Below, one piece after another: positions 1 to 64,000 of a DNA stretch of 64,000 nucleotides. The position numbers were made by a program, and so were the translations under genes. The notes below the pieces were generated by a model. The model was not told the origin of the DNA. It saw only the letters and a list, made by a program, of their open reading frames with translations, and did no database searches. The number at the start of each line of letters is the position of its first letter. Position 1 is the first letter of the stretch. This stretch comes from Gelidibacter salicanalis (GTDB taxonomy: Bacteria > Bacteroidota > Bacteroidia > Flavobacteriales > Flavobacteriaceae), in NCBI RefSeq assembly GCF_016469035.1, contig NZ_JAEHJZ010000004.1, positions 19,795 to 83,794 of the forward strand, written 5' to 3'.

Positions 1-20
1 ATCCCGCTAAAAAGCGGGAT
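1..20. terminator. Perfect hairpin at the window edge
   Basis: An 8-bp perfect stem (ATCCCGCT / AGCGGGAT) closes over an AAAA loop. No long T-tract follows on the plus strand, so it may end a transcript from outside the window or be a bidirectional barrier. Confidence 0.5.
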
Positions 21-131
21 TAGTTCAACTAACAATTTTTAATTCATTGCTGCGCAACTTTTAAAAATTGAGTTTCACTAATTTAAAATAACGCTACTTT
101 GAACAGCTTAATTTGATTATTTTTGCTGCCT

Positions 132-506
132 ATGACGATTTTTGACCAATTGTTTTTCAATAGTTTTAATTACTATAAGAACACTGCCTATAAGAATAAG
201 GCAAACCGTATTGCTATTATATACATCACCCTTGTACAAGCTTCCCTGTTGCTTGTTTTAGGTGTCTTTTTTGGAGAGTTTTTCCAACAAATGCATGTGG
301 ACACCATGTCCAGAACTAATGCTTGGGTATTGCTCGCCGTTGCTTCCTTCATTCTGTATTTTACAAATTGGATCCAGTACAGTGGTAAAAAACGAAAGAT
401 CATGAATGCCAATCAAAAAAAGAAAACCGGGTATGGTATTTTTACTTTGTGGTTAATTCCTGTGGTGGCGGTGTTTTTGGCAGTGCTGTTCTTGAAAGTA
501 GTTTAG
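132..506 (+). CDS. Small membrane protein, unknown function
   Basis: I do not recognise a family. The 124-residue product has three hydrophobic segments, at roughly residues 30-48, 65-80 and 105-122. A lysine-rich stretch (KKRKIMNANQKKK) lies between the second and third and would face the cytoplasm under the positive-inside rule. The ATG at 132 is preferred over an in-frame TTG at 123 because ATG starts dominate in this window. It lies alone between a hairpin at the window edge and a convergent nuclease-family gene. Confidence 0.6.
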   Translation: MTIFDQLFFNSFNYYKNTAYKNKANRIAIIYITLVQASLLLVLGVFFGEFFQQMHVDTMSRTNAWVLLAVASFILYFTNWIQYSGKKRKIMNANQKKKTGYGIFTLWLIPVVAVFLAVLFLKVV

Positions 507-533
507 TCGTTATCTCAGAGCCAAAAAATAATT

Positions 534-1529
534 TTAAGTTTCAGAATGCAGATCACTACCATTTAAAGGCTGTTGTTCTTTCAATTGAATATACACCGGA
601 AAATGGTCGCTATAGCCACCTTTGTATTTCTTTCCCACATAGGTTCTAAAAGGCTGCCCTTTATATTTGCCACTAAATTGGGTTAAGAAGGAATCATCAA
701 AAATATCTGCTTTTAAAAATTGAAGTCCCCCATTCTTGGGCGCCAACAAATTATCAGTCATTAAAATCTGATCAAATAAAATCCATTTATAATTATGATT
801 GGCACTGCCTCTTGTATAAGATAGCAGCGTTTCCATAGGATTGTAAAGCCGCTGCTCATTCTTTAAAAATTGAATGCTTTCATTTTTGGGATTATCATTA
901 AAATCGCCCATCACGATAATTTTCGCATCAACATCCGCATCTCGGATGTCGTTCATGAGTCCTATCACTCTTTGAGCCGCATACATGCGTTTATGCCCAG
1001 TAGCATCTGACTCTTGATGTCTGGATGGCCAATGGTTGACTAAAACATGGATCTTTTCATCCCTCAAATAGCCACTCACTTTAAGAATGTCCCGCGTATA
1101 GTCTCGTACCCCCAATTTACTCTCTACATGCAACGTAATCGTTTCAGAAGTTTCTAACCTAAAGCTGTTTTTATCATATAACAAGGCTACATCAATCCCT
1201 CTTTCATCAGGTGAATTGTAATGTACAAATCCGTAGTTATGGTCTTTCAAATGCGTGCTTTGGACCAAATCCGTCAAAACCTTATCGTTCTCAACCTCAG
1301 CCAATCCGATTAAGGAAGGTGGTTTTTGAAGATCATCAAACCCTATTTTGGAAATGGCCTTTCCCGTTTTATAGACTTTTGTTTCGTATCGATCTTTATT
1401 CCATTTTTTATTTGCTTTCTCTAAAAAATCGGTATCCATGATGAGTGGATCGTTTAGATGATCAAATAAGTTCTCTGTATTATAAAAAGCAATGGTATGG
1501 GTATCAGAATTTGGGTGTTGCAGGCTCAC
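534..1529 (-). CDS. Endonuclease/exonuclease/phosphatase family protein
   Basis: 331 residues of the EEP (DNase I-like) fold. Family motifs are visible in order: AFYNTENLFD near the N-terminus (metal-binding Asn and Glu region), LIGLAEVEN (catalytic Glu), VNHWPSR (His), MGDFNDNP (Asp/Asn pair) and GYSDHFPVY at the C-terminus (Asp-His). These are the acidic and His residues that bind metal and attack a phosphodiester in this superfamily. The substrate cannot be told from sequence; DNA, RNA, nucleotides or phospholipids are all possible. No clear signal peptide is seen, so it is probably cytoplasmic. It is divergent from hflX. Confidence 0.85.
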   Translation of the reverse strand: MSLQHPNSDTHTIAFYNTENLFDHLNDPLIMDTDFLEKANKKWNKDRYETKVYKTGKAISKIGFDDLQKPPSLIGLAEVENDKVLTDLVQSTHLKDHNYGFVHYNSPDERGIDVALLYDKNSFRLETSETITLHVESKLGVRDYTRDILKVSGYLRDEKIHVLVNHWPSRHQESDATGHKRMYAAQRVIGLMNDIRDADVDAKIIVMGDFNDNPKNESIQFLKNEQRLYNPMETLLSYTRGSANHNYKWILFDQILMTDNLLAPKNGGLQFLKADIFDDSFLTQFSGKYKGQPFRTYVGKKYKGGYSDHFPVYIQLKEQQPLNGSDLHSET

Positions 1530-1578
1530 ATCGATAATTTAAGTCTTAAAAATACTAAATGATAGCCAATCAATTATG

Positions 1579-1586
1579 TAACTTTG
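1579..1586 (+). promoter_or_regulatory. Bacteroidota -7 box upstream of hflX
   Basis: TAACTTTG matches TAnnTTTG and lies 16 nt before the hflX ATG. The -33 element is not clear. Confidence 0.4.
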
Positions 1587-1602
1587 TCTTTTAATCAGAT
1601 TT

Positions 1603-2820
1603 ATGTTAGAGAAAAAAGATATTAATTTAGAAAAGGCCGTTTTAATTGGTGTTGTCACCAAAACACAGAATGAAGAGACATCTAAAGAATATTTAGATGA
1701 ACTGGAATTTTTAACCTATACAGCAGGCGGCGAAGTAGTAAAACGCTTCACACAAAAAATGGAAATGCCAAACCCCAAGACCTTTATAGGCACAGGGAAA
1801 ATGCAGGAAGTGGCTGAATTTATCAAAGAGAACGACATTGGAACCGCAATTTTTGATGACGAGTTATCTGCAGCTCAAGAACGTAATATCAGTAAGTTAT
1901 TAGAATGTAAGGTCTTGGATAGAACCAACCTTATCCTCGATATTTTTGCACAACGTGCACAAACAAGTTACGCCAGGACTCAGGTTGAATTGGCGCAATG
2001 CGAATACTTACTACCACGCTTAAAAGGGATGTGGACCCACTTGGAACGTCAAAAAGGGGGTATTGGAATGCGTGGTCCTGGAGAAACCGAAATTGAAACG
2101 GATAGGCGTATTGTTAGAGATCGGATTTCTCTGTTAAAGGATAAGATCAAAACCATTGACCGTCAGCAGTCCGTACAACGTGGCAATAGAGGTCAGTTGG
2201 TGCGTGTGGCATTGGTGGGTTATACCAACGTTGGGAAATCAACCCTAATGAACGTTATCAGCAAAAGCGAAGTGTTTGCAGAAGATAAACTGTTTGCAAC
2301 GCTGGACACCACGGTACGGAAAGTAGTCATTGGCAACCTGCCTTTTTTAATGACGGATACGGTTGGATTTATCAGAAAACTGCCCACCCAATTGGTAGAA
2401 TCCTTTAAAAGTACTTTGGACGAAGTAAGGGAAGCCGATTTGTTATTACATGTGGTAGACATTTCACACCCTAGCTTTGAGGATCAAATTGCCAGCGTCG
2501 ATAAAATTTTAGGAGAAATTGATAGTGCAAATAAACTAACCATCATGGTGTTCAATAAAATTGACTCTTATGAGGCCGTACCATTTGATAAGGATGATTT
2601 GATTGCGGTGAGAACCAAAGAAAATTATTCGCTGGAAGAGTGGAAAAAGACCTGGATGAATAAAATTGGGAATGACGCCATTTTTATTTCAGCGTTGAAT
2701 AAAGAGAATATGGAGGCGTTCAAAAAGCGTGTTTATGATGAAGTGCGAGACATTCACGTGGCGCGCTTCCCTTATAATAATTTTCTATATCCTGATTACC
2801 AACAAGAGGAAGAAGAATAA
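1603..2820 (+). CDS. hflX: GTPase HflX
   Basis: 405 residues, usual for HflX, a ribosome-associated GTPase that splits stalled or heat-damaged 70S ribosomes. The N-terminal HflX domain has NPKTFIGTGKMQEV. A basic glycine-rich stretch (GGIGMRGPGETEIETDRR) precedes the coiled linker. The G domain carries GYTNVGKST (P-loop, about residue 206), DTVGF (G3) and NKID (G4). The C-terminus is acidic (QEEEE). It is a single gene followed directly by a strong hairpin terminator. Confidence 0.95.
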   Translation: MLEKKDINLEKAVLIGVVTKTQNEETSKEYLDELEFLTYTAGGEVVKRFTQKMEMPNPKTFIGTGKMQEVAEFIKENDIGTAIFDDELSAAQERNISKLLECKVLDRTNLILDIFAQRAQTSYARTQVELAQCEYLLPRLKGMWTHLERQKGGIGMRGPGETEIETDRRIVRDRISLLKDKIKTIDRQQSVQRGNRGQLVRVALVGYTNVGKSTLMNVISKSEVFAEDKLFATLDTTVRKVVIGNLPFLMTDTVGFIRKLPTQLVESFKSTLDEVREADLLLHVVDISHPSFEDQIASVDKILGEIDSANKLTIMVFNKIDSYEAVPFDKDDLIAVRTKENYSLEEWKKTWMNKIGNDAIFISALNKENMEAFKKRVYDEVRDIHVARFPYNNFLYPDYQQEEEE

Positions 2821-2840
2821 AAACTTCAACACTTACAAAC

Positions 2841-2873
2841 AAAAAATGCTACCCCAACAGGTAGCATTTTTTT
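2841..2873. terminator. Bidirectional intrinsic terminator
   Basis: Stem AATGCTACC / GGTAGCATT with an A-run before and a T-run after. It can end both hflX (plus) and the convergent DUF3078 gene (minus). Confidence 0.85.
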
Positions 2874-2891
2874 ATGAACTTATGATGGCGT

Positions 2892-3833
2892 TTAGAATTT
2901 GTAAGTCAAACCTACCGTATAATATGTTTGCAAATCGTTATCTACAGTGTCAAAATTAGGTTGCTCGCCAGTAAAATCTGCAGGCAATCCAGCTAAAGCA
3001 TAGTTTAAAGCTTCCTGTTTGTTGCTTCTTAAAGCAAAGTCAAAACCTACACCAATTTTTTTCCAAAGTGTGTAGCTGAAGGCGTTAGTCCAGGTCCAGT
3101 TAGATAAATCTGAATCTTCGTAGCTATAGAATGCTGACAAGTTCGATTTAAAAGCAATAGCTCCAATTTGCCTGGTATAGTCGGCCACAACTTTAGCACC
3201 TAATGACGATTCAAAAACAGTATCACTATCAGCAAATACAAAGTTGTAGTTTAGCGGATGGATCACCACGATTAAATTATCCATTGGTGTCCAGGTAAAA
3301 CCAACACCCAAGTCTAAATAACCTGGATCATTAAAATTATCAAGAATGGTCGTTCTGTATTCTCCTAAAGCAGAAGCAGCCCATTTAGCGTTCAGTTTTC
3401 TTCCGTATAAAGAAGACACATTGAATACATCCGTTGTTGGTCTGAAGCTATCATCATCAGTAGCATCATCTTTGTCATCAAACTTAACCCAAGCAAGGTT
3501 AACCGTTAAGGAGTTTCTCCAAAAATAGGTCTCTTCCAATTTGTTGGCATAAGCATTAAAGTTAATACCAATATTACCTGTACTGTTGTTAGGCGTTCCT
3601 TGAGAGTACCAATTGTTGAAATTGGAAAAACTGCCACCAATGACACCAAAAGCACCTTTTTTCCATCCCGGAAGTGCGTCTATTTGTTTTTGGATTGCAT
3701 TTGCTTCTGCTTGTGCTGCATCAGCTACGGCTTGTTTTTCTGATTTTTGAGCTTGTAACTCTTCTTTGGTTTGTGCAAAACCAAACGTCATAGTCAACAT
3801 CAAGACAAAGGTTAAAACTACTTTAGTTTTCAT
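2892..3833 (-). CDS. DUF3078 family outer-membrane-like protein
   Basis: 313 residues with a Sec signal peptide (MKTKVVLTFVLMLTMTFGFAQ). A short Ala/Gln-rich helical region (about residues 22-50) is followed by GWKKGAFGVIGGSFSNFNNW, which I recognise as the start of the DUF3078 domain common in Bacteroidota. The rest alternates polar and aromatic residues and ends in an aromatic residue (VGLTYKF), as expected of an outer-membrane beta-barrel. Its substrate or role is unknown. A well-formed Bacteroidota promoter precedes it and a shared terminator follows it. Confidence 0.85.
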   Translation of the reverse strand: MKTKVVLTFVLMLTMTFGFAQTKEELQAQKSEKQAVADAAQAEANAIQKQIDALPGWKKGAFGVIGGSFSNFNNWYSQGTPNNSTGNIGINFNAYANKLEETYFWRNSLTVNLAWVKFDDKDDATDDDSFRPTTDVFNVSSLYGRKLNAKWAASALGEYRTTILDNFNDPGYLDLGVGFTWTPMDNLIVVIHPLNYNFVFADSDTVFESSLGAKVVADYTRQIGAIAFKSNLSAFYSYEDSDLSNWTWTNAFSYTLWKKIGVGFDFALRSNKQEALNYALAGLPADFTGEQPNFDTVDNDLQTYYTVGLTYKF

Positions 3834-3876
3834 AATTTACGATTTTAAATTTAATGGGTTAATTTTAAAAAACGTG

Positions 3877-3908
3877 CAAAGATATAATATAATCGATATG
3901 ACATCAAA
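3877..3908 (-). promoter_or_regulatory. Promoter of the DUF3078 gene
   Basis: Read on the minus strand: TTTG, a 20-nt spacer, then TATCTTTG. This matches the Bacteroidota TTTG / TAnnTTTG promoter. It gives a leader of about 40 nt. Confidence 0.7.
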
Positions 3909-3912
3909 GGGA

Positions 3913-4422
3913 TTATGACTTCCTTTTATACAATGGTACAGAAGAGCAAGCTTCTCCATACATAATAGACCTTGCAATGGGTCTTAACTTTTGGGATAGC
4001 ATAATATACGCGTTGGCTGGAACGGGTTTATGGGCACATCCTTTTATAATCAGCGGTTGATCTACAAAAGCCGCAGTATCCAAATTATGAATAACCTCCT
4101 GATAAATTGAAGATTCCAATTGTTCCAAACTTCCTATGACGATGGTTTTGGCATAGGGTTCCAAATGCACGGTGAGCAACATAAACGCCCAAGCCGGCAC
4201 AATAGCATCGGACGTGCAGGTCAATGCCACATAATGGTCTTGATACTGTGCCCAGTCGTGTTGTTTTACATGCTCTCTAAAGTCTTTTTCCCGCAATACC
4301 AGTTCTTGAAACAACCATTCTTTAATATCGAGAACGGTACGTTGGCCTTTCGGGTAATAATCTTCAAGGTCTACTACCAATAATTTACTATTGGCTACTC
4401 TATTGATAATTTCATCTTCCAT
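3913..4422 (-). CDS. DUF2480 family protein
   Basis: 169 residues, soluble, with no signal peptide or membrane segment. The N-terminal EIINRVANSKLLVVDLEDYYP and the mid-protein stretch containing ALTCTSDAIVPAWAFMLL are typical of the DUF2480 family found in Flavobacteriia. Function is unknown. Two conserved-looking Cys are seen, at TCTSD and KGCAHKPVP. The coding start lies only 4 nt from a TAATTTTG box, so the mRNA may be leaderless. Confidence 0.8.
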   Translation of the reverse strand: MEDEIINRVANSKLLVVDLEDYYPKGQRTVLDIKEWLFQELVLREKDFREHVKQHDWAQYQDHYVALTCTSDAIVPAWAFMLLTVHLEPYAKTIVIGSLEQLESSIYQEVIHNLDTAAFVDQPLIIKGCAHKPVPANAYIMLSQKLRPIARSIMYGEACSSVPLYKRKS

Positions 4423-4426
4423 ACCG

Positions 4427-4434
4427 CAAAATTA
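4427..4434 (-). promoter_or_regulatory. -7 box next to the DUF2480 start
   Basis: On the minus strand TAATTTTG is followed by only CGGT and then ATG. Transcription starting 5-7 nt after the box would begin at the start codon. The -33 box is not clear. Confidence 0.4.
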
Positions 4435-4464
4435 AGCTATTTATTAATGACATTCTATTTTGAA

Positions 4465-4530
4465 AAGGATGCAATCCTATGTCTCCATAGAGGATTATTC
4501 CTCAATTAAATTGAGGTATGACAGACGGAT
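4465..4530. repeat. Possible degenerate interspersed palindromic element
   Basis: The gap between two genes holds two small inverted repeats side by side: CCTATG...CATAGAGG, then CCTCAATT / AATTGAGG at 4500-4516, next to GTATGACAG. The layout resembles the short interspersed hairpin elements of Bacteroidota intergenic regions, but no second copy was found in this window. Confidence 0.3.
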
Positions 4531-4626
4531 CCTTGTAGCCAAGTTATCGTCATAAAACAGTAAACTAAAACATTCTGTTTCCATTTTACTATTGAAATTG
4601 TCAAAGCTTTCTGAAGATTCCCTACA

Positions 4627-6462
4627 TTATTGATAGCCTTCCGCCTGCAATTGAAATAATTGCGCATACAAGGCATTATTTGCCATCAATTCAACATGGG
4701 TGCCGATTTCTAAAACTTTGCCTTCTTCCAAAACCAAGATACGGTCCGCCTGTCTTACGGTGCTAAACCTATGCGAAATGATAATGCTGGTTTTACCTTG
4801 CGTCAAGCCTATAAAGCGTTTAAAAACATCACTTTCGGCTTTGGCATCCAATGCAGACGTAGGCTCATCTAAAATCATCACCTCGGCATCTTTCATATAT
4901 GCTCTTGCCAAGGCTACTTTTTGCCATTGTCCTCCTGAGAGTTCCTGACCTTTATAAAAACGTTTACCTAATTGTTGATCGTAACCTTTCTTTAAATCTG
5001 AGATGACTTCATCAGCCAAACTCAATTGGGCGGCATTTTCAATTTTCTCCTGATTCTCCAATTGCGAAATATCGCCAATGGCAATATTTTCTCTAACCGT
5101 AAATTCATATCGGAAAAAATCTTGAAAAATTACTCCAAAAAACTCTTGATATTCATCTCTTTTATAGCGGTTAATATTGATGCCATCCAATAAAATTTCT
5201 CCTGAGGTGGGTTCGTAAAATCGCAACATCAGTTTGGTAAGGGTTGTCTTTCCTGCACCATTTTGACCCACAAACGCCATTTTTTCTCCCACTGCAATTT
5301 TAAAGCTCACACCCTTTAAAATTTCATTATCTGAATCTGGATACGAGAACCGGACATTTCTAAATTCAAATCCTGTCTGAATTTTTTCAGGTAAGGACTG
5401 ATCTTCATTATATTTTGGTTCGATGGAGATGTCGATAAACTCAAAGTAGTCTTTCAAATACAGCGCACTTTCGGTAATTCTAGTAAATTTTGAAAAGAAT
5501 TCCTGAAGATTACGCGTCAATCGATTAAAAGATCCTGACAAAAAGGTCAATTCTCCAAGCGTGATCACGCCAGAAATGACGCGATAAATGATAAAAATAT
5601 AGGCCCCGTAATAACTAATGGTTCCTAACACATTGAACACAAAACCTAAAGCCGAACGTTTTATCGCCAGTTTTTTATTCAGTTCAAAATATTCTTCAGA
5701 GAGATTTTTAAAACGATCAACGATAAAATCAGTCAACCCAAAAAGTTTGATTTCTTTTGCGGTGACATTGTTCGCACCAATAAATCGAAGGTAATCGAGT
5801 TCGCGTCGTTCTGCCGTCCAGCCTCGGGCCAAAGAGTATTGCTGCTGACTGAACCAAATTTCATTGACGAATGACGGGATGATGCTCAGCACCAACAATA
5901 TAATCAAATAGGGTTCAAAATAAATCAAACCGGCCACCAGGGTTGCTATGGAAATTAAACTCTGCACTTCGCCCAACGCGTTAGATAGGAGTCCTACTCG
6001 CCCCGCCGTTTGGACTCTAGCACGTTCCAATTTGTCATAGAATTCAGAGTCTTCTAAGAGACTGATATCTATTTGATTGGTTTTCTTAATGATGGTAACG
6101 GACGAATCGATGGAATAGGCGTCACCCAAAAGACCATCGGTTAAAGAAATGGCGCGACTCATCAAATCAGATAGTACAATTAGCCCAAATTCAATCGCTA
6201 CGTATGTCCACAGTTGCGTGAGGTCTGAAGAATCGATCTTGGTTTGAAGGATGATCTCATCAATGATCAATTTCCCGACCCATAAAATTATGACGGGTAA
6301 AACCGCACCAATGAGTCGGCAAAACGCAGACAAAAGAAACAGTCTTTTATTGGTTGCCCAAATTTCCTTAAAGAAACGCGGAATAAATACCAAGGCACTA
6401 AAAGACTTTCTTAAACTTGTTTTGTCTTTATCCTTTAATGATTTGGGACTAGGTCTTGGCAT
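4627..6462 (-). CDS. ABC exporter, fused permease and ATPase
   Basis: 611 residues: an N-terminal transmembrane domain with about six helices (residues 30-340) and a C-terminal nucleotide-binding domain. The ATPase has GQNGAGKTT (Walker A), LSGGQWQKVALARA (signature), VMILDEPTSALD (Walker B with catalytic Glu) and SHRFSTVRQAD (H-loop). A half-transporter of this layout works as a homodimer in the inner membrane and exports lipids, peptides or drugs. The substrate cannot be read from sequence. It lies downstream of the suf genes on the same strand, but a 200-bp gap with repeats separates it from them. Confidence 0.9.
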   Translation of the reverse strand: MPRPSPKSLKDKDKTSLRKSFSALVFIPRFFKEIWATNKRLFLLSAFCRLIGAVLPVIILWVGKLIIDEIILQTKIDSSDLTQLWTYVAIEFGLIVLSDLMSRAISLTDGLLGDAYSIDSSVTIIKKTNQIDISLLEDSEFYDKLERARVQTAGRVGLLSNALGEVQSLISIATLVAGLIYFEPYLIILLVLSIIPSFVNEIWFSQQQYSLARGWTAERRELDYLRFIGANNVTAKEIKLFGLTDFIVDRFKNLSEEYFELNKKLAIKRSALGFVFNVLGTISYYGAYIFIIYRVISGVITLGELTFLSGSFNRLTRNLQEFFSKFTRITESALYLKDYFEFIDISIEPKYNEDQSLPEKIQTGFEFRNVRFSYPDSDNEILKGVSFKIAVGEKMAFVGQNGAGKTTLTKLMLRFYEPTSGEILLDGININRYKRDEYQEFFGVIFQDFFRYEFTVRENIAIGDISQLENQEKIENAAQLSLADEVISDLKKGYDQQLGKRFYKGQELSGGQWQKVALARAYMKDAEVMILDEPTSALDAKAESDVFKRFIGLTQGKTSIIISHRFSTVRQADRILVLEEGKVLEIGTHVELMANNALYAQLFQLQAEGYQ

Positions 6463-6502
6463 TATGGGGTTTCAAGGTTCAAAAAGTGTATATTAAAATT
6501 TT

Positions 6503-6527
6503 CATTAGCGCCAATACACAGCTAATG
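6503..6527. repeat. Stem-loop in the exporter/DUF59 gap
   Basis: CATTAGC and GCTAATG form a 7-bp inverted repeat. A second small hairpin (TGCCCC / GGGGCA) follows about 25 nt further on. Confidence 0.4.
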
Positions 6528-6618
6528 GACAGTTAAAAACAGATGGGATTGCCCCATAACGGGGCATTTATGGCCACCAAAGCCCACGCCCAAAAGGTGC
6601 AGACTATATATACTAAAG

Positions 6619-6653
6619 ACTGTCAACTGAAAACTGCAAACTGAAGGCTGCAA
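6619..6653. repeat. Heptad tandem array with an ACTG core
   Basis: Five consecutive 7-nt units: ACTGTCA, ACTGAAA, ACTGCAA, ACTGAAG and GCTGCAA. It lies just after the DUF59 stop codon in the direction of transcription. Similar degenerate arrays with other cores sit at other suf junctions. Confidence 0.7.
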
Positions 6654-6666
6654 ATTAAAAACTCCC

Positions 6667-6990
6667 CTATAGCATCCCCAATTCCAAACGCGCTTCTTCG
6701 CTCATGAGTTCTTGTGTCCACGGTGGATCAAAAGTGATTTCTACAACTGCAGATTTCACTTCATTTATGGATTTTACTTTTTCTTCAACTTCCAATGGCA
6801 AAGTCTCCGCTACAGGACAATTTGGTGTGGTTAAGGTCATCAGAATCTTGACATCCATATCTTCGTTGACATACACATCGTAAATCAGACCAAGTTCATA
6901 AATATCTACAGGAATCTCTGGATCGTAAATTGTTTTTATAACTCTTACTATTTTTTCGCCTAAGGCGTTCACATCTATTGTTTCACTCAT
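6667..6990 (-). CDS. DUF59 / MIP18-type iron-sulphur assembly protein
   Basis: 107 residues forming one DUF59 domain. Visible family features are YDPEIPVDIYELGLIYDV and TTPNCPVAETLPLEVE, with the conserved Cys, followed by FDPPWTQELMSEEARLELG. The family (SufT/MIP18-like) helps mature or deliver Fe-S clusters. Its position directly after sufE on the same strand supports that role. It ends the suf gene run. Confidence 0.9.
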   Translation of the reverse strand: MSETIDVNALGEKIVRVIKTIYDPEIPVDIYELGLIYDVYVNEDMDVKILMTLTTPNCPVAETLPLEVEEKVKSINEVKSAVVEITFDPPWTQELMSEEARLELGML

Positions 6991-6998
6991 TTTTTTAA

Positions 6999-7028
6999 AG
7001 TTTAGGAGTTAAGAGTTTAGGAGTTTAG
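6999..7028. repeat. 7-8 nt tandem array between sufE and the DUF59 gene
   Basis: Units AGTTTAGG, AGTTAAG, AGTTTAGG and AGTTTAG follow each other without gaps, 9 nt upstream of the DUF59 start codon. Confidence 0.65.
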
Positions 7029-7076
7029 TGGGGTTACAGATAAATAAATACCAACTAAATTTTAAAACTTCTTAGC

Positions 7077-7499
7077 TCAATTCAACTGTGTTTGATATGC
7101 AATTGCATACATTTTTAATTGTTTGATCATGCTCACCAATCCGTTGGCACGTGTTGGCGACAAATGTTCCTTAAGACCAATGGCATCAATAAAATCAGTA
7201 TCGGCTTCAATAATATCTTTTGGATGTTGATTGGAAAATACGCGAATTAGTATCGCGATAATCCCTTTGGTAATAATCGCATCACTATCTGCTGTAAATA
7301 CAACTTTGTCATCTTCCATTTCAGCATGGACCCAAACTTTACTTTGGCAGCCTTTAATGATGTTATCCTGAGTTTTGTATTGCTCATCAATCAGCGGCAA
7401 GGTTTTACCAAGATCGATCATATATTGGTAACGCTCTTCCCAATCTTCAAACATTGAAAACTCGTCAATAAGGTCTTCTTGTATGGATTTTATAGTCAT
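7077..7499 (-). CDS. sufE: Cysteine desulfuration protein SufE
   Basis: 140 residues, typical SufE length. The sulphur-accepting Cys lies in IIKGCQSKVWV (about residue 50). The N-terminal EDWEERYQYMIDLGKTLP and C-terminal GLKEHLSPTRANGL are also typical. SufE takes persulphide from SufS and passes it to the SufBCD scaffold in the cytoplasm. It is separated from sufS by three genes for secreted proteins, which is an unusual arrangement. Confidence 0.95.
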   Translation of the reverse strand: MTIKSIQEDLIDEFSMFEDWEERYQYMIDLGKTLPLIDEQYKTQDNIIKGCQSKVWVHAEMEDDKVVFTADSDAIITKGIIAILIRVFSNQHPKDIIEADTDFIDAIGLKEHLSPTRANGLVSMIKQLKMYAIAYQTQLN

Positions 7500-7539
7500 T
7501 CTAAAAGTTTATACAAAGTTACGATTTATCTATTGTTTT

Positions 7540-7998
7540 TCAGAGCTTTTCCTTGATGCTTAACAACTTATTTAACAATGATTTGAGCTCTTTGGGTGGG
7601 TTGCCGTGATCAAATTCGCTGCTTTCAACTTCAGCCTGCTTCGTTTTAATTGTCAAACTACCAATTGCTGCCCCGTCAGAGAATCGTTTTTCAGAAGGTG
7701 CTTTTAAATTGGGCAAAGTTTTAAGGTTGAGTGCGTTTTTAAGCGCAACGAGTTCACCCCAGTCGGCCTTGGAGATAGGCCTTGTTTTAACATTACTTAA
7801 GTCGCGATTATCTGCAAAAGAAATACTGGACTGATCTACCCACAGCTTTTCGTAAAACCCTCTGGACTGTGCTTCATAAATAATGGCTAACTCCTCTTGA
7901 GCTGATGTGGAGGGTGAATCCGTATTAGTAGTATCATTTCTCTGACCGCATTGATTGGAGAACACCATCAATGCCACTATGCTTATTAGAAATTTCAT
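7540..7998 (-). CDS. Putative lipoprotein, unknown function
   Basis: 152 residues with an N-terminal hydrophobic signal (MKFLISIVALMVFSNQC). The Cys at residue 17 could be lipidated, although the lipobox FSNQC is weak. A low-complexity Ser/Thr/Asn linker follows, then a small soluble domain of about 110 residues that I cannot assign. It is the last of three secreted-protein genes between sufS and sufE. Confidence 0.6.
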   Translation of the reverse strand: MKFLISIVALMVFSNQCGQRNDTTNTDSPSTSAQEELAIIYEAQSRGFYEKLWVDQSSISFADNRDLSNVKTRPISKADWGELVALKNALNLKTLPNLKAPSEKRFSDGAAIGSLTIKTKQAEVESSEFDHGNPPKELKSLLNKLLSIKEKL

Positions 7999-8042
7999 AA
8001 CGTATCGTTTAAAAAGTTGTGATATGAAGTGTAATTTCGGGA

Positions 8043-8693
8043 TTATTCATGAGAATAAACACAGGTGATAATTTTTTTCTTATGCTTATCCATGAGCAAC
8101 AAACTGTCGCCTTCAATTTTATAACGCTCTACCTCCTGTAATGTTTTAAGAAATAGCTGTTCAACAGATAATGTGTTGCATCCCATTTCTGTTGATTTAA
8201 CAATGTTCGGTTTAAATGTGTGTTTATCAATTTCGAGGGTACCCGAAAACTTATTGCAACTTGTATTGCCTTCAATGGTATTCTCGGTAACGCTAAATAC
8301 TGGATTTCTCGGAAGTTTTGAAGTGTCTAAGATATCAACCACAATCCAATAGCCATTATCTACGGTCAAGGTAGTATTGCTTTTCTCTAGGACTTCCACC
8401 AAGGAGTACGACGGTAGTTCTGCTTCCGCAGAAGTGTTATCGGTAGCGTTTTCAGACACTTTCAATTTATAAAAAAGGCCTTCCTCATATTCAAAACCTT
8501 CAATGGTGCCCGGATATGCCTGCCACGCGCCATCTTCAGTAATTTTAATTTGAAAACACTTTTCAGAGGCACCGTCAGCACACGCTATCAAAGTATTGTT
8601 AATATAGATGATTTTATCCGAGGGCACCACTTCGCAAGATGCGAGCCAAAAACAACAAAACAATAGAACAACAGACGCCAATCGCACTTTCAT
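8043..8693 (-). CDS. Lipoprotein with DUF4377 and META domains
   Basis: The ATG at 8693 is chosen because it gives a clean lipoprotein signal (MKVRLASVVLLFCCFWLASC); an in-frame ATG 24 nt earlier adds a polar tail. 216 residues. The first half (about residues 28-80), with CADGASEKCFQIK and GTIEGFEYEEGLFYKLKV, fits DUF4377. The second half (ENTIEGNTSCNKFSGTLEI ... STEMGCNTL) is a META/HslJ-like domain. Proteins of this build sit in the periplasm or outer membrane; their biochemical role is unclear. Confidence 0.75.
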   Translation of the reverse strand: MKVRLASVVLLFCCFWLASCEVVPSDKIIYINNTLIACADGASEKCFQIKITEDGAWQAYPGTIEGFEYEEGLFYKLKVSENATDNTSAEAELPSYSLVEVLEKSNTTLTVDNGYWIVVDILDTSKLPRNPVFSVTENTIEGNTSCNKFSGTLEIDKHTFKPNIVKSTEMGCNTLSVEQLFLKTLQEVERYKIEGDSLLLMDKHKKKIITCVYSHE

Positions 8694-8771
8694 AGTTAAA
8701 ACCTTTACAGCGGACAAAGGTCTTAATTTAAGACAAGGATCTTAAGCTAAAGATCATATAATTTTGTCAAC

Positions 8772-8795
8772 AAAAAATGCCCCATTAAGAGGCAT
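8772..8795 (-). terminator. Terminator of the M43 protease gene
   Basis: On the minus strand a 5-bp stem (ATGCC / GGCAT) is followed by a run of T. It separates the protease gene from the next lipoprotein gene. Confidence 0.6.
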
Positions 8796-8819
8796 CTTGT
8801 TATAAAATATGTGAAGGTA

Positions 8820-9863
8820 TTAATTTGCCATAGCGGCTCTTGGACCTCCTGCGGTAAAAATAGTACGCAATCTTGATTTCTGTCCTTTGCTGAACATGCT
8901 CATACAGGCATCATTGGTATAATCCATATAATTCATGGTCATATCAGTAGATCTACAATTAACCGTTGGATACGATGGACAGCCGTAGTTTGGTCCATCA
9001 GAAGACGGTGTATCAGCAACATAATCATCTTGTTGACATCTGCCATCACCCCAAATATGACGTAGGTTTAAATAATGTCCAATCTCGTGTGTTGTCGTTC
9101 TTCCTTTATCAAAAGGTGAAGACACATAACCTGTAGTACCAAAATAGTTAGGACCTACTACAATTCCGTCAGTTGCTGCTGGGCCTCCAGGAAATTGCGC
9201 GTAACCCAAAATACCGCCACCAATATTACAAACCCAAATGTTCAAGTGCGTTTGTGGTGTTACAGGTGGGTAAGTGCTTTTCACTTGGTCATTAGTACCC
9301 CATGATGTTTTTGAATTAACGTGTCTGAAGGTGTTGATTAGATTGAATTGCACTTCCGTATCTGCTGCAAGGCCTGCAAATTCTGAAGGAATACTATTGC
9401 TATCAGCATTTGTTTTTCTAAAATCTTGGTTTAACACTGACATTTGAGAAGCAATTTGCGCATCAGATATATTCTCATTAGAATTACTGTACACCACATG
9501 TACATACACAGGAATAGTGATCACACCTAAATTGTCATCTGGTGGTGTTGGTTCTTCTCCGCCTCCACTGCCAGGCTTGCCTTTACCAACTTGCTTAACT
9601 CTTGTTTGATATTCCACATCATACATTTTTTTGTATAAGCCAGGAGTGTCGTCCAATAATCTATTCAGGTTTGCCATTGAAAAACAATTTTTCAAATTTC
9701 CATCGGCTGATGGTTTCGCTTCTCCTGTAACGGCAATATCTGTGTACAAGCTAAAGTCACTCATATCAACACTTTCTTGCTCTTGACTTATTGCCTCCTC
9801 GTTTTTATCACAAGAAGTTAGGACTAGTGCCAAAGCAGCCATTCCTAAGAAAAATTTTTTCAT
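8820..9863 (-). CDS. Secreted M43-family zinc metalloprotease, lipoprotein
   Basis: 347 residues. The signal ends in the lipobox LTSC (Cys18). The catalytic zinc motif HEIGHYLNLRH (HExxHxxGxxH-like) lies near residue 255, followed by MNYMDYTNDACMSMF, where the Met-turn and a Cys are as in pappalysin-type (M43) peptidases. Paired Cys (CQQD, YGCP, NCRS) suggest disulphides. A Gly/Pro-rich linker (GKGKPGSGGGEEPTPP) lies before the catalytic domain. It is exported and is probably a surface or extracellular protease. Nothing links it to Fe-S assembly beside its position. Confidence 0.9.
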   Translation of the reverse strand: MKKFFLGMAALALVLTSCDKNEEAISQEQESVDMSDFSLYTDIAVTGEAKPSADGNLKNCFSMANLNRLLDDTPGLYKKMYDVEYQTRVKQVGKGKPGSGGGEEPTPPDDNLGVITIPVYVHVVYSNSNENISDAQIASQMSVLNQDFRKTNADSNSIPSEFAGLAADTEVQFNLINTFRHVNSKTSWGTNDQVKSTYPPVTPQTHLNIWVCNIGGGILGYAQFPGGPAATDGIVVGPNYFGTTGYVSSPFDKGRTTTHEIGHYLNLRHIWGDGRCQQDDYVADTPSSDGPNYGCPSYPTVNCRSTDMTMNYMDYTNDACMSMFSKGQKSRLRTIFTAGGPRAAMAN

Positions 9864-9989
9864 ATAATATATTTTTTAAGTTAAAGATTTCCCAATTTAT
9901 GATTTTTAAATATTAATTATTCAGATCTATTTAATTATTTGATACTTTTTCGACAAACTACACAATACGGGCCGGTCGATAATACCCAT

Positions 9990-10013
9990 AAAAAAACACC
10001 CTTTCGGGTGTTT
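9990..10013 (-). terminator. Terminator of sufS
   Basis: AAACACCC / GGGTGTTT stem with a TTTC loop. On the minus strand a run of T follows, 40 nt after the sufS stop. Confidence 0.8.
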
Positions 10014-10053
10014 CTATTACTATAACTTATTATTTATATGGATTTAGATCGGA

Positions 10054-11268
10054 TTAAGACAGCATTAATTGAGCTTTTTGTACGGCAGTAACCAAGGCAT
10101 CGATTTCATCTCTAGTATTGTAAAAAGCAAAAGATGCTCTAATTGTGCCTGGAATTTTAAAATAATCCATGATTGGTTGAGCACAATGGTGTCCTGTACG
10201 AACGGCAATTCCCATTTTATCTAGCAAGGTACCAACATCATAAGGATGGATCCCTGCTAAATTAAAAGAGATCACCGATGTTTTTTGTTTTGATGTCCCG
10301 TAAATTTTTAAGCCTGGTATGTTTAAGAGCTGGGCTGTGGCATAGTCTAACAATTCATGCTCATAAGTGGCAATCTTATCAAAACCGATGGCGTTCATAT
10401 AGTCGATTGCAGCTCCAAACGCAATACCGCCACAGATATTTGGGGTACCGGCTTCAAACTTGTGTGGCAAATCGGCATAGGTGGTTTTTTCAAAGGTGAC
10501 TTCAGCAATCATTTCGCCTCCACCTTGATAAGGAGGTAGTTTTTTGAGCCATTCTTCCTTGCCATATAACATTCCAACACCTGTTGGGCCGCACATTTTA
10601 TGTGCTGATGCCACGTAAAAATCGACATCCAAAGCTTGTACATCAGGCTTCACATGAGGACACGCTTGCGCCCCATCAATCAGCACTGCTGCACCTACGG
10701 CATGAGCCTGTTGAATAATCTCTTCAATAGGATTTATAGTTCCTAGAGCGTTTGAAATATGATTGACAAAGACAAGTTTCGTTTTTTCTGACAGTAAATC
10801 AGCGTAAGCAGACATGACCAACGCGCCTTCATCATTCATCGGAATGACTTTTAAAATGGCACCACTGCGTTCACATAACATTTGCCAAGGCACGATATTA
10901 CTATGATGCTCTAAAGCCGACACGATAATTTCATCGCCTTTTTCAAGTAGCGAGGCAAAGCCATTGGCCACCAAATTGATACCATGTGTTGTGCCTGAGG
11001 TCATGATAATTTCATGGGATGCCTTTGCGTTGAAATGCTTTTGTATTTTGAGTCGTGCTTGTTCGTATTTGTCAGTGGCTTCCTGACTTAAGGTATGAAC
11101 CCCTCGGTGTATATTGGCGTTGTAGTATGAATAATACTCTACAATAGCATCAATAACCTGTTGTGGGGTTTGTGAGGTGGCAGCATTATCAAAATACACC
11201 AATGGTTTTCCATTGACTTTTCTTTGAAGGATTGGAAAATCTTTTCTTATGGTTTCTACGTTGAACAT
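10054..11268 (-). CDS. sufS: Cysteine desulfurase SufS
   Basis: 404 residues, standard class II desulfurase. The PLP lysine lies in SAHKMCGPTG (about residue 225) and the persulphide-forming Cys in RTGHHCAQP (about residue 363). The N-terminus FPILQRKVNGKPLVYFDNAATSQ is typical. It frees sulphur from cysteine for SufE and the SufBCD scaffold. It follows sufD with a 146-nt gap that contains repeat-like DNA, and a terminator follows it, so the classic suf run breaks here. Confidence 0.97.
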   Translation of the reverse strand: MFNVETIRKDFPILQRKVNGKPLVYFDNAATSQTPQQVIDAIVEYYSYYNANIHRGVHTLSQEATDKYEQARLKIQKHFNAKASHEIIMTSGTTHGINLVANGFASLLEKGDEIIVSALEHHSNIVPWQMLCERSGAILKVIPMNDEGALVMSAYADLLSEKTKLVFVNHISNALGTINPIEEIIQQAHAVGAAVLIDGAQACPHVKPDVQALDVDFYVASAHKMCGPTGVGMLYGKEEWLKKLPPYQGGGEMIAEVTFEKTTYADLPHKFEAGTPNICGGIAFGAAIDYMNAIGFDKIATYEHELLDYATAQLLNIPGLKIYGTSKQKTSVISFNLAGIHPYDVGTLLDKMGIAVRTGHHCAQPIMDYFKIPGTIRASFAFYNTRDEIDALVTAVQKAQLMLS

Positions 11269-11284
11269 AGGTATCGTTTTTGCA

Positions 11285-11352
11285 TAGCCCAGATTGAGGC
11301 ATTTGTTGGAGCTCCTCAGAGAGAGCGACTGCCGAAAGCTGGAAATAGCTCC
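11285..11352. repeat. REP-like structured intergenic element
   Basis: The sufS-sufD gap holds a structured segment beginning AGCCCAGATTGAGGC and ending CTGGAAATAGCTCC. GGAGCT near the start can pair with AGCTCC at the end. It resembles dispersed palindromic elements of Flavobacteriaceae, which I recall but cannot check here. Confidence 0.4.
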
Positions 11353-11387
11353 AAATAAAAAAAATGAAATTAACTTATGAGATTCCC

Positions 11388-11405
11388 TCCCGATAGCTAT
11401 CGGGA
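11388..11405. repeat. 18-bp perfect palindrome after sufD
   Basis: TCCCGATAGCTATCGGGA is a perfect palindrome 9 nt beyond the sufD stop codon. It could stall transcription or bind a dimeric protein. No T-run follows. Confidence 0.6.
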
Positions 11406-11414
11406 TCGTGGGAA

Positions 11415-12728
11415 CTATAGATCAAACCCAATATTAACCCCTAATTTATTAGCGATAATCTTGGTAATGCGCTGCTTTATTTCTGGAATTTTAACCGAAT
11501 TCATAACGTTATTACTAAAAGCAAACATCAATAAGGCTTTCGCTTCTTTTTCTGGAACACCTCTAGAACGCATGTAAAACATCGCACTTTCATCTAATTG
11601 ACCAATGGTACAGCCGTGAGAACATTTAACATCATCAGCAAAAATCTCTAATTGCGGTTTGGTATTAATACTTGCTTTGTCACTCAACAAGATATTATTG
11701 TTGGCTTGAAAAGCGTTGGTTTTTTGAGCTTCTTTGTCTACCAGTACTTTCCCATTAAAAACCCCTGTACTACTGTCAGCATAAATACCTTTATAGTCTT
11801 GATGACTTTCGCAATTTGGTTCAATATGGTGCACTAAGGTGTTGTGATCTACATGTTGTTTGTTCCCAATAATGGTAATCCCCTTCATAGTAGAATCAAT
11901 ACGCTCTCCATTTTGATAAAAATTGAGATTATTACGGATCAGTTTTCCTCCAAAAGAGAAGGTATGTACTGAAGCAATACTTTCTTGCCTCTGATTGACA
12001 AACGTACTGTCAATTAAAGAGGCATTTTCATTATCGTTCTGGATTTTATAATAATCAACGATGGCACGTTTGTTGGCAAAAATCTCAGTAACACTATTGG
12101 TCAACACAGGATTTTGAGTCAGACTTTGATGACGCTCAATAATTTGAACGTGTGAATTTTCATCCACCACAATCAAGTTACGCGGTTGCACTAGTAATGC
12201 TGCTTCGTTTCCTGTTGAAAAATGAACGATCTGTATTGGTTTGGCTACCAATTTGTTTTTAGGAATGTGGATATATGCACCTTCTTGAGAAAAGGCCGTA
12301 TTCAAAGACGATAAGCTATCTTTTGTAGCCACTTTATTGAAATAATTTTCAATAATCAATCTGTATTTAGGCTTTGTCAATGCTGATGACATCAAACATA
12401 CATCAATACCATCATGCGTGGTTTCAGAGAGGTGTGACGAATATTTTCCATCGATAAAGACAATCTTATAGGTGTCAATATCGTGAATGAAATATTTTTT
12501 AATATCATTATAATCTATATGATTCTCGCGTTTTGGGAATACGCTATAATCGTGCTTTAAAACACTGTTTAAAGACGTGTATTTCCAAGCTTCATCACGT
12601 TTGGATGGAAACCCTTGAGCTTCAAATTCTTTTATCGCTTCACTACGCACATCATGTACTGGCAAATCGATATCCACTAGATTTTCGAATGCCATGAATG
12701 AGGCTATGAGTTTTTCTTTTAATTCCAT
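11415..12728 (-). CDS. sufD: Fe-S assembly scaffold protein SufD
   Basis: 437 residues from the ATG at 12728, which starts MELKEKLIASF; an in-frame ATG five codons earlier is less likely. The SufB/SufD core has GVFNGKVLVDKEAQKTNAFQ and DDVKCSHGCTIGQLDE, which contains the Cys/His pair of this family, then FYMRSRGVPEKEAKALL. SufD forms the SufB-SufC2-SufD complex that builds clusters. Its gene is parted from sufC by a four-helix-bundle gene. Confidence 0.95.
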   Translation of the reverse strand: MELKEKLIASFMAFENLVDIDLPVHDVRSEAIKEFEAQGFPSKRDEAWKYTSLNSVLKHDYSVFPKRENHIDYNDIKKYFIHDIDTYKIVFIDGKYSSHLSETTHDGIDVCLMSSALTKPKYRLIIENYFNKVATKDSLSSLNTAFSQEGAYIHIPKNKLVAKPIQIVHFSTGNEAALLVQPRNLIVVDENSHVQIIERHQSLTQNPVLTNSVTEIFANKRAIVDYYKIQNDNENASLIDSTFVNQRQESIASVHTFSFGGKLIRNNLNFYQNGERIDSTMKGITIIGNKQHVDHNTLVHHIEPNCESHQDYKGIYADSSTGVFNGKVLVDKEAQKTNAFQANNNILLSDKASINTKPQLEIFADDVKCSHGCTIGQLDESAMFYMRSRGVPEKEAKALLMFAFSNNVMNSVKIPEIKQRITKIIANKLGVNIGFDL

Positions 12729-12736
12729 TCTGTAAG

Positions 12737-12766
12737 GTTTCAAGTTTCTTTTGTTTCATGTTTCAA
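12737..12766. repeat. GTTTCnn array between the four-helix gene and sufD
   Basis: Units of 7, 9, 7 and 7 nt all starting GTTTC: GTTTCAA, GTTTCTTTT, GTTTCAT, GTTTCAA. It reads as the inverse of the array at 13179-13208 on the other side of the four-helix-bundle gene. Confidence 0.7.
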
Positions 12767-12785
12767 GTTGATTATGGCTTTATAA

Positions 12786-13175
12786 TCATTTGAATTTGTT
12801 TCCTTTGAAATCTTGTTTGTTTAAATATGTTATAAAATTGGAAATTCGTTTACTGAGTTGTTCATATTCAAGAACTAATCTCTCCAACGTATCAGTTGTA
12901 ATGTATCCGTAGTCAAATACGCGATACAATTGAGATCTCGTTTCTCCTGCTGAACCTTTTGCTACGGATAGAAACTGTCTAAATTCCAAATTCCCATCAC
13001 GTTCAAAACCTTCTGCAATATTGTCCATTACTGAACCTGAACTGCCTTTTAGTTGATCTCTCAGTTTAAAATCATTTTTCAATTCCGTTGATAAAACGAT
13101 TTCCTTTATCTCGTTAGATAATTTTCGTGCCTCTTGCCAAATTTCTAAATCTTCAAACTTTTTTATGGTTGCCAT
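12786..13175 (-). CDS. Four-helix bundle protein (23S rRNA IVS-like), suf copy
   Basis: 129 residues, all-helical, with the family hallmarks FEDLEIWQEARKL at the start and SVMDNIAEGFER in the middle. This is the four-helix bundle family first named from intervening sequences in 23S rRNA genes; the Avd accessory protein of diversity-generating retroelements has a related fold. Its molecular role is unknown. It sits between sufC and sufD, whose products act in one complex, and is flanked by short inverted heptad arrays. It is paralogous to the gene at 26509. Confidence 0.85.
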   Translation of the reverse strand: MATIKKFEDLEIWQEARKLSNEIKEIVLSTELKNDFKLRDQLKGSSGSVMDNIAEGFERDGNLEFRQFLSVAKGSAGETRSQLYRVFDYGYITTDTLERLVLEYEQLSKRISNFITYLNKQDFKGNKFK

Positions 13176-13178
13176 AAC

Positions 13179-13208
13179 CTGAAACTTTAAACAAGAAACC
13201 TTTCAAAC
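13179..13208. repeat. nnnAAAC array between sufC and the four-helix gene
   Basis: Units CTGAAAC, TTTAAAC, AAGAAAC, then the 9-nt CTTTCAAAC. Inverted relative to the GTTTC array at 12737-12766, so the two arrays bracket the four-helix-bundle gene. Confidence 0.7.
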
Positions 13209-13211
13209 TAA

Positions 13212-13964
13212 CTATGCGTTCACTTCTTCCTTAATCCAGTCGTAGCCTTTTTCTTCAAGCTCATGTGCCAATTCTTTACCACCAGATTTCACAATACGTC
13301 CTTCAAACAATACATGTACAAAATCAGGGACAATATGATCTAACAAACGTTGGTAGTGCGTAATGACAATAACTGCATTATCTTTACTTCTCAATTTGTT
13401 GACGCCTTTAGCTACAATACGTAAGGCATCAATATCCAAACCAGAATCAGTTTCATCGAGGATTGCTAATTTTGGCTCCAACATTGCCATTTGGAAGATT
13501 TCGTTACGCTTCTTTTCTCCACCTGAAAAACCTTCGTTTAGGGATCTGGATAAAAATTTACGGTCAATCTCTAGCATTTCAGATTTTTCCCGAATCATTT
13601 TCAGCATTTCATTAGCTGGCATATCAGGAAGACCGTTGGCTTTACGGGTTGCATTGATAGCTGTTTTCATGAAGTTGGTCACTGATACACCAGGAATTTC
13701 AACAGGATATTGAAATGACAAGAAAATCCCTTTGTGAGCACGTTCTTCTGGCGCCAGCTCATCAATATTTTCATTCTCCAAAAGGATTTCTCCTTCGGTC
13801 ACTTCATATTCATCTTTACCCGCTATAACAGATGCCAAGGTGCTTTTTCCAGAACCGTTTGGCCCCATAATGGCATGCACCTCGCCCGCTTTTACTTCTA
13901 AATTAATGCCTCTTAAGATGGCTTTATCTTCAACACTTGCGTGTAAATTATTAATTTTCAACAT
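13212..13964 (-). CDS. sufC: Fe-S assembly ATPase SufC
   Basis: 250 residues, a soluble ABC ATPase. Motifs: GPNGSGKST (Walker A, about residue 35), FSGGEKKRNEI (the signature variant typical of SufC) and LAILDETDSGLD (Walker B). SufC dimerises between SufB and SufD and drives their rearrangement during cluster assembly. It follows sufB by 121 nt. Confidence 0.97.
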   Translation of the reverse strand: MLKINNLHASVEDKAILRGINLEVKAGEVHAIMGPNGSGKSTLASVIAGKDEYEVTEGEILLENENIDELAPEERAHKGIFLSFQYPVEIPGVSVTNFMKTAINATRKANGLPDMPANEMLKMIREKSEMLEIDRKFLSRSLNEGFSGGEKKRNEIFQMAMLEPKLAILDETDSGLDIDALRIVAKGVNKLRSKDNAVIVITHYQRLLDHIVPDFVHVLFEGRIVKSGGKELAHELEEKGYDWIKEEVNA

Positions 13965-14085
13965 ATGATTTAACTTTCAATTATTACCCCGACAACTTCC
14001 GGGACCACCTCCTAAAGGTTGACTTTCAGAAATGAACTATTTTATTTTATAAATTTGTACGACTCTTTATGACGAAAATGTGAGA

Positions 14086-15534
14086 TTACCCAACAGATCC
14101 TTCCAAACTGATCTCCAACAATTTTTGCGCTTCTACCGCAAATTCCATTGGGAGTTTATTTAATACTTCTTTACTAAAGCCGTTAACAATTAACGCAATT
14201 GCCTTTTCAGTATCAATGCCCCGCTGATTACAGTAAAAAATCTGGTCTTCACCAATTTTACTGGTGGTTGCCTCGTGCTCTATAATGGACGATTTGTTTT
14301 TCACTTCAATGTATGGAAACGTATGTGCGCCGCAATCATTCCCCATCAGCAAACTATCACACTGCGAGAAATTACGCGCATTCTCAGCTCTTGCACTGAT
14401 TTGAACCAAACCTCTATACGAGTTTTGGGATTTACCAGCTGAAATACCTTTTGAAATAATGGTCGATTTGGTGTTTTTACCTAAATGGATCATTTTTGTT
14501 CCTGTATCTGCCTGTTGGAAATTATTGGTAACTGCAATGGAATAAAATTCTCCTACTGAATTGTCGCCTTTTAAAATACAACTTGGATATTTCCAGGTAA
14601 TTGCGGAACCTGTTTCTACTTGTGTCCAAGAGATTTTAGCGTTTTTCTCACACAATCCTCTTTTGGTCACAAAGTTAAAAACACCACCTTTACCTTCTGA
14701 ATTTCCTGGGTACCAGTTTTGAACAGTTGAGTATTTGATCTCAGCATCATCCATGGCAATCAATTCTACCACAGCAGCATGCAGTTGATTTTCATCTCTA
14801 CTTGGTGCGGTACATCCTTCCAAATAACTTACATAACTCCCTTCATCAGCAACAACAAGCGTTCTTTCAAACTGACCCGTGTTGGCTTGATTGATTCGGA
14901 AATAAGTTGACAACTCCATTGGGCAACGTACGCCTTTAGGAATGTAGCAGAAACTACCATCACTAAAAACAGCAGAGTTTAAGGCTGCATAAAAATTGTC
15001 TTTTTGCGGTACCACAGTACCAATATATTTTCTTACAAGTTCAGGATATTCTTTGATGGCCTCACTCATAGAACAGAAAATAATCCCTTTCTCGTTCAAG
15101 GTTTTCTTAAAGGTTGTCGCTACTGAAACGGAGTCAATAACCACGTCCATCGCCACACCCGCCAATGCTTTTTGTTCATCAAGGGAAATTCCGAGTTTTT
15201 TAAACGTTTCCAATAATTCTGGATCCACCTCATCCAAACTGTCATATTTGGGTTTTGTGTTGGGTGCAGAATAGTAAGAAATGGATTGAAAGTCTGGTTT
15301 TACGTACTTCACGTTTGCCCATTCTGGCTCAATCATCTTTTCCCATGCACGGAACGCTTCCAGCCGCCAGTCTGTCATCCATTGTGGTTCTTCTTTTTTC
15401 AATGAAATGGCGCGAACGACATCTTCATTTAAACCGATTGGAAATGTATCAGACTCAATATCTGTGTAAAAACCGTATTCGTATTCTTTGGTTTTTAATT
15501 CTTCTCTTAAATCGTCTTCTGTGTATTTCGTCAT
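14086..15534 (-). CDS. sufB: Fe-S assembly scaffold protein SufB
   Basis: 482 residues from the ATG at 15534; a second ATG lies two codons upstream. Family stretches seen: [39 protein letters not shown] (Cys region), [39 protein letters not shown] and [20 protein letters not shown]. It is the scaffold on which the cluster is built, together with SufC and SufD. Gene order sufA-sufB-sufC is conserved here, with a short gap to sufA. Confidence 0.97.
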
Positions 15535-15544
15535 TATCATTTAT

Positions 15545-15568
15545 CTAAAAAATCTAAAAAGCTAAAAT
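15545..15568. repeat. CTAAAA array upstream of sufB
   Basis: Units of 9, 8 and 7 nt, each beginning CTAAAA, lie 10 nt upstream of the sufB start codon in the transcribed direction. Confidence 0.5.
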
Positions 15569-15578
15569 CCATGTTCGA

Positions 15579-15686
15579 TCAACACTTTTTATGATTTAAT
15601 TTATTTTCTTTTTCCAATTGTTTCAAGTATTGCTTAGAAATTCCTAAGACATCATTTCTGTGGTTACAACGAAAACGATTCCCCAC
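15579..15686 (-). CDS. Possible short ORF between sufA and sufB
   Basis: A GTG-started frame of 35 codons overlaps the last 23 nt of sufA and ends before sufB. Its product contains RNDVLGISKQYLKQLEKEN, an amphipathic, protein-like sequence with three Lys- and Glu-rich turns, and ends HKKC. The frame could be chance. No start with a clear ribosome site was found. Conservation between related genomes would decide. Confidence 0.25.
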   Translation of the reverse strand: MGNRFRCNHRNDVLGISKQYLKQLEKENKLNHKKC

Positions 15687-15993
15687 ATCCGCAGGTGCGA
15701 TTGGCATTTGGATTGTTAAAAACAAAGCCTGCACCGTTCAACCCTCCTGAATATTCAAGGGTTGTACCAATGAGGTATAAAAAGCTTTTTTTGTCGACAA
15801 TAATTCTAACCCCATTATCTTCAAAAACCTTATCCTCATTTTCTTGTGATTTGTCAAATTTCAAATCATATGATAAACCCGAACATCCACCACTTTTCAC
15901 ACCAACGCGTACAAAGTCGGTTAACGAGTTGTAGCCTTCTTCAGTCATCAGTTCAACGACCTTCTTTTTAGCTGTTTCAGATACTTTTATCAT
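15664..15993 (-). CDS. sufA: A-type Fe-S carrier (HesB/IscA/SufA family)
   Basis: 109 residues. The three conserved Cys are visible: GGCSGLSY and the C-terminal CGCGESF. A-type proteins receive clusters from the SufBCD scaffold and pass them to apo-enzymes. It is first in the suf run and has a promoter-like box about 30 nt upstream. The symbol follows from context; erpA or iscA would fit the sequence equally. Confidence 0.9.
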   Translation of the reverse strand: MIKVSETAKKKVVELMTEEGYNSLTDFVRVGVKSGGCSGLSYDLKFDKSQENEDKVFEDNGVRIIVDKKSFLYLIGTTLEYSGGLNGAGFVFNNPNANRTCGCGESFSL

Positions 15994-16023
15994 GCGTTAT
16001 ATAGATTATTTCTAAATAGACCA

Positions 16024-16031
16024 CAAATATA
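16024..16031 (-). promoter_or_regulatory. -7 box upstream of sufA
   Basis: On the minus strand TATATTTG fits TAnnTTTG. The nearest TTG upstream is spaced 24 nt away, longer than usual. Likely promoter of the suf run. Confidence 0.5.
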
Positions 16032-16132
16032 CAACTTAAGAAGTGTATAACCATACAACCTAACATTATATTAGTAAATGGCACTATAGGGTAATACAGG
16101 TACTGGCTTTCATAATTTTGTGATAAAAACGC

Positions 16133-16161
16133 TTGTATTACTGGGCTAATTAATAAATTTG
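16133..16161 (+). promoter_or_regulatory. Promoter of thiL, possibly leaderless
   Basis: TTG, an 18-nt spacer, then TAAATTTG. The box ends only 4 nt before the thiL ATG, so the transcript may start at or next to the start codon. Confidence 0.6.
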
Positions 16162-16165
16162 CAAT

Positions 16166-17215
16166 ATGATAGAAGATAAAAACCAACAACGCACGGCCTT
16201 GTCTGATTTAGGCGAATTTGGACTGATAGACCATTTGACTAAACATTTTCAAATTACGCAAAAATCGACCGTCAAAGGCATCGGTGATGATGCGGCTGTT
16301 TTAGATTTTAAATCCAAACAAATCGTCGTTACAACGGACTTATTGGTAGAGCATGTCCATTTTGATTTAAGTTATATGCCACTGAAGCATTTGGGCTACA
16401 AAGCCATTATGGTCAATTTATCTGATGTTTATGCTATGAATGCCACAGCCACGCAGGTTACAATAGCTATTGCCGTATCCAACAGGTTCCCATTAGAGGC
16501 TATTGAAGAATTGTATACTGGCTTTGAAGCTGCTGCCCACATGTATGGAGTGGATATTGTTGGTGGAGACACCACATCTTCCACTACCGGATTGATCATT
16601 TCAGTGACGGCTATTGGCGAGGTGGATAAAAAGGATGTGGTATATAGAAGCGGTGCAAAACCTAATGATCTCCTTGTTGTAACTGGCGATTTAGGCGCTG
16701 CTTATATGGGCTTCCAAGTCCTACAAAGAGAAAAAGAAGTGTTTAAGGTCAACCCCAACAATCAGCCCGATTTGGATCCGTACACCTATATTGTTGAAAG
16801 ACAACTCAAGCCTGAAGCGCGAAAAGATATTGTGAAGTTGCTTAAAGATTTACAAGTAAAGCCAACATCTATGATTGATATTAGTGATGGGCTTTCTTCA
16901 GAAATCATTCATTTGTGTAAACAGAGTGATGTTGGGGCAGAATTGTACGAAAATAAAATTCCTTTGGATCCACAAGTTATTTCCACCTGTGAAGAGTTTA
17001 ATCTGGACAGTACCACTATTGCCTTGAATGGTGGGGAAGATTATGAATTATTAATGACCATTTCTCAAGAAGATTTTCCTAAAATTAAGGGCAACCCTAA
17101 TTTAACGGTTATCGGCTATATGACTGAAAAAGAAAAAGGGATGCATTTGGTAACCCGCGGCGAAACGCTTGTGCCATTAATAGCAAAAGGCTGGAACGCA
17201 CTAAAAGATCAATAA
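16166..17215 (+). CDS. thiL: Thiamine-monophosphate kinase ThiL
   Basis: 349 residues. Family motifs: VKGIGDDAAVLDF near residue 40 (metal/ATP-binding Asp pair), VTTDLLVEHVHFDL, VGGDTTSS, and DISDGLSSEI with LNGGEDYELL in the C-terminal half. It phosphorylates thiamine monophosphate to the diphosphate cofactor. It stands alone, divergent from the suf run, and its 3' end overlaps the next, convergent gene by 7 nt. Confidence 0.95.
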   Translation: MIEDKNQQRTALSDLGEFGLIDHLTKHFQITQKSTVKGIGDDAAVLDFKSKQIVVTTDLLVEHVHFDLSYMPLKHLGYKAIMVNLSDVYAMNATATQVTIAIAVSNRFPLEAIEELYTGFEAAAHMYGVDIVGGDTTSSTTGLIISVTAIGEVDKKDVVYRSGAKPNDLLVVTGDLGAAYMGFQVLQREKEVFKVNPNNQPDLDPYTYIVERQLKPEARKDIVKLLKDLQVKPTSMIDISDGLSSEIIHLCKQSDVGAELYENKIPLDPQVISTCEEFNLDSTTIALNGGEDYELLMTISQEDFPKIKGNPNLTVIGYMTEKEKGMHLVTRGETLVPLIAKGWNALKDQ

Positions 17216-17427
17216 GCGTTCGTTTTACGTTTCCTGCGCTTGTTGTAAAGCGACTTCAATTCCTGATTGATTTCGCGCCTTTTCTCGGTCAACGGGACTA
17301 GTTCCCCTTGATCGCTAGTGGTGCACTGTGTGCCGCAATGTAAACAGGTGTATTCCTTAACGAACTTCGTAATGTCGTTTTTTACGACGAATTGGTGATT
17401 AAATAATCTGCAATATAAATTTTTCAA
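17209..17427 (-). CDS. Small Cys-rich protein, paralogue of the gene at 17634
   Basis: 72 residues, basic, unknown function. LYCRLFNHQF near the start and EYTCLHCGTQCTT in the middle give a Cys/His set that could bind one zinc ion. The C-terminus is a basic helix (NKRRKRKTNAY). It shares the pattern LYCxLFxHQ ... VxEYTCxxC ... LTxKxREIN with its neighbour, so the two arose by duplication. The layout resembles DUF1660-type proteins. Confidence 0.65.
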   Translation of the reverse strand: MKNLYCRLFNHQFVVKNDITKFVKEYTCLHCGTQCTTSDQGELVPLTEKRREINQELKSLYNKRRKRKTNAY

Positions 17428-17547
17428 AACTCATGCTTTTAGAATATCCAACATGGTAATCAAAACGAATGAAATCCGAAAAAATTATGTGTTAATATTC
17501 TACTAAAACAGCCTTTTAAAATAAGTCAATCAGACTCAGGTTGTCTT

Positions 17548-17616
17548 TCAAAACATATAGGCAGTTTTCAATACCGTTTGCTCTGTTTGGCGGAATTTAT
17601 CTTTGGTTTTACCCAT
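17548..17616 (-). CDS. Possible 22-codon ORF between the paralogues
   Basis: ATG-started frame giving MGKTKDKFRQTEQTVLKTAY plus two residues, 18 nt after the stop of the upstream small gene. It may be a real micropeptide, a remnant of a third copy of the C-terminal helix, or chance. Confidence 0.2.
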   Translation of the reverse strand: MGKTKDKFRQTEQTVLKTAYMF

Positions 17617-17633
17617 GCTTAAACACAAATTAT

Positions 17634-17897
17634 TTAGTAGCCAGAAGCACTGAAGACAGGCGACCCTGAACGTTCACGTTTGCGCATATACATATTTTCT
17701 AATATGGAATTTATTTCTCTGAACTTTGGGGTTAATTCGGTCAAGTCGCCATCACTATTGGTAGTCAATTGTTTTTTGCAACAGGCACAAGTATATTCAT
17801 TGACATGCGAAGTTACTTTTTTAGACACGTGATACTGATGACCAAAGAGATGACAGTAGAGCTTCCGTGGACGGGGTGCTTTTTTGTGTATTTTCAT
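17634..17897 (-). CDS. Small Cys-rich protein, paralogue of the gene at 17209
   Basis: 87 residues. The N-terminus is basic (MKIHKKAPRPRK), then LYCHLFGHQY, HVNEYTCACCKKQLTTN and ELTPKFREINSILENMY. A CxxC and a C...H pair could hold a zinc ion. The basic ends suggest binding to nucleic acid or an acidic partner, which is inference. It is one of two tandem paralogues on the minus strand. Confidence 0.65.
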   Translation of the reverse strand: MKIHKKAPRPRKLYCHLFGHQYHVSKKVTSHVNEYTCACCKKQLTTNSDGDLTELTPKFREINSILENMYMRKRERSGSPVFSASGY

Positions 17898-17958
17898 GGT
17901 TCTGTAGGTTAAGGAGGTCTAACTTACTGAAAATTACCATAATTGACGCTAAAGCACT

Positions 17959-18735
17959 CTATATTTCGACAAAACGCAATAAATTGTAAGTCAATTCTTT
18001 CTTATTTTCAATATGCGACATATGTCCGTCCGGAAAATCAATAATTTCAACTCCCAAGTCTTCCAATTGTGGTCGCAGGCTGTCATAGTTTAAAACAGGA
18101 TCTTTACGGCCAAGAATCGCTAATTTTGGCAGTGCTAGTTGTTTAAGCCACATACTTCTGTCCTTCCTTATTTTCATTCCTTCAAGAGCGGCCACAATCC
18201 CTTGTATAGGTAAATCCATGGCAATCATTTTAATAATCTCTATTTCTCCGTCAAAGCGTTCCTTATTATCGGGACTAAATAAATTGGCAATGGACATCCG
18301 GATGAAATTCTTGTGATTGTATTTTACAGCCTCAACAGCCCGATCTCTGTTGATTTGCTTTTCTGATGAATCGGGAAATGGCGATGAATTCATCAAACAC
18401 AGTTTCTCTACTCTTTCTGGATGTGCTTCAGCAAGCGCCAAGGCCACATAACCGCCCATAGAATGGCCTATGATTATCGATTTTTCAATCTTCAAATGAT
18501 TTAAGACAAATAGTACAGCATCGGCCATCATCTCCATAGTATGGATATACCCCAAACAACCGGTGGCACCGTGCCCCAATAAATCTATAGAAATAACTCG
18601 AGAGTTCTGGGCAATTGCCGGAATCAACTCCTGCCACATTACTGAAGTCTCTAGAAAGCCATGAAGTAAAACTACGGGGGTTCCCTGACCTTGTTCCTCG
18701 TAAAAAACTGGGATATCTTTGTATTCTAATATCAT
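17959..18735 (-). CDS. Alpha/beta-fold hydrolase
   Basis: 258 residues, no signal peptide. VVLLHGFLET supplies the oxyanion-hole region. GHSMGGYVAL carries the nucleophile Ser (about residue 92), an Asp lies in GRKDPVLNY, and the His in PDGHMSHIE. The catalytic triad is complete. The closest general type is a small esterase or lyase-like hydrolase; the substrate is unknown. Divergent from brnQ. Confidence 0.85.
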   Translation of the reverse strand: MILEYKDIPVFYEEQGQGTPVVLLHGFLETSVMWQELIPAIAQNSRVISIDLLGHGATGCLGYIHTMEMMADAVLFVLNHLKIEKSIIIGHSMGGYVALALAEAHPERVEKLCLMNSSPFPDSSEKQINRDRAVEAVKYNHKNFIRMSIANLFSPDNKERFDGEIEIIKMIAMDLPIQGIVAALEGMKIRKDRSMWLKQLALPKLAILGRKDPVLNYDSLRPQLEDLGVEIIDFPDGHMSHIENKKELTYNLLRFVEI

Positions 18736-18752
18736 ATTTAATCTATATTCGG

Positions 18753-18760
18753 CAAATATA
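18753..18760 (-). promoter_or_regulatory. -7 box upstream of the hydrolase gene
   Basis: TATATTTG on the minus strand, 17 nt before the hydrolase start codon. No clear -33 element. Confidence 0.4.
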
Positions 18761-18816
18761 TGTTTTAGTCTTTGGTTGACCCTAATGGGTTGGCTATCAA
18801 AATAAAATTATATACT

Positions 18817-20100
18817 ATGAATAAAACCAAGGACATCTTTATTACCGGTTTCGCCCTATTTTCAATGTTTTTTGGAGCTGGAAACTTAATATTGCCACCC
18901 TTTTTAGGATATCAGGCCGGAGAAGCATGGTTATTGGTCACCATTGGTTTTGTCATTACTGCGGTTATTATTCCAATTTTAGGCATCGTTGCACATGCTA
19001 AATTACAAGGCACGATGTACGATTTCGGAAAAAAAGTGTCGCCAATTTTCAGTATCATTTATTGTTTTATAGTGTACGGCATTTGCTTGCTGCTTCCCGG
19101 CCCAAGAACAGCTTCTGTAACTCATGAAATGGCCATTGCCCCATTTTTCAATAGCAGCAGCCTCTTAACCAGTACCATCTATTTTATCCTGGTATTTATT
19201 TTTGTGATGAATCGGTCCAAAGTCTTAGACTTGTTGGGTAAATATCTTACGCCCATCATCATTGTCATATTAATGGCGATTATAGGAATTGCCATATTCT
19301 CATCGGCTGGTGTTGTCCAACCCACACAATTCAGCACACCAATTGTTGATGGCATTCTAGAAGGCTACCAAACTTTTGATGCCATTGCAGCCATGGTTGT
19401 GGGCGCCGTGTTGATCATCTCTATTAATTTGAGAAATTCCAGCCCTGCAGCAGAAAAGCAAAAACTCATCTTTAAATCAGGACTATTAGCTGGTTTTGGA
19501 TTGTTTATCATCTATACAGGCCTTATTTTAATTGGGTCATTGCACAATTCAGAATTTCCAGATGATGTCTCAAGATCCGCATTGTTACTCGGTTTGGGCA
19601 ATAAAACCTTAGGAGCTTCGGGTGCCGGTTTATTGAGCATTTTAATTGCCTTGGCATGTTTTACCACTGCCGTGGGAATTGTAACCGGTACAGCAGATTA
19701 TGTAAAGGGCCTGTTTAATAATTCCAAAACCGTATACACCATCACGGCCATTATTGGGAGTCTAATGGGTATTGTCATGGGACAATTTGACGTCAAGTAC
19801 ATTATAGATGTGGCCATTCCTGCTCTTATGTTTATCTATCCCATCACGATTATCTTGATTTTATTGAATGTCATCCCCGAAAAATGGGCCTCAGCACTTG
19901 TTTTTAGAGGCGTGGTCATCACCGCCTTTATCTTTAGCATTCCAGATTTTTTGAAGATTTTGATGCCTTCTGAAAACTTAGATCGTATTATTGGCACCAT
20001 CCCCTTAGGACCTTATAATTTAGGTTGGATTATCCCATCCCTTTTTATGTTCATCATACTTAATATGTATAGGCATTTTAATCCTTCAAGCGTTTCATAA
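18817..20100 (+). CDS. brnQ: Branched-chain amino acid transporter, BrnQ/LIVCS family
   Basis: The ATG at 18817 (MNKTKDIFITGFALFSMFFG) is preferred; the longer frame begins at a TTG with a poor leader. 427 residues and about 12 transmembrane helices. FFGAGNLILPPFLGYQAG at the start and LLPGPRTASVTHEM are family motifs. It is a cation-coupled importer of Leu, Ile and Val in the inner membrane. Its end overlaps the next, convergent gene by 23 nt. Confidence 0.9.
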   Translation: MNKTKDIFITGFALFSMFFGAGNLILPPFLGYQAGEAWLLVTIGFVITAVIIPILGIVAHAKLQGTMYDFGKKVSPIFSIIYCFIVYGICLLLPGPRTASVTHEMAIAPFFNSSSLLTSTIYFILVFIFVMNRSKVLDLLGKYLTPIIIVILMAIIGIAIFSSAGVVQPTQFSTPIVDGILEGYQTFDAIAAMVVGAVLIISINLRNSSPAAEKQKLIFKSGLLAGFGLFIIYTGLILIGSLHNSEFPDDVSRSALLLGLGNKTLGASGAGLLSILIALACFTTAVGIVTGTADYVKGLFNNSKTVYTITAIIGSLMGIVMGQFDVKYIIDVAIPALMFIYPITIILILLNVIPEKWASALVFRGVVITAFIFSIPDFLKILMPSENLDRIIGTIPLGPYNLGWIIPSLFMFIILNMYRHFNPSSVS

Positions 20101-20734
20101 CAGAAAACGCACGGTCTACCACTTCGTCCTCTACCAAAATAGTAAATTCATTAGTTGTTGAGACTACTTCATAAAGTGCGATGCCTTCCCACGCCAAACG
20201 CTTAAATATTTGATAATATAGGCCTGTCACCTTACTGTTGTCTGACGGTAAACTGATAGTGATTGCAGAGAGCTCCGCTTTTTCTCCAATTAAAAGTTCA
20301 TATTGAAAACTTTTTAAGACGTTAAATCTTTGCGAGGATGAAATAATGATATTGCTTTCGTGGATACCCCGCGTAAAAGCATAAAATACGTTAGAAAGTC
20401 CATCCATTTCGCGCATTATTTTAGAATGGCTATGGATTAAGGTCTTGGAGTTCTGAAACGTAAAATCAGTGAGATTGGAACGTACCGTAATATCCCCCAA
20501 ATTTTGCATGACGCGTTTGAGCTTTCTTGAACTTCCAAAGTCCACAGGCGCTTGGTACCGCCGCAATGCCATCATAACCGCCCCTGCTTTTACGGGTTTT
20601 TTGAGCAGTTCACCAATAGGCACTACCAGTTCTTCCGCAAGGGCTGAATAGTTGATGATGCCTCGAGATAAGGCCTCTTCCAAGAAGGGTTGCGCAATTA
20701 AAATTTCCTGTACACAAGCGGCAATAGTTCTCAT
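20078..20734 (-). CDS. Stand-alone ACT-like protein next to aspartate kinase
   Basis: 218 residues, soluble. The N-terminal 60 residues (EILIAQPFLEEALSRGIINY ... VPIGELLKKPVKAGAVMMAL) look helical and could be a winged-helix or HTH-like unit. The C-terminal half (KAELSAITISLPSDNSKVTG, then WEGIALYEVVSTTNEFTILV and a final helix) resembles an ACT domain like those at the end of aspartate kinase. It is divergent from lysC with about 100 nt between them. A role in sensing an amino acid is inferred from the fold and position only. Confidence 0.6.
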   Translation of the reverse strand: MRTIAACVQEILIAQPFLEEALSRGIINYSALAEELVVPIGELLKKPVKAGAVMMALRRYQAPVDFGSSRKLKRVMQNLGDITVRSNLTDFTFQNSKTLIHSHSKIMREMDGLSNVFYAFTRGIHESNIIISSSQRFNVLKSFQYELLIGEKAELSAITISLPSDNSKVTGLYYQIFKRLAWEGIALYEVVSTTNEFTILVEDEVVDRAFSVMKRLKD

Positions 20735-20838
20735 TTGTTAATTATATAACATTTTGTGCAAAATTAGTCAAAATTTTTAATTCTTATGGTTTTATAATGT
20801 AAGCCACTTATTTTAGCTCACCTAAATACCTTATAATT

Positions 20839-22161
20839 ATGCTTGTTTTAAAATTTGGAGGTACCTCTGTTGGGTCAATTGATAATATGACCAATGTTAA
20901 GAATATCATTAATGATGGCCAACGCAAAGTTGTGGTGCTCTCTGCTATGTCAGGAACCACCAATACCTTGGTTACAATTTCGGAGTGTATTAAGTTTAAG
21001 GAACGGGAAAACGCCTTAGATCTCATTTCTGATTTACACACCACTTATAAACATACGGTGCAGAATTTAATTAATGACACCACCTTAAAACTGGAAGTAG
21101 AGGCTTATGTCAACACTATTTTCGCAACGTTAAAGGAAGCTGCCATTGCCAACTATTCATCCTTATTAAGCAATAAAATTATTGCACAAGGCGAATTGCT
21201 CTCTACGTTTATCTTCAGTCGTTTTTTAAAACAAGAAGGACTAAAAGCGTGCTTACTGCCTGCTTTGGAATTTATGCGGATTGATAAATTTAACGAACCA
21301 GATAATTTCTATATCCGTCAAAACTTTAACCGTATTGTTGAAAACCAACCAGACGCAGACATTTACATCACCCAAGGGTTTATATGTTTGGATGCTGATG
21401 GCCAAATAGCCAATTTACAACGCGGCGGAAGCGATTATACCGCGACGATTATTGGTGCCGCGCTAAAAGCGAAAGAAGTACAAATCTGGACGGATATTGA
21501 CGGGTTCCATAATAATGACCCGCGTTTTGTGCCAGATACCCATGCCATTTCCAATCTGTCTTTTGATGAAGCTGCGGAGTTGGCGTATTTTGGAGCCAAA
21601 ATTTTACACCCTCAAACCGTCACGCCGGTAAAGGAATTGGACATTCCGGTGCGCTTAAAAAACACGATGTCACCTTCTTCCCACGGCACTTTAATTACCA
21701 ATGCCATTCACGGTGAAGGCATTAAAGCCATTGCCGCAAAAGATGGGATTACCGCCATTAAAATTAAATCGGCCCGAATGCTCTTAGCCCATGGTTTCCT
21801 AAAAAAGGTTTTTGAAATTTTTGAGAAGTATGAAACGTCTATTGACATGATTACTACTTCAGAGATTGCGGTATCGCTCACTATAGACGACACCAAACAT
21901 CGTTCTGACATTGTTGAAGAATTAGAAAAATTTGCGATGGTTGAAGTCGATGAATTTAGAACCATTGTCTGTTTAGTGGGCAACCAAATTGTCTACCATC
22001 CTGACACACCAAAGCTGTTTCAGATATTGCAGGATGTGAGTGTGAGAATGATTTCTTATGGCGGTAGCAATAATAACATTTCATTATTGATCAACACCAG
22101 TGATAAGATTGAAACCTTAAGAAAGCTCAACCGTTATGTATTTGATTTGGTCCCGGCTTAA
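20839..22161 (+). CDS. lysC: Aspartate kinase
   Basis: 440 residues, a single-function enzyme with no homoserine dehydrogenase domain. The kinase part has LVLKFGGTSVGS (ATP-binding Lys) at the start, GFICLDADGQIANLQRGGSD and WTDIDGFHNNDPR. Two ACT domains follow (about residues 300-440), with ITAIKIKSARMLLAHGFLKK and MISYGGSNNNISLLI. It begins the pathway from aspartate to lysine, threonine and methionine. No leader peptide or lysine riboswitch is visible upstream. Confidence 0.93.
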   Translation: MLVLKFGGTSVGSIDNMTNVKNIINDGQRKVVVLSAMSGTTNTLVTISECIKFKERENALDLISDLHTTYKHTVQNLINDTTLKLEVEAYVNTIFATLKEAAIANYSSLLSNKIIAQGELLSTFIFSRFLKQEGLKACLLPALEFMRIDKFNEPDNFYIRQNFNRIVENQPDADIYITQGFICLDADGQIANLQRGGSDYTATIIGAALKAKEVQIWTDIDGFHNNDPRFVPDTHAISNLSFDEAAELAYFGAKILHPQTVTPVKELDIPVRLKNTMSPSSHGTLITNAIHGEGIKAIAAKDGITAIKIKSARMLLAHGFLKKVFEIFEKYETSIDMITTSEIAVSLTIDDTKHRSDIVEELEKFAMVEVDEFRTIVCLVGNQIVYHPDTPKLFQILQDVSVRMISYGGSNNNISLLINTSDKIETLRKLNRYVFDLVPA

Positions 22162-22198
22162 TAAAAAACCAATCAGGTTATAATTGTATAAAATAAGT

Positions 22199-22220
22199 GA
22201 GGCTCTTTTTCAAGAGCCTC
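22199..22220. terminator. Shared terminator of lysC and pepP
   Basis: 9-bp stem GAGGCTCTT / AAGAGCCTC over TTTC, T-rich after it. Both convergent genes end within 40 nt. Confidence 0.8.
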
Positions 22221-22230
22221 TACTTTTATT

Positions 22231-23523
22231 TTATGAATTCATGATCTCTTCAATCTCCTCAGCTTCAATAGGAATATTCCCCATCAAGTTAAAAGGCTCG
22301 CCTTTCTTTTGGATCACCAAATCATCTTCCAATCGGATGCCAAAGCCTTCTTCAGGAATATAAATTCCGGGTTCTACCGTAAACACCATGTTTTCCTGCA
22401 TTGGTTCCGTTAAAATACCGTAATCATGCGTATCTAAACCAATATTATGGCTAGTACCATGCATAAAGTATTTTTTATATGCTGGCCAGTCTTTATCTTC
22501 ATTTTGAACGTCAGCTTTGTCCAACAATTTTAAACCTAATAATTCTGACGTCATCATATTGCCCACTTCTTTGTGATATTCTGCCCAGTCCGTTCCTGGA
22601 ACCAATAGTTTAGAAGCGTCTTTTTTAACGCGATTAACCGCATTGTAAACTTCCTTCTGACGTTTTGAAAATCTGCCGCCAACAGGAATGGTACGCGTCA
22701 TATCACTTGAGTAATTGCCATATTCTGCTCCAACATCCAACAAGATCAAATCACCATCTTTACATTGTTGATTATTGACTACATAATGCAACACATTGGC
22801 ATTATTACCTGAAGCAATAATTGGCGTATAGGCAAAACCTTTGGAGCGGTTACGCAAAAATTCGTGCATTAGTTCTGCTTCAATCTCATATTCCCAAACT
22901 CCTGGTTTAACAAAATCGAGAAGTCTTCTAAAGCCCTTTTCTGTAATGTTACAGGCTTTTTGCATCACATCAATCTCAATGGGATCTTTTACAGAACGCA
23001 AACGCTGTAAAATTGGGTTACTCTTCGCCACAGAATGCGCAGGATACTTCTCCTTTAACCATTTTGTGTAACGATCTTCACGGGTTTCGGTTTCTACATT
23101 GGCGCGGTAATGCTCATTAGTATTGATATAAACCGTATCACATTGGGTCATCAATTCAAACATGATTTTCTCCATATCTTTCAACCAATACACCGTTTTA
23201 ATTCCTGAAGTTTCAAATGCAGCTTCTTTGGTCAGTTTTTCGCCTTCCCAAACAGCAATATGGTCATTGGTCTCTTTTAAGAATAAAATTTCGCGATGAT
23301 TTTCTTTTGGACAATCCGGGAAAAGCACTAAAATACTTTCTTCCTGATCCACGCCACTCAAATAAAAAATATCACGGTGTTGCTGAAACGGCATCGTACT
23401 ATCAGCACTAATAGGGTAAATATCATTGGAGTTAAAAACAGCTAAACTGCTCGGCTTCATTTGAGCCATAAAGTTTTTTCTGTTTTTTATAAAAAGTTTG
23501 CTGTCTATTTGATCGTATTTCAT
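22231..23523 (-). CDS. pepP: Xaa-Pro aminopeptidase (aminopeptidase P)
   Basis: 430 residues from the ATG at 23523 (MKYDQIDSKLFIKNRKN); the longer frame adds 32 unlikely residues. The pita-bread fold M24 metal ligands are visible: LLDVGAEYGNYSSDMTRT (two Asp), GTSHNIGLDTHD (His), VEPGIYIPEEG (Glu) and GIRLEDDLVI (Glu). It removes an N-terminal residue ahead of proline in the cytoplasm. Single gene. Confidence 0.93.
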   Translation of the reverse strand: MKYDQIDSKLFIKNRKNFMAQMKPSSLAVFNSNDIYPISADSTMPFQQHRDIFYLSGVDQEESILVLFPDCPKENHREILFLKETNDHIAVWEGEKLTKEAAFETSGIKTVYWLKDMEKIMFELMTQCDTVYINTNEHYRANVETETREDRYTKWLKEKYPAHSVAKSNPILQRLRSVKDPIEIDVMQKACNITEKGFRRLLDFVKPGVWEYEIEAELMHEFLRNRSKGFAYTPIIASGNNANVLHYVVNNQQCKDGDLILLDVGAEYGNYSSDMTRTIPVGGRFSKRQKEVYNAVNRVKKDASKLLVPGTDWAEYHKEVGNMMTSELLGLKLLDKADVQNEDKDWPAYKKYFMHGTSHNIGLDTHDYGILTEPMQENMVFTVEPGIYIPEEGFGIRLEDDLVIQKKGEPFNLMGNIPIEAEEIEEIMNS

Positions 23524-23735
23524 AATGTGTAGTTTTTTCAAAATTACAGTTTTCGGGTTGCTTAAAAAAATCTTCTGAGGCTTTGTGAAACTTTTAACCT
23601 CAAATTTGTAGCTATACACTTATTGGACGGATTTTTAAAAAAACCCTGTTTACCTAAAATTCTGAATTATTATATAAAACCAATCCACCTTCTTCTAATT
23701 AAAATCATTCCAAATAAGTATAAATAAATCAATTT

Positions 23736-23767
23736 TTTGGCTTTCAAACGATTGAAGTGTATCTTTG
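23736..23767 (+). promoter_or_regulatory. Promoter of the sdh operon
   Basis: TTTG, a 20-nt spacer, then TATCTTTG, 26 nt upstream of sdhC. Matches the Bacteroidota promoter pattern. Confidence 0.65.
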
Positions 23768-23793
23768 TCTAACATTAAACTAACCTTCAAAAG

Positions 23794-24465
23794 ATGAGCG
23801 GAATTTTAAATTCTTCAATTGGAAGAAAGTTTGCCATGGCGCTTTCGGCATTCTTCCTCATGATTTTCTTAGTACAACATTTTGCAATTAATATCCTATC
23901 GGTCTTCAGTGCAGACACATTTAATGAGGCGTCTCATTTTATGGGAACCTTTTGGGTAGTGCAATATATTTTCCAACCCATTTTAATTTTGGGCGTCATT
24001 TTTCACTTTGTGATGGGGATGATCTTGGAAATAAGAAATAGAAACGCACGAAAAATTGCCTATGTCAAAAATAACGGCAACGCCAATTCTACTTGGATGA
24101 GCCGTAACATGATTTGGACAGGTGGGGTGATTTTGTTGTTCCTCGGACTTCATTTTTACGATTTCTGGTTACCGGAGATCAACACCAAATTCATTGAAGG
24201 CGACATGTCCGGAATGATCAATGGCGAATACCGCTATTACGAAGAATTGCAGCACAAGTTTGTAGATGTATGGCGCGTGGCGCTTTATTGCCTTGCCTTT
24301 GTGTTTTTAGCATTGCACTTATTACACGGGTTCAGTTCCGCATTTCAGTCGGTTGGAGCCAACAATAAATATACAAGAGGATTAAGAGGGTTTGGTAAAG
24401 CTTATGCAATCATTATCCCATTAGGATTTATTTTTATCGCACTTTATCATCATTTTAATTACTAA
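23794..24465 (+). CDS. sdhC: Succinate dehydrogenase cytochrome b subunit
   Basis: 223 residues, five hydrophobic helices, with conserved His in LVQHFAINIL, VIFHFVMGM, LGLHFYDFW, ALHLLHGFSS and YHHFNY that can hold two haems. It is the single-chain membrane anchor (SdhC only) of Bacteroidota-type succinate:menaquinone reductase and fumarate reductase-like enzymes. It sits in the inner membrane, 12 nt from sdhA. Confidence 0.93.
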   Translation: MSGILNSSIGRKFAMALSAFFLMIFLVQHFAINILSVFSADTFNEASHFMGTFWVVQYIFQPILILGVIFHFVMGMILEIRNRNARKIAYVKNNGNANSTWMSRNMIWTGGVILLFLGLHFYDFWLPEINTKFIEGDMSGMINGEYRYYEELQHKFVDVWRVALYCLAFVFLALHLLHGFSSAFQSVGANNKYTRGLRGFGKAYAIIIPLGFIFIALYHHFNY

Positions 24466-24477
24466 AAAACATCTAAT

Positions 24478-26475
24478 ATGGCTTTAGATTCTAAAATACC
24501 TGAAGGCCCACTGGCGGACAAGTGGACCAATTATAAAAATCATATTGATCTTGTCAATCCAGCTAACAAACGTAACATTGATGTTATTGTGGTTGGTACT
24601 GGATTGGCTGGAGGTTCTGCCGCTGCAACTTTGGCTGAATTAGGTTATAACGTAAAAGCGTTTTGTTTCCAAGATTCTCCACGTCGTGCCCACTCTATTG
24701 CGGCACAAGGCGGTATCAATGCTGCCAAAAACTATCAAGGTGATGGGGATTCTACATACCGTTTATTTTATGACACTGTAAAAGGTGGCGATTACCGTTC
24801 TCGTGAAGCTAACGTGTATCGTTTGGCTGAAGTCTCTGCAAACATTATTGACCAATGTGTGGCTCAAGGGGTTCCTTTTGCACGTGAATACGGTGGACTA
24901 TTAGATAACCGTTCGTTTGGAGGGGTTCTTGTATCAAGAACATTTTATGCTGCAGGACAAACAGGACAACAATTATTATTAGGTGCTTATTCTGCCATGA
25001 ACCGTCAAATTGGTCGTGGTAAAATCCAGATGTACAACCGTCACGAAATGTTAGACGTTGTTGTAGTTGGAGGAAAAGCGAGAGGTATTATCGCAAGAAA
25101 CTTAGTCACTGGAGAGATTGAGCGTCATTCTGCCCATGCTGTAGTATTAGGAACTGGCGGTTACGGAAACGTGTTCTTCTTGTCAACCAACGCAATGGGA
25201 AGTAATGTTACTGCTGCTTGGAAAGCACACAAACGTGGTGCCTTTTTTGCCAACCCATGTTACACACAAATTCACCCAACTTGTATTCCTGTTTCTGGAG
25301 ACCATCAATCAAAACTGACTTTGATGTCTGAATCACTCCGTAATGACGGACGTATTTGGGTACCAAAAAACATGGATGATGTATTGGCTATTAGAGAAGG
25401 AAAATTAAAAGCGACTGCGATTCCTGAAGAAAATAGAGATTATTATTTAGAGCGTCGTTACCCAGCATTCGGGAACTTAGTACCTCGTGATGTCGCCTCC
25501 CGTGCCGCAAAAGAACGTTGCGATGCAGGTTATGGTGTTAATAAAACCGGTGAAGCTGTTTATTTGGATTTTGCTTCTGCCATTCAACGTTACGGAAAGG
25601 AACGTGCTCATGTTAGAGGTTTAAATGAAGATGATGCCGTTTTAGTAAAAAGATTAGGACAGGAAGTTATCAGAGAGAAATATGGTAACCTATTCCAGAT
25701 GTACGAAAAAATCGTAGATCAAAACCCGTATGAAATGCCAATGATGATTTATCCTGCGGTGCATTATACCATGGGTGGACTTTGGGTAGATTACAACTTG
25801 ATGACCAACGTCCCAGGATTGTATTGTATTGGAGAAGCCAACTTTTCTGACCATGGTGCTAACCGTCTTGGTGCTTCGGCATTGATGCAAGGTTTGGCAG
25901 ATGGCTATTTTGTATTGCCATATACTATTGGTGATTATCTATCAAAGGATATTCGTACAGGAAAAATCCCTACCAATTCACCAGAATTTGATCAAGCAGA
26001 GAAAAACGTTAAAGACAGTTTGGATCACTTAATCACTAATAAAGGAACACATTCTGTTGACCATTTCCATAAACGACTGGGAAAAATCATGTGGAACAAA
26101 TGTGGAATGGCTCGTAATGCACAAGGTTTACAAGAAGCTATTGTAGAAATTGCTGAGCTTCGTAAGGAATTTTGGAAAGATGTTAGAGTGCCGGGAACCC
26201 AAAACGAATTCAATGAAGAATTGGCAAAAGCAATGCGTGTAGCAGATTACTTAGAATTGGGCGAATTGTTTGCTAAGGATGCTTTACAACGAGAAGAATC
26301 TGCTGGTGGACACTTTAGAGAAGAATACCAAACTGAAGAAGGAGAAGCCTTAAGACGTCCAGAATTTCAATATGTTGCGGCATGGGAATTTCAAGGAGAA
26401 CCTAAAGATGCTATCCTTCATAAGGAAGAATTGGAGTACGAGAATATTGAAGTGAAAGAGAGAAGTTATAAATAA
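24478..26475 (+). CDS. sdhA: Succinate dehydrogenase flavoprotein subunit
   Basis: 665 residues. FAD-binding [20 protein letters not shown] near residue 35; the FAD-linking His in [17 protein letters not shown]; substrate-site residues in [17 protein letters not shown] and [12 protein letters not shown]. It oxidises succinate to fumarate and passes electrons to SdhB. The order sdhC-sdhA-sdhB is typical, but a four-helix-bundle gene now separates sdhA from sdhB. Confidence 0.97.
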
Positions 26476-26508
26476 ATTATTGAGAGAGTGAGTTATTAAG
26501 GCCATAAC

Positions 26509-26886
26509 ATGGATAATTATAGATCTTTTGAAGAACTTGCCTGCTGGAAAGAAGCGCGAAGTTTAAGACTATTTGTAAGTAACGCAATCATCTCAAAATT
26601 ACCAAGTTCTGAAAAGTACGTATTAATTGATCAGATAAGGCGATCATCTCGTTCAGTTGGAAACAATATTGCTGAAGGTTATGGCAGATTTCATTATCAA
26701 GAAAACATACAATTTTGCAGAATTGCAAGAGGTTCATTATTTGAAACTTTAGACCATGGCATTGTGGCTTTCGATGAAAATTACATTTCCACAGATACTT
26801 TAAACGATTTACGAACAATTCACAATAAAACACTTTTGATACTTAATGGCTACATTAAATATCTTAAGACACAAAAAGAAAAATAG
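26509..26886 (+). CDS. Four-helix bundle protein (23S rRNA IVS-like), sdh copy
   Basis: 125 residues, same family as the gene at 12786. FEELACWKEARSLR at the start and SVGNNIAEGYGR in the middle match the hallmarks of the suf copy, but the rest has diverged, so the two are not a recent duplication. It lies in the 477-nt gap between sdhA and sdhB on the same strand. Flanking DNA has AGTTATTAAG on the left and CTTAATAACT on the right, a short inverted repeat. Confidence 0.85.
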   Translation: MDNYRSFEELACWKEARSLRLFVSNAIISKLPSSEKYVLIDQIRRSSRSVGNNIAEGYGRFHYQENIQFCRIARGSLFETLDHGIVAFDENYISTDTLNDLRTIHNKTLLILNGYIKYLKTQKEK

Positions 26887-26952
26887 ACTATTGAATTTTG
26901 AGTTACCGAATAACACAATTTATCAATTACTTAATAACTTAATATTGAAGGC

Positions 26953-27699
26953 ATGAAGCTTACATTAAAAATATGGCGTCAAAAAAACGCTGACACCAAA
27001 GGAAAGCTAGTAGATTACCAAATTGATGGTATTGAAGGTGATATGTCTTTCCTAGAAATGTTGGATGTTTTGAATGAACAACTCATTAATAAAGGCGAAG
27101 AACCAGTAGCATTTGACCACGATTGTCGTGAAGGTATTTGTGGTACTTGCTCATTATACATTAATGGAGAAGCTCATGGGCCTGACCGTTTGATCACAAC
27201 CTGTCAATTGCATATGCGTATGTTTAATGACGGAGACACCATCCATATTGAACCATTTAGAGCAACTGCTTTTCCTGTCATTAAAGATTTAGTTGTAGAC
27301 CGTACTTCTTTTGACCGTATTCAGCATGCGGGTGGTTTTATTTCTGTGAACACTTCTGGGAATACCATTGATGCCAATGCTATTCCGGTGAATAAACACG
27401 ATGCGGACACGGCGTTCGAATCTGCTACCTGTATTGGTTGTGGTGCCTGTGTTGCGAGTTGTGTAAATTCTTCCGCCATGTTATTTGTCGGTGCTAAGGT
27501 GTCTCAGTTCGCGTTATTGCCACAAGGAAAAATTGAAGCTACTGAACGTGTTTTAAACATGGTGAAGCAAATGGACGAAGAAGGTTTTGGTAACTGTACC
27601 AATACTGGGGCTTGTGAAGTTGAATGCCCTAAAGGCATCTCCCTTGAAAATATTGCCCGACTAAATCGCGAATATTTAGCGGCAAGCTTAAAAGGATAA
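26953..27699 (+). CDS. sdhB: Succinate dehydrogenase iron-sulphur subunit
   Basis: 248 residues. [2Fe-2S] ligands in [10 protein letters not shown] (about residue 57) with a further Cys in TTCQL; then [11 protein letters not shown] for [4Fe-4S] and CEVECPKGI for the [3Fe-4S] and last ligands. It carries electrons from SdhA to the membrane anchor. A terminator follows. Confidence 0.97.
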
Positions 27700-27742
27700 T
27701 CTTATAGTCAACTTCCCCCTTAGGAAGTCATTAATTTCAATT

Positions 27743-27773
27743 AAAATCCCAATGCTTTATTGGGATTTTTTGT
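27743..27773 (+). terminator. Terminator of the sdh operon
   Basis: AAATCCCAAT / ATTGGGATTT stem followed by a T-run, about 45 nt after the sdhB stop. Confidence 0.85.
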
Positions 27774-27800
27774 TTCTTTATATTTTAAACCCCATCCTTT

Positions 27801-28733
27801 ATGAAGCACCAATTGTGGCTTACACTTTTTGCAGTTCTTAGTCTTACTATCGGGTCTTGCGCACAGAAACTCGATCAAAAAATCGCGATTCAGGTCCCCT
27901 ATCTTTTTAATGCGGACAGTATATTAGTTCACATCAAAACCTTATCATCTGATGCTTTTGAAGGCCGACGTACAGGTACCTCTGGCGCCGAAAAAGCCAA
28001 GAATTACATCATTGAGAAATATACACACTTAAATGTACTTCCCTTTGTGCCAGACTATCAGCAGCCTTTTTCATTTACGGCTCGGGGCAAAACTTATAAT
28101 GGGGTGAATGTCTTAGGGCTCATCAAAGGCTCTCAACATCCCGAAAACTATATTGTTATCAGTGCGCATTATGACCACGAAGGCATAAAAAACAATCAAA
28201 TTTATAATGGCGCTGATGACAACGCTTCGGGTGTTGCCGCATTATTTGCAGTTGCTGAGTATTTCGAAACCCATCCGCCAGAGCACTCCGTCATCTTGGC
28301 CGCTTTTGATGCCGAAGAATTGGGTCTTGCGGGGTCGCACCATTTTGTTGCAAATTCAATCGTACCCTTACAACATATTAAACTCAATATTAATATGGAC
28401 ATGATTGGTCGTAATGACAACAATGAACTTTATGCAGTGGGAACAGCGTTTAATGACACCTTAAAAACAGTCATTTCCAATTTTAAAAATCCTAAAGAGT
28501 TGACACTTTTGATGGGTCATGACGGTAAAGACGGATTACAAAATTGGACGATGTCTTCAGACCACGCCCCGTTTCATAAAAAAAACATTCCCTTTTTATA
28601 CTTCGGAGTAGAAGACCATAAGGACTATCACGAGCCTACTGATGATTTTGAAAATATGCATCCAGAATTTTACATTATGGCCGTTAATACCATCATTTCA
28701 ATTTTCGCTACATTAGACGCGATGCACTTTTAG
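27801..28733 (+). CDS. M28-family metallopeptidase, lipoprotein
   Basis: 310 residues. Lipoprotein signal ending TIGSC (about residue 20). M28 zinc ligands: ISAHYDHEG (His), NGADDNASG (bridging Asp), FDAEELGLAGS (catalytic Glu-Glu), NMDMIGR (Asp) and SSDHAPFHK (His). It is an aminopeptidase-type enzyme exported to the periplasm or outer membrane. It is followed by the MutS-like gene with only 17 nt between them. Confidence 0.88.
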   Translation: MKHQLWLTLFAVLSLTIGSCAQKLDQKIAIQVPYLFNADSILVHIKTLSSDAFEGRRTGTSGAEKAKNYIIEKYTHLNVLPFVPDYQQPFSFTARGKTYNGVNVLGLIKGSQHPENYIVISAHYDHEGIKNNQIYNGADDNASGVAALFAVAEYFETHPPEHSVILAAFDAEELGLAGSHHFVANSIVPLQHIKLNINMDMIGRNDNNELYAVGTAFNDTLKTVISNFKNPKELTLLMGHDGKDGLQNWTMSSDHAPFHKKNIPFLYFGVEDHKDYHEPTDDFENMHPEFYIMAVNTIISIFATLDAMHF

Positions 28734-28750
28734 ACTTAACTTTTTTATTT

Positions 28751-30520
28751 ATGGATCATCCAAATACCTATTACCAGCAACACTCAGAACGCTTTCAGGC
28801 TGAAGCGAATGCTTTACATAAAAAGATGACCGTTTTAAGCACACTCCGTATTTTGGTGTTTATACTTACGGGAGTTGGTGTTTATTTGACCTTTTATAAT
28901 TGGCAAATTGCTGCAGGAATCGCGGTTGTGGGCATCCTGGTATTTGTATTCCTATTATCGAGGTATACAGACCTTAAAGCACAAAGAGCGCTCAAAAAAT
29001 CCTTAACAGAAATCAATCAAACAGAGCTGGACATTAGTTCTGGCAATTTTCATGCAAGAGACCAAGGGGTAATATTTCAAGATCCTTTACATTTTTACAG
29101 TCTGGACATCGATTTGTTTGGACGGGGTTCATTCTTTCAATTTATCAATAGAACGGTTATTGAGGAAGGCACACAGGAACTAGCTGCTGCGTTAAAAGCC
29201 AATACGGTTGACGGCATTGAACAACGTCAGGAAGCCATAAAAGAACTCGCTTCAAAACCTAAATGGCGCCAATTATATTCCGCTACCGCAAGTTTGATAA
29301 AAGTAGAAACTTCTGCACATGTCATCATCACTTGGCTAAAAGATCATACGATCTTTTTACCAAAAGCGATGAAATGGATTCCGATGGCGTTCTTTGGAGG
29401 CACCGTCATCTTATTCGCATTATTCTTTTTAAAACTACTCAGTATTGACTTTTTAGGCTATTGGCTTTTAATAGGATTAGCGATTACTGGAATTTATGTG
29501 AAAAAAGTTAATGACTTGGCGTTTCATACAGGAAAAGTGAAGGACACTTTTAAACAATACGCCTTGCTCCTCAAGCAAATTGAAAACGAAACCTTTACCT
29601 CTGAATTGCTCATAGCCAAGCAAAAACAAATTCAATCAGAATCAGAACAGGCCTCACTTATTTTCAATAAGTTTTCAAAAGCTTTAGACGCGCTCGATAA
29701 TAGAAGCAATTTTATTTCTGCGCTTTTTGGAAACGGTTATTTTTTAACCGATTTAAAAAACAGTTACAAGGTAGAGCAATGGCTAGCTGCTTATAAAAAC
29801 AAAGTAGAAGATTGGTTTGAGGTGGTGTCCTTTTTTGACGCTTACAATAGTTTGGGCAATTATGCATTTAACCATCCACAGTACGTTTTTCCAACCATTA
29901 CCACTGACAAATACGTTATCAATGCGATCAATTTAGGTCACCCCTTACTAAAAACGGAGAAGCGGGTGGATAATGACTTAAGTATTGAAAATGAACAATT
30001 TTTTATTGTCACAGGTGCTAATATGGCTGGTAAGAGCACATTCTTGAGAACGGTCTCCCTTCATATTGTGATGGCTAATGTTGGTCTGCCGGTTTGTGCC
30101 ACGTCGAGCAGCTACAACCCCGTAAAACTAATTACAAGCATGCGTACCAGCGACTCGTTAACTGATGATAGCTCTTACTTCTTTTCAGAATTGAAACGCT
30201 TAAAATTCATTGTAGACGCTATACAGCAAGAACCGTATTTTATCATCTTGGATGAAATACTGAAAGGCACCAACAGTACAGACAAAGCTATTGGCTCCCG
30301 CAAGTTTGTAGAAAAGCTTGTAGCATCAAATGCCACGGGAATCATTGCGACACACGATTTAAGCTTATGCGAAATAGAGAAGGAACTGGAAGACGTTAAA
30401 AACTATTATTTTGATGCTGAAATCATTGATGATGAATTGCATTTTGATTACACATTTAAAACAGGCGTGTGCAAGAATATGAATGCAAGTTTCTTGTTGA
30501 AGAAGATGCAGATTGTATAA
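28751..30520 (+). CDS. Membrane-anchored MutS-like ATPase
   Basis: 589 residues. Two hydrophobic helices near residues 30-70 and two near 210-250 would place it in the membrane. The C-terminal half is the MutS ATPase domain: GANMAGKSTFLRT (Walker A, about residue 420), SMRTSDSLTDDSSYFFSEL, IILDEILKGTNSTD (Walker B) and ATHDLSLCEIE. The mismatch-recognition domain of MutS is absent. So it is unlikely to be a mismatch sensor; the true role is unknown. It is found widely in Bacteroidota. Confidence 0.85.
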   Translation: MDHPNTYYQQHSERFQAEANALHKKMTVLSTLRILVFILTGVGVYLTFYNWQIAAGIAVVGILVFVFLLSRYTDLKAQRALKKSLTEINQTELDISSGNFHARDQGVIFQDPLHFYSLDIDLFGRGSFFQFINRTVIEEGTQELAAALKANTVDGIEQRQEAIKELASKPKWRQLYSATASLIKVETSAHVIITWLKDHTIFLPKAMKWIPMAFFGGTVILFALFFLKLLSIDFLGYWLLIGLAITGIYVKKVNDLAFHTGKVKDTFKQYALLLKQIENETFTSELLIAKQKQIQSESEQASLIFNKFSKALDALDNRSNFISALFGNGYFLTDLKNSYKVEQWLAAYKNKVEDWFEVVSFFDAYNSLGNYAFNHPQYVFPTITTDKYVINAINLGHPLLKTEKRVDNDLSIENEQFFIVTGANMAGKSTFLRTVSLHIVMANVGLPVCATSSSYNPVKLITSMRTSDSLTDDSSYFFSELKRLKFIVDAIQQEPYFIILDEILKGTNSTDKAIGSRKFVEKLVASNATGIIATHDLSLCEIEKELEDVKNYYFDAEIIDDELHFDYTFKTGVCKNMNASFLLKKMQIV

Positions 30521-30527
30521 ATCAAAA

Positions 30528-30560
30528 AGCCCTCACAGGTTTTGGAAACCTGTGAGGGCT
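30528..30560 (+). terminator. Long perfect hairpin after the MutS-like gene
   Basis: 15-bp perfect stem, AGCCCTCACAGGTTT / AAACCTGTGAGGGCT, loop TGG. Only a short T-poor tail follows, so it may also be a processing or stability element. Confidence 0.7.
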
Positions 30561-30571
30561 GATCTATAACT

Positions 30572-30609
30572 AAAAAACCCTTTCTGATAACTAACAGAAA
30601 GGGTTTTTT
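30572..30609. terminator. Bidirectional terminator between the MutS-like gene and rpmA
   Basis: 15-bp perfect stem AAAAAACCCTTTCTG / CAGAAAGGGTTTTTT with an 8-nt loop. It serves rpmA on the minus strand, 25 nt from its stop. Confidence 0.85.
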
Positions 30610-30633
30610 GATGTATAAAAGAATTTATGAAAA

Positions 30634-30894
30634 TTAAACCTCAAACGGTTCAATTGACACATAAGACTTGTTGTCTTTTTTCTTTGTAAATTTGACTAGA
30701 CCATCAACTTGTGCATGTAAAGTGTGATCTTTTCCACCATACACATTCTCACCTGGGTGATGTGTATAGCCTCTTTGTCTTACGATGATATTTCCAGCAA
30801 TAGCAGCTTGTCCACCAAAAATCTTAACACCTAAGCGTTTTGATTCTGATTCTCTACCGTTTTTAGAACTACCAACTCCTTTTTTATGAGCCAT
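30634..30894 (-). CDS. rpmA: 50S ribosomal protein L27
   Basis: 86 residues: [41 protein letters not shown] and [16 protein letters not shown] are diagnostic. The N-terminus starts directly with the mature L27 tail that reaches the peptidyl-transferase centre, with no cleaved extension of the Firmicutes kind. It is cotranscribed after rplU, 28 nt away. Confidence 0.98.
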
Positions 30895-30922
30895 TGTCTT
30901 AAGGTTTTAATTGTTTACTTTA

Positions 30923-31666
30923 TTATTTTTTGTCTTTCAACAAAGCTTTTGCTTGTTTTACCCACTCATCAGATTCGATTTTATCACGGGTGATGCCATC
31001 AATAGCTGAAAGTTCTTCTCTATCAGCAGCTTTCAATTTGCTGATTTGCTCAAACGTATAGATCCCTAATTCATTAAGATTCTCTTCGTAAACAGGACCA
31101 ATTCCGTTGATCAATTTCAAATCATCAGCATCTCCTTTTAGAGCAGTTCCGATACTATGAAGCACTTTGTCAATGTTGATTTTAATCTGTGCATCTTCAG
31201 CTCTGTTCTCAGCACGAGAAACCAAATTTTCACTGACCTCAACTTCTTTTTTAGCTGTTTTTTTAGGTTCTACTTTTTTAGCTTCTTTAACTGGAGCAGC
31301 TTTTTCAGCTTTTGCTGGTTTTGCTTTTACAGTTTTCTCAGCTTTAGTAGCTCCTGAAGCAAGAATGCTTTCAATAACGATTTCAGTAAGAGATTGACGG
31401 TGTCCGTTTTTTACACGGTAACCTTTACGTCTTTTCTTTTTGAAAACGATAACTTTATCACCTTTAAGGTGACTTAAGACTTTTGCTCCTACTTGAGCTC
31501 CGTCTATAGCTGGGGCGCCTAAAGTAATATTGTCACCATCACCAATCAGAAGAACATTATCGAAAGACACGGTCTTTCCTTCTTCTGTTGCTAAACGGTG
31601 AACAAACACTTTCTGGTCTTTTTCAACTTTGAATTGTTGCCCTGCTATCTCTACAATTGCGTACAT
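30923..31666 (-). CDS. rplU: 50S ribosomal protein L21 with C-terminal helix-hairpin-helix extension
   Basis: 247 residues against about 103 for ordinary L21. Residues 1-103 are L21 (MYAIVEIAGQQFKVEKDQ ... KKKRRKGYRVKNGHRQ). A Lys/Ala-rich linker (about 105-150) follows, then a helix-hairpin-helix domain (DDLKLINGIGPVYEENLNEL ... FEQISKLKAADREELSAIDG). Such tails occur in Flavobacteriia; their function is not known to me. A strong promoter lies 44 nt upstream. Confidence 0.95.
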   Translation of the reverse strand: MYAIVEIAGQQFKVEKDQKVFVHRLATEEGKTVSFDNVLLIGDGDNITLGAPAIDGAQVGAKVLSHLKGDKVIVFKKKRRKGYRVKNGHRQSLTEIVIESILASGATKAEKTVKAKPAKAEKAAPVKEAKKVEPKKTAKKEVEVSENLVSRAENRAEDAQIKINIDKVLHSIGTALKGDADDLKLINGIGPVYEENLNELGIYTFEQISKLKAADREELSAIDGITRDKIESDEWVKQAKALLKDKK

Positions 31667-31709
31667 AGCGTTACGTTTAAATTAGTTAATTTTTGTTATA
31701 AAATGGGTG

Positions 31710-31740
31710 CAAATATACACCTAAATAATTAATCTACAAA
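31710..31740 (-). promoter_or_regulatory. Promoter of rplU-rpmA
   Basis: On the minus strand TTTG, 19-nt spacer, TATATTTG: a full match to the Bacteroidota promoter, with a leader of about 38 nt. Confidence 0.75.
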
Positions 31741-31849
31741 CGTTTTATGGCCGGAGAGTTGATTATTTTGAATAAAAGCGGAAAAATCAGAATCATACGT
31801 TTTCCAAAAACAAATAAATTCAAATAAAACAACACTTAACGAATAAAAA

Positions 31850-31898
31850 AAAGCCCTAAACTTACCGTCTTCCAGACAGATTCATAGAGCAGCCTTTT
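31850..31898 (-). terminator. Imperfect hairpin terminator after the double-cassette ATPase gene
   Basis: On the minus strand GCTCTA ... CTGTC pairs with GACGG ... TAGGGC, with internal mismatches, and a T-run follows. Confidence 0.55.
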
Positions 31899-31906
31899 AT
31901 TTAAAA

Positions 31907-33166
31907 CTACGATTTTATTCGTCCAATAGAACCGTTTTTAGTGGGTGTTAATTCATAAATATGAGACGGAACCAATGATTTTTCTATCGTATGGGACACA
32001 TATATGACGGTTATCTCGGTCCTTTCAATTAAAGTATTTAGCAATTGCGCCACCAAATTGGTGTTTTCTTGGTCAAGCCCTTCAAAAGGTTCATCCAAAA
32101 TCAATAAAGGTGGCTGTTTAATTAATGCTCTAATTATCAATACTAATCTTTGTTGACCTAAGGGCAATCTGTTGAAATAGACATTTTTTAAATGCCTTAT
32201 ATTAATGACTTCCAACCATTGAATTGCTTTTTCCTGTTGCAACCCACTAGGTTTTACATACAAGCCAACGGAATCGAAAAAGCCAGATAAAACCATTTGT
32301 TCTACTGTATGATTTTTCTTAAACAATTCGGCTAAATGGGTAGAGAAATGACCAATTTTCTTTTTGAGGTTCCAAATACTTTCGCCACTTCCTTTTTTTT
32401 TGTCAAAAATCGTGATGTTTTGACCGTAGGCCTTTGGGTTTTCACCATTAATTAAAGATAATATTGTACTTTTTCCTGAGCCATTAGGCCCTATTAATTG
32501 CCAAAACTCACCGTGCTTAACTTCCCATGTAATATCTGTTATAATGGGCTGATCATCATAATCTATGCGAACCTGATCAAATTTTATGATTTTTTCATAA
32601 ACCTTATTATAGGATAATAATGAACTAGGAAATATAGGTGCTACGTTACTTTGTTGAGTTTGGAAGGGGTTAGGGATGTCAAAAATGTCGAAGGAATTAT
32701 CATATACATATCCTTTTCTATTTATAAATGGCAGTAAATTTTCTTCGCGATTTGCCAATTGAATTATTGAAATAGAATTTGATAATTCAACAAGTTGATT
32801 TGATAGATCGATCCGTGATTGCTGATCCAAATGATCAAAGGGATTGTCTAAAATAATATAGTCTGGTGTTTGGGCTAAACAATATTCTAACAACACTTTT
32901 CGGCGTTCACCCGAAGAAAAGGTATGCAATTGTCTGTTTTCAGATTTTGAAATTTCAATACTATCGTATCGGTGCTCCTTTTCGATAAATTGAGCAATTG
33001 TCAAATCAGAAAACAATACACCTTTGCAGTCATTAAAAACACTTAAGCCTCCGTTAGATTTACCGGATAGAATCGTGTTTATAAAAACTATTTTATTGAC
33101 AGTATTGGATAATAACATTCCAAAATGCACAACGCTTTGGTTCAAGGATTTGGGATTGACTTGCAA
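31907..33166 (-). CDS. Double-cassette ABC ATPase, ModF/PhrA-like
   Basis: 419 residues with two nucleotide-binding domains and no membrane segment. The first is worn: no proper Walker A (ILSGKSNGG), though FSSGERRKVLLEYC and YIILDNPFDHLD remain. The second is intact: GPNGSGKST, LPLGQQRLVLIIRA (signature variant) and LLILDEPFEGLD. Two tandem cassettes without a permease recall ModF/PhrA of molybdate systems, but no molybdate genes are nearby. Function is therefore open. Confidence 0.7.
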   Translation of the reverse strand: MQVNPKSLNQSVVHFGMLLSNTVNKIVFINTILSGKSNGGLSVFNDCKGVLFSDLTIAQFIEKEHRYDSIEISKSENRQLHTFSSGERRKVLLEYCLAQTPDYIILDNPFDHLDQQSRIDLSNQLVELSNSISIIQLANREENLLPFINRKGYVYDNSFDIFDIPNPFQTQQSNVAPIFPSSLLSYNKVYEKIIKFDQVRIDYDDQPIITDITWEVKHGEFWQLIGPNGSGKSTILSLINGENPKAYGQNITIFDKKKGSGESIWNLKKKIGHFSTHLAELFKKNHTVEQMVLSGFFDSVGLYVKPSGLQQEKAIQWLEVINIRHLKNVYFNRLPLGQQRLVLIIRALIKQPPLLILDEPFEGLDQENTNLVAQLLNTLIERTEITVIYVSHTIEKSLVPSHIYELTPTKNGSIGRIKS

Positions 33167-33187
33167 ATAAATGGAAATTATCTTCTA

Positions 33188-33673
33188 TTACTTCAATTTC
33201 GGACTATTATCAATTAAATCTTCCTGCTGGCCAACATGTTGACTTTTCTTAAAAATTTGCATAAACATGAGGGTCAACACAGCTGTTGAGGCCAATCCTT
33301 CCATCAAGATAATAAGTATTAACAAACCTGCTCCCTGACCAGTATCATCAAACCAGCCCCTTAAAACAGTTTCTGGAAATTCAGGATCCAAATGGAACAT
33401 ATATACCGCCATAAATACAACAAATATTCCTGTGGCTATAAAGCCTGTGAGCAATCCTGTCTTAAAACCATCGACATATGAAAATTCTGAATTGAATTTA
33501 AACTTGTAATACTTAATGGAGAAATAGATGCCCGCTGCCATAAAAAGACCATTAGCCAAGCGCAACCATATATTGTTATGTAAATTAAACAACTTTAAGA
33601 TTAAGAAGTACGCAATTAAACTACCAGCAATAAATAATCCATATTTTAAAGCTACTGACAAAGATCTGTTCAT
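33188..33673 (-). CDS. DUF4199-type membrane protein
   Basis: 161 residues, four hydrophobic helices (about residues 10-28, 36-52, 68-92 and 118-140). The pattern YGLFIAGSLIAYFLIL ... DGFKTGLLTGFIATGIFVV is typical of DUF4199 proteins of Bacteroidota. Function unknown. It is upstream of the double-cassette ATPase with 21 nt between them, so cotranscription is likely. Confidence 0.75.
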   Translation of the reverse strand: MNRSLSVALKYGLFIAGSLIAYFLILKLFNLHNNIWLRLANGLFMAAGIYFSIKYYKFKFNSEFSYVDGFKTGLLTGFIATGIFVVFMAVYMFHLDPEFPETVLRGWFDDTGQGAGLLILIILMEGLASTAVLTLMFMQIFKKSQHVGQQEDLIDNSPKLK

Positions 33674-33785
33674 GGATGTTCGATATTTAGGCTTATGAAT
33701 CTTAAAATTCGTAAAAATTTATTTATAAACACAATTTTTAAGACTTATTTTATAGCTTAAGTGCTTAAATACTACAATCATTTCA

Positions 33786-33793
33786 TATTTTTG
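33786..33793 (+). promoter_or_regulatory. -7 box upstream of the M16 peptidase pair
   Basis: TATTTTTG fits TAnnTTTG, 70 nt before the first start codon. The -33 box is weak. Confidence 0.4.
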
Positions 33794-33863
33794 AGTTTAA
33801 GTGTAACAACTGTTAGTTAAATGCTACTTACAGTATATGATAATTAATATTAAAAAGAAAACA

Positions 33864-35183
33864 ATGAAAAAATGTTTATTCTCTTTGGCCTCTTTGCTGC
33901 TTCTTGGCACATTTGCCAATGCGCAACAGGTCGAATTTGAGGAGTTTGATTTAGATAACGGTTTGCACGTCATTCTTCATCAGGACAATTCAGCTCCCGT
34001 GGTAATTACCTCAGTCATGTATGATGTTGGTGGAAAGGATTTTGAGCCTAACCGTACAGGTTTTGCCCATTTCTTTGAGCACCTTTTATTTGAAGGCACT
34101 CAAAATATTGCCCGAGGTGAATGGTTTAACGTTGTTTCTTCAAACGGAGGGACCAACAACGCCAATACCTCTTTAGATAGAACCTATTATTACGAAGTGT
34201 TCCCATCAAACAATCTAGAATTGGGTTTATGGATGGAGTCTGAGCGTTTAATGCACCCTATCATCAATCAAATTGGTGTAGACACCCAAAATGAAGTGGT
34301 TAAGGAAGAGAAACGATTGCGTTATGACAATGCGCCATACGGTGGATTCTTAGGGGCGGTTGGAGAAAACTTATTTAAAGTGCATCCGTACAAAGAAAAA
34401 AACATTGGTGAAATGGAAGACTTGGATGCCGCTACTTTAGAGGAATTCCAAGCGTATTTCAAGAAATATTATGTCCCAAACAACGCTGTTTTGGTAGTTG
34501 CTGGTGATATTGACAAGACCAAAACCAAGAAAATGGTAAAGGATTACTTTGGTGAGATCCCAAGAGGTGCTGACGTGGTTAGAAATTTCTCTAAAGAAAC
34601 CCCTATCACTGAAACCATTAAGGCCACAGCTTACGACAACAATATTCAAATTCCTGCAGTTATTGCGGCTTACCGTACGCCAGGCTTTAAGGATCGTGAG
34701 TCGTATATTTTAGACATGGTGTCCAGTTATTTGAGTGGTGGAAAAAGCTCAGTGCTTTACAAAAAATTGGTTGACGATAAAAAGATGGCCCTTCAAGCAC
34801 AAGCTATCAACATTGGGCAAATGGACTACAGTGTATTTGCCATTTTAGCGTTGCCTTTAGGTGATGTTACCCTAGACGCTTTATTGCGTGAAATGGATGA
34901 GGAGATCGCAACACTTCAAAACGAATTGATTTCAGAAAGAGATTACCAAAAACTGAAAAACCAATTCGAAAACCGTTACGTCAACTCCAATTCTAGCGTA
35001 GAAGGTATTGCTGAAAATTTAGCCACTAACTATTTATTAAAAGGTGATGTTAACCTTATTAATAGCGAAATTGAAATCTACCGCTCTATTACCAGAGAAG
35101 AGATTAGAGACGTTGCTAAAAAGTACCTAAGTCCTAACCAACGTTTAGAACTAGACTATCTTCCAAAAAAAGATGACCAATAA
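33864..35183 (+). CDS. M16 zinc peptidase, catalytic partner
   Basis: The ATG at 33864 gives a signal peptide (MKKCLFSLASLLLLGTFANA); an earlier in-frame ATG adds IINIKKKT. 439 residues. The inverted zinc motif HFFEH (HxxEH) lies near residue 75, and the third ligand Glu in NEVVKEEKRLRYDN. It is the active subunit of a two-gene M16 pair, exported to the periplasm. It probably degrades peptides with its neighbour. Confidence 0.92.
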   Translation: MKKCLFSLASLLLLGTFANAQQVEFEEFDLDNGLHVILHQDNSAPVVITSVMYDVGGKDFEPNRTGFAHFFEHLLFEGTQNIARGEWFNVVSSNGGTNNANTSLDRTYYYEVFPSNNLELGLWMESERLMHPIINQIGVDTQNEVVKEEKRLRYDNAPYGGFLGAVGENLFKVHPYKEKNIGEMEDLDAATLEEFQAYFKKYYVPNNAVLVVAGDIDKTKTKKMVKDYFGEIPRGADVVRNFSKETPITETIKATAYDNNIQIPAVIAAYRTPGFKDRESYILDMVSSYLSGGKSSVLYKKLVDDKKMALQAQAINIGQMDYSVFAILALPLGDVTLDALLREMDEEIATLQNELISERDYQKLKNQFENRYVNSNSSVEGIAENLATNYLLKGDVNLINSEIEIYRSITREEIRDVAKKYLSPNQRLELDYLPKKDDQ

Positions 35184-35210
35184 TTAAAACTTAAACAAAC
35201 ATTGAATCAT

Positions 35211-37286
35211 ATGAAAACTTATATATCAGCGTTCTTAATGGTGTTTTTTATGGCTTTTTCTGTACATGCACAAATTGACCGTTCAAAACAACCGCAACCT
35301 GGACCTGCTCCAAAAATCGATTTAAAGTCGCCTCAAGAATTTACCCTTAAAAACGGTATGAAGGTGATGGTTGTAGAAAACCACAAATTACCTAGAGTCT
35401 CTTTTAGCTTAACCATTGACAACAAACCAGAAACTGAAGGCGCTAAAGCTGGAGTTTCTAGTTTAGTTGGTAGCATGTTGGGCAATGGAACAACATCTAT
35501 CTCAAAAGAAAAATTCAACGAAGAAATTGATTTCTTAGGTGCCAGATTGAGCTTTAGTTCTTCAGGAGCGTACGCAAGTGCACTCTCTCAATACTCTGAT
35601 CGTATTTTAGAACTCATGGCAGATGCTGCTATGCATCCATTATTGGTTAAAGAAGAGTTTAATAAAGAAAAAGAAAGACTTATTGAAGGCTTAAAATCTC
35701 AAGAAAAAAGTGTTGATGCTGTTGCAGGACGTGTAGGAAGAGCATTGTCTTATGGGGTTAACCATCCCTACGGAGAATTTATCACTACGGAATCTGTTAA
35801 TAATGTCACTTTTGAAGATATTAGCGCATTCTACGAAGAAAACTTCAACCCAAACAATGCGTATTTAGTAGTTGTGGGCGATGTAAACTTTAAGGAAATC
35901 AAGTCGCAAGTTGAAAAACGTTTTGGGAGTTCTACAAAATCTGTAGACGTTAAAGTTAGTGTTCCAGATGCAAGACCAAATGTTCAGTACACACAAATTA
36001 ATTTTGTAGACATGTCAAATGCAGTTCAGTCGAACATTTCATTATCTAACAATGTCGATTTGAAAATGAACCATCCTGATTATCACGCGGTGTTAATCGC
36101 CAATAAAATCTTGGGTGGTGGCTTTGGGAGCTACCTTAACATGAATTTACGTGAAAAGCACGCCTATACCTATGGCGCGCGTTCTGGGGTGGATGCTGAC
36201 AAGTATGTAGGGCGTTTTACTGCAAGTACTGCGGTAAGAAATATGGTTACTGACAGTGCGGTGGTTCAAACCTTAAAGGAAATTAATCGTATCAAATCAG
36301 AACCTGTAAGTGCAGAAGACCTTAGAAATGCAAAAGCAAAGTATGTAGGAGACTTTGTATTGGCTTTAGAAAGTCCACAAACGGTGGCTAGATATGCATT
36401 GAACATTAAATTAAACAATTTGCCTAAAGACTTCTACGAAACGTTTTTGCAAAAAATCAATGCTGTAACTGCTGAAGATGTAAACCGTGTTGCAAACACG
36501 TATTTTAAACCAGAAAACGCACGTATCGTTATTGTAGGTAAAGGTGCTGATGTATTAGAGAACCTTGAAAAAACAGGTATTCCAATCTTGTATTTTGACA
36601 CCTATGCAAACCCAGTTGACAAACCAAAATTCACAAAACCAATCCCTGATGGCGTGACTACAACCACCGTAATGGATGCTTATTTTAAAGCCGTTGGTGG
36701 AAAAGAAAAAGCAAAAGCGGTGAAGTCTGTATGGACTACCGCAAATGTAACCATTGAAGGGGCTCCGTTTTCTCCAATGGGAGAAATGAAAGCGATGACA
36801 CCAAACAAAACCTCTATGGAAATGACTATAGAAGGTATGGGTCTCATCATGAAACAAAAATTTAATGGCACCACTGGATACATTGAGCAACAAGGTGCCA
36901 AAAAAGACTTGACTGAAGATCAAATTAAAGAGCAAAAAGCGACGCATGCCATCTTCCCAGAATTGTATTTTGAGCCAAGCAATTTAGCGTTAGAAAGTGT
37001 TATCAGTATTGATGGCAGTGATGCTTACAAGATTAAAGTGTCTGAAAATGGAAAAGATTCATTCCGTTATTATGATGCAGAAACGGGTTACTTAGTAAGA
37101 GTCGAAAAAACGTCTGAATTACAAGGTCAAACATTTACTACTGTAGAAAATTACGGTAACTACTCGCCTGTAAAAGAAATGATGTATCCGTACAGCATAT
37201 CTGTAACTACAGGGCCACAAGTAGTTAAAATGAATGTCACCAATCATAGAGTTAATGAAGGTGTTACTGAAGCAGATTTCAACTAA
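35211..37286 (+). CDS. M16 peptidase-like partner with C-terminal LolA-like extension
   Basis: The ATG at 35211 (MKTYISAFLMVFFMAFSVHA) gives a clean signal peptide. 691 residues. The M16 fold is present (residues 40-470; LGGGFGSYLNMNLREKHAYTYG) but the zinc motif is replaced by SSLVGSMLGNGT, so this subunit is inactive by itself. Residues about 480-690 are an added domain (YFKAVGGKEKAKAVKS ... YYDAETGYLVRVEKTSE) that resembles periplasmic lipoprotein-carrier-like (LolA) folds. 27 nt after its active partner. Confidence 0.85.
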   Translation: MKTYISAFLMVFFMAFSVHAQIDRSKQPQPGPAPKIDLKSPQEFTLKNGMKVMVVENHKLPRVSFSLTIDNKPETEGAKAGVSSLVGSMLGNGTTSISKEKFNEEIDFLGARLSFSSSGAYASALSQYSDRILELMADAAMHPLLVKEEFNKEKERLIEGLKSQEKSVDAVAGRVGRALSYGVNHPYGEFITTESVNNVTFEDISAFYEENFNPNNAYLVVVGDVNFKEIKSQVEKRFGSSTKSVDVKVSVPDARPNVQYTQINFVDMSNAVQSNISLSNNVDLKMNHPDYHAVLIANKILGGGFGSYLNMNLREKHAYTYGARSGVDADKYVGRFTASTAVRNMVTDSAVVQTLKEINRIKSEPVSAEDLRNAKAKYVGDFVLALESPQTVARYALNIKLNNLPKDFYETFLQKINAVTAEDVNRVANTYFKPENARIVIVGKGADVLENLEKTGIPILYFDTYANPVDKPKFTKPIPDGVTTTTVMDAYFKAVGGKEKAKAVKSVWTTANVTIEGAPFSPMGEMKAMTPNKTSMEMTIEGMGLIMKQKFNGTTGYIEQQGAKKDLTEDQIKEQKATHAIFPELYFEPSNLALESVISIDGSDAYKIKVSENGKDSFRYYDAETGYLVRVEKTSELQGQTFTTVENYGNYSPVKEMMYPYSISVTTGPQVVKMNVTNHRVNEGVTEADFN

Positions 37287-37308
37287 TACCATATAACCTT
37301 ATTTATTT

Positions 37309-37337
37309 AAAGCCTGAAGACATATACTTCAGGCTTT
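37309..37337 (+). terminator. Terminator of the M16 pair
   Basis: AAAGCCTGAAG / CTTCAGGCTTT, 11-bp stem, followed by TCTTATT. Confidence 0.8.
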
Positions 37338-37475
37338 CTTATTGTTTATGCTATGAGGAAGATTCACAGCCTCTACTGCCTACCTTGAAAGAATTGAATC
37401 CTATTTAGCAAAATTGAAACGAGACTTTTCTAGGTTAAAATGTTGAATTTTGGCACACTAAAGATCATAATTCCT

Positions 37476-37483
37476 TAATTTTG
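37476..37483 (+). promoter_or_regulatory. -7 box upstream of the heavy-metal-associated protein gene
   Basis: TAATTTTG, 55 nt before the start codon, with TTTTGG about 23 nt further up. Confidence 0.4.
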
Positions 37484-37538
37484 ATCTTTCTAAGCTTTTT
37501 ATACAACAACCCCTATAAAATTCAAGATATCTATCACT

Positions 37539-37985
37539 ATGAAAACACTTAAAGCATTTGTATTGCTATCTGCACTAGCGCTCGTTTCAGTAAGTTGTAA
37601 AGACAATGCGCAACCAGAGATCAAGACAGTAGAGATGGAGCAACCAGAGATGGCTTCAAAATTAACGTTGGATCCTAACGCGACCTATGCAAAGGCAGAG
37701 TTTGGTATTGAAGGGATGACTTGCGTGATGGGTTGTGCAAAAACCATTGAAAAGAAAATTGCCAAAATGGAAGGCGTAAAATCTGCTACGGTCGATTTTG
37801 ACAGACGTTTGGCTATGGTAGAATATGATAACGCCAAGGTTACCCCAAATGCGCTTGAAGAGGCTGTGGTATCGGTTTCAGACACCTACAGCGTGAATAG
37901 CATGAAAACAGTGGATGCCTTTTCTTCTGAACAACATACTTGTGATGCAGAATGCATGGCGAATTGTCCTCATAAAAAGATGTGA
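37539..37985 (+). CDS. Heavy-metal-associated (HMA) domain lipoprotein
   Basis: 148 residues. Lipoprotein signal ending SVSC (about residue 20). An HMA domain follows, with GMTCVMGCAKTIEKKIAKME; the CxxxC spacing (TCVMGC) differs slightly from the usual CxxC. The C-terminus ends in a Cys/His tail (QHTCDAECMANCPHKKM). It probably binds copper or another soft metal in the periplasm. DNA past the stop codon encodes, in the same frame, a second similar tail. Confidence 0.85.
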   Translation: MKTLKAFVLLSALALVSVSCKDNAQPEIKTVEMEQPEMASKLTLDPNATYAKAEFGIEGMTCVMGCAKTIEKKIAKMEGVKSATVDFDRRLAMVEYDNAKVTPNALEEAVVSVSDTYSVNSMKTVDAFSSEQHTCDAECMANCPHKKM

Positions 37986-38003
37986 GATTAAGCCCGCGAC
38001 AAG

Positions 38004-38123
38004 ATGTCCTGTGATGCAGATTGTAAAAAAGTCTGTTGTCCTAAGAAAGAGAAATATGACTTTTCTATATATAACTTAAAAACCACCGTACAACACAGTG
38101 GTTTTTTTATGAACTTACCTTAA
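38004..38123 (+). pseudogene. In-frame Cys-rich segment after the HMA gene stop
   Basis: In the same frame, after TGA and TAA, an ATG opens MSCDADCKKVCCPKKEKYD plus a tail that runs into the terminator. SCDADCKKVCCPKK mirrors the CDAECMANCPHKK end of the upstream protein. It may be a lost C-terminal repeat or a separate metallothionein-like peptide that really ends sooner. Confidence 0.35.
38078..38108. terminator. Bidirectional terminator
   Basis: AAAAACCAC / GTGGTTTTT stem with an 11-nt loop and a T-run, between the convergent HMA and YCII genes. Confidence 0.75.
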
Positions 38124-38633
38124 AGCATAACCTTTAGGCGCCCACCAAGGGTGGATTTCAATTTCTAGACTTCCCGCTTTTACCAAGGGGTCCGCATTGG
38201 CCAAACTATCTGCTAGTTTTATCGTTGGAACGTTATAGATCGTTATCCCCATGATTTCACCCACATCCCCAAACGGACCAGAAATATCAGCATAGCCCAT
38301 ATCGTACATCTTTTTCAAATGTTCTAGATGCAATTTTTGCAACCGTTTATATTCTTCTTCATTTTGTATTTTAGTTGAGCCACTCTTCAAAAAAGCAATA
38401 AAATATTGCTGCATAATAATCGTGTCCTTGGTTTTCTCATCGATCACATCAAAAATCTCAAAGCCTTTATCGAGCAAATCTTTTCTGAGCTGTGTTTTAG
38501 TTTTGGGTTCTGAAACTACAGAATCTAAACGTTCTGAGCTGATGGTCACATCATCTTTATCTATTTTTCGGTATTTTTCGCTACAAGATGTTAACACAAA
38601 CAATACCCCTAGTATATAAACTATTGTTTTCAT
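38115..38633 (-). CDS. YCII-related domain lipoprotein
   Basis: 172 residues. Signal ending VLTSC (about residue 17). The mature part contains a YCII-like ferredoxin fold: QYFIAFLKSGS, LHLEHLKKMYDMGYADISGPF and IMGITIYNVPTIKLADSLANADPLVKAGSLEIEIHPWW pieces. The His and Asp of YCII domains are in LHLEHLK and ADPLV. Function unknown; it is exported. Confidence 0.75.
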   Translation of the reverse strand: MKTIVYILGVLFVLTSCSEKYRKIDKDDVTISSERLDSVVSEPKTKTQLRKDLLDKGFEIFDVIDEKTKDTIIMQQYFIAFLKSGSTKIQNEEEYKRLQKLHLEHLKKMYDMGYADISGPFGDVGEIMGITIYNVPTIKLADSLANADPLVKAGSLEIEIHPWWAPKGYALR

Positions 38634-38656
38634 ACGCTTCTTTTTATCGATTTATA

Positions 38657-39136
38657 TTAATCCCAATTTTTAAATGGATGCTTTACCAATTGAGAATTGA
38701 AATATTTTAACTGTCCCGTCACTTCTTCTCCCAGCCAATTTGGTTTATGAAAGTTTTCAGCCACTTCATTGAGCTCTACTTCAGCCACTACAAGTCCTTC
38801 ATTAACCCCAAAAAACTCATCCACTTCAAACACATGTTCTCCAGATTGAACTTCATATCTAATTTTGTCAATCATACCTTCTTCGCATAACTGTAAAAGC
38901 GCTTCAGCATCAGATTTTGAAATTTCCTTTTCCCATTCAAAACGCGACACGCCGTCGTCTGAAGTTTCTCCTTTGATGGTCAAAAACCCTTGATCGCCTT
39001 TTAATCTGACGCGCACCGTTCGGCTTTTATCAGAATTTAAAAACGCTTGTACTATCCGTGTCTTCTTAAATGCCTCCGACTTAAATTGATCAGAAAGGAC
39101 TAAAAATTTACGTTCTATTTCAATTAATTTGCTCAC
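38657..39136 (-). CDS. CYTH domain protein
   Basis: 159 residues. IEIERKFLV at the start is the ExExK signature of CYTH/triphosphate tunnel enzymes. RTVRVRLKGDQGFLTIKGE, RFEWEKEI and VFEVDEFFGVNEGLVVAEVEL supply the charged tunnel strands. It likely hydrolyses a triphosphate such as inorganic tripolyphosphate; cyclase activity is possible. Its start overlaps the end of the next upstream gene by 17 nt. Confidence 0.9.
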   Translation of the reverse strand: MSKLIEIERKFLVLSDQFKSEAFKKTRIVQAFLNSDKSRTVRVRLKGDQGFLTIKGETSDDGVSRFEWEKEISKSDAEALLQLCEEGMIDKIRYEVQSGEHVFEVDEFFGVNEGLVVAEVELNEVAENFHKPNWLGEEVTGQLKYFNSQLVKHPFKNWD

Positions 39137-39788
39137 CTAGTTCCTGAATTTTCTTTGATTTTATACGTACGGCATCATGGTCATTATTCGCTAACCACAC
39201 CATACATCTTGCAATGGTTTCTGGAGCAATAGGCTGGTAACGCTTTAAATCTCCAAAGCGGAATATGGGCTTGATAAAATTCATTATAATTTTAAATATA
39301 TGTTCGCCTAACCTAAATTCCTCCCGCTCTCCGGTAATTAAAGAGGGTTGAAGAATATAAGTTTTGGGGATTTGTAAATCTAAAACCGCTGCTTCCATGA
39401 GGCCTTTGGTCCTGTTATAAAACACCTTACTGTTCTTTTTGGCACCCAGAGCAGAGATGACCACAAAGGTATCAATGCCATTCTCCTTACATAATTTTGC
39501 CGCAGCTACAGGAATGCCGTAGTCTATTTTGACGTAGGTATCCTTATCAGATGTTTTGGCTTTGGTGGTCCCAATACAGCAATACACTTCATCAGACTTA
39601 AATTTATTGGCATAGTGTTCGAGTTGAAAAAGGTCAATGATATATTCCTCTAATTTAGGATGTTTTAGTTCAACACTATTCCTTCCAAAAACCGTCACGT
39701 GACCATACCGTTCATCATCCAGGAGCATTTTTAATAACATGTTTCCTGTGAGTCCTGTTGCACCCAAAACAATCGCTGTTTTTGCCAT
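39120..39788 (-). CDS. NAD(P)-binding atypical short-chain dehydrogenase
   Basis: 222 residues. GATGLTGNMLLKMLL at the N-terminus is the Rossmann NAD(P) site; FVVISALGAKKNSKVFYNRTK has the YxxxK-like pair region. It resembles the TIP30/HTATIP2-like group of oxidoreductases. Substrate unknown. It overlaps the downstream CYTH gene, so the two are cotranscribed. Confidence 0.8.
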   Translation of the reverse strand: MAKTAIVLGATGLTGNMLLKMLLDDERYGHVTVFGRNSVELKHPKLEEYIIDLFQLEHYANKFKSDEVYCCIGTTKAKTSDKDTYVKIDYGIPVAAAKLCKENGIDTFVVISALGAKKNSKVFYNRTKGLMEAAVLDLQIPKTYILQPSLITGEREEFRLGEHIFKIIMNFIKPIFRFGDLKRYQPIAPETIARCMVWLANNDHDAVRIKSKKIQELGEQIN

Positions 39789-39831
39789 CTTTTATAATTT
39801 CTGTTCCGCTTAGATGTTATAAATTTACGGC

Positions 39832-40941
39832 ATGCCAAACGATTTACCAATAAGAAAGATCATTCATGTAGATATGGACGCATTTTACGCTTCTGTAGAG
39901 CAAATGGACCATCCTGAACTTAAAGGGAAAGCCTTGGCTGTTGGTGGGAGCGAGAAACGCGGAGTTGTGGCAGCGGCGAGTTATGAAGCGCGGAAATTTG
40001 GGGTGCGTAGTGCTATGAGTGGTGTGCAAGCCAAACGCAACTGTCCGGAATTGATCTTTGTAAAACCACGGTTTGACCGTTATAAAGACATCTCCAAACA
40101 AGTCAGAGCCATTTTCTACGAGTATACAGATTTGGTGGAACCGCTTTCTTTGGATGAAGCGTATTTGGATGTGACGGTGAATAAAACCGGGAATCCCAGT
40201 GCCTCTTTGATTGCTCAAGAAATTAGGGTACGGATTTTAGAAGAAGTTGGTATCACCGCTTCTGCAGGGATATCGGTCAATAAATTTGTAGCTAAGATTG
40301 CCAGCGACTACAACAAACCTAACGGACAAAAAACGGTTAATCCGGAAGACGTTTTAGAATTTCTGGAGGTTTTGGACATTCGGAAATTCCACGGTGTAGG
40401 CAAAGTCACGGCAGATAAAATGTACCAATTGGGAATTTTTACGGGACGCGATTTAAAGTCCAAAACTTTAGACTATCTCGAAGATCATTTTGGAAAATCT
40501 GGAAGTTACTATTACAATCTTGTAAGAGGGATTCACAATAGCGAAGTTAAACCCAACCGCATCCGAAAATCGTTGGCTGCTGAGCGCACCTTCAACGAAA
40601 ACTTATCCAGTGAAATTTTTATGCTCCAACGGTTGGATACCATTGCCACCGAAGTAGCCAAACGTTTGGAGCAAAGTAAAGTGGCCGGTAAAACCATCAC
40701 ACTAAAAATAAAATATAGCGATTTCACCCTGCAAACCAGAAGTAAAACCTTACCCTATTTTATAAGTAATAAAGACATCATTCTTGACACCGCCAAAGAT
40801 TTATTATATCAGGAAAAGATGAGCAATTCAGTAAGATTACTGGGAATTTCATTGTCCAATTTGAATACTGAGGACAGTACTTCTAAAGCAACTGAACTTA
40901 AAGAAAAAAGTGTCAGTGTACAGCTGAAGTTTGGGTTTTAG
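39832..40941 (+). CDS. dinB: DNA polymerase IV
   Basis: 369 residues, Y-family polymerase. HVDMDAFYASVEQ and SLDEAYLDVT hold the catalytic acids; GGSEKRGVVAAASYEARKFG and SAMSGVQAKRNCP form the fingers; a helix-hairpin-helix thumb (FHGVGKVTADKMYQLGI) and a little-finger domain follow. No beta-clamp motif is obvious at the C-terminus beyond the end VQLKFGF. It copies past damaged bases at low fidelity. Divergent from the oxidoreductase gene; no LexA-type box was recognised. Confidence 0.95.
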   Translation: MPNDLPIRKIIHVDMDAFYASVEQMDHPELKGKALAVGGSEKRGVVAAASYEARKFGVRSAMSGVQAKRNCPELIFVKPRFDRYKDISKQVRAIFYEYTDLVEPLSLDEAYLDVTVNKTGNPSASLIAQEIRVRILEEVGITASAGISVNKFVAKIASDYNKPNGQKTVNPEDVLEFLEVLDIRKFHGVGKVTADKMYQLGIFTGRDLKSKTLDYLEDHFGKSGSYYYNLVRGIHNSEVKPNRIRKSLAAERTFNENLSSEIFMLQRLDTIATEVAKRLEQSKVAGKTITLKIKYSDFTLQTRSKTLPYFISNKDIILDTAKDLLYQEKMSNSVRLLGISLSNLNTEDSTSKATELKEKSVSVQLKFGF

Positions 40942-40968
40942 TGTCTTTTCTATTTCAAATATGCTACT

Positions 40969-41364
40969 CTAATATGCACTCACACTTATCTCAGCCTTAT
41001 ATTCAGAAGCCTCGATTGTACCATCGGCAATTGGATATGGTGTAATGTTAAGCAGCCTGATTGATAGACCATCTATAACCGTATCATTTTGAAACCCATT
41101 ATTAGTATGCAAACTAAAGCTTTTGCTCACTTTATTTTTATTTAAGGTAAAAGCCGCCGTAGCATCGCCTTCCCAAACGCATTGTAGCCCTTTGGCACAT
41201 CTGGAATCATTAAAAACAGAGTCTAGGCAAATACGGACCTCGTTTTCTAACGCAGTCACACAATCGTTTACTTTTAAAGTAATTGAACTTTGGGTAGAAA
41301 GGTCATTTTTGCCGCAACCCAAACAGCATAGAATGAGAAACGGAATCAGAAACTTTTGAATCAT
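40969..41364 (-). CDS. Small putative lipoprotein
   Basis: 131 residues. Signal ending CCLGC (about residue 17). Cys-paired segment CVTALENEVRICLDSVFNDS with RCAKGLQCVWEGDATAAFTL, a pattern I have seen in other Bacteroidota lipoproteins. Function unknown. Confidence 0.65.
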   Translation of the reverse strand: MIQKFLIPFLILCCLGCGKNDLSTQSSITLKVNDCVTALENEVRICLDSVFNDSRCAKGLQCVWEGDATAAFTLNKNKVSKSFSLHTNNGFQNDTVIDGLSIRLLNITPYPIADGTIEASEYKAEISVSAY

Positions 41365-41449
41365 AAGGAGACGGTTTAACTAATAGATGCGATTACTGTT
41401 CAATGGTTGCGCTCAGATCATATCATATCAAATCTCCTTTTAAAACGAT

Positions 41450-41480
41450 AAACCCCAAAGTCTTAGTGACTTTGAGGTTT
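41450..41480 (-). terminator. Terminator of the pyk run
   Basis: AAACCCCAAAGTC / GACTTTGAGGTTT stem with one wobble pair; on the minus strand a short T-run follows. Confidence 0.7.
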
Positions 41481-41510
41481 TATATTGTAATATCAAATTC
41501 TTATTGCTGT

Positions 41511-42953
41511 TTAAAAACTACAACTCGTAATTTCTGTAACTCTTAAGGTATTGACCATTCCTTTTTCTTGGATTGGCATCGCGGCCAAACTAACGAGCAT
41601 GTCTCCCGCCTCAAGATATCCTTTCTGACAGGCAATTGCATTTACATCTTCAATAGTTTCATCAGTACTGACAAATTTATCGTAGAAAAACGCTTTTACA
41701 CCCCATAATAGATTGAGTTGGGTTAAAATACGTTTGTTAGACGTGAATACTAAAATATGAGAACTTGGTCTCCATGCTGAAATTTGAAATGCCGTATACC
41801 CACTATTGGTTAAGGTAGAGATAGCTTTGGCATTGATTTCATTGGCCATATTGGCCGCATGGTAACAAATTGATTTGGTAATATAACGTTTTGTACGAAT
41901 ATGTGGGGGCGATTGTGGCACCTTAATCAACGGAGAATCTTCCACACTTTTAATGATATTACTCATTTGTCTGATTACTTGCACAGGGTATTGCCCAACT
42001 GAAGTTTCTCCAGAAAGCATTACCGCATCAGCACCATCCATTACGGAGTTGGCAACGTCATTCACTTCCGCTCGTGTTGGTGTCAAACTAGAAATCATGG
42101 TTTCCATCATTTGCGTAGCGATAATTACAGGAATTCTTGCGCGCTTAGCGCGTAATACCAATTGCTTTTGAATTAATGGAACTTCCTCTGCAGGAATTTC
42201 CACACCCAAATCGCCACGTGCCACCATCAATCCGTCACAGTAGGCCACAATTTTATCAATATTTTCAACAGCTTCGGGCTTTTCAATTTTTGCTATGATT
42301 GGAATTTTATGATCGCTATGTTCTTCAATCAATTCTTTCAGTTGCATTAAGTCTTCTGCGTGACGTACAAAAGATAAGGCCATCCAATCCACTTTCATCT
42401 TAATGGCAAAAATGGCATCTTCAATGTCCTTTTCTGTCAATGCGGGCTGTGAGATATTGGTGTTTGGCAGGTTGACGCCTTTTTTGGATTTTAAAGGTCC
42501 GCCTTGAATAACGCGGGCTTTAACTTCTGATTTTTTATCTGTAGATACCACTTCAAAAATTAACTTTCCATCATCAAGTAAGATGCGCTCCCCTGGTTTG
42601 GCATCCTGTGGAAATCGATCATAGGTCATGTAGACACGTTCTTTTGTGCCCTCAAATTTCTTTCCAGTTGCAAAGATGATTTCATCTCCTGCATTTACCA
42701 CAACTTCACCCTTCATGACCCCAACGCGTAATTTCGGACCTTGCAAATCACCTAGGATGGCTGCATTATACCCAAATTCATCATTAAGTTCACGGATCAT
42801 TTGGATGCGTTCTTCCACATCAGCATAATCAGCATGTGAAAAGTTGATTCTAAACACATCTACCCCTTCATCAAGCATTGCTTTTAATACGGCTTTAGTA
42901 CTTGTTGCTGGCCCTAAAGTGGCTACTATTTTAGTTTTTTTACGTTTCTGCAT
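41511..42953 (-). CDS. pyk: Pyruvate kinase
   Basis: 480 residues. KIVATLGPATST, RINFSHADY, GDLQGPKLRVG (substrate and metal site), MVARGDLGVEIP and the RAEVNDVANSVMDGADAVML region are standard. It makes pyruvate and ATP from phosphoenolpyruvate. It is just 3 nt after the IPExxxVDY gene. Confidence 0.97.
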   Translation of the reverse strand: MQKRKKTKIVATLGPATSTKAVLKAMLDEGVDVFRINFSHADYADVEERIQMIRELNDEFGYNAAILGDLQGPKLRVGVMKGEVVVNAGDEIIFATGKKFEGTKERVYMTYDRFPQDAKPGERILLDDGKLIFEVVSTDKKSEVKARVIQGGPLKSKKGVNLPNTNISQPALTEKDIEDAIFAIKMKVDWMALSFVRHAEDLMQLKELIEEHSDHKIPIIAKIEKPEAVENIDKIVAYCDGLMVARGDLGVEIPAEEVPLIQKQLVLRAKRARIPVIIATQMMETMISSLTPTRAEVNDVANSVMDGADAVMLSGETSVGQYPVQVIRQMSNIIKSVEDSPLIKVPQSPPHIRTKRYITKSICYHAANMANEINAKAISTLTNSGYTAFQISAWRPSSHILVFTSNKRILTQLNLLWGVKAFFYDKFVSTDETIEDVNAIACQKGYLEAGDMLVSLAAMPIQEKGMVNTLRVTEITSCSF

Positions 42954-42956
42954 TAA

Positions 42957-43436
42957 TCAAAAAATTAAGTTGTCTTTAGACTTTAGTTGGTCTATGTCTA
43001 TGGTATAAGTTGTTATGACTTGCGGTATAGCTTGTATTTTTTCTAAGATATCCTTTTCATCTAGGTACCGGTCTTCATTGGTGATCTTAATTAAAAAATC
43101 CACATTTTTAAGTTCTGGTAAAAAATGATAGGTTTTTAAGACTTTCTCACTGGTTGAAAATAAGGAACCCGAGCTTTGTAAACTGTCTTCTTCCTTTTTG
43201 CAAACGTTTGCTACCATGTGCCAGGTTGTAAATAGCTTTTCATCAAACCATTCATAAATTGGATAGGTTGCGGCAAAATACTTATAGTCTAAATCTTGAG
43301 GCTGACGTGTTAAATTCAGATTCAAATATTTATTGAGAAGATAGGCTAGTCTGTAATCTTCCAACCTACAATGTACGGCTAAAAGCGAGTAGGAAGCGTC
43401 ATAGAAATCATCTACAAGTAGTTTGTGTAACGCCAT
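42957..43436 (-). CDS. IPExxxVDY family protein
   Basis: 159 residues. DYRLAYLLNKYLNLNLTR at the start and FAATYPIYEWFDEKLFTTWH in the middle are typical. The C-terminal motif that names the family has drifted here (QAIPQVITTYTIDIDQLKSK). It is usually next to pyk in Flavobacteriia, as here. Function unknown. Confidence 0.8.
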   Translation of the reverse strand: MALHKLLVDDFYDASYSLLAVHCRLEDYRLAYLLNKYLNLNLTRQPQDLDYKYFAATYPIYEWFDEKLFTTWHMVANVCKKEEDSLQSSGSLFSTSEKVLKTYHFLPELKNVDFLIKITNEDRYLDEKDILEKIQAIPQVITTYTIDIDQLKSKDNLIF

Positions 43437-43564
43437 AGTAATAACAACATGAACTGTAAAGATAGTACTTTTATCTCCACGGCATTGTGAAGTTTTAGTA
43501 ATTCTTAACTGGTTCTACTGCACGAAATCGTTATAGTTAGTAACTTTTATCAAAAGTCCGTAAA

Positions 43565-44311
43565 CTATTCCTTAAATGACTGATTAATTCTATTTTGAAA
43601 GGCGAAAAAAGCTCGTTTGGAAGCTTTCTCTTCAGCTTTCTTTTTGGAAGTGGCCCTGCCTTTTGCCACTATTTTCCCATCGATGGAGAGTTTAACGGAA
43701 AAATGCTTCATATTGTCATTTCCAGTATCTTCATAAACATTATAGTCGAAGGTTTTCTTTTCCTTTTGACACCATTCAATCAATAAACTTTTATAACTGA
43801 TCACCTTCCCTTCCAGGGTCTCAATATCAATGTGCTTATCAATGACATTTTTGTAGATGAATTTTTCACATTGTTTATAGCCTTTATCTAAAAATATAGC
43901 GCCCACCAATGCTTCAAATAAATTGCCGTGAATGTTACTGCCAAAATTATTCTTTGGAATTTTCGATTCCACAAAGTCAATGAGCTTCAATTCTTTGCCC
44001 AATTCATTGAGGTGCTCTCTACTGACAACTTTTGAGCGCATTTTTGTTAAATAGCCCTCATCACCATCAGGCACTTCACTATACAAATAAGAAGCAATAA
44101 CGGCCCCTAGCATAGCATCACCAACAAATTCAAGACGTTCATAATTGAGTGCTATTCCCTTTTCATCCTTCACATTCATGGAACGATGCGTAAACGCTTT
44201 AACGTAAAGTGTTTTATTTTTTGGTTTATACCCTACAATCTTTTGGATTTGCAAAAAAAAATTCCCGTCATTTTTAGAACGGGAATTTAATATGTTACGA
44301 ATGTAGTTCAT
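43565..44311 (-). CDS. rnc: Ribonuclease III
   Basis: 248 residues. The nuclease signature NYERLEFVGDAMLGAVIA and the second acidic site GNLFEALVGAIFLDKG are intact; a double-stranded RNA-binding domain (about residues 170-240) ends GRATSKKKAEEKASKRAFF. It cuts double-stranded RNA, including rRNA precursors. 7 nt after fabF. Confidence 0.96.
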   Translation of the reverse strand: MNYIRNILNSRSKNDGNFFLQIQKIVGYKPKNKTLYVKAFTHRSMNVKDEKGIALNYERLEFVGDAMLGAVIASYLYSEVPDGDEGYLTKMRSKVVSREHLNELGKELKLIDFVESKIPKNNFGSNIHGNLFEALVGAIFLDKGYKQCEKFIYKNVIDKHIDIETLEGKVISYKSLLIEWCQKEKKTFDYNVYEDTGNDNMKHFSVKLSIDGKIVAKGRATSKKKAEEKASKRAFFAFQNRINQSFKE

Positions 44312-44318
44312 TCGGGAT

Positions 44319-45569
44319 TTAGTCTAATTTTTTAAATAATACGCAGGCGTTATGACCGCCAAATCCAAAGGTATTACTCATAGCCACTCTAACATCTCTC
44401 TTTTGAGCTTTGTTAAGTGTTAAGTTTAATTGCGGATCAATATTTTCATCAACTACCGTGTGGTTAATTGTTGGAGGCACAATACCGTGTTCCATTGCCA
44501 AAATAGCAGCAATAGATTCAATGGCACCGGCAGCACCCAACAAATGCCCCGTCATGGATTTTGTTGAATTGATATTAATTTTCTTGGCATGTTCTCCAAA
44601 AACTTCCGTAATAGCTTTTAGCTCAGCAACATCACCTAAAGGTGTGGATGTACCATGTGTGTTGATATGATCAACATCTTCAGGCTTCAATCCAGCATTG
44701 TCCAAACAATTTTTCATTACGGCAATAACTCCTATTCCTTCCGGATGTGGTGCAGTCATGTGGTACGCATCTGAAGACAATCCGCCTCCTAGTACTTCCG
44801 CATAGATCTTTGCGCCTCTAGCCTTTGCGTGCTCATAATCTTCCAAGATAATGGCCCCAGCACCTTCACCCAAGACAAAACCATCTCTGGTGGCGTCAAA
44901 CGGTCTCGAAGCTGTTTCTGGACTTTCATTTCTGGTCGATAAGGCATGCATGGCATTAAAGCCACCCATTCCTGCTTTGGTAACCGCCGCTTCACTTCCA
45001 CCGGTAACAATAACATCACAATACCCCAAACGAATATAATTTAGAGCATCAATCATTGCATTGGCAGAGGATGCACAGGCCGAAACCGTGGTATAGTTAG
45101 GACCCATAAATCCATGTTTTATGGAAATGTTTCCTGGAGCTATATCAGCAATCATTTTTGGAATAAAGAAAGGGTTGAAACGCGGAGTTCCATCACCAGC
45201 GGCAAAATTTAGAACTTCGTCCTGAAAAGTCTCCAACCCTCCAATACCAGCACCCCAAATAACACCGACACGAAGTTTATCAACAACACTCAAATCAAGT
45301 TTCGCATCCAAAATAGCTTCATCAGAAGCCACCATAGCATATTGCGTAAACCTGTCCATCCTGTTGACGAGCTTCCTATCAATAAATTTGGTTGGTTCAA
45401 AGTTTTTTAATTCGCATGCGAATTTAGTCTTGAACTTTTCAGCATCAAAATAAGTTATTGGCCCGGCACCGCTTTTGCCACTAATCAAGGCTTCCCAATA
45501 TTCATCTTTGGTATTCCCGATTGGTGTAAGCGCACCTAAACCCGTAACTACAACTCGCCTTAATTCCAT
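44319..45569 (-). CDS. fabF: 3-oxoacyl-[acyl-carrier-protein] synthase II
   Basis: 416 residues. Catalytic Cys in TTVSACASSANAM, His in NTHGTSTPLGD and SMTGHLLGAAGAIE; the C-terminus SNTFGFGGHNACVLF is standard. It elongates fatty acids on ACP. 12 nt after acpP, in the order acpP-fabF-rnc, a widely conserved cluster. Confidence 0.97.
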   Translation of the reverse strand: MELRRVVVTGLGALTPIGNTKDEYWEALISGKSGAGPITYFDAEKFKTKFACELKNFEPTKFIDRKLVNRMDRFTQYAMVASDEAILDAKLDLSVVDKLRVGVIWGAGIGGLETFQDEVLNFAAGDGTPRFNPFFIPKMIADIAPGNISIKHGFMGPNYTTVSACASSANAMIDALNYIRLGYCDVIVTGGSEAAVTKAGMGGFNAMHALSTRNESPETASRPFDATRDGFVLGEGAGAIILEDYEHAKARGAKIYAEVLGGGLSSDAYHMTAPHPEGIGVIAVMKNCLDNAGLKPEDVDHINTHGTSTPLGDVAELKAITEVFGEHAKKININSTKSMTGHLLGAAGAIESIAAILAMEHGIVPPTINHTVVDENIDPQLNLTLNKAQKRDVRVAMSNTFGFGGHNACVLFKKLD

Positions 45570-45581
45570 AAAGTCTGTTAC

Positions 45582-45815
45582 TTATTTCGCTGCTTCTATG
45601 TAAGAGATAGCTTGACCAACTGTCGCAATGTTTTCTGCTTGGTCATCTGGGATTTGAATATCGAATTCTTTTTCGAACTCCATGATCAATTCTACAGTAT
45701 CCAAAGAATCTGCTCCTAAATCATTTGTGAAGCTCGCTTCAGTGACAACTTCGTTCTCGTCTACACCTAATTTGTCTACTATAATCGCTTTTACTCTTGA
45801 TGCAATGTCTGACAT
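45582..45815 (-). CDS. acpP: Acyl carrier protein
   Basis: 77 residues, strongly acidic. The serine that takes phosphopantetheine lies in [12 protein letters not shown] (about residue 37). The carrier in fatty acid synthesis. First gene of acpP-fabF-rnc. Confidence 0.98.
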
Positions 45816-45844
45816 AATCTTTAATTTTAAGTTTTATTAATTGG

Positions 45845-45852
45845 CAAAAATA
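45845..45852 (-). promoter_or_regulatory. -7 box upstream of acpP
   Basis: TATTTTTG on the minus strand, 29 nt before the acpP start codon. No clear -33. Confidence 0.4.
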
Positions 45853-46083
45853 AAAAACTTTACTTTAAAACCCATTTTTATTTCTACAATGTGTTTGTAA
45901 TTTAGTAAATATACATTGAAGTATTTCTATTTTAGCTCCCAATTGTTAATATTTATTCTTTTTTTTGTTTCGAATATTGAAGCGAATATCTGTAAATGAA
46001 ATGAGATTACGGAATTTTGCTGAACATTTTTTAATTTGATAGCGAATAGCATCTGACAATAATATAAATAGAGATCGTAGCAG

Positions 46084-46659
46084 ATGAAACGTATTGTAAT
46101 TTTTGCGTCCGGAAGTGGTACTAATGCTGAAAATTTAATCAATTTTTTTCATAACAGAAAAACGGGTTCTGTCATTCAGGTATTGACTAACAATCCTCAT
46201 GCCAAAGTTTTAGACCGTTGTAAGTCCTTAAAAGTTAGCGCACTGTCGTTTAACAGAGTTGCTTTTACCCAAACCCATGACGTCTTGAATATTTTAAAGG
46301 CATCACAACCCGATTTAATCGTGTTGGCAGGGTTTCTATGGAAGTTTCCAGAGTTTATACTTCATGAGTTTCCAAATAAGGTCATCAACATTCATCCGGC
46401 ATTGCTTCCAAAGTTTGGGGGCAAAGGCATGTATGGCGGTTTTGTGCACGAGGCTGTAATTGCCAAGAAAGAAACTGAAACAGGCATCACCATTCATTAT
46501 GTGAATGAACATTATGACGAAGGTGCTATTATTTTTCAAGAAAAATGTGAGGTCAGTCTAACAGATACTGCAGAAACGGTAGCGGCTAAAATACATGATT
46601 TGGAAATGCAACATTTTCCAAAAGTGGTTGAAAAATTGCTTTTATCCGAAAAGCTTTAG
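46084..46659 (+). CDS. purN: Phosphoribosylglycinamide formyltransferase
   Basis: 191 residues. FASGSGTNAENLI binds the ribonucleotide; the catalytic Asn-His lies in INIHPALLPKFGGKGMYG and the Asp in EHYDEGAII. It adds a formyl group to GAR in purine synthesis. Divergent from acpP. Confidence 0.95.
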   Translation: MKRIVIFASGSGTNAENLINFFHNRKTGSVIQVLTNNPHAKVLDRCKSLKVSALSFNRVAFTQTHDVLNILKASQPDLIVLAGFLWKFPEFILHEFPNKVINIHPALLPKFGGKGMYGGFVHEAVIAKKETETGITIHYVNEHYDEGAIIFQEKCEVSLTDTAETVAAKIHDLEMQHFPKVVEKLLLSEKL

Positions 46660-46668
46660 TGTAAATTC

Positions 46669-47319
46669 GTGAAATTCGTGTCAAAAAAAAAGAAAAAATA
46701 TTATACCGTCTGGAAAGGCCATAAAACTGGAATCTTTGAGAAATGGAACGACTGCAAAGCCCAAATCAAAGATTACCAAGGTGCTCAATATAAATCTTTT
46801 GAAACCTTTGAAGCGGCAAAAAAAGCATTGAACGGCAACTATAAAGATTATATTGGTAAGTCCAAAAGTTTCAAGAGCGGACTCTCAGAAACTGAACTGC
46901 AAAAAATTGGTCAGCCTAATTTCAATTCTATTTCTGTAGATGCGGCTTCTAGCGGCAATCCTGGCATTATGGAGTACAGAGGTGTGGACACCAAAACCAA
47001 AAAACAATTATTTATTCAAGGACCATTCCCTGAAGGCACTAATAATATTGGCGAATTTTTGGCCATCGTACACGGTTTGGCTTTGCTTAAAAAAAATGGG
47101 AGCCAACGCATTATTTACACTGACTCTAGAACCGCCATGAGTTGGGTCAGAAAGAAAATCTGTAATACCAAATTACCCCGAAACTCTAAAAACGAAGCGC
47201 TTTTTGTGTTGGTAGATAGAGCAGTAAATTGGCTTAAAACTAACACTTACACCACTACTGTGGTTAAATGGGAAACCAAAGCCTGGGGTGAGATTCCTGC
47301 GGATTTTGGGAGGAAATAA
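46669..47319 (+). CDS. Ribonuclease H with viroplasmin-type N-terminal domain
   Basis: 216 residues from a GTG; a second in-frame GTG at 46678 is equally good (SKKKKKYYTVWKGHKTGIFE). The first 50 residues, with YYTVWKGHKTGIFEKWNDC and GAQYKSFETFEAAKKAL, are the RNase H hybrid-binding (viroplasmin) domain. The RNase H fold follows: SVDAASSGNPGIMEYRG (first Asp), NNIGEFLAIVHGL (Glu) and IIYTDSRTAMSWVR (Asp). It removes RNA from RNA-DNA hybrids. Confidence 0.88.
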   Translation: MKFVSKKKKKYYTVWKGHKTGIFEKWNDCKAQIKDYQGAQYKSFETFEAAKKALNGNYKDYIGKSKSFKSGLSETELQKIGQPNFNSISVDAASSGNPGIMEYRGVDTKTKKQLFIQGPFPEGTNNIGEFLAIVHGLALLKKNGSQRIIYTDSRTAMSWVRKKICNTKLPRNSKNEALFVLVDRAVNWLKTNTYTTTVVKWETKAWGEIPADFGRK

Positions 47320-47406
47320 TCAATTCTTTAGGATTATTTTATCAGAAAACTGTGCCCAATTCGTAGCTAAAAAACCTTATATTTGCAGCAAATTTTAAAC
47401 CTCACT

Positions 47407-48339
47407 ATGAGCAAATTAGTAATTGTAGGTACCGTTGCTTTTGACGCTATTGAAACTCCTTTTGGGAAAACTGATAAAATACTAGGCGGCGCCGCAACCT
47501 TTATAGGTTTGGCAGCGTCCCAATTTAACGTTAATGCAGCCGTTGTGTCGGTTGTTGGTGGAGATTTTCCTCAAGAGTATTTAGATTTATTATCAGATAG
47601 GGATATAGACATCTCAGGTGTTGAAATCATCAAAGAAGGCAAAACCTTTTTTTGGAGTGGCAAATACCACAATGATATGAACACGCGTGATACCTTGGCA
47701 ACAGAATTAAATGTTCTTGCTGATTTCAATCCTGCAGTTCCAGAAGCTTTCAAAGATGCCAACGTGGTGATGTTAGGTAATTTGCACCCCTTAGTACAAA
47801 TGAGTGTTTTGGAGCAAATGAAAAAGAAGCCAAAACTGGTGATTTTGGACACTATGAATTTTTGGATGGATTGCGCTCTTGAAGCGTTAAAAGCTGTCAT
47901 TAAAAAAGTAGATGTCATTACTATTAACGACGAAGAGGCTCGCCAATTGACGGGCGAGTATTCTCTTGTGGTGGCGGCCCGTAAAATCCAAAAAATGGGT
48001 CCACAATACGTCGTGATCAAAAAAGGAGAACATGGCGCACTGTTATTCCACGATGAGAATGTGTTTTTCGCCCCTGCCCTTCCCTTAGAGGAAGTATTTG
48101 ATCCAACTGGCGCCGGAGATACCTTTGCTGGTGGATTTGCTGGATTTTTGGCAAAAACAGAAGACTATTCTTTTGAAAATATGAAAAATGCGGTCATTTA
48201 CGGTTCTACTTTAGCGTCTTTTTGTGTGGAGAAATTTGGAACAGAACGCATGCAAACACTTCAAGACAAAGAAATTTACCGACGATTGGATCAATTCAAG
48301 CAATTGACCCAATTTGAAATCGTCTTAGAGAACAATTAA
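47407..48339 (+). CDS. PfkB-family carbohydrate kinase
   Basis: 310 residues from the ATG at 47407 (MSKLVIVGTVAFDAI). GGAATFIGLAASQFN at the start and DPTGAGDTFAGGFAGFL near the C-terminus (catalytic Asp, GAGD anion hole) place it in the PfkB/ribokinase family. The sugar or nucleoside substrate is not clear. Downstream lies the long PurF-like gene, so a purine-linked substrate is possible but unproven. Confidence 0.85.
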   Translation: MSKLVIVGTVAFDAIETPFGKTDKILGGAATFIGLAASQFNVNAAVVSVVGGDFPQEYLDLLSDRDIDISGVEIIKEGKTFFWSGKYHNDMNTRDTLATELNVLADFNPAVPEAFKDANVVMLGNLHPLVQMSVLEQMKKKPKLVILDTMNFWMDCALEALKAVIKKVDVITINDEEARQLTGEYSLVVAARKIQKMGPQYVVIKKGEHGALLFHDENVFFAPALPLEEVFDPTGAGDTFAGGFAGFLAKTEDYSFENMKNAVIYGSTLASFCVEKFGTERMQTLQDKEIYRRLDQFKQLTQFEIVLENN

Positions 48340-48369
48340 TCACTAATCAATAACACAAGACAATTTACT

Positions 48370-48429
48370 ATGATGTTTAAATCACAAATTAAAAATTCAT
48401 ATCACATTGTTCTTGCCAAAAACGTTTAA
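48370..48429 (+). CDS. Possible 19-codon ORF upstream of the PurF-like gene
   Basis: ATG-ATG start; product ends NSYHIVLAKNV. It is followed 5 nt later by a second tiny frame and then a terminator. No evidence of translation. Confidence 0.2.
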   Translation: MMFKSQIKNSYHIVLAKNV

Positions 48430-48434
48430 AAACC

Positions 48435-48506
48435 ATGACAGTACATTTATTTGACATGATCTATAAACAACAATTATCTCAAGGATATACAATTGAATTG
48501 CAATAA
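48435..48506 (+). CDS. Possible 23-codon ORF upstream of the PurF-like gene
   Basis: Product begins MTVHLFDMIYKQQL and ends 4 nt before a GC-rich terminator hairpin. The pair of small frames plus terminator could be a separate short transcript or an attenuator-like leader. Confidence 0.25.
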   Translation: MTVHLFDMIYKQQLSQGYTIELQ

Positions 48507-48510
48507 ACTG

Positions 48511-48537
48511 ACGCGCTCCAAATGGAGCGCGTTTTTA
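48511..48537 (+). terminator. GC-rich terminator before the PurF-like gene
   Basis: ACGCGCTCCA / TGGAGCGCGT stem followed by TTTTT, 80 nt upstream of the PurF-like start codon. Confidence 0.85.
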
Positions 48538-48616
48538 AATACCCGTTGTTTGTAATACTCTCAACTCTATTACGACAAAATTTACTATTAAAGACATCTA
48601 AAATTAAAACAACCCA

Positions 48617-50515
48617 ATGAGTGATGCGTTAAAACATGAGTGCGGAATTGCACTCATCAGACTTTTAAAACCTTTAGATTACTACAAAGAGAAATACGGT
48701 AGTGCCTTTTACGGGGTCAATAAAATGTATTTGATGATGGAAAAGCAGCACAATCGCGGGCAGGATGGCGCTGGTTTTGCAAGTATCAAACTCGACACTG
48801 CTCCTGGAGAACGGTACATCAGTCGCGTGCGCTCCATTGCACAACAACCTATTCAGGATATTTTTGCGCAAATTAACGAGCGCATCAATAAAGAATTGAC
48901 AGAACACCCAGAATATGCGGATGATGTCGAATTGCAGAAAAAGAATATCCCATATATTGGAGAACTGCTTTTAGGCCACGTACGTTACGGCACTTACGGA
49001 AAAAACAGCGTGGAGAGTGTACATCCATTTTTAAGGCAAAACAATTGGATGCATAGAAATCTAATTCTGGCAGGTAATTTCAACATGACCAATGTTAATG
49101 AGTTATTTGAAGGATTGGTAAAAATAGGACAACATCCTAAGGAAAAGGCAGACACAGTGACCATCATGGAAAAAATAGGTCATTTTTTAGATGATGCCGT
49201 TGCTAAAAAATATAAGCAACTGAAGAATGAAGGGTATAATAAAAATGAATGTTCGCCATTGATTGCTGACCGTCTCAATGTTGCAAAAATATTGAAACGC
49301 TCCGCAAAAGATTGGGATGGCGGGTATGCCATGGCGGGATTGTTAGGCCATGGCGATTCTTTTGTATTACGAGATCCTTCTGGCATAAGACCTGCATACT
49401 ATTATCAAGATGACGAGATTGTAGTAGTGGCTTCTGAGCGTCCAGTAATTCAAACTGTTTTTAATGTAGAATTTGATGCAGTACAAGAGCTTCCGCCAGG
49501 GCATGCAATAATTACCAAGAAATCAGGAGAAACGGCCATTAAAAAAATATTAGAACCGCTAGAACGTAAAGCATGTTCATTTGAACGCATATATTTTTCA
49601 AGAGGAAGTGATGCCGAAATTTATCAGGAGCGTAAAAAGTTAGGGAAATTATTGATGCCAAAAGTATTGGAGGCCATTGATTATGATACTAAAAACAGTG
49701 TCTTCTCCTATATTCCAAATACCGCAGAAACTTCATTTTTTGGAATGATTGAAACGCTTGAGGACCACCTCAACAAAAAGAAAACAAAAGCCATTCTTGA
49801 AGGCAACGGTGGACTCTCTGCAGATAAGGTGACACAAATTTTATCAGAGAGACCTCGGATAGAAAAAATTGCCATTAAAGATGTTAAGCTTAGAACTTTT
49901 ATTACGGAAGACAGCAGTCGGGATGATTTAGTAGCACATGTGTATGACGTGACCTACGGCGTCATTAAACCTACAGACAATTTGGTGATTATTGATGATA
50001 GTATTGTACGCGGTACCACACTTAAAAAGAGTATTATTAAGATGATGGACAGACTACACCCTAAAAAAATAGTGGTGGTCTCCTCTGCTCCACAAATTCG
50101 TTATCCGGATTGCTATGGTATTGACATGGCAAGACTGGAAGATCTTATTGCTTTCAGAGCCATGCTTGAGCTACTAAAAGAAAACAACAAATATCATCTT
50201 ATAAAAGAAGTGTATACTAAATGTATTGCACAGGTGCATTTGGAAGATAAAGAGGTTCGGAATTTTGTTAAAGAACTCTACAGTCAATTTACTGCGGAAC
50301 AAATTTCAGATAAAATTGCAGTGCTTATTTGCGATACATCTGTTAAAACTGAGGTGAAGGCCATTTTTCAAACCATCGAAAATTTACATCTGGCTTGTCC
50401 AAAAAATCTTGGAGATTGGTATTTCACAGGAAACTATCCAACACCGGGAGGAAATCGTGTAGTCAATAAAGCATTTATCAATTTCTATGAAGGAAATAAT
50501 GCCCGTGCCTACTAG
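48617..50515 (+). CDS. Long amidophosphoribosyltransferase-like enzyme (PurF family)
   Basis: 632 residues, much longer than usual PurF (about 470-505). The glutaminase starts at Cys9 (HECGIALIRL) after a short pro-sequence, as in PurF enzymes that are trimmed. QHNRGQDGAGFAS and GHVRYGTYG are glutaminase motifs. The PRPP site is VIIDDSIVRGTTLKKS. Extra residues lie in the glutaminase part (about 80-120) and at the C-terminus, which ends FYEGNNARAY. It may be true PurF or a second, divergent enzyme; the window does not show another. Confidence 0.85.
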   Translation: MSDALKHECGIALIRLLKPLDYYKEKYGSAFYGVNKMYLMMEKQHNRGQDGAGFASIKLDTAPGERYISRVRSIAQQPIQDIFAQINERINKELTEHPEYADDVELQKKNIPYIGELLLGHVRYGTYGKNSVESVHPFLRQNNWMHRNLILAGNFNMTNVNELFEGLVKIGQHPKEKADTVTIMEKIGHFLDDAVAKKYKQLKNEGYNKNECSPLIADRLNVAKILKRSAKDWDGGYAMAGLLGHGDSFVLRDPSGIRPAYYYQDDEIVVVASERPVIQTVFNVEFDAVQELPPGHAIITKKSGETAIKKILEPLERKACSFERIYFSRGSDAEIYQERKKLGKLLMPKVLEAIDYDTKNSVFSYIPNTAETSFFGMIETLEDHLNKKKTKAILEGNGGLSADKVTQILSERPRIEKIAIKDVKLRTFITEDSSRDDLVAHVYDVTYGVIKPTDNLVIIDDSIVRGTTLKKSIIKMMDRLHPKKIVVVSSAPQIRYPDCYGIDMARLEDLIAFRAMLELLKENNKYHLIKEVYTKCIAQVHLEDKEVRNFVKELYSQFTAEQISDKIAVLICDTSVKTEVKAIFQTIENLHLACPKNLGDWYFTGNYPTPGGNRVVNKAFINFYEGNNARAY

Positions 50516-50616
50516 TTTGAAAACGAGATGATTATGCGGATTGCCCGAAATATATTCTTTTAATCGGATAATTCCGCAGTTAATCTAAAAAATATTAGAG
50601 TTATTAAAATTCAATA

Positions 50617-50624
50617 TACATTAG
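50617..50624 (+). promoter_or_regulatory. -7 box of small-RNA copy 1
   Basis: TACATTAG (TAnnTTnG) lies 5 nt before the conserved CCATAAC start, the same spacing as copy 2. No clear -33. Confidence 0.5.
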
Positions 50625-50628
50625 CAAT

Positions 50629-50706
50629 ACCATAACATAAGTAGGTTAAGTTCATGGTAGATTTGGGGCAAAAAAAGGTAAACTTAGGTTTACCTTTTTT
50701 TATGCT
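50629..50706 (+). ncRNA. Putative small RNA, copy 1
   Basis: Not recognised by name. From CCATAAC to GGGGCAAAAAA it matches copy 2 at 50882 over about 48 nt with one C/T change and one A indel. CCATAAC pairs with GTTCATGG (one bulged base) over a 13-nt loop, followed by an exposed TAGATTTGGGGC. A 14-bp terminator stem with core GGTAAAC / GTTTACC (50670-50701) ends it. The terminator stem differs from copy 2, so structure rather than sequence is kept there. No ORF fits. Confidence 0.65.
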
Positions 50707-50869
50707 CCTACTTTTTAAATTTAGTTTGATGAAGTTCCACATAATATTTTCAAAAAATACTGATAAATATCATAGTATAATTAATAATATAATTGTAACC
50801 TAAAACTTCATTCAGCCTAATTTATTCGCCGTTGATCTAATATATGTAAGAATTCTCTTTTAGTCTACC

Positions 50870-50877
50870 TATATTTG
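50870..50877 (+). promoter_or_regulatory. -7 box of small-RNA copy 2
   Basis: TATATTTG, a full match to TAnnTTTG, 5 nt before CCATAAC. Confidence 0.6.
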
Positions 50878-50881
50878 TTTC

Positions 50882-50952
50882 ACCATAACATAAGTAGGTT
50901 AAGTTTATGGTAGATTTGGGGCAAAAAAGGTGGACACTCGTCCACCTTTTTT
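50882..50952 (+). ncRNA. Putative small RNA, copy 2
   Basis: Second copy of the unit at 50629. CCATAAC and GTTTATGG form the 5' stem-loop with loop ATAAGTAGGTTAA; the linker TAGATTTGGGGC is identical. The terminator (50923-50952) uses GGTGGAC / GTCCACC instead of GGTAAAC / GTTTACC. A full TAnnTTTG box precedes it. Together these suggest an independently transcribed RNA of about 70 nt. Confidence 0.7.
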
Positions 50953-51020
50953 CATGAATACCTGCGAACGCAGGTATCTCTAATTTAGAACCCCAATTAC
51001 ATTCCATCTAAACCAAAAAA

Positions 51021-51045
51021 AAAAGCAAACCCCTTTGAGTTTGCT
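51021..51045 (-). terminator. Terminator of sodA
   Basis: AGCAAAC / GTTTGCT stem; on the minus strand it is followed by a run of ten T. Confidence 0.8.
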
Positions 51046-51068
51046 CTTCTATAAGATATAATTGAAAC

Positions 51069-51677
51069 TTATTTCGCTTCTGCGTAACGTCTTTCAACTT
51101 CGTTCCAGTTAATCACATTAAAAAATGCATTAATATAATCTGGTCTTTTGTTTTGATATTTTAAATAATAAGCATGTTCCCAAACATCCAATCCTAAAAT
51201 TGGCGTTCCTCCACACCCAGCACCAGGCATTAATGGATTATCTTGATTAGGTGTGGAGCATATTTCAACTTTTCCACCTTTATGTACGCACAACCAAGCC
51301 CAACCAGAACCAAACTGGGTTGCAGCTGCTTTACTGAATTCATCCTTAAACGCATCAACGGATTTAAACTCAGACTCAATTGCAGCTTTTAGGTCTCCAG
51401 ACAACTGTCCTTTACCTTCTGGATTCATCACTTCCCAAAAAAGAGAGTGGTTATAGAAGCCACCACCATTATTTCTAACGGCTTTATTATCCATATCTAA
51501 GTTGATCAAAATATTTTCGATAGTTTTTCCAGCCATATCAGTTCCTTCAATAGCGCTGTTCAGTTTATCTGTATAACCTTGATGATGTTTAGTATGATGT
51601 ATTTCCATTGTTTTTGCATCAATATGAGGCTCTAAAGCATCATAAGCATATTTTAATTTCGGTAATTCGAAAGCCAT
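51069..51677 (-). CDS. sodA: Superoxide dismutase, Fe/Mn type
   Basis: 202 residues. Metal ligands: His in [11 protein letters not shown], His in NHSLFWEVM, and Asp and His in [19 protein letters not shown]. No signal peptide, so cytoplasmic. Whether Fe or Mn is used cannot be read with certainty. It turns superoxide into peroxide and oxygen. Confidence 0.95.
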
Positions 51678-51714
51678 AATGTATATGTTTTTAAGTGTTA
51701 ATATTTATTCTACC

Positions 51715-51722
51715 CAAATTTA
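51715..51722 (-). promoter_or_regulatory. -7 box upstream of sodA
   Basis: TAAATTTG on the minus strand, 37 nt before the start codon. The -33 box is weak. Confidence 0.45.
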
Positions 51723-51887
51723 CACATAATACTGTGCATTTAAAAATATTAACCGCTTCGTATCTAAGAGTTAAGAAAAGTTTAACGTTGGCAACCAGTA
51801 AGGTATAGTTAGTCCATACCCATGGAATTCTTTAAAATTATCCAAATAAATCAGCTTTAGTTTTTATCTTGTCTCAAAATCCAAAAC

Positions 51888-54800
51888 ATGGACATCCAAC
51901 ATCCGTTTTCAATATATAATGCTTCGGCAGGAAGTGGCAAAACCTTTACACTTGTAAAAGTGTATTTAAAAATCTTATTGACCTCCAGTCAAAAGAATGC
52001 GTTTAAAAACATATTGGCCCTAACTTTTACCAACAAAGCGGTTGCTGAGATGAAGGCTCGTGTGGTAGACATGCTTATTGCTTTTGCAAATCCATCCATT
52101 TTGGAGAAGCCTACGCCAATGTTCACTATACTTTCTGAAGAACTCCAAATGGATTCCAAAGAACTGCATGAAAAGGCCAAGATTATTTTAAATACTATTG
52201 CCCATAACTATGCGGCCTTCGACATTTCTACCATTGATAAGTTTAACCATAGACTGATCAGGACATTTGCGCATGACTTAAAATTGCCGCTAAATTTTGA
52301 AGTAGAGTTAGACACCAAAACAATTCTCGCCAAAGCGGTAGATCAACTTATTGACAAAGCGGGAACGGAAAAGGAACTCACCAAAATATTAGTCGATTTT
52401 GCGATTGAAAAGGCTGACGATGATAAAAGCTGGGATGTGGCTTTTGATTTTAATCAGATTGCACAATTACTGATTAATGAAAATGACCTCCCGTATATTG
52501 AATTGTTAAAAGATAAAACGCTAGATGATTTTAAAAATCTTAAAACACAACTTATTGCGCAAATTGGTCAATTAGAAACTGCTATTGCCCAAACTGCACA
52601 AGAAACCTTATCGCTTTTTGAAACCAATGGGTTGCAGTTTACTGATTTCTCGAGCAGCTATCTACCCAAACATTTTTTAAAATTATCTGAAAGCAATTTT
52701 GAGGTCAGTTTTGGCTTAAAGTGGCAACAGGATCTAAGCGACGGAAATCCATTGTATCCCAAAAAACGATTGGATGCCTATAAAATGACTGCCATTGACA
52801 ATCTTCAACCGAGCATCAATACAGCGTTTGAAGAAACCAAGCAAGCCATTGTCCAATTTAAATTTCTGAGGAATGTTCTCAAAAACATCACTCCCTTATC
52901 CGTTTTGAATGCTATTTATAATAGTCTTCAAGATATTAAGGCCGATGAAGATCTGGTACTCATTTCAGAATTCAACAGCTTAATCAGCAATGAAATAAAG
53001 TCGCAACCAGCGCCCTTTATTTATGAGCGGATGGGTGAAAAATTCAAGCATTACTTTATTGATGAGTTTCAGGACACCTCCGTAAAACAGTGGGAAAATT
53101 TAATTCCTTTAATAGACAATGCCATCTCTGGTCAAAACTTAAAAGGCGAAACCGGCTCCGCAATGTTGGTAGGAGACGCCAAACAGGCCATTTATAGATG
53201 GCGCGGCGGAAAGGCAGAACAATTTATAGATTTATATACAGCCAAGCAGCAGCCGTTTCAAACACCACAGAACGTTGAAAATCTACCCGCCAATTATAGG
53301 AGTTTAGAAACCATTGTAAATTTCAACAATAGTTTATTTAAGCATTTGTCTTCCTTCGTGGTTACGAACCCTTCCCATCGCCAAATTTATGAAGCCAGCC
53401 ATCAGCAGCCGTTTTTAAAGGGAGAAGGCTATATAGAATTGTCCTTATTAGAGTTTGAACCTGAAGAAAAGGATAAAACCTACGGATTCAACGTTCTGCA
53501 AGCGATCAAAAAAGCGCAGGACAACAAATTTGAATTGCGCGACATTTGCATCATTACAAGAAAAGCTAAAGAAGGCATTGCGCTTGCTGAATATTTGAGT
53601 ATTGAAGGTGTGCCTATCATTTCTTCGGAATCGTTACTGCTCAAAAATTCGCCTGAAGTACAATTTTTAACCAGCATCATCGCCTTGGCTTCACAGCCTT
53701 ATAATGACATGTTGAAAATTGAAACGCTGAGTTATTTGGCAGACCACCAACTTCATCTGAATGATAAACATTTGTTTTTTAACGGTCTGGTGCATTTGGA
53801 GGCTTCTGACATGTTTGAAAGACTCCAAGAGTACGACTTGTATTTCAATTTCAATCAATTTTTACAATTGCCCTTTTATGAGGCAGTAGAGAGTTTAGTG
53901 AGGCAGTTTCACCTCAATAAGACATCCAATGCATACATTCAATTTTTTCTGGATGAAGTGTTAGATTTTTCACAGAAATACAATGCGGGATTTTCAAGTT
54001 TCACTTCCCATTGGGACATTAAAAAAGAGAAACTTTCCATAACCTCTCCACAAGGCAATAATGCGGTGCAGATTATGACCATTCACAAATCAAAAGGTTT
54101 GGAATTTCCGATTGTTATTTTCCCCTATGCTAACCAAGACATTTATTTTGATAGGTCTCCAAAAGTGTGGTTCCCCGTAGCACCAGAAGCTTTTAACGGA
54201 TTTTCTAACGTTTTTATTAACCTCAATAAAGAGTTGCAGGAGCTGGGCCCCTTAGGTGAAAACATGTACACTGAATATAGGACGCAATTAGAATTGGACA
54301 GTATGAACCTGTTATATGTAGTGCTCACTCGCGCCGTAGAGCAACTTTACGTTATCTCAGAATATGATGTTGATAAAGCACAAAACGAAAAGCTTGGGTG
54401 GTATTCAGGATTGTTCATCAGTTACCTTAAATCTTTAGGCGTTTGGGATAGTTCCAAAAAGAGTTATACGTTTGGCTCTCCCACGCGCATCTTGTCTCCC
54501 AAAAAAATAGAAACTTCAACAACTCAAGAGCATTTTATTTCTGTCGCCAAAGAAGATCATGATTTAAAGATTGTCACCAATGCCGGATACTTATGGGATA
54601 CGCAACAAGAAGCGGCTATAGAAAAAGGAAATCTGGTCCATTTGATCATGTCAAAAATAGAGTCAGACACAGATATCGATGTGGTTTTTGAAGCGTTTCA
54701 AAATAAAGGCGATTTAACCGCTCAACAATGTGTGGAACTAAGACCTATAATACTCAGCATTGTTCACCATGACAAATTAAAAGCGTATTTTAAGTCAGGA

Positions 54801-55040
54801 TTGCAGGTTTATAATGAAAAAGACATTTTAGCCTCCGGAGGTCTTATTTTAAGGCCAGACCGGATTGTAGTCAACAACGCGCGTCAAGCGGTTATCATTG
54901 ATTACAAAACGGGCACTGCCCATATAAACCATCATAATCAACTTAACGAATACCAAACTATTCTCGAAGAAATGGGTTTTAGTGTGGCAAAAAAAATACT
55001 TGTTTACATAAATGAGGACATTCAAATAAAAGAATTTTAA
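51888..55040 (+). CDS. AddA-like helicase-nuclease subunit
   Basis: 1050 residues. UvrD-type helicase motifs in order: [14 protein letters not shown] (Walker A), [12 protein letters not shown] (Ia), FIDEFQDTS (II), [13 protein letters not shown] (III), NYRSLE (IV), [13 protein letters not shown] (V) and [13 protein letters not shown] (VI). A C-terminal PD-(D/E)XK nuclease domain shows [15 protein letters not shown] and NQLNEYQ. This is the AddA build; with the AddB-like gene at 57813 it would process double-strand breaks for recombination. The two genes are separated by kbl and an OmpA gene. Confidence 0.88.
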
Positions 55041-55063
55041 CTTTGCATAAAATCAAATACATC

Positions 55064-56260
55064 ATGTACGGCAACAAACTACAACAACACTTACAAAAAG
55101 AACTTAAAGACATTAAAGAAGCTGGACTTTATAAAGAAGAGCGCATTATCACCTCTCCTCAGGGTGCAGAAATCACACTGAACACTGGTGAGACAGTCTT
55201 AAATTTTTGTGCCAATAATTATTTAGGTCTTTCCTCACACCCAGAAGTCGTGAAGGCTGCCAAGGACACTTTGGACTCACACGGTTTTGGAATGTCGTCA
55301 GTACGCTTTATTTGCGGTACACAAGACATCCATAAAACATTAGAACAAAAAATTGCCGAATTTTACGGTACTGAAGATACCATCTTGTATGCTGCGGCCT
55401 TTGATGCCAATGGTGGTGTGTTTGAACCTTTATTGGATGCCAATGACGCTATTATATCAGATTCTTTAAACCATGCGTCCATTATTGATGGGGTGCGTTT
55501 GTGCAAAGCAGCTCGATATCGTTATGAAAATAGCAATATGGAAGATCTTGAACAACAACTTATCGCTGCCAATGAAAAGGGCGCCCGATTTAAGATTATT
55601 GTAACAGACGGCGTATTTTCTATGGACGGTATCGTAGCACCATTGGATAAAATTTGTGATTTAGCTGATAAATATGATGCGATGGTCATGATTGACGAAT
55701 GTCATGCTACTGGATTTATTGGCGAAACAGGTCGTGGCACCTTAGAAGAGAAGGGAGTGATGGATCGTATTGACATTATTACAGGCACCTTAGGTAAGGC
55801 TATGGGAGGCGCCATGGGTGGTTATACTACAGGTAAAAAAGAAATTATAGCCTTATTGCGTCAACGCTCAAGACCATATTTGTTCTCTAACTCTCTTGCG
55901 CCTGCTATTGTTGGTGCTTCTATTAAGGTATTTGAGATGCTGGCCAACGATACCACGCTAAGAGATCAACTGGCAGAAAACACTGCCTATTTTAAAGAAG
56001 GCATGCAAAAAGCAGGATTTGACATTATCAATGGAGATTCAGCAATTGTACCGGTCATGTTGTATGACGCAAAATTATCTCAAACCATGGCAAACATGCT
56101 TCTGCAAGAAGGAATTTATGTAATAGGATTCTTTTTTCCCGTGGTTCCAAAAGACAAAGCCAGAATTAGAGTTCAGCTTTCAGCCGCTCATACAAAAGCG
56201 CATTTAGATAAGGCCATTGCAGCTTTTATTAAGGTTGGCAAAAGCTTGGAGATTATTTAA
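55064..56260 (+). CDS. kbl: Glycine C-acetyltransferase (2-amino-3-ketobutyrate CoA ligase)
   Basis: 398 residues from the ATG at 55064. PLP-dependent alpha-oxoamine synthase: [32 protein letters not shown] and the PLP lysine in [14 protein letters not shown]. It joins glycine and acetyl-CoA, or runs in threonine breakdown. It starts just 23 nt after the AddA-like gene. Confidence 0.93.
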
Positions 56261-56307
56261 ATTCAGTCCAAACACTGATATTTTAAGAAAATTACTATAA
56301 TATTTTA

Positions 56308-56315
56308 TATATTTG
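56308..56315 (+). promoter_or_regulatory. -7 box upstream of the OmpA gene
   Basis: TATATTTG, 70 nt before the start codon. The -33 box is not clear. Confidence 0.45.
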
Positions 56316-56384
56316 TCTTTGTTAATAAAATTTTACAACTTACTTTTGTCCATTAATTAACACTTAAAATTAAATTATTAGAAT

Positions 56385-57746
56385 ATGAAAAATCTTAGCA
56401 GATTATTTTTCGCTATGTTGCTTGTATTGAGCTTTAGCAACGCCAACGCGCAAGACGAAAACAACCCTTGGGCAATTGGGGTTGGTGTGAACGCAGTTGA
56501 CTTTTATCCAACAGGCGAAGACGGCCAAGGTGAAATCTTTGATGAATACTTCAATTTTGGAGATCACTACAACGTCTTGCCTTCTTTATCTTCTATCTCT
56601 GTTTCTAGATACCTATCTGACGGATTTACATTAACCGCAGCAGGTACTATCAACGAAATCAGTAAAATTGGAGATAGTTCAGCTGATGATTTATCTTACT
56701 ATGGATTAGATGGTACAGTTAGATACAGTTTTGCAAGTCTTGTAAACTCTCCTGTTTTTGAGCCTTATTTAGGCGTAGGTGGTGGTTACACATGGGTTGA
56801 CGACATTGGTGCAGGTACTTTAAACGGAACTTTAGGTTTTAACTTATGGTTTTCTGAAAATATCGGTATGACTGTACAGTCTGCTTACAAGCATTCATTT
56901 GAAGACTATTTAGCTACACATTTCCAACATACTGTTGGTTTAGCTCTTAAATTCGGTGGAAAAGATACTGATGGAGACGGTGTATATGACAAAGATGACG
57001 CTTGTCCGGATGTTCCTGGTTTAGCAGCTTTTAATGGTTGTCCAGATTCTGACAACGATGGTATTGAAGATTCTAAAGATGATTGTCCTAACGAAGCTGG
57101 TTTAGCTGAGTTTAACGGTTGTCCTGATACTGACGGTGATGGTGTTCCAGATAACAAAGACGAATGTCCTACAGTTGCTGGCTTGAAAGCATTAAACGGT
57201 TGTCCTGATGCTGATGGCGATGGTGTAGCTGATAAAGATGACGAATGTCCTAATGAAGCTGGTCCTGCTGCAAACAAAGGATGTCCTTGGAAAGATACAG
57301 ACGGCGACGGTGTATTAGACAAAGATGACAAATGTCCTAACGAAGCTGGCACAGTAGCAAACAATGGTTGTCCTGAAGTTAAGCCAACTGTTGAAGAAAT
57401 GAAAACTCTTAACGAGTACGCTAGAACAATCTTATTTGATACAGGTAAATCTACCTTCAAAAAAGAATCTATCCAAACGTTAGAGTCTATGCATGCTATC
57501 TTCCACAAATATCCAGAAGCAACTTTCGTTCTAGAAGGATATACTGATAGTGTTGGATCAGAAAGATCTAACCAATTATTGTCAGAAAGAAGAGCTACTG
57601 CAGTAAAAGATTGGTTAATTGCAAATGGAATTGAAACAGAGCGTTTAACAGCGAAAGGTTTTGGTGAAGAGAATCCAATTGATTCTAACAAAACTGCTGC
57701 TGGTAGAACTAACAACAGACGTGTAGAAGTAAAACTTACAAACTAA
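56385..57746 (+). CDS. OmpA-family protein with thrombospondin type 3 repeats
   Basis: 453 residues. Signal peptide ends NANAQ (about residue 22). Residues 25-195 are an outer-membrane beta-barrel-like domain. Five calcium-binding type 3 repeats follow (about 195-340), each with a D.DGDGV.D..D.CP core and NGCP ends. The last 115 residues are the peptidoglycan-binding OmpA domain: [33 protein letters not shown] and [12 protein letters not shown]. It links the outer membrane to the wall. Confidence 0.95.
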
Positions 57747-57770
57747 GTTTTAACACCTAATAATATTTAG

Positions 57771-57801
57771 AAAAAACGCTCCGATATTCGGGGCGTTTTT
57801 T
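57771..57801 (+). terminator. Terminator of the OmpA gene
   Basis: ACGCTCCGA / TCGGGGCGT stem with one wobble pair, A-run before and T-run after; the next gene starts 12 nt later. Confidence 0.8.
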
Positions 57802-57812
57802 ATATTTATAAC

Positions 57813-60572
57813 ATGACAAGTTTTCTAAAAGAAGTAATAGACCACATACAAAAAGAAGAGACGGATATAGCAAATCTGACCTTTATCTTGCCCAGTAAAA
57901 GGGCGGGCACATTCTTAAAGAACATTCTTTCCCAAAGCATCTCGAAAACTATTTTTGCGCCAGAAATTTTATCAATTGAAGAATTCGTTGAAGAATTGTC
58001 TGAACTTAATTACGCCACCAACACCGAGCTCCTTTTTGAGTTCTACAAGATTTACAAAGAACTCACACCAGAACCTCAACAAGAAACCTTTGATCAGTTT
58101 TCTAAATGGGGCCAACTCCTACTTCAAGATTTTAATGAAATCGATCGGTTCCTTATAGAACCAGACTATATTTTTGAATACCTAAAATCGATTAAAGAAC
58201 TAAATCATTGGTCGTTATCAGAGCCGCAGACGCCGTATATTGAGAACTATCTATCTTTTTGGAACCGTCTTAAAGTTTACTACACTAAATTTAAAGCCGA
58301 GTTAATCTTAAACAAAAAAGGATATCAAGGCTTAGTCTATAGAGAAGCAGTAAACGGCATTGAACCTTACATAGCTTCCAACCCAAACAAACAACATGTT
58401 TTTATTGGCTTTAACGCCCTAAATAAAGCTGAAGAACGCATTATCCAAGAATTGCTGCAACACAAATTAGCCAGCATTTATTGGGATATTGACCAGGCAT
58501 TTATAAACAACCCGATCCATGATGCCGGCTTATTTATAAGACAACATCTTAAAAATTGGCCCTATTTTAAACATCATAACATTCAATGGATAGGTAACAA
58601 TTACAGTGTAGCAAAGGACATTCATACCATTGCTGTTCCAAAAAACATTGGCCAAGTTAAATATATTGGAGCGTTGTTAGATAGTTTACCACTGGCCGAT
58701 TTAAAAAAGACCGCAGTTGTGTTAGGAGATGAAACGCTTTTAATGCCACTACTCAATTCTATACCTGAAAAAGTAGAGGCCATTAATATTACCATGGGCC
58801 TTCCTTTGAAATCCGTGCCTCTGGCTTCCTTATTTGATGCCCTTTTTAAGGTTCAAAAAAATCATACCAATGAACTTTATTATAAGGATGTGGTTGCCAT
58901 TTTATCGCACGCCTCTATACAATCTGTATTAACGCACAACAACATCAATTACAGCAGTCAGATTATCAATTACATCCAGAGCAACAATATTGTAACCATA
59001 ACCGTTGAGAAACTAATTGGGTTGGCAGAGTCAAAGCAAGATGTTATGAGGCTCTTATTTCAATCTTGGCATAATGACCCAGAAAAAGCACTTAAAAACT
59101 GCTCTCAACTCATCTTAACCCTAAAAGCGCATCTCGATGTAGATAAATCAAAACATCTATTGGCCTTGGAATACCTGTATCGATTCAACCAGATTTTCAA
59201 TGAACTCCAACGTTACAATACCAAGTACGCACTCATTAGCAACAGTACCACCCTCTACTATCTCTACAGAGAACTTTTAAGCAGTGAAACCTTAGATTTT
59301 CAAGGAGAACCTTTACAAGGTCTTCAAATTATGGGAATGTTGGAATCTCGTGTGCTCGATTTTGAAACGGTGATTATCTCTTCCGTTAACGAAGGCATCC
59401 TTCCGGCTGGAAAAAGTACAAATTCGTTTATTCCTTTTGATGTTAAACTTGAGAATGGCTTACCCACCTATAAAGAAAAAGATGCGGTGTATACCTATCA
59501 TTTTTACCGACTCTTACAACGTGCCAAAAACGTGTATATCATTTATAATACAGAACCTGATGTGTTAAACGGTGGTGAGAAAAGTCGTTTTATCACGCAG
59601 CTTCAAATAGAAAATATCCACGCCATCAAACATAGTATCGTGGTTCCTAAAGTGGAGGTGGCCCAAAAATCGCCCATAATTATTACAAAAACCGAATCCG
59701 TTTCCCAACAATTACAGCAAGTTGCGACCAACGGATTTTCGCCATCCTCTCTCACCAATTATATCAGAAATCCTATCGACTTTTACTATCAAAAGGTGCT
59801 GAAGATTCAGAGCTTTGAAGATGTAGAAGAAACAGTTGCAGCCAACACCTTAGGAAGTGTAATTCATCAAACTTTGGAGGACTTTTATACCCCTTATAAA
59901 GGTCAATTCTTGACAGAAGCCCATTTAAAGCAAATGAAAACCTTGATTAATGAAAGCGTCACACATCATTTTAAGTCGTTGTATAAGGAAGGCGACATGA
60001 CCAAAGGGAAGAATCTGATCATTCTTGAAGTTGCAAAACGCTATGTGTCCAATTTTATCAGTAAGGAAATGGAAACCTTAAAAGCGGGACATCAAATTAA
60101 GATTATCGATCTAGAAAAAAAACTGAACATTGAACTCAACATTCCTGAACTGGCATTTCCTGTTCATTTAAGAGGCTCTGTAGATCGAATTGACGAGTTT
60201 GATGGTACGCTGAGGATTATTGATTATAAGACAGGAAAAGTCAGCCAAGGGCAAGTAGAAATAGTCGAATGGGAAGACATGACTTCAGATTATACGAAAT
60301 ACAGTAAAAGTTTTCAAATCTTGGCTTATGCCTATATGCTCAATGAAACTGAAAGATTTGCCCAACCTATTGAAGCAGGGATTATTTCTTTCAAGAACCT
60401 TCAGGGCGACTATTTTTTAAAATTTGGAAAAAAACCATCGGCGAGAAGCAGGGACAAAGAACACAACATCTCACCAGAAACATTAGAGGCGTTTTATATA
60501 GAACTTAAAAAATTGATTTTGGAGATTTGTAATTCTGACCTGGATTTTATTGAAAAAGATGTTGAACATTAG
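57813..60572 (+). CDS. AddB-like nuclease subunit
   Basis: 919 residues. LTFILPSKRAGTFLKNIL at the start replaces the Walker A, so the helicase fold is inactive. The middle has VIISSVNEGILPAGK. The C-terminal nuclease domain holds the PD-(D/E)XK set: LGSVIHQTLEDF, LRGSVDRIDEFDG, RIIDYKTGK and QILAYAYML. The four Cys that hold an Fe-S cluster in classic AddB are not seen. With the AddA-like protein it likely forms a recombination nuclease. Confidence 0.82.
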   Translation: MTSFLKEVIDHIQKEETDIANLTFILPSKRAGTFLKNILSQSISKTIFAPEILSIEEFVEELSELNYATNTELLFEFYKIYKELTPEPQQETFDQFSKWGQLLLQDFNEIDRFLIEPDYIFEYLKSIKELNHWSLSEPQTPYIENYLSFWNRLKVYYTKFKAELILNKKGYQGLVYREAVNGIEPYIASNPNKQHVFIGFNALNKAEERIIQELLQHKLASIYWDIDQAFINNPIHDAGLFIRQHLKNWPYFKHHNIQWIGNNYSVAKDIHTIAVPKNIGQVKYIGALLDSLPLADLKKTAVVLGDETLLMPLLNSIPEKVEAINITMGLPLKSVPLASLFDALFKVQKNHTNELYYKDVVAILSHASIQSVLTHNNINYSSQIINYIQSNNIVTITVEKLIGLAESKQDVMRLLFQSWHNDPEKALKNCSQLILTLKAHLDVDKSKHLLALEYLYRFNQIFNELQRYNTKYALISNSTTLYYLYRELLSSETLDFQGEPLQGLQIMGMLESRVLDFETVIISSVNEGILPAGKSTNSFIPFDVKLENGLPTYKEKDAVYTYHFYRLLQRAKNVYIIYNTEPDVLNGGEKSRFITQLQIENIHAIKHSIVVPKVEVAQKSPIIITKTESVSQQLQQVATNGFSPSSLTNYIRNPIDFYYQKVLKIQSFEDVEETVAANTLGSVIHQTLEDFYTPYKGQFLTEAHLKQMKTLINESVTHHFKSLYKEGDMTKGKNLIILEVAKRYVSNFISKEMETLKAGHQIKIIDLEKKLNIELNIPELAFPVHLRGSVDRIDEFDGTLRIIDYKTGKVSQGQVEIVEWEDMTSDYTKYSKSFQILAYAYMLNETERFAQPIEAGIISFKNLQGDYFLKFGKKPSARSRDKEHNISPETLEAFYIELKKLILEICNSDLDFIEKDVEH

Positions 60573-62941
60573 GCCGTTTTGGATGTTAAACTTCGTAGCT
60601 GGTAAATTTTTTTCATAAGCACTTCCTTATCAACAGGTTTGGTCATATAATCATTCATCCCAATTTCTAACACTTTTTGACGTGTTTCTTGCATCGCGTC
60701 TGCAGTAACTGCAATTATGGGGATGTCTTCAATTTCGGATCCCAAGATCCCGCTGCGTATAATTTGTGTCGCTTCATAACCATCCATAATAGGCATCTGC
60801 AAATCCATTAAAATAAGATCATAAGCATCTTTTTCAAGAGCTTCCACAGCCTTCTGTCCATTGTCTACAACAACAAAACTGATGTTTTGCGAACACCCTA
60901 ACAACTTTTTCATCACCATTTGATTGAGCACATTATCTTCTACAACCAAGATATGCATTTCTGGGAATAAGCTTATTGTTAAGACTGATTCGTCCGCATA
61001 TTCCCTATGTCTAGCAACCACTTCAATAGGCAAGTCGATAAAAACACTAGTGCCTTCTCCTTCCTTGCTTTCAAATTTAATTGTTCCTTTAAAAAGGCCC
61101 ACTAGCTGCCTTACAATCGTAAGCCCAAGGCCAATGCCCCCAATTTGGCGTTTATGATCTAAACGCATTTGACTAAAACTGTCATACATATACCTTTTCA
61201 TGTCATCTTTGATTCCAATACCAGTGTCCGCAATATGAAAAGAAAAGCGCGAGTGATTTTTGGACTGAAAGGTACATTTTAGAGTGAACTTTACCTGCCC
61301 TATAGTTGTGAATTTTACAGCGTTGCACAATACATTATTGATAATTTGCACAAACCGTACAGCATCACCTTTAACAATTGCTGGAATCTCAGGATCAATC
61401 TCAAAGTGGTACTTTAACCCTTTTCTCTCTGCCTCCAGTTTCCAATTACGGCTAATCTGATTAAGCGCAATTGAAGGATCAAAATCTTCCATGGTTAACT
61501 CCAGTGCATTAGTCTCAATTTTTTCAAAATCTAATATGTCATTGATGTTGCTCAATAAGCTCAACGATGCGTTTTTGATAATCTCATAATTCTTTTTATG
61601 CTCTTGGTCAGAACGGCTACTTAATTGCATTTCTGCAATACCCATAATGGCATTAATAGGTGTTCGTAATTCATGGCTCATATTTGACATGAAATACGTT
61701 TTTAGTTGGCTTATTTCTTCTGAATTTGTCAAAGCTTCTTCTTGGGAAGTCTCTTTTTCTTCTCTCAACCTTTTGATAAGATTCGTCATGGATAACGATA
61801 AAAATATAACTTCCAAACCACTTCCAAACTTAGCACTGTTAAGCGTATAAAAATTATTCGGCAACAAACTCAAATTATTCATGACAAATCCTAAAAGCCC
61901 TACTACTAAAAAGAATATTCCAATAGAAAAAAATGAATCAACTGCCATACCTTTGTAGCGCATCACAAAAACCGTTGTCAGAATTAAAGACAAGCTTATC
62001 AATCCGTTTATATTACTCAACGGATACACAAAAGCCATCATTTTTGGGCTTATAAGTACCATTAGAAGTAAAATCCCTATCACTACATAGAAAAATTTGT
62101 ACCATTTATAGGAAGAATTGAGCTGTGTTTGGACACTTAAAAAATGCTCGCAATATTTTAGGAGAAAAAAATTGGTGGCCAATGCCGTAAACAACACAGC
62201 TTTATCATTAAAAAAGCCACCATTTGGGAATATATACTGAAAAATAAAGCCGTCCAATGTGCTTTGCAATAAGCCGATTGAAAACACATAAATGCCATAG
62301 TACAAAAAAGATTTAGCTTTTAAACTTATATAAAAAAATAAGTAGATGATTCCCGCTAAAAAAAGCATACCATAAAACAGTCCAAGAAATAACTGTTGCT
62401 TATAGTTCATGATCCAGAATGCTGTTTCTGAATACAGAGCCAATGGTAAATTAATTGTTTCACCATCACTCTTTAAATGAATATAGAATTGCTGTACTGT
62501 TTGAGGGGATAACATAATTTTAAAAACCGTGGAACGATGTGGTATTTGGCGGTCTTCAAACTTAATTTGATCACCACTTTGAAAATGGATGATACCAGAG
62601 TCTAAAGTTTGATACAAATCAGCTTTGTCAGTGACAGGACGTGCCGTTTCCAAATAATAAACAATTGGGACATCAGTGATGTTCTGCATTTTAAAACGCA
62701 TCCAATAATGGTCAGATGTAAACCCAACACTGTGATTTTCAGATTTCAGACTGTTGAATCCTGTAAATGTGTCCTGTTGTTGAAGAAACTCAGCTAGGCT
62801 GTAATCATTTTCTCCAACGTTGATAAAATCAGCGTATTCATAAAGTTCTCCCTTGCTGGTTGAAGAATTATAAATAAGATTTTGAGCTGACAAGCCAGCA
62901 CATATAAAATAGGCACAAAGTAGGAGTAGTTTTTGTTTCAT
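60569..62941 (-). CDS. Hybrid histidine kinase with 7TMR-DISM sensor and receiver domain
   Basis: 790 residues. Signal peptide, then an extracellular 7TMR-DISMED2-like domain (about 25-165) with HYWMRFKMQN, then seven membrane helices (about 175-390). HisKA holds His about 422 in SHELRTPINAIMG; HATPase has NNVLCNAVKFT, DTGIGIKDD and GIGLGLTIV. A receiver domain follows (about 668-785): ILVVEDN, LILMDLQMPIMDGYEA and TKPVDKEV. No output regulator is next to it. Its end overlaps the AddB-like gene by 4 nt. Confidence 0.92.
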   Translation of the reverse strand: MKQKLLLLCAYFICAGLSAQNLIYNSSTSKGELYEYADFINVGENDYSLAEFLQQQDTFTGFNSLKSENHSVGFTSDHYWMRFKMQNITDVPIVYYLETARPVTDKADLYQTLDSGIIHFQSGDQIKFEDRQIPHRSTVFKIMLSPQTVQQFYIHLKSDGETINLPLALYSETAFWIMNYKQQLFLGLFYGMLFLAGIIYLFFYISLKAKSFLYYGIYVFSIGLLQSTLDGFIFQYIFPNGGFFNDKAVLFTALATNFFLLKYCEHFLSVQTQLNSSYKWYKFFYVVIGILLLMVLISPKMMAFVYPLSNINGLISLSLILTTVFVMRYKGMAVDSFFSIGIFFLVVGLLGFVMNNLSLLPNNFYTLNSAKFGSGLEVIFLSLSMTNLIKRLREEKETSQEEALTNSEEISQLKTYFMSNMSHELRTPINAIMGIAEMQLSSRSDQEHKKNYEIIKNASLSLLSNINDILDFEKIETNALELTMEDFDPSIALNQISRNWKLEAERKGLKYHFEIDPEIPAIVKGDAVRFVQIINNVLCNAVKFTTIGQVKFTLKCTFQSKNHSRFSFHIADTGIGIKDDMKRYMYDSFSQMRLDHKRQIGGIGLGLTIVRQLVGLFKGTIKFESKEGEGTSVFIDLPIEVVARHREYADESVLTISLFPEMHILVVEDNVLNQMVMKKLLGCSQNISFVVVDNGQKAVEALEKDAYDLILMDLQMPIMDGYEATQIIRSGILGSEIEDIPIIAVTADAMQETRQKVLEIGMNDYMTKPVDKEVLMKKIYQLRSLTSKTA

Positions 62942-63063
62942 GGTTGGGGCCTTTAAACACTTTAAACTTACGAAAAAACAATAGATATGGTTTAAATGTA
63001 AGATTAAATAGCGTTAGAACAACATAAAAACAAAAAAGCAACGCTTTCGCATTGCTTTTCCCG

Positions 63064-63137
63064 TGGAGAAGATCGGGCTCGAACCGACGACCTCTTGGCT
63101 GCCAGCCAAGCGCTCTAGCCAACTGAGCTACATCCCC
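63064..63137 (-). tRNA. tRNA-Ala (GGC)
   Basis: 74 nt. Anticodon GGC lies in the CTGGCAG loop closed by CTTGG / CCAAG. D-arm AGCTCAGTTGGCTAGAGC and T-arm GTCGG TTCGAGC CCGAT are intact. The acceptor has the G3:U70 pair that marks alanine tRNAs; positions 6 and 67 are U:U. CCA is not encoded. Its first 10 nt also form the end of the upstream GIY-YIG gene. Confidence 0.95.
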
Positions 63138-63370
63138 AAATTATGTTTACGCCACCTTCGACCAGCGGCAGATTTTAAATACTTTTCTCTCGTTCTAGCC
63201 TCTGTTCTCGTTTCAAATTCTTCTAAATGAAACAAATCCCACGGCCGAAATGCTTTCGTTGACTTTACTTGTCCAGAATTATGTGTTTTCAGTCTCTCTT
63301 TGAAATCTGATGACATACCAACATAATAACGGTCAAATTTAATACTATATATGATATAAACAACATACAT
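63128..63370 (-). CDS. Small GIY-YIG nuclease, copy 1
   Basis: 80 residues. YVVYIIYS and RYYVGMSSDFKERLKTHNSG form the GIY-YIG core with the catalytic Arg; the Glu lies in EARTREKYLK. This stand-alone type (YhbQ/UPF0213-like) is often wrongly named UvrC. The last codons TTG-GGG-ATG and stop TAG are the 5' GGGGATGTAG of tRNA-Ala, so the gene overlaps the tRNA by 10 nt on the same strand. Copy 2 differs by two residues. It is encoded just upstream of the tRNA it overlaps. Confidence 0.88.
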   Translation of the reverse strand: MYVVYIIYSIKFDRYYVGMSSDFKERLKTHNSGQVKSTKAFRPWDLFHLEEFETRTEARTREKYLKSAAGRRWRKHNLGM

Positions 63371-63392
63371 AATGTCCAGCCTTAAAGCGCTC

Positions 63393-63424
63393 CCCGCCCG
63401 TACCGAACGGTACGTTCGGGCGGG
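63393..63424. repeat. 32-nt palindrome P1
   Basis: Starts CCCGCCCGTACC, ends CGGGCGGG, with an inner CGTACC / GGTACG. It sits exactly between GAGCGCTT-side and TAGCC-side tRNA pieces and is absent from the intact tRNA. Confidence 0.8.
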
Positions 63425-63436
63425 TAGCCAACTGAG

Positions 63437-63464
63437 CCTGCCCCAATGAATTCGTTCAGGCGGG
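63437..63464. repeat. 28-nt palindrome P2
   Basis: Starts CCTGCCCC, ends TTCAGGCGGG, with inner AATGAATTCGTT. It sits just after the GIY-YIG copy 2 stop codon, between tRNA positions 10 and 11. Confidence 0.8.
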
Positions 63465-63707
63465 CTACATCCCCAAATTATGTTTGCGCCACCTTCGACC
63501 AGTGGCAGATTTTAAATACTTTTCTTTCGTTCTAGCCTCTGTTCTCGTTTCAAATTCTTCTAAATGAAACAAATCCCACGGCCGAAATGCCTTCGTTGAC
63601 TTTACTTGTCCAGAATTATGTGTTTTCAGTCTCTCTTTGAAATCTGATGACATACCAACATAATAGCGGTCAAATTTAATACTATATATGATATAAACAA
63701 CATACAT
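63465..63707 (-). CDS. Small GIY-YIG nuclease, copy 2
   Basis: 80 residues, identical to copy 1 except Arg to Lys in EARTKEKYLK and Ala to Thr in KSATGRRWRK. The catalytic core is intact, so both copies could be active. It also ends GGGGATG-TAG, but here the tRNA sequence stops being a working tRNA because palindromes interrupt it. Upstream DNA (63708-63729) is the same as in copy 1. Confidence 0.88.
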   Translation of the reverse strand: MYVVYIIYSIKFDRYYVGMSSDFKERLKTHNSGQVKSTKAFRPWDLFHLEEFETRTEARTKEKYLKSATGRRWRKHNLGM

Positions 63708-63729
63708 AATGTCCAGCCTTAAAGCGCTC

Positions 63730-63761
63730 CCCGCCCGTACCGAACGGTACGTTCGGGCGGG
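63730..63761. repeat. 32-nt palindrome P1, second copy
   Basis: Identical to the element at 63393-63424. Confidence 0.8.
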
Positions 63762-63773
63762 TAGCCAACTGAG

Positions 63774-63801
63774 CCTGCCCCAATGAATTCGTTCAGGCGG
63801 G
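63774..63801. repeat. 28-nt palindrome P2, second copy
   Basis: Identical to the element at 63437-63464. Confidence 0.8.
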
Positions 63802-63830
63802 CCTGCCCGAATAAAATTCGTTTAGGCGGG
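63802..63830. repeat. 29-nt palindrome P3
   Basis: Starts CCTGCCCGAAT, ends TTTAGGCGGG; a diverged relative of P2 lying head to tail with it. Confidence 0.8.
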
Positions 63831-63899
63831 CTACATCCCCAAATTATGTTTACGCCACCTTCGACCAGCGGCAGATTTTAAATACTTTTCTCTCGTTCT
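63831..63899 (-). pseudogene. 3' remnant of a third GIY-YIG copy
   Basis: 69 nt identical to the end of copy 1, covering the last 22 codons and the stop. It breaks off sharply after TTCTCTCGTTCT. The last 100 nt of the window (63900-64000) hold no gene that I can support. Confidence 0.85.
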
Positions 63900-64000
63900 T
63901 CTCGCTTTTATGGTTTGAAATTTTATTTTAAACCACCTAAAACCAGCACTGGCAGTGTGGAGCTATTAAAATCTTTTTTAAGAATGGTATTATTCTCCCA

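Follow-up and report, generated by a model that had tools for sequence, protein, structure and literature searches.

The window, i.e., the whole stretch of 64,000 nucleotides analysed here, contains one tRNA gene according to ARAGORN: an intact tRNA-Ala(GGC) on the minus strand (63063..63137), which scores 63.3 bits with the Rfam tRNA family in the overlapping locus L035 and which we regard as a regenerated target gene. The tRNA-Ala pattern has a single match in the assembly of this genome (5.16 Mb in 682 contigs). Read 5' to 3' on the minus strand, the locus consists of the remnant of a GIY-YIG gene (copy 3), a broken tRNA-Ala 5' half (half 2), a complete GIY-YIG gene (copy 2), another broken half (half 1), a second complete gene (copy 1), and the tRNA. 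The two complete ORFs (copy 1, 63128..63370; copy 2, 63465..63707; both on the minus strand) encode 80 residues each, are identical at 238 of 243 nt, and match the Pfam GIY-YIG family (PF01541) at about 2e-17, above the cut-off. The remnant (63834..63923, minus strand) matches only over residues 51–80. The initial annotation had described an intact tRNA-Ala(GGC), two near-identical genes of 80 residues and a third, cut copy, all of which are confirmed by ARAGORN, Pfam and the nucleotide identity. Beyond the remnant lies a gene for a universal stress protein (Pfam Usp), which extends past the end of the window. None of the nine neighbouring ORFs scanned with Pfam encodes an integrase (one matches no family), as had been noted before, which sets the array apart from tRNA-integrating elements that carry a recombinase.

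Both complete ORFs end inside a tRNA-Ala 5' end, where their TAG stop codon is formed by tRNA positions (index) 8–10; copy 1 ends in this way within the intact tRNA and copy 2 within displaced half 1. The latter (63371..63474, minus strand), read from 63474 to 63371, is exactly index 1–30 of the tRNA, save for a 28-nt insert after index 9 (63438..63465) and a 32-nt insert after index 22 (63393..63424), which is of the CCCGCCCG type. Both inserts lie on the minus strand and are GC-rich palindromes, and the tRNA-Ala 5' half is thereby interrupted in its D arm. Index 30 is followed by TAA, by GGCTGG (index 31–36, in a register set by eye), and then by ACATT and the start codon ATG. The previous claim that the first 30 nt of the tRNA are joined to each gene copy, with traces of similarity up to the anticodon loop, thus stands, apart from the inserts. 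The spliced alignment of the locus scored 16, against at most 9 in eight shuffles. Displaced half 2 (63708..63840, minus strand) contains both inserts of half 1 and one extra palindrome. Imperfect palindromes escaped a strict search of the window, with an arm of 9 and a loop of at most 10, and were found by looser searches.

Recurrence beside tRNA genes and two mirror architectures

The window protein had matches at E ≤ 1e-3 in 176 of 299 sampled genomes of the family. We took the best matches as listed together with named loci, and removed repeats of one locus, identical proteins, fragments shorter than 60 aa and partial contig ends; this left 132 distinct loci, with weaker matches (down to 1e-3) outside the set. 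Among these loci from the best matches listed, an intact same-strand tRNA was found at the 3' end of the gene in 91 and on its 5' side, at most 260 nt away, in 21; 13 had only tRNA fragments, and seven had none by BLAST. No locus of the 132 had a tRNA on the opposite strand within 300 nt. From general numbers of tRNA genes, adjacency by chance would be expected in about 1% of loci or less. Small GIY-YIG genes thus lie beside a same-strand tRNA in 112 of the 132 loci from the best matches listed, many of these tRNAs being other than tRNA-Ala, as the interpretation of the initial annotation had required. The ORF stops inside the tRNA or touching it in 63 of the 91 loci of the 5' type, most commonly at index 8–10 (38 loci) and 21–23 (16 loci). 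Two of the seven BLAST-negative loci are of the epimerase type described below, four (L139, L173, L185, L194) have remnants resembling a tRNA 3' end by eye, and the last is L137. Where the tRNA lies on the 5' side, BLAST detected a displaced fragment of it in only 11 of the 21 loci, which counts against the insertion of an element, and detected none in eight (L143, L147, L154, L182, L184, L217, L218, L219); in L004 and L052 the tRNA-Ser on the 5' side is merely a neighbour and the target is tRNA-Pro.

The neighbouring tRNAs represent more than a dozen isoacceptors, including Ala, Arg, Met, Leu, Pro, Asn, Asp, Ser and Cys, and several target tRNAs can be occupied within one genome. A profile search at the level of the phylum had matches in 225 of 345 genomes at 1e-5. 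Among 28 of the 30 loci fetched from it (L225–L252), 25 had an adjacent same-strand tRNA (four of these repeat loci of the family set), three had none, and none had a tRNA on the opposite strand. Three named loci of Neomarinimicrobiota and Verrucomicrobia had a same-strand tRNA on the 5' side, and an old half was absent there by BLAST. The recurrence of the same build beside many tRNA genes of Bacteroidota suggests a mobile element that is very small and widespread.

The loci show two architectures that mirror each other, the 5' type and the 3' type, both of which split the tRNA near the anticodon. For the 5' type, we made spliced alignments of the first 46 nt of the tRNA against the DNA upstream of the start codon, with eight shuffles per locus, in 96 loci, from which four partial ones (L216, L220, L221, L222) were dropped by hand. 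The old 5' half scored better than all eight shuffles in 89 of the remaining 92 loci (the misses are L011, L169 and L171). Outside the Pro type, 74 of 77 old halves end at or before index 38, 23 of them at index 30–38, the anticodon being at 35–37. These numbers agree with the proposal that insertion takes place in the anticodon region, keeps the tRNA whole and leaves the old half behind, and the three loci in which the old copy runs past the anticodon (L156, L159, L209) count against such an insertion site. In L036, one of the best preserved loci, each of three units has an old half that extends across the anticodon, up to ...GATTTCGG, and stops one base short of the start codon.

The 3' type begins with the intact tRNA plus its terminator, after which come the gene and then the old 3' half. 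The latter starts at index 27–31 in L033, L131, L136, L155 and L213; elsewhere its start is later and often preceded by a palindrome. In L037, L158 and L174 a 3' half from index 32–33 precedes the gene, and there is no 5' half. The old copy in units of the Pro type can be a whole tRNA-Pro with palindromes, which counts against the insertion of a half. Two loci (L179, L197) show the same build by eye at a protein gene, with the old gene start, the GIY-YIG gene and the new gene start in this order; the target starts with LITGGAGFIG and is presumably of the NAD-epimerase type.

Empty sites and the source of the new half

To find sites independently of the nuclease, we used a pattern for tRNA-Arg(TCG), which matched 96 of 120 genomes, and read 30 loci. 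A gene that we take to be of the YqeY type lies upstream of the tRNA in 29 of them. No GIY-YIG gene was found in 28 of the 30 loci, which were probed with the window protein only, such that distant genes of the 3' type could be missed; the gap from the upstream gene, where present, to the tRNA is 8–91 nt. The two filled loci are L093, on the 5' side (gap of 358 nt), and L081, on the 3' side. Three pairs from the same genus have gaps of 11, 54 and 11 nt when empty and of 331, 367 and 365 nt when filled. The empty sites foreseen in related strains thus exist, and the differences between empty and filled loci are those that insertion predicts. Occupied and empty alleles at one site are also what characterises free-standing homing endonuclease elements. 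The initial annotation had suggested this comparison for tRNA-Ala itself. Ten genomes of the window's genus have one match each to the tRNA-Ala(GGC) pattern; the gene is full or nearly full in four (one of them decayed), five have only a C-terminal relic before the tRNA, and the gene is undetectable in one. A further 28 tRNA-Ala loci of the family served only as controls and as sources of tRNAs.

We considered that a host GIY-YIG gene might by chance have come to lie beside a tRNA, after which ordinary unequal exchange would copy the gene together with the start of the tRNA. The window copies are indeed 98% identical and tightly arrayed, arrays of three to eight copies occur in several genomes, and eight loci of the 3' type have like terminators on both sides. 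Yet the neighbours comprise more than a dozen isoacceptors, a protein gene shows the same split build, empty sites are common at tRNA-Arg(TCG), and terminators close to the tRNA recur from genome to genome and are unlike the displaced ones in L284, L290, L297, L303 and L235. We thus regard this origin as very unlikely: tandem duplication accounts for the growth of arrays, not for the first insertion.

The 3' type is informative on the replacement of the half because its unit includes the terminator. We sorted terminator types by eye in 30 printed loci of the 3' type, and found like terminators on both sides in eight (L135, L136, L165, L176, L213, L241, L242, L244), differing ones in another eight (L131, L142, L148, L155, L178, L235, L236, L249), and near or unclear cases in the rest. 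The variable arm of the tRNA-Leu also differs between the copies in L155.

Two genera were then read locus by locus. We searched 28 genomes of genus g312, of which 26 matched; after discarding seven loci without a tRNA-Met call and one repeat from 30, we read 22. Seven are filled, two stop at a contig end a little way into the gene, three are uninformative at contig ends, five have the element-type terminator but no gene, and five have other terminators and no gene. Shared ancestry could partly explain the element-type terminators without a gene. Among the five with other terminators, the clean empty loci are L294 and L301; L291 and L293 contain tandem gene-less units (terminator plus tRNA 3' end), and L283 contains other repeats. 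One terminator type follows the tRNA in all seven filled loci. The mean alignment score of these new terminators is 26.0 among the filled loci, against 6.5 with L294 and L301, and 6.2 with their own old terminator in the four loci where the two differ. L296 and L299 have the element-type terminator on both sides.

Native flanks are displaced in several filled loci of this genus. From nt 374 past the tRNA, L297 aligns to the empty L294 from its nt 1 (85%, 1e-24), and from nt 398, L303 aligns to L294 from nt 7 (77%, 1e-12). The distance from the tRNA to a motif of the native flank is 62, 60 and 54 nt in the gene-free L294, L301 and L298, 435, 453 and 405 nt in the filled L297, L303 and L299, and 461 nt in L293, which has gene-less units; no other locus yielded the motif. 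Two observations count against replacement: the old terminators of L284 and L290 match none of the empty loci, and the new terminator of L284 is closer to the gene-free L293 than is its old one. For the second genus, we searched 41 genomes and scanned 31 loci at the last tRNA-fMet, three of which are filled. The new terminator of L235 resembles that of the filled L276; behind the old half of L235 lies a terminator that is common among gene-free relatives (L266, L277 and L282, for example). In L274 the native type is found on both sides. A gene end of donor type combined with a displaced native end, the hallmark of the fungal mORFs discussed below, is thus seen in L297, L303 and L235; the displaced native terminators of these loci therefore support a donor-supplied half there, and the replacement of the half in the 3' type is supported by three loci of two genera.

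For the 5' type, the window shows a displaced half. Mismatches in the acceptor stem, a possible sign of a foreign 5' half, are not seen, since the stems pair about equally well in filled and gene-free loci. The D-arm type of tRNA-Arg(TCG), tried as a donor mark, was rejected: it shows no difference between filled (5/18) and gene-free (8/31) loci (Fisher p = 1.0; one "other" type and two 3'-type loci set aside). The replacement half of the initial annotation is supported for the 3' type by the displaced native terminators; acceptor stems and D arms reveal no donor half in the 5' type, and for the window a donor-derived half is our inference.

Alternatively, the element might contain no tRNA half and enter through staggered cuts, one at the end of the tRNA and one at its anticodon, so that the recipient's own half becomes a long target-site duplication. 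Several findings are as this mechanism predicts: tRNAs that differ in acceptor sequence have new 5' halves that pair with their native 3' halves, filled loci show no switching of the D arm, and like terminators are seen in the eight loci and, of the native type, in L274. It may apply to the 5' type. Among loci of the 3' type it is at odds with the differing terminators of L284, L290, L297, L303 and L235, and with the resemblance of the distal terminator to that of gene-free relatives in L297, L303 and L235. As a general explanation it seems unlikely. Loci with like terminators fit re-invasion, duplication or target-site duplication, and plain duplication also explains like terminators on both sides (8 of 30 loci; L296, L299, L274).

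The nuclease and the palindromes

The window proteins match PF01541, and the core residues of the GIY-YIG superfamily are conserved: V4, Y5, Y16, G18, R26, H30, T38, E62 and K66 are invariant in 18 aligned rows. In a tree of the 132 proteins, the 17 target labels require 26 changes, against 92.7 when shuffled (none of 200 as low), although the tree is based on 78 columns with weak support at most forks, some labels were assigned manually, and near-copies by themselves cause clustering. Pro (17 rows) requires one change, Leu of the 5' type (20 rows) three, and Met of the 3' type (12 rows) two, the latter being apart from Met of the 5' type; Arg of the 5' type (26 rows) requires nine and is scattered on the tree. 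Judging from these sequences, the clade of the protein would largely predict its target, which is at most an indirect sign of site-specific cutting. Within labels, the median dN/dS is 0.21 over 351 unsaturated pairs, all below 1, and in-frame stops are present in only five of the 132 loci. Hence, the nuclease gene is under purifying selection.

Such selection could also be expected of a host RNase that cuts or processes tRNAs and is kept beside its substrate, where it might, for example, serve in stress or act like a toxin. In the 63 loci mentioned above, with their stop codon within the tRNA or in contact with it, translation and tRNA processing may be coupled. A host function nevertheless fits poorly with decay and relics within a single genus, with the existence of gene-free relatives, with several targets per genome plus a protein-gene target, and with the displaced halves, which are predicted by mobility and not by host function. 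We find this explanation extremely improbable. Carriage by phages or plasmids was rejected for lack of matches at 1e-3: the window protein has no tblastn match in 50,697 phage records at this threshold, and none to plasmids.

Of 92 loci of the 5' type, 52 have strict GC-rich palindromes within the 150 nt before the start codon; none was found in 56 loci for tRNA-Arg or tRNA-Ala without the gene (two of the 58 fetched were dropped), and the frequency elsewhere is 0.013 per 150 nt. Patterns for palindrome families, which were drawn up after seeing examples and are descriptive only, match 87 of 132 loci and 5 of 3100 background tiles. The CCTGCC type is found in 19 of 20 Leu 5' loci, the TCCGCC type in 11 of 12 Met 3' loci, the CACGC type in 12 of 17 Pro loci, and the CCCGCCCG type in 11 of 20 Ala 5' loci. 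No palindrome was found by these patterns in the Asp, Ser, Asn and epimerase loci. Inserts of the 5' type lie mostly after index 8–11 and 22–23. One genome may hold different families for its elements, as does that of the window (CCCGCCCG at Ala, CACGC at Pro); in G190 and some other genomes one family is common to all elements. Our guess is that palindromes break the direct repeat of the tRNA halves and so block recombinational loss and misfolding of the transcript. The initial annotation had been silent on palindromes, the mirror architecture, the whole-tRNA Pro type, the protein-gene target and the gene-less repeated units.

Proposed element and relation to known systems

In our view, these loci probably represent a minimal mobile element of the homing type, made of a gene for a GIY-YIG nuclease of about 80 aa and a substitute half of the invaded tRNA gene. 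The nuclease would cut a tRNA gene that is still uninterrupted, in its anticodon region, and recombinational repair with a copy of the element as template would place the element at the break. In the 5' type, this would result in the native leader, the old 5' half, the nuclease gene, the new 5' half and the native 3' half; in the 3' type, in the native 5' half, the new 3' half with its terminator, the nuclease gene, the old 3' half and the native terminator. The tRNA gene would stay whole because one half is present again, and the old half would decay, carrying palindromes. The regenerated tRNA still holds the presumed target site, which counts against homing; the tandem arrays may result from re-invasion of the restored tRNA, or from unequal exchange. 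Later decay of the nuclease gene would produce relics.

In its main points the idea of the initial annotation is borne out, and it applies far beyond the window. With less confidence, we favour the broader view of a phylum-wide class, among the smallest mobile elements (nuclease gene plus tRNA half, with a terminator in the 3' type). Its members would repeatedly invade anticodon regions and make chimeric tRNA genes, specialise on targets, spawn gene-less passenger units, and carry or provoke their own palindromes, by which the displaced half would be broken up and kept from recombining the element out or misfolding with the live tRNA. At many sites, essential tRNA genes, even a tRNA-Ala with a single match in the assembly, would be divided and reassembled around a gene that looks selfish. 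If this is true, bacterial chromosomes have a natural homing system without introns or inteins, many small "GIY-YIG" genes and broken tRNA fragments of Bacteroidota are accounted for, tRNA halves and terminators move between genomes, and there is a set of tiny nucleases with predictable targets in tRNA genes.

The initial annotation knew of no named element with this build. We also found none for bacteria in titles and abstract openings among the matches listed (open literature, with subscription papers mostly outside), and passages on the topic in a survey of GIY-YIG proteins describe no such arrangement (PMC1564403). The build does have a counterpart in protein genes, the mORFs of fungal mitochondria, which make hybrid atp6, atp9, cox2 and nad3 genes, Allomyces atp6 being cited as the first case (PMC3630166). 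Like our loci, mORFs combine an endonuclease gene with a substitute gene end, displace the native end downstream and form a hybrid gene, and the atp9 case involves a GIY-YIG enzyme (PMC3630166). They differ in that they concern mitochondrial protein genes, on the C-terminal side, and the passages of that paper on mORFs mention no tRNA target, 5' mirror type or palindromes (PMC3630166). The targets here are bacterial tRNA genes, with one protein-gene target (L179, L197).

Another relative in kind is SegB of phages T4 and T6. This free-standing homing endonuclease of the GIY-YIG family cleaves within tRNA genes, is often found near tRNAs, and drives tandem tRNA-segB repeats (PMC13096335). It shares the fold of the window protein and has the activity that we propose for the latter, the cutting of tRNA genes, but it is a phage gene, and the parts of that paper on SegB describe no insertion inside a tRNA with a displaced half (PMC13096335). 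The lack of matches at 1e-3 in the phage records suggests that the window protein is distinct in sequence from phage enzymes of this kind. Compared with mORFs and SegB, our loci are unusual in target, scale and palindromes. Group I introns in tRNA genes and their endonucleases also target the anticodon region, including that of tRNA-fMet (PMC3984707). Here, unlike in introns, the tRNA is kept by a second half and not by splicing. A group I intron was rejected: no such family reached the gathering threshold around the ORF in 11 loci (L035, L036, L093, L297, L213, L037, L049–L053).

Small GIY-YIG proteins of the UPF0213 type include Ssn of Neisseria, a single-strand nuclease linked to repeats, which it cleaves in single-stranded DNA. 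The solved structures nearest to the window protein by sequence are from UPF0213, with weak matches to PDB 1ywl (E = 6e-5) and 1zg2 (E = 0.01).

A protein gene as target

The trick of splitting a target gene and rebuilding it extends beyond tRNA genes. In two other genomes of the family (loci L179 and L197), a nuclease of the same family is found where a protein gene with a NAD-epimerase-like start begins, and the old start of this gene remains upstream.

Gene-less units and terminators at tRNA-fMet

Two loci of genus g312, L293 and L291, encode tandem units of ~133 nt each on the 3' side of an intact tRNA-fMet. Each unit comprises a terminator, a spacer, a palindrome and the tRNA 3' end, without the nuclease gene, and in L293 the last unit is followed by the native flank. 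These units resemble derivatives of the element that lack its gene. At five further loci (L287, L289, L292, L298 and L302) a terminator of the element type, i.e., the type that follows the tRNA in all seven filled loci of g312, was found behind tRNA-fMet with no nuclease gene called. They are possibly footprints of lost elements. Inspection by eye showed that L292 retains a decayed start of the nuclease gene.

Atypical arrangements and further family members

At locus L033, a palindrome interrupts the anticodon stem of the tRNA-Arg that follows the nuclease gene, and an intact copy of this tRNA is encoded upstream. Three other loci (L037, L158 and L174) carry the nuclease gene with a tRNA 3' half that begins at the anticodon, the 5' half being absent; this arrangement might be an ectopic cassette, or else the product of a deletion.

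The genome holding the window encodes two more family members outside it, one at a tRNA-Asn (L003, G000:C325:402956-403174) and one at a broken tRNA-Pro (L004, G000:C13:4-219). Their palindromes differ from those at the tRNA-Ala of the window (judged by eye for the tRNA-Asn locus).

Other genes in the window

Downstream of the tRNA-Ala lies a hybrid sensor kinase with 7TMR-DISM, HisKA, HATPase and receiver domains (60569-62941, minus strand). The gene at 57813-60572 (plus strand) encodes a large protein that carries a PD-(D/E)XK nuclease domain at its C terminus.
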